Position numbers and translations under genes: made by a program. A model generated the notes under the pieces. The model did no database searches. It worked only from the letters and a program-made list of their open reading frames with translations, and had not been told where the DNA came from. Positions 1 to 36,944 of a stretch of DNA of 36,944 bases are shown here, piece by piece. Source of the stretch: Methanobacteriota archaeon (GTDB lineage: Archaea > Thermoplasmatota > Thermoplasmata > UBA10834); NCBI GenBank assembly GCA_020725925.1, contig DYTN01000004.1, forward strand, positions 70,441 to 107,384, given 5' to 3'. Each line of letters opens with the position of its first letter. Position 1 is the stretch's first letter.

Positions 1-95
1 AGAACCTCTTCAAAGGTTCTCGGACAGAGATCAAAGAGCAGTCTGCGGAGAAGGCTCTCTCGATGGTGAAGGAGTTCGTCCTCAAGGGCGAGTGA
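1..95 (+). CDS. 3' end of an unidentified protein (partial)
   Basis: An open frame enters from the left edge and stops at TGA 93-95, giving about 30 C-terminal residues rich in Lys and Glu that end in VKEFVLKGE. The codons are GC-rich in the third position, like the neighbouring genes, which supports real coding sequence. The fragment is too short to assign a family. Transcription probably ends after it, because a new TATA box lies at 138-149 ahead of the next gene. Confidence 0.5.
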   Translation, partial: NLFKGSRTEIKEQSAEKALSMVKEFVLKGE

Positions 96-137
96 GCGCG
101 GCTCTGCATCCCGAGAATCTTGCGACTTGACGTGACG

Positions 138-149
138 AAAATATTTATA
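138..149 (+). promoter_or_regulatory. TATA box of the KaiC-like pair
   Basis: The AT-only run aaaatatttata stands out in GC-rich DNA 51 nt upstream of the ATG at 200. With the usual archaeal distance of about 25 nt, transcription would start near 170 and leave a leader of about 30 nt. Confidence 0.6.
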
Positions 150-199
150 CTCACAGCCCGATTTTATAACGCGCGTCACATGCGCGCGAAGGCTTTCTG

Positions 200-1045
200 A
201 TGTCAGAAGGGGATGTGAAGAGGATACCCACTGGGGTCGCGGACTTCGACTCCATCATCCAGGGCGGGCTGCCGGCGGGGTCCGTGGTCCTGTTGCTGGG
301 AGACGTCGGCGGCGGAGGGCTCGAGTTCGCCCTCACCTCGGCCGCGAAAATCGGCATCGTCAAGGAGTTCCCCGACACGAGGACCTTCATGCTGGGCGAT
401 GCTGGCAAGCTCGGCACCCTGCCCCAGAAGATGTGCTACATCACCTTCTCCAGATCCAGGGACGACATACTCCAGGAGGTCAAGATGTCCTTCAACAAGG
501 ACTTCTATCAGTCCCTCGACAGCAACCTCTTGTTCAAGGATTTCTCGAAGGACTACTTCATGCACACTCTGGTGCCCACGACATGGCTCGAGTCGGGCCA
601 GGAGGGGCTGTTCACCGACAAGAAGAAGGACGGGCTCCTCGAGTCCCTCGTAGACTTCCTGGACGGGAACGCACCAGGGAGCATGGTCATCATCGACTCG
701 CTCACGGACCTCGTGGTCTCGGAGACCGTGCAGTTCCAGGACGTGATCGCTCTCCTGAAGGGCATCCAGAGGATGTCGAAGAAGTGGGGCTCCGTGTTCT
801 ATCTCATACTCACGGACGAGATCCTGGACAGGAAGCGCCAGCAGATGATCATCGACAGCGTGGACGGCGTGTTCAAGTTCGAGTGGGCGAAGTTCCACCA
901 CACCTCCAAGCGGCAGAGGTATCTCTATGTCGAGAAGTTCATGAGCGTCCTGCCGCACCTGGACCAGGAGCGGATCGCGCGTTTCGCCACTCTCATAACA
1001 TCTCAGAGCGGGTTCGTCGTGATAAACACGGAGCGGGTGGGGTAG
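200..1045 (+). CDS. KaiC/RadA-like protein with degenerate P-loop (probable pseudo-ATPase)
   Basis: A 281-aa single-domain protein with the KaiC/RadA (RAD55-like) fold signature: N-terminal TGVADFDSIIQGGLPAGSVVLLL, split around residues 11-33, and a Walker B strand SMVIIDSLTD near residues 161-170. The Walker A loop should read GxxGxGKT but here is GDVGGGG followed by Leu-Glu-Phe (residues 34-43), so the phosphate-binding Lys and Thr are gone. The paired catalytic glutamates found in relatives (SLEE in the next gene) are replaced by a Ser-Arg-Ser-Arg stretch near residues 84-87. ATP hydrolysis is therefore unlikely. The stop is 4 nt before the start of an intact KaiC-like ATPase, so I infer a regulatory or partner subunit. 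No known name applies. Confidence 0.8.
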   Translation: MSEGDVKRIPTGVADFDSIIQGGLPAGSVVLLLGDVGGGGLEFALTSAAKIGIVKEFPDTRTFMLGDAGKLGTLPQKMCYITFSRSRDDILQEVKMSFNKDFYQSLDSNLLFKDFSKDYFMHTLVPTTWLESGQEGLFTDKKKDGLLESLVDFLDGNAPGSMVIIDSLTDLVVSETVQFQDVIALLKGIQRMSKKWGSVFYLILTDEILDRKRQQMIIDSVDGVFKFEWAKFHHTSKRQRYLYVEKFMSVLPHLDQERIARFATLITSQSGFVVINTERVG

Positions 1046-1049
1046 TCCC

Positions 1050-1751
1050 ATGGCGACAAACAGGGTCAAGACTGGTGTCAGCGGTTTGGACGAGATGCTT
1101 CAGGGCGGGCTGCCGGAAAACCACATAGTGCTCGTGATGGGCTCCTTCGGGACCGGCAAGACCACGCTCGGATTGCAGTACCTCGTCGAGGGGCTGAAGA
1201 GCGATGAGCCGTGCATCTTCATCTCCCTCGAAGAGGACAGAGACTCCATAATCAAGAACGCGACTTCGTTCGGCTGGGACCTCTCAGGCGCCATCGAGAA
1301 GAAGAAGCTGGGGCTGTTCAAGCTGGAGCCCTCGGACGCGAAGACGACGATCACGAGAATCAAGAGCGAGCTCCCGAAGTTCGTGAAGTCCTTCGGGGCG
1401 AAGAGGGTCGTGCTCGACTCAGTGTCATTGCTCAACATGATGTTCGCGGACGAGAACGAGCGCAGGTCCAACCTGTTCAACCTCTGCCAGTTGCTGCGGA
1501 GCACGGGCGCGACCACGCTCATCACGGCTGAGGTGAAGGACGAGAACCAGAGGTCCTCCAGGGACGGCCTTGCGGAGTACACTGCAGATGGGGTACTGTT
1601 GCTGCAATCTGACGAGAACAAGGAGGGCGGCGAGGTCCAGCTGACGATAAGGATACTCAAGATGAGGCGCACCTCGCATTCGAGGCGAGTCAAACCCTAC
1701 TCGATCACGGACAAGGGCATAGTCGTCCACGCAGGGGCGGATGTCTTCTAG
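1050..1751 (+). CDS. KaiC/RadA-like ATPase (intact)
   Basis: A 233-aa single-domain RecA-superfamily ATPase. It has TGVSGLDEMLQGGLP near the N-terminus, a complete Walker A GSFGTGKTT (residues 31-39, Lys37), catalytic glutamates in SLEED (about 59-63) and Walker B RVVLDSVS with Asp123. Proteins of this type in archaea act in signalling, motility or gene regulation rather than in a cyanobacterial clock; the exact role here is unknown. The ATG lies 4 nt after the previous stop, with a GGTGGGG stretch upstream that may serve as ribosome binding site, so the pair is probably co-translated. Its TAG stop shares the palindrome CTAG (1748-1751) with the convergent aminotransferase gene. Confidence 0.85.
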   Translation: MATNRVKTGVSGLDEMLQGGLPENHIVLVMGSFGTGKTTLGLQYLVEGLKSDEPCIFISLEEDRDSIIKNATSFGWDLSGAIEKKKLGLFKLEPSDAKTTITRIKSELPKFVKSFGAKRVVLDSVSLLNMMFADENERRSNLFNLCQLLRSTGATTLITAEVKDENQRSSRDGLAEYTADGVLLLQSDENKEGGEVQLTIRILKMRRTSHSRRVKPYSITDKGIVVHAGADVF

Positions 1752-3037
1752 CTCTTGCCGATTAGAGACCCCTTGACGGCGTCCTCCAGCTTCCTGGCCT
1801 CGCTCTCCGAGGACTTGTCCCAGCGCGAGACCAGCTCCTGGTTGACCACCGAGCCGAGCCTGCGCAGCCCCTCGGAAATCATCTGGTCGGACGGGTGCGT
1901 GAAATTGAGCCTCATGGTGTTGATGCCTTCTCTCGGGTCCGCGAAGAACGCCTCGCCCTGGACGAACGCCACCTTCTTCCTCAGCGCGCGCTTGAGCAGC
2001 TCCCCGGAGTCCATGCTATCCGGGAGTGTCACCCACAGGAACATGCCTCCCTCGGGTTTGGTCCACTCGATCCCCTCCGGCATGTACTCCTGCATGCCCG
2101 CGAGCATGACCGACAGCTTCCTGCTGTAGACCTTCTTGATCTTCTCTATCTGCGGGTCGATGTGTCCTCCGACGAGGTACTCGTGGGCGATCCTCTGGCC
2201 GAGGACATTGGTGCAGACATCCGTGGACTGCTTCGATATCACGAGCTTCTTCAGTATCTCCGTGTCCGCGAGCACCCACCCGACGCGCAGACCGGGCGAG
2301 AGCACCTTCGAGAAGGTGCTCATGTAGACGACCCTTCCCTCGTCGTCGAAGCTCTTGATCGGCGGGATGTGCTCGCCCACATACCTGAGCTCGCCGTACG
2401 GGTCGTCCTCGAGTATGATGAAGTCGTAGTCCGAGGCGAGGTCCACGAGCCTGCGCCTGCTCCTCTCAGGCATCGTCACGCCTGCGGGATTTTGGAAGTT
2501 CGGGAGCACATAGACTATCTCTGGAGGGTTGGACCTCTTTGCCAGCCTCTTCATCCTCTCCTCGAAGATGTCCATGCGCATGTTGTTCGCGTCGATGGGG
2601 ATTGACTCGAATGTCGCCTGGAGCGCGCCGAAGCCCGTGAGCGCCGCGAGATATGTCGGGGCTGAGACCACAACCATGTCTCTGGGATCGATGAATATCT
2701 TCCCCATCAGGTCGATGACCTGCTGCGACCCGCTCACGATGAGCACGTTCTCCTTCGCCGTGTCGATGCCCCTCTTGGCCATCCTGTCGGCCACGGCCTC
2801 CCTCAGCGGAGCGTATCCCTCTGTGATGCCGTACTGGAGGGCCTGGGCGCCGTCCTTCTTGAGCACGTCGTCGACGAGCTGCCTGATGAGCTCCGCAGGG
2901 AAGGTCTCGGGGTTCGGGAAGCCGCCAGCGAAGGAAATCATGTCCGGCACCTGGAGGAGCTTCAGGAGCTCCCTCACCTCAGAGGCGCGCATCTCCTTTG
3001 ACCGGTCCGAGAAGTGTCTCGAGAAGTTGACGGTCAT
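1748..3037 (-). CDS. PLP-dependent class I aminotransferase (MocR/LysN-like fold type I)
   Basis: A 429-aa aminotransferase of the group that includes 2-aminoadipate and aromatic/branched-chain transaminases. Visible landmarks: MISFAGGFPNPETFP near the N-terminus, GSQQVIDL, PNFQNPAG (cofactor Asn), LEDDPYGELRY (cofactor Asp) and STFSKVLSPGLRVGW with the Schiff-base Lys at about residue 244. The frame is open further upstream, but the ATG at 3037 is preferred because GGGAGG sits 6-8 nt before it and a TATA-like element (3077-3086) predicts a transcription start near 3056. An upstream ATG at 3058 lacks a ribosome binding site. The amino-acid substrate cannot be decided from sequence. Confidence 0.88.
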   Translation of the reverse strand: MTVNFSRHFSDRSKEMRASEVRELLKLLQVPDMISFAGGFPNPETFPAELIRQLVDDVLKKDGAQALQYGITEGYAPLREAVADRMAKRGIDTAKENVLIVSGSQQVIDLMGKIFIDPRDMVVVSAPTYLAALTGFGALQATFESIPIDANNMRMDIFEERMKRLAKRSNPPEIVYVLPNFQNPAGVTMPERSRRRLVDLASDYDFIILEDDPYGELRYVGEHIPPIKSFDDEGRVVYMSTFSKVLSPGLRVGWVLADTEILKKLVISKQSTDVCTNVLGQRIAHEYLVGGHIDPQIEKIKKVYSRKLSVMLAGMQEYMPEGIEWTKPEGGMFLWVTLPDSMDSGELLKRALRKKVAFVQGEAFFADPREGINTMRLNFTHPSDQMISEGLRRLGSVVNQELVSRWDKSSESEARKLEDAVKGSLIGKS

Positions 3038-3076
3038 CTCGCCTCCCTCTTCGGTCATGTCAAGCGACGTGACGCT

Positions 3077-3086
3077 CCTTAATGAT
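3077..3086 (-). promoter_or_regulatory. TATA-like element of the aminotransferase gene
   Basis: On the minus strand this reads atcattaagg, 40-49 nt upstream of the ATG at 3037. It predicts a leader of about 19 nt that still contains the GGGAGG ribosome binding site. Moderate match only. Confidence 0.35.
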
Positions 3087-3164
3087 TCGGAAGATACCAC
3101 GCACTTACACGCGCTCGCTCCCGATTGCGCGCGCGGGGTCGAGAACACTGACCTAACCGCAACC

Positions 3165-3173
3165 GTTAAGAAC
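3165..3173 (+). promoter_or_regulatory. TATA-like element of purC
   Basis: The stretch gttaagaac is centred about 34 nt upstream of the ATG at 3203, so the transcript would have a leader of only a few nucleotides. No ribosome binding site is visible before the ATG, which fits near-leaderless initiation. Confidence 0.4.
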
Positions 3174-3202
3174 AGAGATAGCTTACAACGCATCCGGAAC
3201 CG

Positions 3203-4105
3203 ATGAAACTAATTCGCCAGGGCAAGGTGAAGGACGTCTTCGACGTGGACCAGCACTCGCTGGAGTTCGTGTTCTCCGACAAGATCTCGGTATTCGACAA
3301 GATCATCCCGTCGCTGATACCGCACAAGGGCGAGACCCTCTGCAGGTCGAGCGCCTTCTGGTTCCAGGTGGCGCGCTCCAACGGCATCAAGACGCACTTC
3401 AGGGAGCTCATACCTCCGAACAGGATGAGGGTGGAGAAGGTCCAGGTGCTCCCGTACAGCAAGATAAAAAGGAAGACGACGAACTACCTCATCCCGCTCG
3501 AGGTCATAACCAGGCACTACGTCGCGGGCTCGATGTGGGACAGGGTCCAGAGTGGCAAGCTGAAGCCCTCGAAGCTGGGCTTCAAGCCGACGAAGGAGGT
3601 CAAGTACGGAGACAAGCTCCCCGAGCCCTTCATCGAGGTAACGACGAAGCTGGAGAAGGTCGACCGTCTGCTCACCAAGAAGGAGGCGATGAAGATAGCC
3701 GGCCTCAGCACCCAGGAGTACAAGACGATAGTCGATTCTGCTCTGACCATAGACGAGAAGATCGCCGAGGAGGTCGAGAAGCGCGACCTCATCCATGTCG
3801 ATGGCAAGAAGGAGTATGCGTTCGACGAGGAGCGGGAGCTCATGATTGTGGACACCTTCGGCACCGCGGACGAGGACCGCTGGTGGGACTGGGAGGAGTA
3901 CTCGAAGGGGCAGTTCGTCGAGCTCAGCAAGGAGAGCGTGAGGCAATACTACAGGCAGTCCGGGTACTACGACAAGCTCACCGAGGCACGAAAGATGGGC
4001 AGGCCGGAGCCGAAGATACCCGCGCTCCCAGAGGCCAAGATCAGGGAGGTCTCCGAGCTCTACATAGATATGTTCGAGCGGATCACTGGCGAGAGCTATA
4101 GATGA
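3203..4105 (+). CDS. purC: SAICAR synthase (phosphoribosylaminoimidazole-succinocarboxamide synthase)
   Basis: Joins aspartate to CAIR using ATP in purine nucleotide synthesis in the cytosol. At 300 aa it is close to the longer archaeal/yeast-type enzymes. The N-terminus KLIRQGKVKDVFDVD followed by FVFSDKISVFDKIIPSLIPHKGE is the family signature; PLEVITRHYVAGSM, FIEVTTKLE and IVDTFGTADEDRWW are further conserved blocks that line the nucleotide and CAIR sites. The start is the only sensible ATG, 6 residues before the GKVKDV motif. No other purine gene is adjacent, so it appears to be a single-gene unit. Confidence 0.95.
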   Translation: MKLIRQGKVKDVFDVDQHSLEFVFSDKISVFDKIIPSLIPHKGETLCRSSAFWFQVARSNGIKTHFRELIPPNRMRVEKVQVLPYSKIKRKTTNYLIPLEVITRHYVAGSMWDRVQSGKLKPSKLGFKPTKEVKYGDKLPEPFIEVTTKLEKVDRLLTKKEAMKIAGLSTQEYKTIVDSALTIDEKIAEEVEKRDLIHVDGKKEYAFDEERELMIVDTFGTADEDRWWDWEEYSKGQFVELSKESVRQYYRQSGYYDKLTEARKMGRPEPKIPALPEAKIREVSELYIDMFERITGESYR

Positions 4106-4169
4106 TTCTTGAAATCAGGCCGCGGAGGCGAAAGCTTGATGCTCTCGAGGCGCGGATAGTACAGACGAC

Positions 4170-4655
4170 ATGGAGTTCCACGGCATAGACGAGTTCATGC
4201 GCTACCTCAAGGGGAAGTACGACCTCAGCGAGCGCAAGCAGGACTGGCGCGCGCTCACCGGAAGGAACCATGTCAAGGGCGCATACGACACGTTCGTGTT
4301 CACGGACCAGAAGGTATACCAGATCAAGGCCACCGAGGTCGCGCCAAAGAAGATGGCAGCTGTCGCGTCGGAGGTCGGCGGGCCCTCCCCCGACCTGCTC
4401 GAGGCCATCAAGGGCGGCTCCCCGGTGCCGCTGAGCGTCATCTCACGCTCGCCCTCCGCGTACTCGGTCATCATGTTCGGCATGCAGCAGTACTCTTCCG
4501 AGATCTCGGACATGCTGAGGCGCGAGTATTACTCCTCGAGGCAGGACAGGCTTGAGCACGATCTCCAGAGGAGCCTGAACGTGCTCCTCGAGCGCCCCGA
4601 ATACAGAAGGGCGTACAGGGAGCTCAAGGAGACCCAGGACTCCCACTACGCATAG
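4170..4655 (+). CDS. Conserved-looking protein of unknown function (161 aa)
   Basis: A 161-aa soluble protein that I do not recognise. It starts MEFHGIDEFMRYLKGKYDLSE, has a possible beta-strand pair around VKGAYDTFVFTDQKVYQIKA (residues 32-52), a Gly/Pro-rich middle (SEVGGPSPDLLEAIKGGSPVP) and an Arg/Glu-rich helical C-terminus (about residues 105-158). There are no cysteines, membrane segments or signal peptide. GC-rich codon use and lack of a competing frame argue for a true gene. It lies 64 nt after purC and ends 9 nt before the convergent trpB2 stop. Function unknown. Confidence 0.7.
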   Translation: MEFHGIDEFMRYLKGKYDLSERKQDWRALTGRNHVKGAYDTFVFTDQKVYQIKATEVAPKKMAAVASEVGGPSPDLLEAIKGGSPVPLSVISRSPSAYSVIMFGMQQYSSEISDMLRREYYSSRQDRLEHDLQRSLNVLLERPEYRRAYRELKETQDSHYA

Positions 4656-4664
4656 GTCTCGGGC

Positions 4665-5966
4665 TCAGGTCATCTTGCCGTCCATGTAATGCTGGTACCC
4701 GCCGAGGTCCAGCAGGCCGTGGCCCGAGAAGTTGAACGCAATGATCTTCTTCTCGTTCTTCTTCTTGGCCTCGAGCGCGAGGTCCACCGCCGACTTGATG
4801 GCGTGGCTCGTTTCGGGCGCGGGGATTACACCCTCGGCTTCAGCGAACAGAACCGCAGCATCGAAGACCTCCTTCTGCTCGTACGCGACGGGCTTCACTA
4901 TCTTGTGCTTCACCAGCGCGCTCACGGTCGGGGCGGCACCGTGGTATCTCAGCCCACCGGCATGGATGGGCGACGGGACGAAGTCGTGCCCGAGCGTGTA
5001 CATCAGGAGAAGAGGGGTCATGCCGGCGGTGTCCCCGAAGTCGTACTCGTACTTGCCCTTCGTCAGGCTCGGGACGACCTTGGGCTCTACCGCGATGAAC
5101 TCGGTCGAGGTCTTTTTCTTGAGCTTCTCGCCTATCGCCGGGAACGTGAACCCGGCGAAGTTGGAGCCCCCGCCCACGCACCCGATCATGTAGTCCGGCT
5201 GCTCGCCCAGCTTCTGGAACTGCAGGAGTGTCTCCCGGCCTATGATGGTCTGGTGGAGCATGACATGGTTCAGGACGCTCCCGAGGCTGTACTTCGTGCT
5301 ATTCCCCTTGACACAGGCCTCGATCGCCTCGCTGATGGCTATTCCCAGGGAGCCTGGATGCTTAGGGTCTTTCTCGAGCATCTTCTTGCCGAAGTCGGTG
5401 ATCGTGCTCGGGGAAGGGTTCACCTCGGCCCCGTACACGCGCATCATCTCGCGCCTGTAGGGCTTCTGATCGTAGCTCGCCCTGACCATGAACACCTGAC
5501 ACTTCAGGCCGAAGTAGTTCGTGGCCAACGCCAACGCTGTGCCCCACTGGCCCGCGCCCGTCTCCGTCGTGATCTTCTCCACGCCCTGCTTCATGTTGTA
5601 GTATGTCTGGGCGAGGGATGTGTTCGTCTTGTGGCTGCCCGCAGGGCTCAGGTCTTCCCGCTTGTAGTAGATCTTCGCGGGCGTCTTGAGCGCCTTCTCC
5701 AGCCTCTCGGCCCTCTGGAGAGGACTTGGCCTGTTCACGAGCATGTATGCCTGGAGGACCTCGTCTGGGATGTCGATGTATCTCTCACTCGACATTTCCT
5801 GTGCTATCAGCGCCTTCGGGAAGAGCGGCTCGAAGTCGCTCGGAGAGACCGGCTGCTTCGTCCCCGGGTGCAACGGAGGAGCCAATGGCTCCGGCAGGTC
5901 CGGGAGTATGTTGTACCATTTCGTCGGCATCTCTTCTGGCGTGAGCGTGGTCCTGAGCGGTCTCAA
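4665..5966 (-). CDS. trpB2: Tryptophan synthase beta chain, TrpB2 type
   Basis: PLP enzyme that makes tryptophan from indole and serine. The 433-aa length, the long N-terminal segment [20 protein letters not shown] and a [16 protein letters not shown] cofactor-Lys motif identify the TrpB2 subgroup, found in many archaea and often functioning without a TrpA partner. The phosphate-binding [12 protein letters not shown] loop is intact, as is [12 protein letters not shown]. The start is TTG: GGAGGG lies 6 nt upstream, whereas the next in-frame ATG (5930) has a weaker site. No trpA or other trp genes occur in the window, so it may salvage indole rather than complete a local pathway. Confidence 0.92.
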
Positions 5967-5993
5967 GTGGAACCCTCCTCTATTTGGCCCCCG

Positions 5994-6003
5994 AGATAAA
6001 TAT
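5994..6003 (-). promoter_or_regulatory. TATA box of trpB2
   Basis: The minus strand reads tatatttatc about 28-37 nt upstream of the TTG start. The predicted transcription start near 5974 leaves room for the GGAGGG ribosome binding site in a leader of about 8-10 nt. Confidence 0.55.
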
Positions 6004-6086
6004 ACACTATATAGCTCTGTCGAACAATGATGTATGGAAGTGTGCGGCAGGACGCGACGCTATGGACGCAACTGTGCACCGGCCTC

Positions 6087-7055
6087 TCACTTGAGGTAGA
6101 TGAGCCTTGCGTGTTTCGGGTCCCAGATCCAATCGTCTTCCGTGACGGCCTCCTCGCGCTTCCTGATCATGTTGTCCAGCTTCGCGTCGATGTCGTCCGC
6201 CTCGTGGACCGCGAGCGCCTCGGGGAACATCGGCTCGACCGGCGACCCCCATTCCTTCTTCCCGTGGTGCGCCAGCAGGATGTGCCTCAGTTTCAGGGTC
6301 AGAACGTCGGGGAAGCTATCGAGCGAGACGATCCTCCGCACAAGCTCCTGGTCCCCGAGCGTGACATGACTCAGGAGGTTCCCCGCCTCGGTCTGGTTGA
6401 TGTTGCTGGTGACCTTGAAGCTCTGGACCTTGCCTATGTCGTGCAGGAGCGCTCCCGCGAGCACGAGGTCCCTGTCCAGCTCAGGGTGAAGGTCCGTGAC
6501 CCTCAGGCAGATCTCCGCGACGTTGAGCGTGTGGTGCAGGAGTCCTCCGACGGCCGCCGAGTGGAGCTGAATCGAGGCAGGCGCTTCTGAGAACGCCCTT
6601 AGGAACTCCTTGTCCCGGAAGAACGTCTCCAGAAGCTTCCTCAGGTTCGGCTCCTGCACGCCGTCAACGAGCTTCGCTAGCTGCGCCTGCATCTCGTCGA
6701 TGTTCTCGTAGGCCCTGATCAGCTCCCGGATGTCGTACATCCCCTCCAGGAGCTTCGAGACCGTCCCGCCGTTCTTCTCGCTGACGGATACATCGAGCTG
6801 GCCCTTGTACTCCCCGACCTCGCCAGTGACGCGCACGACATCCTCCCTGTCGAAGGAGTCGTGCACTCTTCCGACGGCCTCCTTGTCCTGACCGCCCCAG
6901 TACTTCACCGTGACCTGCCCGCTCTTGTCCGCGACGCGGAACTCGAACATCGCGCCGTACTTGTAGTCCTGAACGGGCTTCTTGTAGTTGACGGAGAAGT
7001 AGCTGTCGACCTTCTCGCCAGGCTTCAGCTCGCTGACCAGTTGCTTGCCGCCCAT
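6087..7055 (-). CDS. OB-fold/HD-domain 3'-5' exoribonuclease, YhaM-like
   Basis: A 322-aa protein with an N-terminal OB-fold (about residues 1-95; FEFRVADKSGQVTVKYWG, VVRVTGEVGEYKGQLDV) and a C-terminal HD metal-dependent phosphohydrolase domain (HHTLNVAEICLRV, then the LAGALLHDIGKV motif). This order is that of the YhaM family of 3'-5' exoribonucleases. The frame stays open to 7232, but the ATG at 7055 is chosen because GGGAG lies 9 nt upstream, a TATA box at 7109-7117 predicts transcription from about 7085, and homologues start close to the OB-fold. Substrate (RNA or nucleotide) is inferred from family only. Confidence 0.82.
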   Translation of the reverse strand: MGGKQLVSELKPGEKVDSYFSVNYKKPVQDYKYGAMFEFRVADKSGQVTVKYWGGQDKEAVGRVHDSFDREDVVRVTGEVGEYKGQLDVSVSEKNGGTVSKLLEGMYDIRELIRAYENIDEMQAQLAKLVDGVQEPNLRKLLETFFRDKEFLRAFSEAPASIQLHSAAVGGLLHHTLNVAEICLRVTDLHPELDRDLVLAGALLHDIGKVQSFKVTSNINQTEAGNLLSHVTLGDQELVRRIVSLDSFPDVLTLKLRHILLAHHGKKEWGSPVEPMFPEALAVHEADDIDAKLDNMIRKREEAVTEDDWIWDPKHARLIYLK

Positions 7056-7108
7056 CTCCTTCTTCTCCCTGCGGTGCCCCTCTCCTTCCCTAGCTATTGG
7101 TAGCGGTA

Positions 7109-7117
7109 TGTATATCC
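7109..7117 (-). promoter_or_regulatory. TATA box of the YhaM-like gene
   Basis: The minus strand reads ggatataca, giving a predicted start near 7085 and a 30-nt leader to the ATG at 7055. It supports the shorter start of this gene. Confidence 0.45.
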
Positions 7118-7280
7118 TGCTATTGAAGGGTGGGCCGAAAGTCCCGCCCCTGAGCTGCCTGACCGCGGTATGCTCAGTCGCCATCCCCGCACTGGTCTCT
7201 GGGCTCGTACGGTACGAGACTCGGCCGCACACGGTCTTCGGATGGCCTGCGGCATATCCTTGCTTGGCACTGCCTGTAGC

Positions 7281-7514
7281 CTACCTGTTCGCAGCGCCGA
7301 ACTTGCGCCTGAGCTTGCCCTCGAGTTCGAGCCTCTTCTTCGGGTCGTCGAGCCACGCCTTCATCTGCATCCATATCTCAGGGCAGTGCTCTCCCTCACG
7401 TCCGACTATCTTGGCTATCTCGTGCTCGATGGCCTTCGCGTTCTCCTTCGTGACCTCAATCCCGAGCTTGGCGAAGTAGCCCTTCTTGTTCAGATGCCCG
7501 ACAAAACACGTCAT
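7281..7514 (-). CDS. Small conserved-looking protein coupled to the iron-sulfur flavoprotein
   Basis: A 77-aa basic protein beginning MTCFVGHLNKKGYFAKLGIE, with a single HCPEIW motif near residues 43-48 and an all-helical appearance. Its ATG overlaps the TGA of the upstream flavoprotein gene (ATGA at 7511-7514), so the two are almost certainly translated together. It has two cysteines (Cys3 and Cys44), too few for a classical zinc ribbon. I do not recognise the family; an accessory role for the flavoprotein is inferred from coupling alone. Confidence 0.75.
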   Translation of the reverse strand: MTCFVGHLNKKGYFAKLGIEVTKENAKAIEHEIAKIVGREGEHCPEIWMQMKAWLDDPKKRLELEGKLRRKFGAANR

Positions 7515-8089
7515 CGCCCCACCATCCTCAGGAGCTCGGCCATGCGCTCCCCGAGGTCCCTGGCGCTTCGGAGGCCCTCCTTGTCCTTCTTGATGTCGCC
7601 TCTGTGGTCTGCAGTGCCCATGGCCCCGAACAATCCCCCTTTCGGATTGGCAACAATCATGCCGTGGAACGCGAAGAAGGTCATTATCTGAAGCACGGCG
7701 AGCTCCTGCCCTCCGTGGGCGCCCGCCCCGACGCTTATGGCCGCCCCGACCTTGTCCTTGAACGCCTGGATGTTGTACGGTATGACGCTCCTGTCCATGA
7801 GGGCCTTTAGCTGGGCGGTTACGTCGGCACCATACACCGGCGACCCGATGATCAGCCCGTCCGCCTTGGCCATCTTCCTCAACAGCTTCAGGGCGTCATC
7901 CTTGATCGGGCATTGCCAGGGCTTCGTGTAGCACTCCTCGCACGCGTCACACGGCCGGATGTCGTAGTCCCTGACGGAGACGAACTCGACCTTCACGCCC
8001 GCGCGCATGAGCGGCTTCGCCGCCTCATCGATCATGACCTGGGTGTTCCCGTTCTTCCTGGGACTGCCGTTTATCGCCAGCACCTTCAT
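7511..8089 (-). CDS. Iron-sulfur flavoprotein / NADPH-dependent FMN reductase family
   Basis: A 192-aa flavodoxin-like protein. MKVLAINGSPRKNGNTQ is the FMN phosphate-binding loop. It is followed by the compact cysteine cluster CDACEECYTKPWQC (residues about 48-61, CX2CX2CX6C), the hallmark of the iron-sulfur flavoproteins (Isf) of methanogens and relatives, which carry one 4Fe-4S cluster plus FMN and move electrons, for example in oxidative-stress defence. GSPVYGADVTAQLKALMDR is the second flavin-contacting stretch. The ATG at 8089 has an AAGGAGGATC ribosome binding site about 8 nt upstream; a longer frame exists upstream but overlaps the reductase gene antisense and is not coding. Confidence 0.88.
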   Translation of the reverse strand: MKVLAINGSPRKNGNTQVMIDEAAKPLMRAGVKVEFVSVRDYDIRPCDACEECYTKPWQCPIKDDALKLLRKMAKADGLIIGSPVYGADVTAQLKALMDRSVIPYNIQAFKDKVGAAISVGAGAHGGQELAVLQIMTFFAFHGMIVANPKGGLFGAMGTADHRGDIKKDKEGLRSARDLGERMAELLRMVGR

Positions 8090-8167
8090 CCTACAGATCC
8101 TCCTTGAGCGGACCAGAACCGGCTTCTGTCGACAAAATGCTTCCTCACGTGGAATGAAAACCTGCCT

Positions 8168-8190
8168 CGGCCCCGCACCCCGTGGGGCCG
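8168..8190 (-). terminator. GC-rich hairpin downstream of the ribonucleotide reductase gene
   Basis: A perfect 7-bp inverted repeat (cggcccc/ggggccg) with a 9-nt loop lies 34 nt after the reductase stop. On the minus strand it is followed by a short gttttc T-run. It could end the reductase transcript before the flavoprotein promoter region. Archaeal terminators are mainly T-runs, so the hairpin may be incidental. Confidence 0.35.
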
Positions 8191-8223
8191 AAGGCATCTC
8201 GTTTCTCCCTCTTTTTGTCGCAT

Positions 8224-11200
8224 CTACCAGCACTTCGAGAAGCCGCAGGTCCTGCAGACCACGCACCCCTCGACGTACTCCACCATGCTCCCGCACTCCG
8301 GGCATTCGGGGCAGACGTCCCCCTTGTCGACGTAGTTCTGCTTGGCGACCCCGGCCTCGGCGGCGGGTGCGGGGACCTCGCCCGCCTCCGCAGCGAGCGG
8401 CCTGTCCTTGACGAACCGCTCCAGGGCCTTTGCGACGGCGTCGCTGCACGACAGAACCATCCCGCCGGGCTGCCAGAGCGGCGACGGGCACCTGATGCCC
8501 TTGAGCTGCTTCACTATCGCCTCCGGCTCGATCCCCGAGCGCAGGGCGAGTGAGATGAGCCTCCCGACGGCCTCCGCCTGCGATGCGGTGCACCCTCCGG
8601 ACTTGCCCATCTGGGTGAAGACCTCGCACAGGCCCCTCTCGTCCTCGTTGATCGTGACATACAGGTGCCCGCACCCCGTCTCGAGCCTCTGCGTTGTGCC
8701 CCTGGTGATGTACGGGCGGGCGCGCGGGAGCCTCGCGGCCTCTTCGCCCTCGGCCACAGCCTCCTCGGCTCCCCGCACCTCCCCCACGCTCAGCACCTGG
8801 TTCTCCCGGCTGCCGTACCTGTACACGGTGACGCCTTTGCACCCTAGCCTGTAGGCAGTCATGTACACGTCCTCGACGTCCTTGGGCGTCGCGTCCTTGG
8901 GGAAATTTACCGTCTTGGATACGGCGTTGTCCGTGTGGTCCTGGAACGCTGCCTGCATCCGTATGTGCCACTCGGGGGTGATGTCCAGGGCGGTGACGAA
9001 CAGCCTCCGGACGTCCTCGGGGACCATCTTCAGGTCCCTGAGCGAGCCTTTGGACGCTATCTCCTTCATCAGCTCGTCCGTGTAGAACCCGCGCTCCCTG
9101 GCGACCTCCTCGAAGATGGGGTTGACCTCCGGCAGGATGTCCTTGTCCATCACATTCCGGACGTACGCCACGGCGAATATGGGCTCGATGCCGCTCGAGA
9201 CGCCCGAGATGATGCTGATCGTGCCCGTGGGCGCGATGGTCGTCACCGTGGCGTTCCTGAGCTTGTCGTACTTCCCCCTCAGCGTGCTCCCTGGGAAGTT
9301 CGGGAATGGCCCGCGCTCCTCCGCCAGACCGACCGAGGCCTTGTGCCCCTCATCGTCGATGAAGACCATCAGCCTCTGGCCCAGCTTCATGGCGTCCTCG
9401 GTGTCGTATGGTATGCCCAGCCTGAGGAGCATGTCCGCGAAGCCCATGATCCCGAGCCCGATCTTCCTGTTCGCCCTGGTCATCTCCTCGATCTGCCTGA
9501 GCGGGTACTTATTGACGTCGATGACGTTGTCCAGGAACCTGATGGACCACCTGACCGTCTCCCCGAGCTTCGCCCAGTCGACATCCAGCCTCCCGTCCTT
9601 GTATGCGAGCATCTTGGCGAGGTTGACCGAGCCGAGGTTGCACGACTCATACGGCAGGAGCGGCTGCTCCCCGCACGGGTTGGTGCTCTCGATCTCGCCC
9701 ACCTTCGGCGTGGGGTTGTCCCTGTTGATCCTATCCAGGAATATGATGCCCGGCTCGCCGTTCCGCCAGGCCATGTTGACTATCATCTCGAAGATCTTCC
9801 TGGCCTTGAGCTTCCTGACGGGCTGTTTCGTCCGGGGGTTGACGAGGTCGTACTCGGCGTCGTCCTCGAGCGCCTTCATGAACTTGTCCGTCAGCGCGAC
9901 GGAGATGTTGAAGTTGGTGAGCTTGGAGCTGTCCCGCTTGGAAGTGATGAACTCCACTATGTCGGGATGGTCCACGCGGAGGATGCCCATGTTGGCCCCC
10001 CGCCTGGTCCCGCCCTGCTTGATGGTCTCCGTGGCTGCGTTGAAGACCTCCATGAACGAGATGGGCCCGCTCGAGACCCCCGCGGTGCTCTTGACCGAGT
10101 CACTCGCCGGCCTGAGCCTCGAGAAGCTGAACCCCGTGCCCCCGCCGCTGTTGTGGGACACGAAGCCGTTCGCCAGGTACGCGTGCCTCTGGGGCACGGT
10201 CAGGTCGACCACCTCGCGCCTGCCAGCAGGCATGACGCCCGTTACCGTCACGAAGTACGTGCCGTCATCGTCGGGCTCGTCGTGCAGCTCCCCGCCCGCC
10301 TCGAGCTCCTCCGCCATCGTTCCCTGGTCGGCGCTCATCAGTCTCTTCGACAGAAGCACGGAATCGAAGCCGACCTTCTCCCTGAAGACCATGAACCCCG
10401 AGCGGGTGCACACGGTGAGCTTCGAGCCCCGTCTGCAGGTTGGGACGCCCAGGTAGAACATGACCGTCTGGATCTCCGTGGCCAGATGCTCAGAGCCGCA
10501 GTCCGCGCTGACGACGCCAGCGGGGGAAACCCAGCCGCGGTCGCTGAAGATCCTCCTCAGGAAGGCGCAGAGCGCCCCCTCGCTGGCCGAGGTGACGCTC
10601 TCGCCGAGGCCTGAGTCGAGGGACTCGGAGGGGACGCTGACAACGACGCTCTCCGTGCCTCCCAGCCATCCTCCCAGCTTCATCACGAGCCTGTCGCCGG
10701 GCACGAGCTGTCCGATCTTCTTCCACGCGAGCTGGCCGTCCGTGCCCTGCACCATCAGCCTGTGGAGCGCCGTCCCCGTGATGCCGCAGCCCTCGCGGGT
10801 CTCGACCCGGAAGACCTCCTGAACCCCGTTCACGTGCTTCGAGCGGACGAGGTCCATCCCCTCGTGCGTTTCGATCCAGGTGCCCGCCTGAACGGATCCC
10901 AGCCTGGCACACCCGTCATCGGTCATCACGAGCGTCTCGGGCACGAGGCACTTGTGTATGAGGGCCGTGTACTTGATCGCGTCGAAGATCTCCTCCATCG
11001 AGTCGCCTATGGGCAGGACGAAGCACGCCGACAGCTGTCCCAGCTCCCTGCCAGCGTTCATGAGCGTTGGGCTGTTGGGCATGAACTCCAGCTTGGCCAT
11101 CATTTCGTAGAACTTCTCGGCGACCTTCTCGATCTCCTTTTCGTCCTTCCCGTAGTTGCCCTCGGCAGACGCGATGGCCCTGGCCACCCTCTCGAAGAGC

Positions 11201-11373
11201 TGCCTGGGCGTCTCCACGGGCTTGCCGTCGTCGTCCTTTCTGAGGTACCTCCGCTCGAGGACGACCCTCGCGTTGGCAGTTATCTGGGGTTCAAGGGCCC
11301 ATCCTCGGGCTGTCGTTCTTTTGCTGGCGAGTGCGACAGCACCCCCTGCTGACTGACCTGAAACGGTCGGCAT
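8224..11373 (-). CDS. nrdJ: Adenosylcobalamin-dependent (class II) ribonucleotide reductase containing an intein
   Basis: Reduces ribonucleotides to deoxyribonucleotides with a B12-derived radical. The precursor is 1049 aa from the ATG at 11373 (GAGGGGGAG just upstream); removing the 267-aa intein leaves 782 aa. Visible residues: redox Cys in GQLSACFVLP, the active-site motif NPCGEQPLLPYESCNLGS (thiyl Cys and Glu), RRGANMGILRVDHPDI, and ATVTTIAPTGTISIISGVSSG. The C-terminus is a Cys-rich tail (about 25 residues, CX2CX9CX2CX2CX4C) typical of NrdJ. The frame is open up to 11493 but only from a GTG without a good ribosome site. The gene is preceded by an unusually long leader. Confidence 0.95.
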   Translation of the reverse strand: MPTVSGQSAGGAVALASKRTTARGWALEPQITANARVVLERRYLRKDDDGKPVETPRQLFERVARAIASAEGNYGKDEKEIEKVAEKFYEMMAKLEFMPNSPTLMNAGRELGQLSACFVLPIGDSMEEIFDAIKYTALIHKCLVPETLVMTDDGCARLGSVQAGTWIETHEGMDLVRSKHVNGVQEVFRVETREGCGITGTALHRLMVQGTDGQLAWKKIGQLVPGDRLVMKLGGWLGGTESVVVSVPSESLDSGLGESVTSASEGALCAFLRRIFSDRGWVSPAGVVSADCGSEHLATEIQTVMFYLGVPTCRRGSKLTVCTRSGFMVFREKVGFDSVLLSKRLMSADQGTMAEELEAGGELHDEPDDDGTYFVTVTGVMPAGRREVVDLTVPQRHAYLANGFVSHNSGGGTGFSFSRLRPASDSVKSTAGVSSGPISFMEVFNAATETIKQGGTRRGANMGILRVDHPDIVEFITSKRDSSKLTNFNISVALTDKFMKALEDDAEYDLVNPRTKQPVRKLKARKIFEMIVNMAWRNGEPGIIFLDRINRDNPTPKVGEIESTNPCGEQPLLPYESCNLGSVNLAKMLAYKDGRLDVDWAKLGETVRWSIRFLDNVIDVNKYPLRQIEEMTRANRKIGLGIMGFADMLLRLGIPYDTEDAMKLGQRLMVFIDDEGHKASVGLAEERGPFPNFPGSTLRGKYDKLRNATVTTIAPTGTISIISGVSSGIEPIFAVAYVRNVMDKDILPEVNPIFEEVARERGFYTDELMKEIASKGSLRDLKMVPEDVRRLFVTALDITPEWHIRMQAAFQDHTDNAVSKTVNFPKDATPKDVEDVYMTAYRLGCKGVTVYRYGSRENQVLSVGEVRGAEEAVAEGEEAARLPRARPYITRGTTQRLETGCGHLYVTINEDERGLCEVFTQMGKSGGCTASQAEAVGRLISLALRSGIEPEAIVKQLKGIRCPSPLWQPGGMVLSCSDAVAKALERFVKDRPLAAEAGEVPAPAAEAGVAKQNYVDKGDVCPECPECGSMVEYVEGCVVCRTCGFSKCW
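10150..10950 (-). mobile_element. Intein in NrdJ with decayed LAGLIDADG endonuclease region
   Basis: In-frame protein-splicing element of 267 residues between Lys of ALIHK and Ser of SGGGTGFSFS. It begins with Cys (CLVPETLVMTDDG, block A), has a block B with TALH (Thr and His three apart), a block F-like VVDLTVPQRHAYLANG and ends FVSHN, with Ser as the +1 residue. All splicing residues are therefore present. The middle (about residues 105-210) resembles one half of a LAGLIDADG homing endonuclease (ALCAFLRRIFSDRGWV, HLATEIQTVMFYLGVP, FMVFREKVGF), but the second half and the paired catalytic motif are missing. The element is longer than a mini-intein and shorter than a full one. Confidence 0.93.
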
Positions 11374-11879
11374 TTCTCCCCCTCTGAGCTCGATGCTGTA
11401 TCTTCCAAGCTGCTCTGAAGCCCGACGCCCTTGGCGTGTGGGATAGCCTTGCCCCGAGTTCTTGCGACAGAAGACTATCCCTGGCCCCTCCACCTCTGCT
11501 TGGCATGTGCGAGGTGAAAAGCTTTGCTATTGCGTGCAGTCCGCAAACGGGTAACATCACATAAAGACGTTTTCTGACACGACCTGATAACAGATTTCGG
11601 TCCTCGTTGGCCCCTCCTGTCGATAATCGTATCATATATGTTATCAGATTATTTATCAACTCGCTCTGCCAGATTGGCGGCACGGCCTTGGGGCAGGTCA
11701 TGACACGCATGCGCTGCCGAGGAGTGCAGACGAAGTAGCGCTCCGAAGAACTCGTTTCCTGTGCGGGTTGTCCGCGCTCGATTGCCGTTTCGTCGTTTCC
11801 CTTCAGAAATCGGTCGAATCCTTGATTAGGGAGCCGCATCTATCCCTCGAAGAGTCCGAAAGCAATTGGAGAGCACAGC
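11374..11879. other. 506-bp gene-free stretch between nrdJ and the MoaD-like gene
   Basis: No convincing protein gene is seen on either strand. The stretch must hold two divergent promoters. Minus-strand TATA candidates for nrdJ are at 11651-11657 (gataaat) and 11559-11569 (cgtctttatgt), implying leaders of about 256 or 166 nt. A perfect 9-bp inverted pair, ctgataaca (11584-11592) and tgttatcag (11639-11647), brackets an AT-rich core. A weak plus-strand TATA candidate for the MoaD-like gene is cttgattaggg (11821-11831). Confidence 0.5.
11425..11481 (-). promoter_or_regulatory. Possible structured RNA leader of nrdJ
   Basis: Within the nrdJ leader two inverted repeats sit side by side: acgcc/ggcgt with a 3-nt loop (11425-11437), and gggatag/ctatccc (11440-11446 with 11475-11481), whose interior holds a further 4-bp ttct/agaa stem. 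They lie 52-108 nt before the start codon. I do not see the conserved boxes of a cobalamin riboswitch. A regulatory function is speculation. Confidence 0.25.
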
Positions 11880-12125
11880 ATGAAGGTCAAAGTGAAGCTG
11901 TACGCCGCGTTCAGGGAGATCGTGGGCGCCAAGGAGGAAGACCTGGATGTGCCGGAGGGCACGACGGTCAACGGCCTCCTCGACGACTACATAAGGCGGT
12001 TCCCAGCCCTGGCCAGATACAGGGAGCACATCATCCTGTCCGTGAACAAGGAGTATGGTCCACCGGCCAAGGTCTTGAGGGAAGGGGACGAGGTCTCCTT
12101 CTTGCCGCCCGTGAGCGGTGGTTGA
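11880..12125 (+). CDS. MoaD/ThiS-like ubiquitin-fold sulfur carrier
   Basis: An 81-aa beta-grasp protein: MKVKVKLYAAFREIVGAKEED at the N-terminus, EGTTVNGLLDDY, then LREGDEVSFLPPVSGG with the exposed C-terminal Gly-Gly that is adenylated and thiocarboxylated in MoaD. The family delivers sulfur to molybdopterin or, as archaeal SAMPs, is attached to proteins. No moaE or E1-like moeB gene is in this window, so the two roles cannot be separated. GGAG about 8 nt before the ATG supports the start. The secreted carboxypeptidase begins shortly downstream but has its own TATA box. Confidence 0.85.
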   Translation: MKVKVKLYAAFREIVGAKEEDLDVPEGTTVNGLLDDYIRRFPALARYREHIILSVNKEYGPPAKVLREGDEVSFLPPVSGG

Positions 12126-12154
12126 CCGTCGTTTCGTTTCCTGTTCCGGAACGA

Positions 12155-12162
12155 CGATATAG
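12155..12162 (+). promoter_or_regulatory. TATA-like element of the M14 carboxypeptidase
   Basis: cgatatag lies 30-40 nt before the ATG at 12193, predicting transcription from about 12183 and a leader of about 10 nt. It favours the ATG at 12193 over the in-frame GTG at 12181. Confidence 0.4.
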
Positions 12163-12192
12163 CGGCTCCGGCTATGCTGGGTGTGGTCTGCA

Positions 12193-14265
12193 ATGGCGCG
12201 CTTTTGTCTCAGGGTCGCATCTGCAGCTCTTCTTCTCCTTCTCGCGTTGCCTCTTGGCATAGCTTCCGACAGGACCGATGCGGCAGTTCCGATCGAGGCA
12301 GGAGCGGACTCCCTGGTCATCCAGGCTCCTCCGGTCTACTACGACTACAGGAACCACTCGGAGATCAAGGCCGCCCTCTACGGCATCGAAACAAGCCATC
12401 CGCTGATATCCAAGGTCTACGACATAGGCGATTCGTGGGAGAAGACCCAGGGGCTCGCGGACAGGGACATCATCGCACTCAAGGTCTCAGACAAGGTCTC
12501 GGGGGACGAGGACGAACCCGAGGTCATGATTGTCGGCCTCCACCACGCGAGGGAGTGGCCGACGTCCGAGATCGTGCTCGAAATCGCGAAGAACCTCACG
12601 GACAACTACGGGAACGACTCCAGGATAAGCTGGCTCGTGGATAACCGGGAGATATGGATAGTCCCGCTTGTAAACCCGGACGGGCTGGACTACGCCCTGC
12701 AGTACGACGAGTGGTGGCGCAAGAACAGGCGCCTGAACTACGATGGCACGTATGGAGTGGACCTGAACAGGAACTATGCCGGCTCGATGAACGGCGACCC
12801 CGAGGGTGCCTGGGGCGGCGCCGGGTCGTCCCACGACCCCAGCTCGGAGGTCTACTGCGGCGAGTTTCCGTTCTCGGAGCCGGAGACGCAGGCCATCAGG
12901 GACCTCGTGCTCGCACGCGACTTCGAGATTGCCCTGGACTTCCACAGCTACGGCGAGCTTGTCATGTGGCCGTGGGGGTACACCACCGAGGTGACGCCTG
13001 ATGACGCCGACCTCGTCCGGATAGGCAACGAGCTCGCGGCGCTCAACGGCTACACGGCGGAGCAATCCGTCGGCCTGTATCCCACCACGGGCGACTCCAT
13101 CGACTGGCACTACGGCGGGGCAGACATCTACGCGTTCTGTTTCGAGGTCGGGAGGGAGTTCCACCCGGATTGGACGAGCGACGTGCTCGCGATCATTGCT
13201 GAGAACATCCCGCCCGCTCTGCTGGGGATCGAGATCGCTGGGGACAGGGAGGAGCGCGCGTTCGACATCTCTCACGAAGCCGTCCCGCTCAGAAACTACA
13301 CGGCCATCGGGATCGCCCTGAACGCGACCGTCACGGCCGACAGAGGAGTCGACACTTCGTCGGTGAGGCTCCACTTCAGCGTCGATGGAGGAGCCTGGTC
13401 GGTCCTGTCGATGTCCCTCTCGTCCGGCAACGACACCTACTTCGGACGCCTGCCTGAGCTGCCCGTCGGGAGCATCGTCGAGTACTACTTCGTGGCCAGC
13501 GACCTCGCGGAGGCGGAGCGCATGGCCCCCCTGTACGCCCCGTACGAAGTGTTCTCGTTCATGGTCACCGAAGAAGGACCAGCGAGCCCAGTGGAGGTGA
13601 CGTTCAGCCCGCCTTCGGAGATAGACGGCTCTGTCTCGAACACGGTCGCAGCCCATGCTCACAACGTCACCGCAGATATGGAGCTGCTGCTCCACTTGGT
13701 CAACGCGTCATCGGGCTACACGCTGGACGTCGCAATGGAGCACATCGCCGGGGACGATTTCAGCGGCGTCCTCCCGGCCGGCATCCCGTTGGGAGAATCC
13801 GACCTGTGGCTGACCGTGGAGGAGCTGGGCATCGAGATCTGGTCATCGGCTCCAAGCCTCCTCATGGTGAGCGACCAGACAGCTCCCGCCTTCTCAGCCC
13901 ACGACGCCGTACAGCTCGACCAGACCACGGTGGTGTTCACCGTGAACTGCTCGGACACCTACGGGGTCGTGCTAGTCGTGCTGACCTACAGGGAGGTGGG
14001 CGGCGGTCCGGCGCAGTCTGTCGACATGGTTCTCGCGGAAGGCACTTCCACGGACGGGATGTGGTCGGTCACGGTGACGATAGGCGGGTCCGATCCCGTC
14101 GAGTACAGCTACCGAGCGCACGACAACGTTCAGTCCGCCGACCTCCCCGAGACCGGGAGCTTCCTGTTCACGCCCGTGGAGATCCCGGAGTTCTCGCTCG
14201 TTCTGCTCGTGGTCGCCGTGACCGCGCTCTCCGTCGCGATGCTCAGTCGAGCAAGACGACCTTGA
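12193..14265 (+). CDS. Secreted, membrane-anchored M14 zinc carboxypeptidase
   Basis: A 690-aa exported metallopeptidase of the carboxypeptidase A/T type. Residues 1-25 form a signal peptide (basic MARFCLR, then a Leu/Ala-rich core). The catalytic domain (about 40-340) shows the zinc ligands HHAREWPTSE (HxxE) and DFHSYGE, the substrate-binding DLNRNY and NREIWIVPLVNPDG, and the catalytic Glu in AFCFEVGREFHP. A beta-sandwich-rich region follows. The C-terminus is IPEFS plus a hydrophobic segment and a basic end (LSRARRP), resembling PEF-CTERM/archaeosortase-type anchors. It probably digests extracellular peptides. An in-frame GTG at 12181 is an alternative start. The stop overlaps the convergent UPF0179 gene by 23 bp. 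Confidence 0.9.
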   Translation: MARFCLRVASAALLLLLALPLGIASDRTDAAVPIEAGADSLVIQAPPVYYDYRNHSEIKAALYGIETSHPLISKVYDIGDSWEKTQGLADRDIIALKVSDKVSGDEDEPEVMIVGLHHAREWPTSEIVLEIAKNLTDNYGNDSRISWLVDNREIWIVPLVNPDGLDYALQYDEWWRKNRRLNYDGTYGVDLNRNYAGSMNGDPEGAWGGAGSSHDPSSEVYCGEFPFSEPETQAIRDLVLARDFEIALDFHSYGELVMWPWGYTTEVTPDDADLVRIGNELAALNGYTAEQSVGLYPTTGDSIDWHYGGADIYAFCFEVGREFHPDWTSDVLAIIAENIPPALLGIEIAGDREERAFDISHEAVPLRNYTAIGIALNATVTADRGVDTSSVRLHFSVDGGAWSVLSMSLSSGNDTYFGRLPELPVGSIVEYYFVASDLAEAERMAPLYAPYEVFSFMVTEEGPASPVEVTFSPPSEIDGSVSNTVAAHAHNVTADMELLLHLVNASSGYTLDVAMEHIAGDDFSGVLPAGIPLGESDLWLTVEELGIEIWSSAPSLLMVSDQTAPAFSAHDAVQLDQTTVVFTVNCSDTYGVVLVVLTYREVGGGPAQSVDMVLAEGTSTDGMWSVTVTIGGSDPVEYSYRAHDNVQSADLPETGSFLFTPVEIPEFSLVLLVVAVTALSVAMLSRARRP

Positions 14266-14668
14266 GCGCCTCACCTCTCGGGCACGATATCGGCCCTTCG
14301 ACCGACGCGATCCTGTACCTCATCCCCTCGGCCGCCTCAATCGGTCTGCACAGCCTGTAGTGCTCGCACCCGAGTCTGTCGCAGCTGCTCTCCTCGAATG
14401 TGAGCATCGACCCTTCCAGCGCCACCCTCGATGGCAGGGCGGCCCTCGTGGGCACCTTCTCCACTTCGACCACCCGCACGCCCCCCTCGTGTATCTTGCA
14501 CTCGTGGTGGACGTCCCTCACCTCCGTGACTCTGTAGCGCCTGTTCTGCTCCAGGTGGAAGCACACGTTCTTGATCTTGCAGTCCCTGCACTCGGCTATC
14601 GGCCCTCCGAAGACGAACTCGAAGCCCTTCCTGCACTGCTGTTCCCCGACGACAGTCACCAGCACCAT
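14243..14668 (-). CDS. UPF0179 family protein
   Basis: A 141-aa cysteine-rich protein of the archaeal UPF0179 family, function unknown. Recognisable features: VTVVGEQQCRKGFEFVFGGP, CRDCKIKNVCFHLEQNRRYRVTEV, HECKIHEGGVRVVEVE and GMRYRIASVEGPISCPRGE. About nine cysteines in CxxC-like pairs suggest metal or Fe-S binding (inference). The ATG at 14668 has GGAGGT 7 nt upstream; a GTG at 14677 lies within that site and is less likely. The 3' end overlaps the carboxypeptidase gene on the other strand. It is 16 nt downstream of the glycerol-1-phosphate dehydrogenase gene and probably co-transcribed with it. Confidence 0.85.
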   Translation of the reverse strand: MVLVTVVGEQQCRKGFEFVFGGPIAECRDCKIKNVCFHLEQNRRYRVTEVRDVHHECKIHEGGVRVVEVEKVPTRAALPSRVALEGSMLTFEESSCDRLGCEHYRLCRPIEAAEGMRYRIASVEGPISCPRGEALKVVLLD

Positions 14669-14684
14669 ACCGCACACCTCCGAC

Positions 14685-15749
14685 TCAGATCACTTTCGTA
14701 ATCCTCGCCAGGCGTCCCGCTGCGTCCGGTGTCAACCCCCTGTCCCCGAGTATCGTGTACCTGTCCTTTCTTATCTCGTGCGCGTGCACGAGCGCCTCTA
14801 TGAGCTGATCCTCAGATACATCGAGCTCCTTGGCTGTCGTAGGCGCACCTATCATCTGGAGGGCTTGTCGTATGCGCTGCCAGTCCCCCCCGTGCAGGTA
14901 CATCATCATGATTGACCCGACGCCGCACTGCTCTCCGTGGAGAGCCTTGCCTGGCGCGATCTTGTCGAGAATGTGAGAGAGCATGTGCTCGGAGCCGCTC
15001 GTCGGCCGCGAGGAGCCTGCGACGGCCATCGAGATGCCGGAGATGATGATCGGCCGTATGGAGACCCATACGCTCTCCTCCAGGTTCGGCTTGATGCTCC
15101 CGGCGCTCTCAATGATGGACTCCGCCGCGTACCTCGCCAGGTTCGCCGCGCTCGAGCTGAAGTCCTCGGACCTGAGCCTCTGTGCGAGCTGCCAGTCGAG
15201 TATCGCCGTGGTGTTGGAGATCACGTCCGAGCACCCGGACGCGAGCAGCCTGTACGGCGCCTTGACGATCAAGGCGGTGTCTGCGATGATTCCCAAGGGC
15301 ACGTTCGCGTTCAGCGAGAGCGAGTTGCCTCCGTCCTTGATCGATGCCCTCGGGCTTGCGATGCCGTCGTGGGATGCGGATGTGGGTATGCTGAGGAAGG
15401 GTATCTTGAGGTTCACTGACCCGAGCTTCGCGAGGTCTATCTTGCTCCCGCCGCCCACGCCTAGCAGGAACGACGCGCGCACGTCCTTCGCGACCTCCTC
15501 GACCTTGACGAGGTTAGCCTGCGTCGCGGGTCCCACCTCGACCTGCTGCACCTCGTACTTCTTCTCCGCGAGCGAGTCCTTGACCATGCCCGCCGCGAGG
15601 GTGCCCGTGGTGGGCCCCGTCACTATCAGCGCCGTGCCGTTGAGCTCGAAGTCTCTGCACACGGCTCCTGACTGGCCCACGCACCCATGCCCCGCCAGGA
15701 CCTGTCTGGGGAACTGCATCGTCCGGGCCTTGGTGAAGCTGTCCAACAT
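14685..15749 (-). CDS. egsA: NAD(P)-dependent glycerol-1-phosphate dehydrogenase
   Basis: Reduces dihydroxyacetone phosphate to sn-glycerol-1-phosphate, the backbone of archaeal membrane lipids. It belongs to the iron/zinc-dependent dehydroquinate synthase-like superfamily. Seen here: LGVGGGSKIDLAK (nucleotide binding), PTSASHDGIASPRAS, and the metal ligands Asp in SGCSDVISN and His in SEHMLSHIL and ALHGEQCGVG. Length of 354 aa is typical. The start is taken as the ATG at 15749; a TTG two codons upstream (15755) and an ATG at 15719 are alternatives. It is the clearest archaeal marker in the window. Confidence 0.93.
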   Translation of the reverse strand: MLDSFTKARTMQFPRQVLAGHGCVGQSGAVCRDFELNGTALIVTGPTTGTLAAGMVKDSLAEKKYEVQQVEVGPATQANLVKVEEVAKDVRASFLLGVGGGSKIDLAKLGSVNLKIPFLSIPTSASHDGIASPRASIKDGGNSLSLNANVPLGIIADTALIVKAPYRLLASGCSDVISNTTAILDWQLAQRLRSEDFSSSAANLARYAAESIIESAGSIKPNLEESVWVSIRPIIISGISMAVAGSSRPTSGSEHMLSHILDKIAPGKALHGEQCGVGSIMMMYLHGGDWQRIRQALQMIGAPTTAKELDVSEDQLIEALVHAHEIRKDRYTILGDRGLTPDAAGRLARITKVI

Positions 15750-15786
15750 CGTCAAGCACTGCCTCAGTGGAATATGCCCGTTTTGC

Positions 15787-15796
15787 TCTTTAAGTT
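15787..15796 (-). promoter_or_regulatory. TATA-like element of egsA
   Basis: The minus strand reads aacttaaaga, predicting transcription from about 15766, 17 nt before the ATG. A second AT-rich candidate (cataaatatg, 15821-15830) would give a leader of about 50 nt. Confidence 0.4.
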
Positions 15797-15857
15797 ATCG
15801 GTTTGTATTCTGCATGGCACATATTTATGCCAGTGGGCCTGCGGAGCGCCCGAGAAG

Positions 15858-16223
15858 TCAATGAGAGTTCGATATGCGCTCCATCTTCTCTATGAGGTCG
15901 TCCATGCGGAACGGCTTGGGCAGGAACTCGATTGCGCCCGCGTCCTTGGCCTCCCGCTCGACCATGACGTCGGCGCTGACGAAGATGACCTTCTGCTTAG
16001 GGTTCATCCGCATGATCTCCTTGGTCGCCTCGACCCCGTTCATGACGGGCATGCGATGGTCCATTATCACGACATCGGGCTTGTCAGAGGAGGAATTGTA
16101 CTTCCTCAGCGCCTCCTCCCCGTCGAACGCCGTGCCCATGACCTTGTACCCCCTGAGCTGGAGTATGTCGCGGTAGAGCTCGACGATGAAGAGCTCGTCG
16201 TCGACTATCAGAACGCTCGTCAT
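15858..16223 (-). CDS. Response regulator, stand-alone receiver domain
   Basis: A 121-aa single receiver domain of a two-component system with no output domain. Acidic pocket Asp8/Asp9 (LIVDDE), phospho-acceptor Asp55 (VVIMDHRMP), the switch Ser83 (VIFVSAD) and Lys103 (LPKPF) are all present, so phosphorylation should be possible. It probably passes the signal by protein contact, as in many archaeal systems. Its ATG overlaps the TGA of the upstream kinase gene (ATGA, 16220-16223), indicating translational coupling and a cognate pair. Confidence 0.92.
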   Translation of the reverse strand: MTSVLIVDDELFIVELYRDILQLRGYKVMGTAFDGEEALRKYNSSSDKPDVVIMDHRMPVMNGVEATKEIMRMNPKQKVIFVSADVMVEREAKDAGAIEFLPKPFRMDDLIEKMERISNSH

Positions 16224-16948
16224 GGCCTGCCAGCCTTCCTGAGCGTGATTATGAAAGCGGTGCCCCGCCGGTCTCCCTTCTCCCTGAGCTCTGTGACATC
16301 GAAGTCCCCGCCCAGGTTGGTCGCGATCATCTTGGCGAATATGAGCCCGACCAGCTTGACCGCGGTCGAGCTGTCCTGCAGGTAGAGCTGCTCTATGCTC
16401 TTGTCCTTCATCAGAGGCGGGAGCGACGCGGTCGGGTCCTCTATCCTGACCCTCCAGCACATCTTCCCCCCGAACTCCAGCTCGGAGAGCCTCACGTCGA
16501 TCGATATGTCGTCCTCGGGGTCCATCCTGATGGTGCTGACGAGGGCGTTCAGCACCAGGTCCTCCGCGCGGGCGTTGCCTATCACGAACGCCCCGTTCCC
16601 CTTCGGCGACACCCTCAGCCTGATCTTCTTGCCGGGGAATGTGCCCCTGAGCTCCCGCTCCGACCGGAGCAGTATCTGCCCGAGGTCGATGGGCTTGTAC
16701 GAGCCCGCGTCGACCCCGCGGGTCGAGAGGAGGCTCTTGATGTTCTCCACCAGGAGCGTGGACGTGCGGACGTGGGAGACGGCCTTCTCGGCATACTTCC
16801 TCATCGTCTTGTCGATTCTGGGCGTCGCGAGCATGAGTTCAAGGTAGCCAAGGACCGCCTGGTTGTTGTTGAGGATGTCGTGGCCGACCAGGTCCATGTA
16901 AAACGCGAACTGCTCCTCTCGCTCTCGCCTCGGCTGGTCGTCCTTCAC
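16220..16948 (-). CDS. Soluble sensor histidine kinase with divergent ATP lid
   Basis: A 242-aa cytoplasmic kinase without membrane segment or sensor domain. The dimerisation/phospho-acceptor helix carries VGHDILNNNQAVLGYLEL with His23. The ATPase-like domain keeps an N-box-like stretch (EDLVLNALVSTIRMDP) and a final GTAFIITL strand, but the G1 box that normally reads DxGxG appears as IEDPTAS and no clear G2 box is seen. ATP binding may be weakened or use other residues. Start is GTG (16948), supported by a TATA-like element ending 33 nt upstream. It is translationally coupled to the response regulator. The signal sensed is unknown. Confidence 0.82.
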   Translation of the reverse strand: MKDDQPRREREEQFAFYMDLVGHDILNNNQAVLGYLELMLATPRIDKTMRKYAEKAVSHVRTSTLLVENIKSLLSTRGVDAGSYKPIDLGQILLRSERELRGTFPGKKIRLRVSPKGNGAFVIGNARAEDLVLNALVSTIRMDPEDDISIDVRLSELEFGGKMCWRVRIEDPTASLPPLMKDKSIEQLYLQDSSTAVKLVGLIFAKMIATNLGGDFDVTELREKGDRRGTAFIITLRKAGRP

Positions 16949-16980
16949 GCTACCACGCCCTGGATGATGCCCCGAACCCG

Positions 16981-16993
16981 GTTAAGATTAATC
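16981..16993 (-). promoter_or_regulatory. TATA-like element of the kinase/response regulator operon
   Basis: The minus strand reads gattaatcttaac, giving a predicted transcription start near 16962 and a leader of about 14 nt to the GTG at 16948. Confidence 0.45.
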
Positions 16994-17085
16994 TGTGGCC
17001 ATATCAAGCTTGTGGGTTTACGACAGCGGATTCGTGGGCGCCACCGCGGAGAATGGGCACTGGCGGACACTATTTGAATCCTGCG

Positions 17086-17874
17086 CTAGGCCGAGAAGTC
17101 GTCCAGGGTGATCCTTGGGATAGGGCTAAGTACCTGTGCCCCCTCCGAGACCCACTTCCAGTAGTTGGCCGGGAGCTGGCCCGCGTAGTACTCCTTGTCC
17201 TTCTTCGACTCCAGGTGCTTCAGGTCCGTCAAGAGCACCCAGTACCTGGAAGCCTCGCGCCTTCCGGGCCTCTCGGGGAACCTCTTCCTCTGGTCGACGA
17301 GTATCTCGTCCTTGAAGCATATGTGAGCGTGCTCCTCGTCCAGGATCACGACCGAGTACCCGGGGTTCCTCTTCGCGAAGTGCCTCAAGACGAGGTCATG
17401 GATCCTGTGCTGGAAGCTCGCCCTGCCCACGAGGGCCTTGTTCCCCTCGTCCGCGACGAAGGTGAGGAACTGCTTCGCCCGTCGGAACTCCCCCGTGACC
17501 CTCCGCACCCTGTCCTTCATCTCCTTCGCCTCGGGCGACTGTTGGGCGAGGTAGGGCTTCGTGCCGCCCTTCTCTATCTGCCCCAGCACGGTGAGTATCA
17601 GCTGGAACCGGTCCGGCTGGCGGAACCTCGAGGCCCAGAAGACCTCGTCCTCGACTATCTCCAGGAGCCTCTCGTCCTCGAGGAAGTCCAGGCCCCCGAA
17701 CTGCTCCTTGTACTGCCCGTAGAGGGAGTCGTAGTCCAGGGAGTCGGAGTCGATATAGTCCTCGAAGTAGAACCTCTGGCTCTCGGAGTGCTCGACGGGC
17801 TTCGCCCTGTACACCCTGCTGGCCATGAAGGCCTTGACCATCGACCTCGGGGACGGCCGGAAGAGGACCAACAT
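17086..17874 (-). CDS. DUF4130-like protein (putative DNA metabolism family)
   Basis: A 262-aa soluble protein. The central region (about residues 115-200: DRVRRVTGEFRRAKQFLTF, HRIHDLVLRHFAKRNPGYSV, VILDEEHAHICF) resembles DUF4130/TIGR03915, a family usually encoded beside a radical-SAM protein and thought to act in nucleic acid modification or repair. The match is by eye and the function unproven. The expected radical-SAM partner is not in this window. The ATG at 17874 has AAAGGTG 5 nt upstream. The promoter overlaps that of the divergent TPR gene. Confidence 0.55.
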   Translation of the reverse strand: MLVLFRPSPRSMVKAFMASRVYRAKPVEHSESQRFYFEDYIDSDSLDYDSLYGQYKEQFGGLDFLEDERLLEIVEDEVFWASRFRQPDRFQLILTVLGQIEKGGTKPYLAQQSPEAKEMKDRVRRVTGEFRRAKQFLTFVADEGNKALVGRASFQHRIHDLVLRHFAKRNPGYSVVILDEEHAHICFKDEILVDQRKRFPERPGRREASRYWVLLTDLKHLESKKDKEYYAGQLPANYWKWVSEGAQVLSPIPRITLDDFSA

Positions 17875-17893
17875 CCGGGCACCTTTCCAGGTT

Positions 17894-17920
17894 GAATTAT
17901 ATCTTGACCTGGATATAAGT
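17894..17920. promoter_or_regulatory. Overlapping divergent promoters (DUF4130-like and TPR genes)
   Basis: Two TATA-like elements lie within 27 bp: ggatataagt (17911-17920), which suits plus-strand transcription from about 17941 to the ATG at 17956, and on the minus strand acttatatcc or agatataattc, which suit starts between 17875 and 17890 for the gene starting at 17874. The two genes share this short region, so one bound regulator could affect both. Confidence 0.5.
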
Positions 17921-17955
17921 TTTGGCCAAGGGCCCCCGAAAAAGACTATCTATCC

Positions 17956-20115
17956 ATGAGGACATGCGAGCACGCATTGACCCAGACGACCGACGCCCAG
18001 GCGACTGGCAAGCGGCACGACGACCCTGGGGCTTTCGAGCAGGCCAACGCCGCCTACGATGCCGGGGAGTACCAGAGGGCCCTCGAGCTCTTCGACTCGG
18101 TAATCGACGGCGGCACCTCCAACGAGGTCGTGTTCAACAACCGGGGGGCCTGTCTGGACGCCCTCGGGAGGAACCACGAGGCCGTCGAGTCGTACAACCG
18201 GGCGATCTCGCTCAACCCCAAGTATGAGCTGGCCTGGCACAACCTCGGCAACTCCCTCTTCATACAGGAGCTCGACAGGGACGCCGTGAGCGCGTACGCC
18301 CAGGCGTCCGTGCTCAAGCCCGAGAGGAGGGAGAACTGGACAGGGTTGGCCTCCGGCCTCATCAGGCTCAAGAGGGAGCGCAGGGCGAAGCTGGCGATCG
18401 ACAGGCTCTCGGATTTCGCGGACACGGACGACTCTGTCCTGCTCACGCAGGCGGACCTCTACCTCGAGGCGGGGTTCCACAATCGCTCAGCGGAGTGCTG
18501 CGAGGCGTTCCTGAAGAAGCACCCCGAATCCCCCGCAGGCTACGCCCGGCTGGGGAGCGCACAGCACGAGGCCGAACAGTACGACAAGGCCATCGGGACA
18601 TTCGAGAAGGCGCTCAAGCTCGTGCCCATGGACAAGGAGCTCTGGAACAACCTGGGATACACCAACTTCGTGTCCGGGAACCTGGAGAGGGCGCTGATGT
18701 GTTTCGACCGCGCGCTCGGCATCGACCCGAAGTACAAGAACGCGTGGTACAACAAGGGGTACGCCTTCCATGGGGCCGACAGGCTCGAGGAGGCAGTCGA
18801 ATGCTACATGAAGACGCTCGCGCTCGACCGTCACGACAAGGTGCTGTGGAACAACCTGGGGAACGCGCTGTACAACCTCGGGAGGTACTCAGACTCCGTG
18901 CCGAAGTTCGTCGAGGCCATCCTCATCGACCCGGACTACGAGATCGCGTGGACCAACATAGGCAACGCGCTCGAGAGGATGGCGCTGTTCGGAGAGGCCA
19001 TCCCGTACCACGACAGGTCCCTTGAGATCAGCCCGTCGTTCGACTACGCGCTCTACGCCAAGGGCTTCTGCAAGGCGATGACCGGAGAGCTCGAGGAGGG
19101 CTATGACCTCGTGGCCGAGTCGCTCGACCTCAACCCGGCCTATGACGAGGCCTGGAAGGCCCGTTCGGCGATTGCGGGCATGATGGGGAGGTGGGACGAC
19201 GCGCTCATATCGATCGAGGAGTCGCTGGCCTTAAACCCCGAGTTCGACCAGGGCTGGGTCGAGAGGGGGGAGATCCTTCTCCGGACCGGGAGCGCGGAGG
19301 CGGCCCAGGCGTCCTTCGAGATGGCCCTCAAGTGCCTCGAAAACGTGCAGACGGACACCGCGAGCGGCCTCGCAGCCCTGATCAGGCGCGGTGAGGTGCT
19401 CGCGCGCATGGGGAGGTTTGACGAGGCCCTGGCGAACCTCGAGACAGTCGCCATCTCCGGCAAGCTCGATTCCTCCTGCATTTCCAAGGCGCTCCAGCTG
19501 AGGCGATTCCTGGGCCTCATGGACCTCCCGAGGGCCATGAGGGAGGTCGCCGAGCGGTCCAGGGACACGAAGGCGCGGCTGGACCTCGCATCGTTCCTCA
19601 TTGATGCTGGCGACCATCAGGGCGCGGAGAGGGTCTTGGATGCCACCCCCGAGGTCGCCAATCGCTCGTCCGAGATAGCATTGCTGAAGGCGAGGGCGAA
19701 AGCGGCCTCCGGGAACGTGGATGGCGCGGTGGCCATCGCCTCGAGGATGGCGGGGTCGGCGCCGACCGCAGAGGTTCTGAGGCTCGAGGCGGAGGCGCTG
19801 GAAGCGAAGGGCGAGCTCGAGGCCGCCACCTCCGCCTACGAGAAAGTGATGAGGATATGCCCGTCGGACCTCCGCTCCGCGTTAGCCCTTGCGAGGCTCT
19901 CGCTCGCGTCGGGCGAACCGAAGGACGCCCTCGTGTACTCTGTGCTAGCGGTCGGCATAGACCCGACGGACTGGGAGCCGCACAAGCTCAGGTCCGACGC
20001 CTTCGCGGCGATGGGGGACAGGACCAGGGCGGCATCCGAGCTCTCAGAGGCGAAGGGGCTGCTCGCGCGTGCGGGCCTGAAAGCGGGCGATTGGCTCCGT
20101 GGTGATAGGGCATGA
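17956..20115 (+). CDS. Tetratricopeptide repeat (TPR) protein, 719 aa
   Basis: An almost pure TPR solenoid. Repeats of 34 residues run from about residue 25 to 460, for example AFEQANAAYDAGEYQRALEL, AWHNLGNSLFIQELDRDAV, ELWNNLGYTNFVSGNLERAL and VLWNNLGNALYNLGRYSDSV, each closing with a Pro at the usual place (LNPKYELAW, IDPKYKNAW). The C-terminal third has more divergent repeats. There is no signal peptide or membrane segment, so it should be a cytosolic scaffold for protein interactions. Its TGA overlaps the ATG of the PUA protein gene (ATGA, 20112-20115), implying coupled translation. The partner is unknown. Confidence 0.92.
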   Translation: MRTCEHALTQTTDAQATGKRHDDPGAFEQANAAYDAGEYQRALELFDSVIDGGTSNEVVFNNRGACLDALGRNHEAVESYNRAISLNPKYELAWHNLGNSLFIQELDRDAVSAYAQASVLKPERRENWTGLASGLIRLKRERRAKLAIDRLSDFADTDDSVLLTQADLYLEAGFHNRSAECCEAFLKKHPESPAGYARLGSAQHEAEQYDKAIGTFEKALKLVPMDKELWNNLGYTNFVSGNLERALMCFDRALGIDPKYKNAWYNKGYAFHGADRLEEAVECYMKTLALDRHDKVLWNNLGNALYNLGRYSDSVPKFVEAILIDPDYEIAWTNIGNALERMALFGEAIPYHDRSLEISPSFDYALYAKGFCKAMTGELEEGYDLVAESLDLNPAYDEAWKARSAIAGMMGRWDDALISIEESLALNPEFDQGWVERGEILLRTGSAEAAQASFEMALKCLENVQTDTASGLAALIRRGEVLARMGRFDEALANLETVAISGKLDSSCISKALQLRRFLGLMDLPRAMREVAERSRDTKARLDLASFLIDAGDHQGAERVLDATPEVANRSSEIALLKARAKAASGNVDGAVAIASRMAGSAPTAEVLRLEAEALEAKGELEAATSAYEKVMRICPSDLRSALALARLSLASGEPKDALVYSVLAVGIDPTDWEPHKLRSDAFAAMGDRTRAASELSEAKGLLARAGLKAGDWLRGDRA

Positions 20116-20627
20116 CGGAGCTGCGGCTCAGGAAGAGGCACAGGCTGAGGCAGAAGGAGATTGCGGACCTCGCGGCGAAGATAGATGCCTCTCTGGGCAC
20201 GAAGAGCTTCGGGCCAGCCGACACCGTCGATATGGCGGAGGCCCCCGAGTACGAGGTGGTCTATGTCGATGGCAAGATACTCGCATTCGTGCTGAAGGGC
20301 GTGCCGTTCCTGACAGTCAAGGGCCTCCTCCGATACGGCGCGTCCAGGAGGTTCGTCACCGTGGACATGGGGGCCGTGAAGTTCGTGTACAACGGGGCGG
20401 ACGTCATGGGCCCCGGCATCGCGTCCTCGGACCCGTCGATCTCGGAGGGGGACATGGTCTGGATCAGGGACGAGAAGAACCTCCGGCCTTTGGCAATCGG
20501 CATCGCGCTCGTCTCGGGCGCGGAGATGGCCCTCAGGTCGAAGGGCAAGGCGGTCGCGTCCGTGCACCACGTGGGGGACAAGCTCTGGCTGGCGGACGAG
20601 CCAAAGGATGCGGAACCCGCCCACTAG
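20112..20627 (+). CDS. PUA-domain RNA-binding protein, MCT-1/Tma20-like
   Basis: A 171-aa protein with a basic N-terminal pre-PUA segment (LRLRKRHRLRQKEIADLAAK) followed by a PUA domain (about residues 82-160; RFVTVDMGAVKFVYNGADVM, GDMVWIRDEKNLRPLAIGIA, SKGKAVASVHHVGD). This order matches archaeal relatives of eukaryotic MCT-1/Tma20 and the N-terminal part of eIF2D, which work on ribosome recycling and non-canonical initiation. It probably binds ribosomal RNA or tRNA (inference from family). Its start is fused to the TPR stop (ATGA), which could link the TPR protein to translation. Confidence 0.85.
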   Translation: MTELRLRKRHRLRQKEIADLAAKIDASLGTKSFGPADTVDMAEAPEYEVVYVDGKILAFVLKGVPFLTVKGLLRYGASRRFVTVDMGAVKFVYNGADVMGPGIASSDPSISEGDMVWIRDEKNLRPLAIGIALVSGAEMALRSKGKAVASVHHVGDKLWLADEPKDAEPAH

Positions 20628-20631
20628 GAGA

Positions 20632-20639
20632 TTTTATAT
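20632..20639 (+). promoter_or_regulatory. TATA box of sepF
   Basis: ttttatat just after the PUA gene stop predicts transcription from about 20660-20664. That is downstream of the GTG at 20658, so it favours the GTG at 20676 as the start. Confidence 0.5.
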
Positions 20640-20675
20640 CCGGACACGATTATTACAGTGGCCGAGGGATGTACA

Positions 20676-21071
20676 GTGACGATTCTCAAGAAGAAGCCGT
20701 TTCCCACCGACGAGGCGAGCGCACCGAGGGAGTCGATGGCTGCAGAGCAGTACATAGACCTCACGGACATGGTCTTCGAGGACGAGGAGCTCGCGGGCAC
20801 GGAGGGCGCGAAGACAGTCGTCAAGGTCGGCGAGATATTCAGGTACGAGGACCTTTCGGGCCTCACGAACGAGGTGTACGGGGACAACATCGTCGTGGTT
20901 GACTACACCTCGATCGCGAACGACGACCTCACCATGAAGCGAGTCACCGCCGAGCTGAAGAACGTCGCGAGGGACGTCGACGGCGACGTCGCGGGCGTCG
21001 GAAGGAACCTCCTGATGATAACGCCGAGAGGCGTCAAGATCGACAGGAACAAGATCAAGGGCGGGTTCTGA
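20676..21071 (+). CDS. sepF: SepF-like cell division protein
   Basis: A 131-aa protein whose C-terminal 80 residues match the SepF family: GDNIVVVDYTSIANDDLTMK, VTAELKNVARDVDGDVAGVG and LLMITPRGVKIDRNKI. In archaea SepF is the membrane anchor of FtsZ at the division site. The linker (ESMAAEQYIDLTDMVFED) is also typical. The start is taken as GTG 20676, which has GAGGGA 7 nt upstream and lies about 13 nt after the predicted transcription start; GTG 20658 is the alternative. The N-terminus (MTILKKKPF) is short and basic, so an amphipathic membrane helix is not obvious. No ftsZ is nearby. Confidence 0.87.
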   Translation: MTILKKKPFPTDEASAPRESMAAEQYIDLTDMVFEDEELAGTEGAKTVVKVGEIFRYEDLSGLTNEVYGDNIVVVDYTSIANDDLTMKRVTAELKNVARDVDGDVAGVGRNLLMITPRGVKIDRNKIKGGF

Positions 21072-21127
21072 GCGGTCCGACGCCTGTCCGGATTGCCACG
21101 ATCGGTCAATGGCCCGAGCGCGGGCTC

Positions 21128-21853
21128 TTACTCGGCTATGGGCGTCGTGGCCATGAACTGCCCGTCCCTGAAGATGAGCGTCAGATAGCTGTGGTGGATC
21201 TTCGAGTGCCTCATCTTGACCGCCCTTATCCTCAGCTGGACGTCCGTCTCACCAACGTCAACGAACTTCACGAGAATGGTCCCGTCCGCGAGGAAGTCCT
21301 CGTGGTACGGCCCGAAGGCGCTCCCGTTGACCTGTGTCTCTGAGATCAGGAAGGTCGTCACCCCGAGCCTTTTGAGGAATCCGAAGAAGTGGAACAGCTC
21401 CTGCCTCGGGTTCTGGATGGTCGCGAGGGAGTAGACCGCCGTCAGGGAGTCTATCACGACGATCTCGACGCCCTCGTTCTCGACCTTCTTCCTCAGGTAC
21501 TCCTTCAGTATCTTGAACCAGTCCCTGCCGACATCCGCGTCAGTGTGCTCGAGGCGCAGCCTGCCGATGTCGACTATGAAGAACTTGCTCTCGTCTATGC
21601 TCCCGAACCCGAGCATGCTCATGGCGGTCAGGAGGCTCTCCTTGCTCTCCTCGATGCTCACATAGAGGACGTTCACGCCACGCTTCTTCACGTTGTTGTA
21701 CAGGATGTTGAGCGCAATCGAGGACTTCATCGTCCCCGGAGTGCCGGCTACGAGGACCACGTGTCCCTTCTTCACGCCTCCGCCTATCTTGTTGTCGAAG
21801 CCGTCTATGAATGTCTGTATCTTGTCGGTTGACTCGTTCGTCTCGGACTCCAT
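21128..21853 (-). CDS. KaiC/RadA-like ATPase, third copy
   Basis: A 241-aa single-domain RecA-superfamily ATPase. It has FIDGFDNKIGGGVKKGHVVL, a Walker A AGTPGTMKSS (Lys43), catalytic glutamates in SIEES, and Walker B VEIVVIDSLTAV. It is intact, unlike the protein at 200. ATG 21853 is preceded by GGAGGACCT 7 nt upstream, with a TATA element at 21901-21910. It is the only gene in the window that I see ending in TAA. It stands beside sepF (convergent) and an HD phosphohydrolase (divergent). The cellular process it serves is not evident from sequence. Confidence 0.88.
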   Translation of the reverse strand: MESETNESTDKIQTFIDGFDNKIGGGVKKGHVVLVAGTPGTMKSSIALNILYNNVKKRGVNVLYVSIEESKESLLTAMSMLGFGSIDESKFFIVDIGRLRLEHTDADVGRDWFKILKEYLRKKVENEGVEIVVIDSLTAVYSLATIQNPRQELFHFFGFLKRLGVTTFLISETQVNGSAFGPYHEDFLADGTILVKFVDVGETDVQLRIRAVKMRHSKIHHSYLTLIFRDGQFMATTPIAE

Positions 21854-21900
21854 CGGAGGTCCTCCTCTGCCAGCGTGCCCAACTAGTCATGAACGTGGGT

Positions 21901-21910
21901 TCTTAAAAGC
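21901..21910 (-). promoter_or_regulatory. TATA box of the third KaiC-like gene
   Basis: The minus strand reads gcttttaaga, predicting transcription from about 21880 and a 27-nt leader containing the GGAGG site. Confidence 0.5.
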
Positions 21911-22005
21911 GTTTGTGCATTGTTATCAGAACTTATAATGACGCTGGTATGGTGTCTTCCCGCTCTTTCAGCGTCTTTTCCCGGACACTGCCTGTGCTCA
22001 ATATG

Positions 22006-22014
22006 CTTATAAGT
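22006..22014 (+). promoter_or_regulatory. TATA box of the HD phosphohydrolase gene (leaderless)
   Basis: cttataagt is centred 26 nt upstream of the GTG at 22036, placing the transcription start almost exactly on the start codon. It supports a leaderless message and a start well downstream of the first in-frame ATG. Confidence 0.5.
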
Positions 22015-22035
22015 GCCCAAGGGCTGTCATTCCCG

Positions 22036-23346
22036 GTGACAGAGCACAAGATCGTCCACGACTCTGTGCACGGCAGCGTGCGGTTCGAGGGCGTCTTCCT
22101 ATCTCTGTTGGAGGCGCCTGAGCTGCAGCGGTTGCACAGCATTCACCAGCTCGGGCTCGCCTACCTCGTGTATCCGGGGGCGAACCACACCCGGTTCGAG
22201 CACTCGCTGGGGACCTTCGCGGTCGCGCGCAGGATCTGTGCCTCGCTCCAGCTCCCCCCAGACGAGTCCACGGCGGTGCAGTGTGCCGCGCTCCTGCACG
22301 ACGTCGGCCACCTGCCATACTCGCACACGCTCGAGTTCGTGCTGCACGACCAGTTCGGCGTCGACCATGCGGACATCTCGCGCAGGCTCATCACGGGCCA
22401 GGAAAGCGTGCTGACAGGTCCCGAGAGGAAGACCCTGGGAAGGGCGCAGTCCATCCCGGAGACACTCGACCGGTTCAGGGTGGACCCGAAGCTGGTGGCC
22501 TCCCTGCTCGAAGGGCCTGGGCCCGGACAGGGCACACAGAGGACCCTTGCCAAGGAGTCGGGGCAGGCCCACTTCAACTCGAAGAGGTACATGTCCCAGA
22601 TCGTCAGCGGCCCCGTGGACGCGGACCAGCTGGACTACCTCAAGCGCGACTCGCACTACACCGGCGTGGCGTACGGCGTGGTCGACCTCGACCGGCTTGT
22701 CGAGACAATCAGGGTGTTCAACGGCGACCTTGTGGTCGACAGGGGCGGCCTGAGCGCGGTCGAGGGGATGCTCGTCGCCAGGGCCCTCATGTTCTCTTCC
22801 GTGTACTTCCACAAGACCGTCAGGATTGCCGAGCTGATGCTCGCGAAGGCTGTCGAGGCCCTCGGCAGGGACGAGGTGGACAGGATCCACACCATGACCG
22901 ACGCTGGCCTCCTGGCGCACCTCGCCTCCAGGGGCGGGTACTTCGACGAGGTGGCGACGCTGATCAAGTACAGGCGCCTCTTCAAGAACGCCTATGCAAT
23001 CAGGACCTTGGACGCTGTCGACGACGATTGGAGGTTCATCGACTCCCTCGGCGTCATGGGCAAGAGGAGGAGCCTGGAGGCGGACATCGCCCGCAGGGCG
23101 GGGGTCGAGCCAGGGCTCGTGATAGTGGACGTCCCCTCGAGCGAGCTCGCGATATCCGAGCCGAGGCTCTCCCTGACCGACGTGCGCATCCTGGACGAAG
23201 GCAAGGTGAAGCTCCTCCCGAGGATAAGCTCGATAGCCGCATCGCTTCAGATACGGAAGGCGCACGAGTGGGCGCTCATGGTCGCATGTCCGGCCAAGCA
23301 CAGGGAACGGGTCGCGAAGGCGGCCCCGAAGGTCATCGGGCGCTAG
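22036..23346 (+). CDS. HD-superfamily phosphohydrolase (COG1078/SAMHD1-like)
   Basis: A 436-aa metal-dependent phosphohydrolase related to dGTPases and SAMHD1. Near the N-terminus, KIVHDSVHGSVRFEGVFLSL and LQRLHSIHQLGLAYLVYPGA are diagnostic, followed by NHTRFEHSLG and the HD motif ALLHDVGHLPYSHTLE (His88, Asp89). DADQLDYLKRDSHYTGV is the conserved downstream block. It likely hydrolyses dNTPs or another phosphate ester (family inference). Start GTG 22036 is chosen because a TATA box sits 26 nt upstream and homologues begin just before the HDSVHG motif; frames starting at 22003 or 21913 would precede the promoter. Its stop shares CTAG (23343-23346) with rtcB. Confidence 0.85.
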   Translation: MTEHKIVHDSVHGSVRFEGVFLSLLEAPELQRLHSIHQLGLAYLVYPGANHTRFEHSLGTFAVARRICASLQLPPDESTAVQCAALLHDVGHLPYSHTLEFVLHDQFGVDHADISRRLITGQESVLTGPERKTLGRAQSIPETLDRFRVDPKLVASLLEGPGPGQGTQRTLAKESGQAHFNSKRYMSQIVSGPVDADQLDYLKRDSHYTGVAYGVVDLDRLVETIRVFNGDLVVDRGGLSAVEGMLVARALMFSSVYFHKTVRIAELMLAKAVEALGRDEVDRIHTMTDAGLLAHLASRGGYFDEVATLIKYRRLFKNAYAIRTLDAVDDDWRFIDSLGVMGKRRSLEADIARRAGVEPGLVIVDVPSSELAISEPRLSLTDVRILDEGKVKLLPRISSIAASLQIRKAHEWALMVACPAKHRERVAKAAPKVIGR

Positions 23347-24797
23347 CCTTTCATCACGCCCATCGGCTTGAGACGGGCGACCATCTTCGAGATTCCCGCG
23401 CCGTGCGCGATCCTCACGACGTCGTCGACATCCTTGTACGCGCCCGGGGCCTCCTCGATGATCCCGTCCCTTGAAGCCGCCCGAATGTAGATGCCCCTGC
23501 TCTGGAGCAGGGAGACGACCTCGTTCGCCGAGTACTTGTGCGCCGCCGATGTCCGGGACATCAGCCTTCCCGCCCCGTGGCAGGTGGACCCGAAGGTCTC
23601 GGCCATCGCCTGCGCGGTGCCCACGAGCACGTAGCTCGCGCTGCCCATGTCCCCGGGGATCAGCACTGGCTGGCCGACGGAGCGGTACTTCTCGACGACC
23701 TCCGGGCGGCTGCTGTCGAAGGCGCGGGTCGCGCCCTTCCTGTGCACGTACAGCTTCCTGCGCCTGCCCTCGAAGGCGTGCTCCTCGAGCTTGCATATGT
23801 TGTGCGCGACGTCGTACACGCATCTCATGCCCATGTCCTCGGCCTTTCGGCCGAGCGCCTGCTCGAACGACTCTCTGACCCAATGCAGAATGAGCTGCCT
23901 GTTGGCCCAGGCGTAGTTCGCTGCGGCGCTCATGGCCATGAAGCAGTCCTGGCCCTCCTGCGAGTTCACGGGCGCGCATGCGAGCTGCCGGTCGGGGACG
24001 GATATGTTGTACTTCCTCAGCGCGCCCTCCATGATTCTTATGTAGTCGCTGGCGATCTGGTGCCCGCACCCGCGCGAACCCGAATGGATGCTGACCACCA
24101 CCTGGTCGACTGAGTCGATGCCGAGGACCCGCGCGGCATCGGGGTCGAAGATCTTCTCGACCTTCTGCAGCTCGAGGAAGTGGTTGCCAGCGCCGAGGGT
24201 CCCCAGCTGAGGCGCGCCCCTCTGCTTGGCCTTCTGGTCGACCTTGGAGGAGTCGGCTGTCTTCATCCGGCCGCCCTCCTCGCACGACTGAAGGTCGTCC
24301 TGCCATCCGTAACCCTGGGACACGGCCCACTCGGCGCCCCCTTCAAGGACATCGTCAATCTGGGCCGTCGTGAGCCTGAGCTTGCCCTTCTCGCCAACAC
24401 CTGAGGGCACGTTCGTGAAGATGAGGTCGATGATCTTCTTGACGTCCTTCCCGACCTCTTGAACCGTAAGGTCCGTCCGGACGAGCTTGACACCGCAGTT
24501 CACGTCGTAGCCTATGCCCCCAGGGGATATCACTCCGGACTCCGCGTCGAACGCCGCGACCCCGCCTATCGGGAAGCCGTACCCCCAGTGTATGTCCGGC
24601 ATCGCCAGGGACTTGCCGACTATTCCCGGCAGGCAGGCGACATTCGCCGCCTGCTCGGGTGCATTGTCCGCCTTCACGGACTTGATCATCTTGTCGTCGG
24701 CGAAAATCACTGCCGAAGTGGTCATGCACGGCTTGAAGGACCTCGGGATCTCGAACCTGAACTCGTCCAGTTTGTTCATGACTCCCGTCCAAGCCAC
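23343..24797 (-). CDS. rtcB: RtcB tRNA-splicing RNA ligase
   Basis: GTP- and Mn-dependent ligase that joins 2',3'-cyclic phosphate (or 3'-phosphate) to 5'-OH ends, essential for archaeal tRNA splicing and RNA repair. At 484 aa it has the normal archaeal length. Metal and nucleotide residues are visible: GGIGYDVNCGVKLVRTDL (Cys), GTLGAGNHFLELQ, SIHSGSRGCGHQ (His), YDVAHNICK (His) and STCHGAGRLMSR with the guanylylated His. No intein is present although this family often carries one. The start is GTG 24797 with GGGTGAG upstream; ATG 24779 is a good alternative. Confidence 0.96.
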   Translation of the reverse strand: MAWTGVMNKLDEFRFEIPRSFKPCMTTSAVIFADDKMIKSVKADNAPEQAANVACLPGIVGKSLAMPDIHWGYGFPIGGVAAFDAESGVISPGGIGYDVNCGVKLVRTDLTVQEVGKDVKKIIDLIFTNVPSGVGEKGKLRLTTAQIDDVLEGGAEWAVSQGYGWQDDLQSCEEGGRMKTADSSKVDQKAKQRGAPQLGTLGAGNHFLELQKVEKIFDPDAARVLGIDSVDQVVVSIHSGSRGCGHQIASDYIRIMEGALRKYNISVPDRQLACAPVNSQEGQDCFMAMSAAANYAWANRQLILHWVRESFEQALGRKAEDMGMRCVYDVAHNICKLEEHAFEGRRRKLYVHRKGATRAFDSSRPEVVEKYRSVGQPVLIPGDMGSASYVLVGTAQAMAETFGSTCHGAGRLMSRTSAAHKYSANEVVSLLQSRGIYIRAASRDGIIEEAPGAYKDVDDVVRIAHGAGISKMVARLKPMGVMKG

Positions 24798-24830
24798 TCA
24801 GCTCACCCAGTCTCGTCCAGAATGGTCACA

Positions 24831-24840
24831 CTATATTAAG
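24831..24840 (-). promoter_or_regulatory. TATA box of rtcB
   Basis: The minus strand reads cttaatatag, predicting transcription from about 24810, 13 nt before the GTG start or 31 nt before the alternative ATG. Confidence 0.5.
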
Positions 24841-24950
24841 CTTGCGTGGCGCGCTCGCTGCTGGCAAGAAGGCGCATCATGACCGCGCCCTTCCCGGATA
24901 CGGCGGGTTGCAGCAGGCAAGGTCCCAGCCTTCTCAATGTCCTGACTAGA

Positions 24951-24960
24951 CTATATATAG
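24951..24960 (+). promoter_or_regulatory. TATA box of the zinc-ribbon membrane protein gene
   Basis: The palindrome ctatatatag stands out in the divergent region between rtcB and the gene at 25064. It predicts transcription from about 24981 and a leader of about 83 nt that contains a possible GGTGC/GCACC hairpin. Because it is palindromic it could also be read toward rtcB, but rtcB has a closer element. Confidence 0.45.
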
Positions 24961-25063
24961 GACGAGACTAATAACAACCGTTAGGCGACCTGGGTGCCTG
25001 GCATCGTGCACCGATAAGTGCTGGCATTGACTGTGACTCGCCTCCTCCCGAGGTGTTGACTGC

Positions 25064-26359
25064 TTGGCGGAAGAACCTGCGATCTATTGTCCACTATGTG
25101 GTAACCGCGTTCCCCCCGGGGTGACCAAGTGTCCCGTCTGCGCGACGGAGCTCCAGAAGGTCATCGAGCGCAAGGCGAAGCCGGAGCTGCGGGCCCCAAT
25201 GGTTTCTGAGGACTACCTGCGCAAGGAGATCCCCAAGGTAGAGATCCCGGTCGCCAAGGTCACCTGCCCGCTGTGCGCCATGGAGCTCCAGGGCGGGGAG
25301 GCGAAGTGCCCGAGATGCAGCATTCCCTTGGCGCGCGAGGAGGCGATGCTCGAGTGCCCGGAGTGCGGCGCACTCGTGGCTCTTGGGGCAAGATCATGCC
25401 CGAGCTGCGGTGTGGGATTCGAAGAGGAGGGCGAGGTTCTCGGCCCTCCGCCCATGGAGGAGATCCCTCCGCCACCCGCGCCGATGCCCTTGCCCCTCAA
25501 GCCACCGCCCCCTCCGCCTCCTGAGGTCGTGACCACCGTTCCAGCCACTCAGCCAGCAACGAGCCAAGGCCTGGTGAACGGCCGTGGCGCGGTCAACGGG
25601 ACCGGCCTGGTGAACGGCACCGGCCTGATCAACGGCACAGGCATGACGAACGGCACCAGGATGGAGATCAGGCCCGCGCAGGCAGTCGTGGCGCGGAGGA
25701 TGATACTGACAAGGTGGCAGTTCCTCGCGGTGCTGGTCGCCGTGGTCGTGGTCATCTCGACATTCATATACATCTCGTACTCGCAGGAGGGGGAGCTCTT
25801 CGCAGTTGATGGGGACTTCGGCGAATGGTCCGGCGTTGGCACGTTCGGGGCACGCATCTCATCGGGTTCGGATTCAATCGATATCGACCAGTGGGCCGTG
25901 CACATCGACGGGCCCAGGCTGTTCATGTACATGCAGGTGGTCGGCCAGCTAATGGCGTCTGCCGATGTCGAGAGCTTCTACATGTTCGTCGACTCGGACG
26001 ACTCGGATGGCACAGGATACCTCGTCTCGGGGATGGGGGCCGAGTACATGCTGGAGGTCAGCGGCTGGGACGGCGAGGTCCAGTCCAGCTCGGTCTCGGA
26101 CTACGGCTCATCGTCGGACCAGTACGACTGGAACTCCTGGAGGAAGCTCGGCTCGATGGGTACCGCCCTGACAGGCAACGAGCTCGAGGGCGTGGCCGAT
26201 TTGTCAGCGACCCTCGGCGCTGACGCTCGATTCATGGTGATGTCCCAGGACAGCCTCGAGAGGAGCTCGGCGAGCTACCCTGTCCCGCAGTCCGGAGGGC
26301 TCTTGATCGTGAACCAGGAGGCCGGCCCCGGGGTCCAGGCTTCCGGGCTCGTGGCCTAG
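25064..26359 (+). CDS. N-terminal part of a zinc-ribbon, single-pass membrane protein with extracellular domain
   Basis: 431 residues before an in-frame TAG. Three zinc ribbons come first (Cys9/12/23/26, Cys68/71/82/85, Cys98/101/112/115), then a Pro-rich linker (128-165), five six-residue Asn-Gly repeats (169-198), a basic stretch, one membrane helix (219-239) and an outside domain beginning FAVDGDFGEWSGV. Basic residues before the helix put the zinc ribbons in the cytoplasm. Start is TTG 25064 with GAGGTG 8 nt upstream. The same frame resumes after TAG 26357-26359 and carries a second copy of the outside domain, so this is probably one protein interrupted by a stop (mutation, error or readthrough). 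Function unknown; a sensor or adaptor across the membrane is inferred. Confidence 0.8.
   Translation: MAEEPAIYCPLCGNRVPPGVTKCPVCATELQKVIERKAKPELRAPMVSEDYLRKEIPKVEIPVAKVTCPLCAMELQGGEAKCPRCSIPLAREEAMLECPECGALVALGARSCPSCGVGFEEEGEVLGPPPMEEIPPPPAPMPLPLKPPPPPPPEVVTTVPATQPATSQGLVNGRGAVNGTGLVNGTGLINGTGMTNGTRMEIRPAQAVVARRMILTRWQFLAVLVAVVVVISTFIYISYSQEGELFAVDGDFGEWSGVGTFGARISSGSDSIDIDQWAVHIDGPRLFMYMQVVGQLMASADVESFYMFVDSDDSDGTGYLVSGMGAEYMLEVSGWDGEVQSSSVSDYGSSSDQYDWNSWRKLGSMGTALTGNELEGVADLSATLGADARFMVMSQDSLERSSASYPVPQSGGLLIVNQEAGPGVQASGLVA
25568..25657 (+). repeat. Five tandem 18-bp repeats encoding a Gly/Asn linker
   Basis: Five 18-bp units encode GLVNGR, GAVNGT, GLVNGT, GLINGT and GMTNGT. Codons differ between units (for example AAC fixed but GGC/GGG/GGA varied), so the peptide rather than the DNA is conserved. 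It forms a flexible linker between the zinc ribbons and the membrane helix. The NGT triplets look like glycosylation sites but should be on the cytoplasmic side. Confidence 0.85.
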
Positions 26360-26416
26360 GGCTCCGCCATATCCCCGCTCAGACTCAGGTTCACATGCGA
26401 AGGCGCCTCGGGCGTT

Positions 26417-28510
26417 GTGTCGAGCGCGTTCCCCACGGTCGTCGGCGCCACGGGTGTGACCAATATTCAGAACGTCCAGGTCGTGCTGGGAGAGGAGCAG
26501 GTCGTAGACTATGCGGTCGACATCTCCTCGGTCGCAGCCGGGACATTCGTGTCCGCAGCGTTGTCCCCTGGTGACGTGAGCTCATCGTTCGACCACATCA
26601 TCGTGCTGGGATACGCTGCGCGAGCGTACGTCCTCTCACCGCCTGCCGACATACTGATCGACGGCGCGTTCGCCGACTGGAACGGGAAGGCCACGGCCGA
26701 CTCGGACACCTTCACGCTCGCGAACCCTAACATCGACATCGCGGCTGTCGGAGCCGTGAACAACACTGAGTCCGCCTCGTTCTACGTGAGCGTCGTGGGA
26801 GACATGTGCAGCGGCTCTGCGATCCCGATAATCCTTGCGAAACCGACTGGCGGAGGCGGAGGCGTGATCATCCCGTCCAGGAAGACGGGCGAGGATCTGC
26901 TCCGCGTCTACATAGACAGCGACATGTCCGTCTCCACCGGCTACAACGTCGCTCTGTCGACGGAGTTCATCGGGGCCGACTACAAGGTCGAGGTGCATGG
27001 CCTCGAAGGCAAGGTCGTGTCCAAGCAGCTGATGCAGTACTCTGGCGGCCAGTGGGTCGTGATGCAGGGCGCCCAGGTGGACGCCGCGAACGACGCGAAA
27101 AAGCTCGAGGTCGCTGTCATGGCCAGTGCCATCGGGAGCAGCTCGATCGACTTCATCGTGGAAACGACGGACTGGCGCGCCAGGACCGACCTGGCGACCG
27201 CAGTTCCCCTCGGGACGCGCTCCATGACCGGCCCGATGGCCTCCGGCATCTCTCCCGAGGGCTGGATCATCGACGGCCCGACGACATCGTCTTCCGCGAC
27301 GGCCATGTCCTACCAGAGGAAGCTGTTCTACGACGGGACGAACTTCTGGAGCTTCTACTGGGACGGCGTGAACACGGTCTACAAGTACAGCACGGACGGC
27401 GGCCAGACCTGGACTCTTGGGACCTCCGTGTTCAAGACCACGGGGATCAACGAGGTCTCCCTGTGGTATCACTCAGCATCGAACACGGTGTACGCGGTGG
27501 GAGATGCCGGGACGGCGTCCCTGAATGTGTACCTCCAGCGCGGGACCGTGGACCCGGCGATGCACACCATCTCCTGGCCGGACCCGGATCGCATGCTGCC
27601 CGCGTCGGCCAATGTCCTCGGCGGCAAGAACGCATACATCTCTAGGGACGCCTCGGGCTATCTCTGGGTCATGTCCAGCAACTGCACGAACCCCGCCTCC
27701 CCCGTGAGGTACGACCTCTCCGTGTTCAGGAGCTCTGCCGTGGACAGCATCACCTCGTGGGTCTACTCCGGCAATAACCTCTCCGCGGATAGCAACCAGC
27801 CGGTCCTGAAGGGATCGGTCGTCCCGACGGGCACGGGCTCCGACGTCTGGGCCGTATACGGCTACGAAGGCAACGTGGCAGCGAGGCAGTACACCGGCAC
27901 GTGGTCCACGGAGGAGCTAGTCTTCGACATTGCCCTGGCTGGTCCAAACGACGACAACCCGGGCAACACGGACGTCGCACCTCCCTCCTGCCTCGTCGAC
28001 TCGAACGGCGTCCTGCATGTCTTGTATGGCAACGGCCACGAGCAGTCAAGCGTCTCCAAGCCCCGGATATTCTACGCCTACAACACGGGCTCGGCCTGGT
28101 CTGCGGACCCTGATATTCAGCTCGACTCGGCCTCGTCCCAGGAGGGCAATCACCGCCCAACGATAAGCCTCGATTCGCAGACCGGCAATGTCTACGCCTT
28201 CTGGATCGAGACGGACAACGGCGACCTCGGCCTCACCATCATGGGCATGAAGAACGTCAGCGGCACGTGGACCTCGCTCACGATCGGTGGCCAGACGGCG
28301 GGCGAGAAGCGCTACCTGACATCGATATACAGCGCTCCTGGCGAGAACTACATATGCTGGCAATGGACGCAGAACACGACCGCCCCGATACAGGTCATCT
28401 TCGACAAGATACCGGAGTTCTCGGACGCCGTCGTGCCCGTGTTCATATCGCTCCTGATATTGGTCGCCTTCATGCGCAGGGATAGGGCCCGTAGAACTAA
28501 GAAGGGCTGA
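26417..28510 (+). CDS. C-terminal part of the same surface protein: repeat domain, Asp-box region and membrane anchor
   Basis: About 697 residues in the same frame as the preceding gene, beginning after its TAG. The frame is open from 26360, so GTG 26417 is only a formal start. It has no signal peptide or N-terminal membrane helix and could not be exported alone. Contents: a beta-rich segment, then a second domain opening ILIDGAFADWNGK that parallels FAVDGDFGEWSGV upstream, then a propeller-like region with an Asp-box (STDGGQTW, about residues 325-332), and the C-terminus IPEFSDAVVPVFISLL with a basic tail, a PEF-type anchor. If readthrough or a single base change joins the halves, the protein is about 1150 aa. 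Ligand unknown; carbohydrate binding is possible from the domain style. Confidence 0.72.
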   Translation: MSSAFPTVVGATGVTNIQNVQVVLGEEQVVDYAVDISSVAAGTFVSAALSPGDVSSSFDHIIVLGYAARAYVLSPPADILIDGAFADWNGKATADSDTFTLANPNIDIAAVGAVNNTESASFYVSVVGDMCSGSAIPIILAKPTGGGGGVIIPSRKTGEDLLRVYIDSDMSVSTGYNVALSTEFIGADYKVEVHGLEGKVVSKQLMQYSGGQWVVMQGAQVDAANDAKKLEVAVMASAIGSSSIDFIVETTDWRARTDLATAVPLGTRSMTGPMASGISPEGWIIDGPTTSSSATAMSYQRKLFYDGTNFWSFYWDGVNTVYKYSTDGGQTWTLGTSVFKTTGINEVSLWYHSASNTVYAVGDAGTASLNVYLQRGTVDPAMHTISWPDPDRMLPASANVLGGKNAYISRDASGYLWVMSSNCTNPASPVRYDLSVFRSSAVDSITSWVYSGNNLSADSNQPVLKGSVVPTGTGSDVWAVYGYEGNVAARQYTGTWSTEELVFDIALAGPNDDNPGNTDVAPPSCLVDSNGVLHVLYGNGHEQSSVSKPRIFYAYNTGSAWSADPDIQLDSASSQEGNHRPTISLDSQTGNVYAFWIETDNGDLGLTIMGMKNVSGTWTSLTIGGQTAGEKRYLTSIYSAPGENYICWQWTQNTTAPIQVIFDKIPEFSDAVVPVFISLLILVAFMRRDRARRTKKG

Positions 28511-28549
28511 CCCAGCATGCGCCCGCGTATCCTGGCCATGCTCGATTAG

Positions 28550-28558
28550 TTATATAAT
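28550..28558 (+). promoter_or_regulatory. TATA box of the four-ribbon protein gene (leaderless)
   Basis: ttatataat is centred about 25 nt upstream of ATG 28578, which places transcription start on that codon. It rules against the ATG at 28557, which lies inside the TATA box. Confidence 0.55.
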
Positions 28559-28577
28559 GGACAAGGCCATTCCTGAC

Positions 28578-29210
28578 ATGATGGAAGAATCTCGCAAGGA
28601 CATCTTCCTCAGCTGCTTCAAGTGCGGCAGGATCGTGAAGTCCAATGACACGGAATGTCCGCGCTGCGGCCTGCAGTTCGGCCCCGGGACCCTATTCGAA
28701 TGCCCGTTCTGCTGCGGCCTCATCTGGCGCAACGCCACGTCCTGCACCACGTGCGGCATAGACCTCTCCAAGTTCTCCGAGAGCGTAGAGCGCTCGAGCG
28801 CCGGCTTCGACATGGACGAGTTCGTCGACGGGATCATCAGCACAGAGATGCGGTCGATGAAGGATTCCGTCAGGAGGGTCGCGTGCCCTGGATGCGGGCT
28901 CATGATCCGCGGGGACGAGGAGAGGTGTCCTCGGTGCGACCTGCCCCTCGAGGAGGCCCAGGTCGATTGTCCAGTGTGCGGCGAGAAGCTCCCCTTCTCC
29001 GCCCAGTCGTGCTCGAACTGCGGGGCCTTATTCGGTGAGGTGCCGGCGAAGGCCGAGGAGGAAGAGGGCGCACCTGAGCGCCCGGCTCCTGCGATAGACC
29101 TCAGAGTCAAAGAGCAGATGGGCAAGGCTCCCAGGCCCAAGGCCGCGAAGAAGCCCGCAGTGCCGAAGAAGAAGCCTACTAAGAAGGCGAGGCCGAAGAA
29201 GGCCAAGTAG
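28578..29210 (+). CDS. Four-zinc-ribbon protein with lysine-rich tail
   Basis: 210 residues with four CX2C...CX2C ribbons: Cys13/16/27/30, Cys42/45/56/59, Cys103/106/117/120 and Cys131/134/145/148, arranged as two tandem pairs around a helical spacer (66-100). The last 35 residues are Lys/Pro/Ala-rich (KKPAVPKKKPTKKARPKK), like histone-H1-type or nucleic-acid-binding tails, after an acidic patch (EEEEG). No membrane segment. It may bind DNA, RNA or the ribosome (inference). It sits in a run of zinc-ribbon genes. ATG 28578 or 28581 is chosen from the TATA position; the transcript is probably leaderless. Confidence 0.82.
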   Translation: MMEESRKDIFLSCFKCGRIVKSNDTECPRCGLQFGPGTLFECPFCCGLIWRNATSCTTCGIDLSKFSESVERSSAGFDMDEFVDGIISTEMRSMKDSVRRVACPGCGLMIRGDEERCPRCDLPLEEAQVDCPVCGEKLPFSAQSCSNCGALFGEVPAKAEEEEGAPERPAPAIDLRVKEQMGKAPRPKAAKKPAVPKKKPTKKARPKKAK

Positions 29211-29260
29211 AAATAGTCTCCCTGGCCGTTGTTTCTGTCCGCGAGCGCCCATCCGAAATC

Positions 29261-29270
29261 ATTTAAATAA
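29261..29270 (+). promoter_or_regulatory. TATA box of the three-ribbon protein gene (leaderless)
   Basis: atttaaataa is centred 26-27 nt upstream of ATG 29292, so the transcript should begin at or next to the start codon. Confidence 0.6.
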
Positions 29271-29291
29271 CCGTATCCGCATCTTAGTACC

Positions 29292-29669
29292 ATGGGCAAG
29301 GAACCCCTGCCAGTCTTCGTTTTCGGCTGCCTGTCGTGTGGGAAGACCGTGGCGGGGAAGGAGAAGGCCTGCCCGAGGTGCGGCGCTTCCTTCGACGATG
29401 TCAAGTTCGAATGCCCCTTCTGCGGAGAGCTGGTCTCGCCTTCCCAGACCAGGTGCAGGTCGTGCGGGACCGAGTTCAGCGCCTTCGCGGCAGGCGTGTG
29501 TGAGAGCTCGGCAGTCAATCTGGACGGTTCCGAGAGCGACGCACATCCCAAGCCGACGGGCAGGGCGGGTGGCGGGCTAGAGCAGCTCTCCTATGAGTGC
29601 CCGAATTGCGGAAAGCCCGTGTCCGAAAGCGACACGAAGTGCCCCCATTGCGGAGCTGCGTTCCTGTAG
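29292..29669 (+). CDS. Three-zinc-ribbon protein
   Basis: 125 residues containing ribbons Cys13/16/27/30, Cys41/44/55/58 and Cys103/106/117/120 separated by a low-complexity spacer (60-100). The first pair is similar in layout to the first pair of the preceding protein (CPRCG then ECPFCG), pointing to duplication within this island. No catalytic motif or membrane segment is visible. Function unknown; zinc binding and protein or nucleic-acid contact are inferred. It has its own TATA box and no ribosome binding site, so it is probably a leaderless single-gene transcript. Confidence 0.82.
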   Translation: MGKEPLPVFVFGCLSCGKTVAGKEKACPRCGASFDDVKFECPFCGELVSPSQTRCRSCGTEFSAFAAGVCESSAVNLDGSESDAHPKPTGRAGGGLEQLSYECPNCGKPVSESDTKCPHCGAAFL

Positions 29670-29684
29670 AACTCAAGGGTGAGG

Positions 29685-29756
29685 GGCCGGGACCGGGAAT
29701 CGAACCCGGGTCAAGGGATCCACAGTCCCCAAGGATGCCACTACCCCACCCCGGCC
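29685..29756 (-). tRNA. tRNA-His (anticodon GTG)
   Basis: Cloverleaf on the minus strand: acceptor GCCGGGG paired with TCCCGGC, anticodon stem GGGGA/TCCCT around loop CTGTGGA (anticodon GTG), T arm CCGGG TTCGATT CCCGG, and discriminator C73. The position just before the acceptor is G, giving the G-1:C73 identity pair of histidine tRNA encoded in the DNA. CCA is not encoded and there is no intron. It ends 15 nt beyond the convergent zinc-ribbon gene. Confidence 0.96.
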
Positions 29757-29781
29757 ATGGACTGTCCTTCATATCCTTTGC

Positions 29782-29790
29782 GTAGATAAA
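29782..29790 (-). promoter_or_regulatory. TATA box of tRNA-His
   Basis: The minus strand reads tttatctac, centred about 31 nt upstream of the tRNA 5' end, fitting transcription from about 29762 and a very short 5' trailer removed by RNase P. Confidence 0.5.
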
Positions 29791-29913
29791 CCTTGTCAGC
29801 GGCGACTCCGGACGCCATTGGACTGGCCAGATGCGAATCGGGAACCACTTTCGGGCGCCTCCCCCGCATACCGTGATGCTCCTTTGTCGCATCATCACCC
29901 GTGGGGAGGGACT

Positions 29914-30045
29914 ATGTCTGAGATCAACGACGAGCGCCGGCCCATCGACCCCCGCGAGGTCTGTCCCGAGTGCGGGTCGTGGCTCACCCACGTGTCCGGA
30001 TGCGACCTGTGCGTCATGTGTGGCCATTCTCGGTGCGGCGGCTGA
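29914..30045 (+). CDS. 43-aa stand-alone zinc ribbon resembling the NrdJ C-terminal tail
   Basis: 43 residues; six cysteines at 17, 20, 30, 33, 36 and 41. The spacing CX2CX9CX2CX2CX4C is identical to that of the last 25 residues of the ribonucleotide reductase in this window (there CPECGS...GC..C..CGFSKC, here CPECGS...GC..C..CGHSRC). GGGGAGGG lies 3-4 nt before the ATG. The frame could extend upstream to 29818 but the extension has no conserved feature. It may be a redox or zinc-binding partner of the reductase, or an independent protein using the same module. Confidence 0.78.
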   Translation: MSEINDERRPIDPREVCPECGSWLTHVSGCDLCVMCGHSRCGG

Positions 30046-30062
30046 ACACTATCCTCAAAAGG

Positions 30063-30070
30063 ATTAATAC
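30063..30070 (+). promoter_or_regulatory. TATA box of argF
   Basis: attaatac predicts transcription from about 30091, leaving a leader of about 12 nt that contains the GGTGAT ribosome binding site before TTG 30103. Confidence 0.45.
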
Positions 30071-30102
30071 GGGACAGGCGTCTTGAGGCCCCTGGTGATG
30101 CG

Positions 30103-31026
30103 TTGAAGCGCGACATCATCTCCGTTCTGGACATGAAGGATGATTTCGAGGCAATCCTCTCGAACGCAGCGAAGATGAAGAAGGAGCCCAAGAAGGGACA
30201 GAAGCCCCAGGAGCCGCTCAAGGGCAGGGTCCTGGGAATGGTGTTCGAGAAGCCCAGCCTGAGGACACGCGTGTCCTTCGAGGTCGGCATGGCCCAGCTG
30301 GGTGGCAGGGCCGTCTACATAGGGCCCGACGAGGTGAGCATAGGCAAGAGGGAGTCGGTCGCCGATGTCGCGAATGTGCTCAGCCGGTACGTCAACTGCA
30401 TTATGTACAGGGCGTTCAGCAACCAGAACATGCGCGCGCTCGCCAAGCACGCATCCGTACCTGTGATAAGCGGCCTCGACGACCTGGAGCACCCGTGCCA
30501 GTGCGCCGCCGACATGCTCACGATCATGGAGAAGAAGGGCAAGCTTGCGGGCCTCCGGCTCGCGTACGTAGGCGATGGCAACAACGTGTGCAACTCGCTG
30601 ATGCTCGGAGCCGCGCTCGTGGGCATGAGCATGCGCGCCGCCACGCCCAAGGACTTCAGGCCCAATCCAGAGTTGCTGGCGAAGGCGCAGGAGATCGCCA
30701 AGCAGAAGGGGTGCACGATCGAGCTGATGTCGAACCCCTTCCAGGCGGCCGAGGGCGCGGATGTGCTCTACACCGACACCTGGGTCTCGATGGGCCAGGA
30801 GCAGGAAAAGGAGATGCGCGAGAGGCTCTTCCTACCATACCAGGTGAACGAGAAGCTGGCAGAGAAGGCCAGCAAGAACTACATCTTCCTCCATTGTCTG
30901 CCCGCCCATAGAGGGCTTGAGGTCTCCGCAGAGGTCATCGACGGCCCGCACAGTGTCGTGTTCAACCAGGCGGAGAACCGGATGCACGCCCAGAAGGCTA
31001 TCCTAGTCGCCGTGCTCGGGCGCTGA
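30103..31026 (+). CDS. argF: Ornithine carbamoyltransferase
   Basis: Makes citrulline from ornithine and carbamoyl phosphate in arginine synthesis. 307 aa, normal length. Carbamoyl-phosphate site EKPSLRTRVSFE, LEHPCQ, and the ornithine-specific DTWVSMGQE and HCLPAHRGLEV motifs are all present, which separates it from aspartate carbamoyltransferase. The start is TTG 30103; GGTGAT lies 3-4 nt upstream and a TATA box at 30063-30070 agrees. No other arginine gene is adjacent. The last 29 bp overlap the 3' end of the convergent DHH gene. Confidence 0.94.
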   Translation: MKRDIISVLDMKDDFEAILSNAAKMKKEPKKGQKPQEPLKGRVLGMVFEKPSLRTRVSFEVGMAQLGGRAVYIGPDEVSIGKRESVADVANVLSRYVNCIMYRAFSNQNMRALAKHASVPVISGLDDLEHPCQCAADMLTIMEKKGKLAGLRLAYVGDGNNVCNSLMLGAALVGMSMRAATPKDFRPNPELLAKAQEIAKQKGCTIELMSNPFQAAEGADVLYTDTWVSMGQEQEKEMRERLFLPYQVNEKLAEKASKNYIFLHCLPAHRGLEVSAEVIDGPHSVVFNQAENRMHAQKAILVAVLGR

Positions 31027-32482
31027 GCTGCCTGCCCACGAGGTCGTCCAGGAGCGAGAGGAACTCCTCCTTCCTGTCTGAGGGTATGGTCGCCCCCGCG
31101 GCTATGTTGTGCCCTCCGCCCACGCCTCCGACCTTCTCGGCGGCCGTGCGCATGGCGACGGACAGGTCGATCCCCTTCGAGACGAGGTCCTGAGTCCCCC
31201 TGACAGAGGCCTTGACCTTGGGCACATCTGACATCTCGAGCGATTCCGCGAACGCGACCATCGGGGCTGACCTGTCGGCGCCCTCGCTGCCGAGGAGCAT
31301 CCCGGCCACCGTGCCCACGATCGTGTCCTCGATCTCGTCCCCCGCGTCGAAGAACTGTATGTTCCTCAGCCGCACTATCCCGCTCCCCTTGGCCCAGTTG
31401 AGCGCCTTGCTCAATGCTGACCTGTGGTCTCTGAGGAGCGCCATACCCTCGGAGAGCGCATCGCCCCTATCGCCCATGCAGATCCCGAGCCCGACCTCCG
31501 CCTTGCCATGCCTTCCGCAGGCGTTCAGGAGCGTGGCGTACTCCTTGGCGTCCCTCACAGGCGTGCCCCTGGGCTCCTTCACGAGCACATAGACCTCGCC
31601 CACGAGCCTGTCGATGGTCTTCTGCCTGCGCCGGCACTCCTTCAGGTGGTCCCTGAGGGCCTCCATGATGGTGCTCTTCTCCGAGTCGGTCAGGTCGGAC
31701 CACGTCCTCCACGAGTCGCCGTCCTTGAGCTCGATCCCGAGTTCCAGGAGGAATCCTGTCGCTCCCTGCTCGTTTCCGCTGATCCTGGGCACGAAGGGGT
31801 CACTGGAGAACTCCAGCATCTTGTGCACAGGCCTGGTCTCCCTCCCGAAGTACCTTATGTCCTGCATCGCGGTCACAAGCCCGAGGCCTTCGGCGGCCTC
31901 AAGGATCTTCCTGTTCACGCCCTCAAGCCTCCTAGTGCTCTGGTCCTGCAGGTCGCCCACGGCGCCCAGAACCGCGAGGTGCGCGAGGTCGAGGTTGCGC
32001 TCGTCCATCGCCAGGGCGGCGAGGAAGGTCGAGCCAGCTCCGCTGAGCTCGTTCGCGCCCGATATGCCGTGCAACTGCGGGTTGACGTGGATGACTGTGC
32101 TGAAGTCCGTGAGCCGCACCTGGCCAGATCTCTTGCCCTGCCCTGCAGAGGTGTCGGGCGCGTGGTGGTCCGTGACGACCGCCTTCGCTCCTTCTATTCG
32201 AGATGCCGAGCCACTTCCCAGGTCGGTGAACCAGATGATGTCCGTCGCCAGCGCCTTGAGCGCATTGACGGCCCCCTCGTCGAGCTTCTTGAAGAACCTC
32301 GTCTCCGGCCTCACGCCAGCCCGCTCGAGCGCCGTCGCGGCGACCGCAGCGGCGGAGATGCCGTCGGCATCGATGTGCGTGGCGATCACCGCCGAACTGG
32401 AGCGCTTGAGCGCCTCTGCGGCCTCGCATGCCGATGCCCAGAGCTCCTTCGGGAGCGATGCCGCGAGTCCACTGGCCTTCAT
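30998..32482 (-). CDS. RecJ-like DHH/DHHA1 phosphoesterase (archaeal ssDNA exonuclease type)
   Basis: 494 aa with an N-terminal DHH domain: THIDADGISA (His36, Asp38, Asp40), FTDLGSG (Asp87) and VTDHHAP (Asp105, His106, His107). A C-terminal DHHA1 domain closes with VGGVGGGHNIAAGATIP. This is the archaeal RecJ/GAN-like family, single-strand-specific nucleases, some of which bind the replicative helicase through GINS. ATG 32482 has GGGGTGA 4-5 nt upstream; TTG 32503 is a less likely start inside the preceding small gene. It is last in an operon with the small membrane protein and the RNase H-like exonuclease. All catalytic residues are present. Confidence 0.88.
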   Translation of the reverse strand: MKASGLAASLPKELWASACEAAEALKRSSSAVIATHIDADGISAAAVAATALERAGVRPETRFFKKLDEGAVNALKALATDIIWFTDLGSGSASRIEGAKAVVTDHHAPDTSAGQGKRSGQVRLTDFSTVIHVNPQLHGISGANELSGAGSTFLAALAMDERNLDLAHLAVLGAVGDLQDQSTRRLEGVNRKILEAAEGLGLVTAMQDIRYFGRETRPVHKMLEFSSDPFVPRISGNEQGATGFLLELGIELKDGDSWRTWSDLTDSEKSTIMEALRDHLKECRRRQKTIDRLVGEVYVLVKEPRGTPVRDAKEYATLLNACGRHGKAEVGLGICMGDRGDALSEGMALLRDHRSALSKALNWAKGSGIVRLRNIQFFDAGDEIEDTIVGTVAGMLLGSEGADRSAPMVAFAESLEMSDVPKVKASVRGTQDLVSKGIDLSVAMRTAAEKVGGVGGGHNIAAGATIPSDRKEEFLSLLDDLVGRQLSARARRLG

Positions 32483-32486
32483 CCGG

Positions 32487-32633
32487 TCACCCCAGGACGC
32501 CAAAGGCCTTCAGGGCGAAATATGTTCCGAGCACACATCCTGCTATCATGATCGACCTGACGGATCGGTTGATCAGGAATATCACAAAGGCGAACCCGAC
32601 AAGCAGTATGATCAGAGTGAGAAGTGCATCCAT
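32487..32633 (-). CDS. 48-aa membrane protein hidden between exonuclease and RecJ-like gene
   Basis: Short frame from ATG 32633 to TGA 32487, preceded by AGGTGG 7 nt upstream. The product is hydrophobic: helix 1 from about residue 3 to 21 (LLTLIILLVGFAFVIFLI), a short basic loop (NRSVRS), then helix 2 from about 28 to 47 (IMIAGCVLGTYFALKAFGVL). The basic loop should be cytoplasmic. The stop is 4 nt before the RecJ-like ATG and the stop region supplies that gene's GGGGTGA site, so the genes are tightly coupled. Layout loosely recalls BofA-type small membrane proteins, but this is not a firm match. Function unknown. Confidence 0.75.
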   Translation of the reverse strand: MDALLTLIILLVGFAFVIFLINRSVRSIMIAGCVLGTYFALKAFGVLG

Positions 32634-32662
32634 CCCGAGCCACCTGACGGACTTCCGGATAT

Positions 32663-33439
32663 TCAATCCTTCCCAGGACTGCGCGCGAGGTCATAGACCC
32701 TGCGCTTCAGCGAGTTGTAGGTGTAGTTGGCCAGCGATTTCAGGTTGACGCAGTCCGCGGCGTTGTACTCGAGCAACAGGTCCAGGGCATTCCTCTTGCC
32801 CTCCCTTGACCAGAGCTTCCATAGGTAGACCGCGTCCTCGCCTGTCATGTACTCCACTCGCCTGTCGCGCTCGAGGCCAAGGTCGCGCTCTATGCGCTTC
32901 AGGCCGCCCCTGAGACCGAGCCGCCTCAGCGGGAACCTGAGGTCGACATGCGGAATCCGAGGTATCGTCCCCGGGAACTGCGCCTCTATCATGGGGAGGT
33001 CGAAGCCGGAGCCGTTGAAGGTGACCAGCATGGTGACCGACCCGAGCATCGCCCTGAGGTTCACGGCCGTGAGGTCCCTTCCCCGCACGAGCGTGTGCAT
33101 CCGTGTTCCGTCGTAGATGCCCACGACCGTGATGGGCGAGGAGACCGAAACGCCCGTCGTCTCGATGTCGAGGTATGCAACGGACCCGCCGAACTCCTTC
33201 AGGCACCTCCACTGCTCCCTCGATGGCAGCCTGGCCGCAAAGTACGGCGAATCCTCCTCTCTCAGCCTCTCATCGGCCAGCAGGAGCTCTGCGTCGAGCC
33301 TGCTTTTGCGCTCGCCTGAGATGCCCTTGAGGTCGCCGCGGCGGAGGAACTCGTCCCACGAGGCGATTCCCTGTCGCCACAGCCCGGACTCGCGTACTGG
33401 GCCGATCCCAGGAAGCAGGATGAAGCTGTTCCTCAACAT
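32663..33439 (-). CDS. RNase H-like (YprB/DEDD) exonuclease domain protein
   Basis: 258 aa. Residues 5-35 look like a helix-hairpin-helix (FILLPGIGPVRESGLWRQGI). From residue 86 a DnaQ/RNase H-like exonuclease domain follows, with VAYLDIETTG (Asp91, Glu93), VTFNGSGFDLP and LEYNAADCVNL supplying the four acidic metal ligands. This matches the YprB-type RNase_H_2 family. It likely trims DNA or RNA 3' ends (family inference). ATG 33439 is essentially leaderless: a TATA element lies 22-31 nt upstream. It heads the operon with the small membrane protein and the RecJ-like nuclease, suggesting a DNA repair or replication unit. Confidence 0.85.
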   Translation of the reverse strand: MLRNSFILLPGIGPVRESGLWRQGIASWDEFLRRGDLKGISGERKSRLDAELLLADERLREEDSPYFAARLPSREQWRCLKEFGGSVAYLDIETTGVSVSSPITVVGIYDGTRMHTLVRGRDLTAVNLRAMLGSVTMLVTFNGSGFDLPMIEAQFPGTIPRIPHVDLRFPLRRLGLRGGLKRIERDLGLERDRRVEYMTGEDAVYLWKLWSREGKRNALDLLLEYNAADCVNLKSLANYTYNSLKRRVYDLARSPGKD

Positions 33440-33460
33440 CGTCCCGGACTAGGTGCCCGC

Positions 33461-33470
33461 TCGTATTTAA
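33461..33470 (-). promoter_or_regulatory. TATA box of the exonuclease operon (leaderless)
   Basis: The minus strand reads ttaaatacga, centred about 26 nt upstream of ATG 33439. Read on the plus strand the same tatttaa could serve the divergent metallophosphoesterase gene. Confidence 0.5.
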
Positions 33471-33558
33471 CAGAGTGGAGGGCACGACGAAAGTGAAAGG
33501 AAGGTTGTTAAGGTGCCCAGGGGATTCGACTGTGATGCGGCCTGGACGGAAGAGGGTC

Positions 33559-34266
33559 ATGGACAACTTGGAGCTGATTGAGGGAGGCGCGGCCCTGGTT
33601 CTGGACCAGAACGTCCTCGTGGTGGCGGACATGCACCTGGGTTGCGAGGCCGCGCTGGAGTACCAGGGGATCAGCCTGCCAAGGGTGCAGACGAAGAAGA
33701 TCCTATCATACATGGAGGATGTGGTCTGCGCAATCGGGCCCGACAAGGTGATGGTCGCTGGGGACCTGAAGCACAACTTCTCAAGGAACCTGATCCAGGA
33801 ATGGAACGACGTCTCACGGTTCGTCGGAGCCCTGAGCGGCCTGGTCCAGCTGGAAGTCCTGAAGGGGAACCACGACAACTACCTAGCGTCGATTTTGTCC
33901 GGCTTCGGCGTCCCGTTGAAGAAAGCGGTCATGGTAGGACGCACGCGCATCCTGCACGGGCACATCGGTAGGGGCTCCAAATCGCCAACGATAATCGGTC
34001 ACATCCATCCTTCGATCCGGCTGAAGGACGGCGTGGGCGCGTCCGTGAAGGACCACTGCTTCCTCTACAGCGATGAGGAGGGGATGCTCGTGCTTCCTGC
34101 GCTCAGCCTCGTGGCCTCAGGGCTGGACGTGGTGCATCACGCGGACTCGGACACGTCGTCCCCGCTCCTGCCCAGCTCCGGCCTCGCAGGGTTCAAGCCC
34201 GTCGTGTTCTCGGGCCGGGCGCCCCTCGTGTCCCCCTCCGTGGGCGAGCTGAGGCAGATGGTCTGA
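33559..34266 (+). CDS. Calcineurin-like metallophosphoesterase (COG1407 type)
   Basis: 235 aa. The five metallophosphoesterase motifs are visible: VVADMHLG (Asp24, His26), MVAGDLKHNF (Asp69), LKGNHDNY (Asn104, His105), RILHGH and IIGHIHPS. This arrangement matches the small archaeal/bacterial ICC-like phosphoesterases of COG1407, often found next to DNA repair helicases. Substrate unknown. ATG 33559 is preferred because GAGGG is just upstream and homologues start close to the first motif; ATG 33535 and GTG 33475 are in frame, and a TTGTTAAGG element (33505-33513) would make ATG 33535 leaderless. The stop abuts the convergent MscS stop (TGATCA). Confidence 0.88.
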   Translation: MDNLELIEGGAALVLDQNVLVVADMHLGCEAALEYQGISLPRVQTKKILSYMEDVVCAIGPDKVMVAGDLKHNFSRNLIQEWNDVSRFVGALSGLVQLEVLKGNHDNYLASILSGFGVPLKKAVMVGRTRILHGHIGRGSKSPTIIGHIHPSIRLKDGVGASVKDHCFLYSDEEGMLVLPALSLVASGLDVVHHADSDTSSPLLPSSGLAGFKPVVFSGRAPLVSPSVGELRQMV

Positions 34267-34854
34267 TCAGACTAGCTTGTGCTTGTGCTCAGTCAGTGCT
34301 GGTCTGGAGAGGACCTTCCATGTGGCCCCCTCGACTGCCTTGTTGGGGATCACGTACAGGACCCCGTCGTCTCCTTTGATCCTGGTCTTCCTCATATCGA
34401 CGTCCACGACGGTCCCCTTGACACCTCCTGCCTCGACGACGAAGTTCTTCCCAAAGTCCTTCTCCCCGAGCAGGAACCCCCCGGCGACGAAGTCGCCGAG
34501 TACGGAGTTCATCGCCATGCCGACGGCCAAGGCTATGAACGCGATCGACGCGCCCAGGGCCAAGGCGATGCTGGTCAGGCCTATCATCTCGAGGAAGGCC
34601 ACGATCACGGTGAACAGCATCAGGAAGTAGACCGCCTTCACCAGCAGGCCACCGATCTTCTCGTCTATGGGCATCCTCTTGACGCCAGCGCTCAGGACCC
34701 CCCTGACGACCTTGATGATCAGCAGGGCGAGCGCGAGGAATATCACGCCGCCCACGACCAGCACGATCGTGTCGGGTATGCCTTTGACGAGGCTGTCGTA
34801 CAGGTTCGTCCAGACGTCTTCGCCGAAGCTCACAATGTCATCGACTACCGACAT
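34267..34854 (-). CDS. Small MscS-family mechanosensitive channel
   Basis: 195 aa with three membrane helices (about 29-49, 71-92 and 94-118). The third is the pore-lining helix, rich in Gly and Ala (IALALGASIAFIALAVGMAM), running into the conserved NSVLGDFVAGGF. The beta domain follows (GVKGTVVDVDMRKTRIKGDDG, LYVIPNKAVEG). The C-terminal alpha/beta domain of full MscS is absent, so the protein ends soon after the beta domain. It should open under membrane tension to release solutes during osmotic downshock. ATG 34854 has no strong ribosome binding site; a TATA-like ccttattatcc lies 34-44 nt upstream. Confidence 0.9.
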   Translation of the reverse strand: MSVVDDIVSFGEDVWTNLYDSLVKGIPDTIVLVVGGVIFLALALLIIKVVRGVLSAGVKRMPIDEKIGGLLVKAVYFLMLFTVIVAFLEMIGLTSIALALGASIAFIALAVGMAMNSVLGDFVAGGFLLGEKDFGKNFVVEAGGVKGTVVDVDMRKTRIKGDDGVLYVIPNKAVEGATWKVLSRPALTEHKHKLV

Positions 34855-34887
34855 ACCACTACCCCGGGCTCACCCATGCCTGTGGCC

Positions 34888-34898
34888 GGATAATAAGG
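34888..34898 (-). promoter_or_regulatory. TATA-like element of the MscS gene
   Basis: The minus strand reads ccttattatcc, predicting transcription from about 34868 and a leader of about 14 nt. Confidence 0.4.
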
Positions 34899-34998
34899 AT
34901 TCCACCGAAGGCCGGGGAATCGACCGGAGGCGCAGCATCCAGCGCTATCCGGAAACGCTTATGTATCCGCATACTAATGCGCTGCCAGTCAGGTGTGA

Positions 34999-36201
34999 TT
35001 GGTGGTCAAGGGCATCTATGTCAGCGATGCGGACGTCGAGATGTCGAAGGACATCGAGAGCCTCAGGATAGACCGGCATCTCGTGGCCGACCTCTCATCC
35101 GTCATGCCCGGGCGCAAGAGGCGCATGCTCGACCGCATCGAGGAGTACGGCGGCAGGAACCCGTTGGCCATCGTGCCAGTCCTGCTCAAGCACTACAACG
35201 CAGACCTCCCGAAGGTCAAGAGGCAGGTGCGGACGAGCCTCGCGCGGCTGACTCAGTCCGAGGTCGGAGAGCTCGCTCTGGTCGAGTGCATGTTCAGCAG
35301 GAACCAGGAGATCGCCTCCACCGCTGCGTCGCTCCTCGAGGAGAGGGGCTACAACAGCGTCAACTTCCTCTCGTACTTCAGGCAGGCCGCGAGCCTCGTG
35401 GCCCAAGCCCGCAAGGCGGATGTCTTCTGCCAGGACGTCGAGGAGCTCATCTCGGACTCGATCGACACCTACAAGGAGGGCAGGTTCGACCAGGCGATGA
35501 CGAACATGATGATGGCCAAGGACCTGCTCGAGGACAGGCTCGAATGGCACGGGCACCTCCGGGGGTACATCAAGGACGTCCTCAAGCTGACCCCCGTGCT
35601 CGGAAGGAGCGGGGTCCAGGTCGACGCCATCCAGGACTCCATAAGGAACGTCGCCACCGCCATGCAGACGCGCGAGTACAACGACGCGCGCGCCCTCCTG
35701 GACCTCAGGCGACAGGAGACGGTGCTTTGGAAGCAGCTCTGGAGCCTCGAGGAGTACATCACCAAGCGAATCAAGGTCAAGCCCCTGACCGAGCTGATGG
35801 TCCTCCACGACTCCGACAAGGCGCTCCTTGACTCGTTCGTGAAGACCAACGAGAAGGTGCACGGGCTCACGCAGGACGGGAAGCCCGTCGAAGCCCTCAA
35901 GACCATCGAGGAGTACCTGCGGGACGAGGTCTCGAACGGCTACCTGGCGAAGGAGGGCAAGAGGCTCGACAGCAAAGACGAGGCCGCGTGGTACACGATG
36001 TGGTCAGTCGGGCTCGGGCTCCTGAAGTCGATCGCACCCATAGTGCCTAACCTCGCCGAGGAGTTCTACCAGCAGTACTTCAGGGACAGGGAGGGCTCCC
36101 CGAGTGTGCACTCCGTTCCATGGCCGGAGCCGTTCTCGGTTGCCCAGCCCGGGCAGAAGGAAGCCCCCAAGAAGAACGACAAGAAGCCGAGGGGGAAGTA
36201 G
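34999..36201 (+). CDS. HEAT-like/helical protein with a class Ia tRNA-synthetase-like anticodon-binding tail
   Basis: About 400 aa, all helical. Residues 35-120 look HEAT-like (RKRRMLDRIEEYGGRNPLAI, VLLKHYNADLPKVKRQVRTS, STAASLLEERGY). The middle is long charged helices. The C-terminal part resembles the end of the anticodon-binding domain of Leu/Ile/Val-tRNA synthetases: GLGLLKSIAPIVPNLAEEFY, then SVHSVPWPEP (about 337-378), the place where synthetases read LLAPxxPHxxEE and SVHxxxWP. There is no catalytic HIGH/KMSKS part. A basic Lys-rich tail ends the protein. Start is TTG 34999 or GTG 35002 (AGGTG 6 nt before the GTG). It may bind tRNA or RNA; function otherwise unknown. Confidence 0.75.
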   Translation: MVVKGIYVSDADVEMSKDIESLRIDRHLVADLSSVMPGRKRRMLDRIEEYGGRNPLAIVPVLLKHYNADLPKVKRQVRTSLARLTQSEVGELALVECMFSRNQEIASTAASLLEERGYNSVNFLSYFRQAASLVAQARKADVFCQDVEELISDSIDTYKEGRFDQAMTNMMMAKDLLEDRLEWHGHLRGYIKDVLKLTPVLGRSGVQVDAIQDSIRNVATAMQTREYNDARALLDLRRQETVLWKQLWSLEEYITKRIKVKPLTELMVLHDSDKALLDSFVKTNEKVHGLTQDGKPVEALKTIEEYLRDEVSNGYLAKEGKRLDSKDEAAWYTMWSVGLGLLKSIAPIVPNLAEEFYQQYFRDREGSPSVHSVPWPEPFSVAQPGQKEAPKKNDKKPRGK

Positions 36202-36205
36202 ACCA

Positions 36206-36944
36206 TCATCTCATCGAAGGCGACCAGAAGCTCTGGCCCTTCTTCTGCTTGTCCCACGAGATGAGCGTGCGCAGGCCGTCCACGCCAATCCTGATGCAGT
36301 CCGCCATGTTCCGCTCGAAGTCCAGCACCTTCTCGGTAGGGTGCCACGGGACCACATCGGACACGGTGCATATGGCCCCGGCGCGGAGCCCGAGCAGGGA
36401 CGCGATCGTGAAGATCGTCCCGTTCTCCATCTCGATGTTCTTCACCCTCATCTGCTTGGCATCCGAGAGCCTGTCGACCATGAACGAGGGCATGTACCCG
36501 GACTGAGACATCGGCGCGACCTTTCCGTCCTTCAAGACCTTGTTCTCGCTGTAGAATCCGTCCACTGAAAGGCAGATGCCCACGGTGAACCTGGCCTTGT
36601 GCCTCCTCGCGCTGTCGACCAGCGCGAGCACTATCTCGTGGTCCGCCACCGCGGGGTACTCTGGCCAGGTGTAGCTCCTGGTGGTGCCGTCGGCCTTGAC
36701 GGCCCCAGTGGAGATCACGAAGTCCCCCTTCTCGAGGCCATCAGCGATGCCGCCCGAGGTGCCTATCCTGACGAAGGTGTCGGACCCTAGGTTGGCCATT
36801 TCCTCGAGCAAGATGGCGGTCGACGGGCCGCCGATGCCTGTCGAGGCGACTGAAACGGGCGTGCCTTCCAGGGTGCCCCTGTGGACCGTATACTCGCGGT
36901 ACTGGAGCACCTTCTTCTGCGCCTTCAGCTCCGACGCGATCCTC
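36206..36944 (-). CDS. udp: Uridine phosphorylase-type nucleoside phosphorylase (5' end outside window)
   Basis: The last 246 or so residues; the frame runs off the right edge, so the true start is not visible (a GTG at 36910 is internal). The phosphate and sugar site motifs are STGIGGPSTAILLEEM, GSDTFVRIGTSGGI and SVDGFYSEN. The ribose contact VKNIEMENGTIFTIASLLG matches the nucleoside phosphorylase family, closest by eye to uridine phosphorylase. It splits pyrimidine nucleosides to base and ribose-1-phosphate for salvage; exact base specificity is uncertain. It is convergent with the preceding gene, with a 4-nt gap. Confidence 0.88.
   Translation of the reverse strand, partial: RIASELKAQKKVLQYREYTVHRGTLEGTPVSVASTGIGGPSTAILLEEMANLGSDTFVRIGTSGGIADGLEKGDFVISTGAVKADGTTRSYTWPEYPAVADHEIVLALVDSARRHKARFTVGICLSVDGFYSENKVLKDGKVAPMSQSGYMPSFMVDRLSDAKQMRVKNIEMENGTIFTIASLLGLRAGAICTVSDVVPWHPTEKVLDFERNMADCIRIGVDGLRTLISWDKQKKGQSFWSPSMR

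Follow-up and report, generated by a model that had tools for sequence, protein, structure and literature searches.

A private in-frame TAG interrupts a conserved gene for a predicted zinc-ribbon and beta-propeller surface protein in an archaeon of the class Thermoplasmata

The interrupted gene and its predicted product

In the window, by which we mean the whole 36,944-nucleotide stretch that was analysed, one long coding frame extends on the forward strand from TTG 25064 to TGA 28508–28510 and comprises 1,148 codons, including an in-frame TAG at 26357–26359. The gene and its parts are laid out as follows.

24950–24962, + strand: TATA-box-like element actatatatagg, a putative promoter recognised from sequence; a TATA-like stretch is similarly spaced in nearly all orthologues.
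25050–25055, + strand: GAGGTG, probable ribosome-binding site just 5′ of the TTG start, conserved in most orthologues.
25064–28510, + strand: whole interrupted gene, for a protein with zinc ribbons, a membrane helix and extracellular beta domains; 16 uninterrupted homologues in the genus and family.
25064–26359, + strand: upstream frame, 431 aa, with zinc ribbons on the cytoplasmic side, a single membrane helix and the first of the extracellular beta domains (VDGDFGEW), from translation, family models and the structure model.
25694–25768, + strand: membrane helix, residues about 211–235, from the hydrophobic run RWQFLAVLVAVVVVISTFIYISY in the translation.
26357–26359, + strand: in-frame TAG of this genome alone, in a loop that separates two predicted beta domains, from sequence, alignment and the structure model.
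26360–28510, + strand: downstream part, 716 aa, with a beta domain, a second IDGAFADW domain, a sialidase-like beta-propeller and a C-terminal PEF motif, helix and basic tail, from sequence, family models, the structure model and fold comparison.
28415–28507, + strand: IPEF motif near the C-terminus, then a hydrophobic helix and a basic tail, a PEF-CTERM-like arrangement; PEF is conserved in orthologues and TIGR03024 scores below its cut-off.

After the TAG, the phase is unbroken from 26360 to the TGA at 28508–28510. The 716 open codons past the stop have a probability of about 1e-9 by chance, judged from base composition alone, and the codon-position GC pattern persists across the TAG, with a GC3 of 83% upstream and 85% downstream. 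An earlier note on this DNA had described a TAG that divides one large surface protein and a frame that stays open in the same phase from 26360 to 28510, and both points are confirmed by these data. The anatomy it had read from the letters also agrees with ours: zinc ribbons, a membrane helix (here placed near residues 211–235) and the VDGDFGEW domain lie upstream, while IDGAFADW and a C-terminal membrane helix, followed by a basic tail, lie downstream in a part that lacks an export signal. The upstream 431 codons additionally encode a proline-rich and NGTG-repeat linker. When the sequence of the downstream part (26360–28510) was inspected, no start signal belonging to it could be recognised.

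In a structure model for which 15 sequences were used and whose confidence is moderate (mean pLDDT 74.8), the TAG corresponds to residue 197 and lies in a predicted loop between strands 178–185 and 201–211, and the stop thus falls between two domains. Fold comparison of the model likened the propeller downstream of the TAG to sialidases and to propeller enzymes that act on glucuronate. In the interrupted gene, family models identified the zinc ribbons and, weakly, a BNR repeat, but nothing else, and the read-through protein had no match among phage records. Two small zinc-ribbon-rich genes (28557–29669) lie 3′ of the interrupted gene, the first of which is conserved in place across the family.

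Homologues and age of the stop

With the read-through protein as query against 100 genomes (99 relatives and the one that contains the window), we obtained full-length homologues from Thermoplasmata-class archaea of the same genus and family. In all 16 homologues aligned across the site, a sense codon stands at the TAG column without any internal stop, and the column itself is variable in the family alignment. The gene order in most orthologues is a divergent rtcB, the orthologue of the interrupted gene and a zinc-ribbon gene, and this synteny indicates that most of the homologues are the same gene. Most orthologues also have a TTG start, preceded by a TATA-like element and a ribosome-binding site similar to GAGGTG. 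As all 16 homologues are single-frame and mostly syntenic, the two halves are parts of a single gene, which bears out the suggestion of the earlier note that they form one polypeptide, and only this genome has the TAG. The alignment of homologues that it had proposed as a check gave a sense codon in place of TAG in 16/16 and a conserved TAG in 0/16, and homologues ending naturally at this position, which it had named as evidence against a single gene, were absent from the 16 aligned. Taken from sequence comparison, the 16 uninterrupted homologues are a stronger proof of a single gene than the chance calculation for the open frame.

Several apparent stops among the relatives were rejected on inspection. 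The homologue reported with a TAG in genome G005 carries it at its normal C-terminal end, and an extra TAG in L004 and TGAs in L214–L216 are ordinary gene ends at alignment edges, not internal stops.

To date the stop, we compared branch lengths in trees built separately for each part of the protein. The branch of this genome (L001) was 0.31 before the TAG and 0.32 after it, compared to 0.38 and 0.34, respectively, for its neighbour L002. The downstream part therefore shows no faster divergence in this genome than in sister lineages, although a recent change would show none. The unraised divergence means that the stop is recent, or is an error, or that the downstream part is still made.

Decoding of TAG in this genome

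As TAG is the codon for pyrrolysine, we searched for the machinery that inserts this amino acid. PylS scored over cut-off in one control genome and in G036 and G046, two genomes of the same class, but in neither this genome nor the 18 other family genomes examined; the best match here had an E-value of 1.9e-8 and about 34 bits against a cut-off of 178 bits. PylB gave only a weak radical-SAM-type match (39.6 bits against a cut-off of 348), and the PylC N-terminal domain had no match in this genome. None of the 41 tRNAs, all with the anticodon resolved, has a CUA anticodon, though an unusual tRNA-Pyl could evade the tRNA models used. The search for pylS, pylT, pylB and pylC that the earlier note had proposed was therefore negative throughout, and these absences are not absolute because the genome is 92.9% complete. 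The TAG also lies in a variable loop, not in an active site. The methylamine methyltransferases share with this gene an in-frame TAG in an archaeal gene that is open downstream; their TAG, however, encodes an active-site residue and is accompanied by pylTSBCD, and neither holds for TAG 26357–26359. Judged from these genome searches, pyrrolysine is practically excluded as the reading of the TAG.

A general reassignment of TAG appears to be contradicted as well. In a 1.38-Mb sample of this genome, TAG terminates 197 of the 656 long frames with a visible end (30%), and aRF1 is intact, with its NIKS and YRCDSSF motifs present. The argument of the earlier note that TAG ends too many genes for general reassignment holds in this larger sample, in which TAG behaves as an ordinary gene end.

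Other interruptions in the genome

We scanned a sample of stretches, about 1.38 Mb or about 68% of the genome, for further interruptions. The scan requires coding signal near the stop on both sides, so that it may miss cases and its counts are a lower bound. It listed 48 junctions that keep the frame and show coding signal before and after the stop, most of which were set aside as neighbouring genes with a start codon directly at the stop. Besides TAG 26357–26359, there are at least two clear private in-frame interruptions, one TAG and one TGA, in genes that are intact in relatives. The TAG (L076:11363–11365, G000:C2) lies in a KaiC-like gene (11102–11788) that is uninterrupted in the family members G002, G007, G008 and G016. 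The TGA (L164, minus strand, around 13874–13876, G000:C57) lies in a gene for a membrane protein that is intact in twelve genus and family relatives and is called LysE-like on a reading of its sequence rather than on a profile match. The private cases thus amount to two TAG, including the present one, and one TGA in 68% of the genome, a small number. A few scattered private stops of two types fit mutation or sequence error and do not fit a TAG-specific decoding rule.

Within the window, a second TAG (20625–20627) with same-phase open sequence behind it was considered and rejected, as it marks the end of a gene for a PUA-domain RNA-binding protein; this gene and the SepF-like gene after it, which together occupy 20112–21071, resemble a split gene but are ordinary neighbours. 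The start of the SepF-like gene is not obvious; GTG 20658 is possible.

Origin of the stop

The TAG is very probably a nonsense substitution of recent date that only this sequence has, counting a real mutation and a consensus error together. The findings that point this way are the sense codon in 16/16 mostly syntenic homologues, the variable column, the scattered other interruptions, the unraised downstream divergence, the lack of decoding machinery and the fact that TAG is the likeliest one-step stop, since 218 of the 347 single changes that would create a stop in this gene yield TAG, the commonest outcome. The lack of decay after the TAG counts on the other side, as it would be equally expected from efficient readthrough. 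That the organism truly carries the TAG as an allele is somewhat better than an even bet. It is possible, but rather doubtful, that the organism has no such TAG and an intact gene, and that a base-call, polishing or strain-mixing error, or a minority variant, entered the metagenome consensus. The assembly consists of 73 contigs and the named relatives are MAGs, the TAG is private in a gene that otherwise lacks decay, and the two further single-codon interruptions are likewise private, all of which are consistent with such an error. Against it, the site is well within a 112-kb contig and away from its edges, the surrounding sequence is otherwise normal and in frame, and substitutions in a short-read consensus are rare. 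Nonsense codons in single genomes are common and often errors, and this species is represented by one genome.

Alternatively, a near-cognate tRNA could allow readthrough of the TAG, whether programmed or leaky, which would give this lineage two forms from one gene, a short membrane form and a little full-length surface protein. The good conservation of the downstream part is consistent with this, and the position of the stop between domains in the structure model suggests that both the short and the full-length forms could fold. Bacterial in-frame stops under purifying selection have also been reported (PMC7918605). On the other hand, the TAG is conserved in 0/16 homologues, the RNA past it has a fold energy no better than that of shuffled sequences (z +1.1 to +1.7), and stop-codon readthrough in archaea has been demonstrated for selenocysteine and pyrrolysine only (PMC8037382, PMC8211752). 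On the sequence evidence, we regard non-pyrrolysine readthrough as improbable. It is more improbable still that the gene has been split into two working genes, the second being translated by reinitiation. GTG 26417, the first candidate start, could begin a frame of 697 aa; however, it has no ribosome-binding sequence 5′ of it, no export signal follows it in the downstream part, and the split form occurs in 0/16 homologues. A scan for sigma-70-type promoters, which does not cover archaeal promoters, found none. The earlier note had named four options, of which nonsense mutation and consensus error stand, whereas pyrrolysine is practically excluded and programmed readthrough, for which we found no positive support, is unlikely.

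If the preferred reading of a nonsense substitution is right, a single recent sense-to-stop change would have struck a conserved gene whose product is a surface protein anchored in the membrane, and translation would normally stop at the TAG. The product would be a protein of 431 residues that retains the zinc ribbons, the membrane helix and the first extracellular domain, and would lose the second IDGAFADW domain, the beta-propeller and the C-terminal sorting or anchor segment. The downstream part would then have no efficient route to translation.

Comparison with known systems

A close parallel is the private nonsense interruption of prokaryotic genes, seen as young pseudogenes or population polymorphisms (discussed in PMC7918605). 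As in the present case, one stop lies in frame, the orthologues of all relatives are intact, the sequence has decayed little and the evolutionary life is short. In contrast to those cases, the present one is known from the consensus of one genome only and may be either an allele or an assembly error. The TAG looks like an ordinary nonsense mutation or assembly error, not a new reading of the genetic code, and on its own it is of little importance. If readthrough were true, it would be an unusual archaeal case against the selenocysteine- and pyrrolysine-only precedent (PMC8037382). For annotation, the two predicted proteins belong on record as one interrupted gene.

In predicted fold, the propeller at the C-terminal end resembles GH33 sialidases and BT3686-type propeller enzymes (sialidase-like or BNR-type), at an identity of only about 10–13%. 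The zinc-ribbon N-terminus and the pairing of DGxFxxW domains set this archaeal family apart from these proteins. The family is a conserved one in which, according to the models, a single protein combines cytoplasmic zinc ribbons with a large array at the surface that includes a sialidase-like propeller, and it is uncharacterised in the family libraries searched.

The C-terminal pattern of (I/L)PEF, helix and basic tail is conserved and resembles the PEF-CTERM sorting signal, and PEF is kept in all aligned orthologues that reach the C-terminal end. The gene thus shares with PEF-CTERM archaeosortase substrates a conserved PEF, a hydrophobic helix and a basic tail, but its family model score is under the curated cut-off (TIGR03024, E = 0.127, 14.8 bits against 23). 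The genome also contains two exosortase/archaeosortase-family matches (G000:C19:51578–52216 and 7236–7991). Together with the conserved PEF C-termini, these matches suggest a protein-sorting system in this family whose targets may fall under the cut-off of current models.
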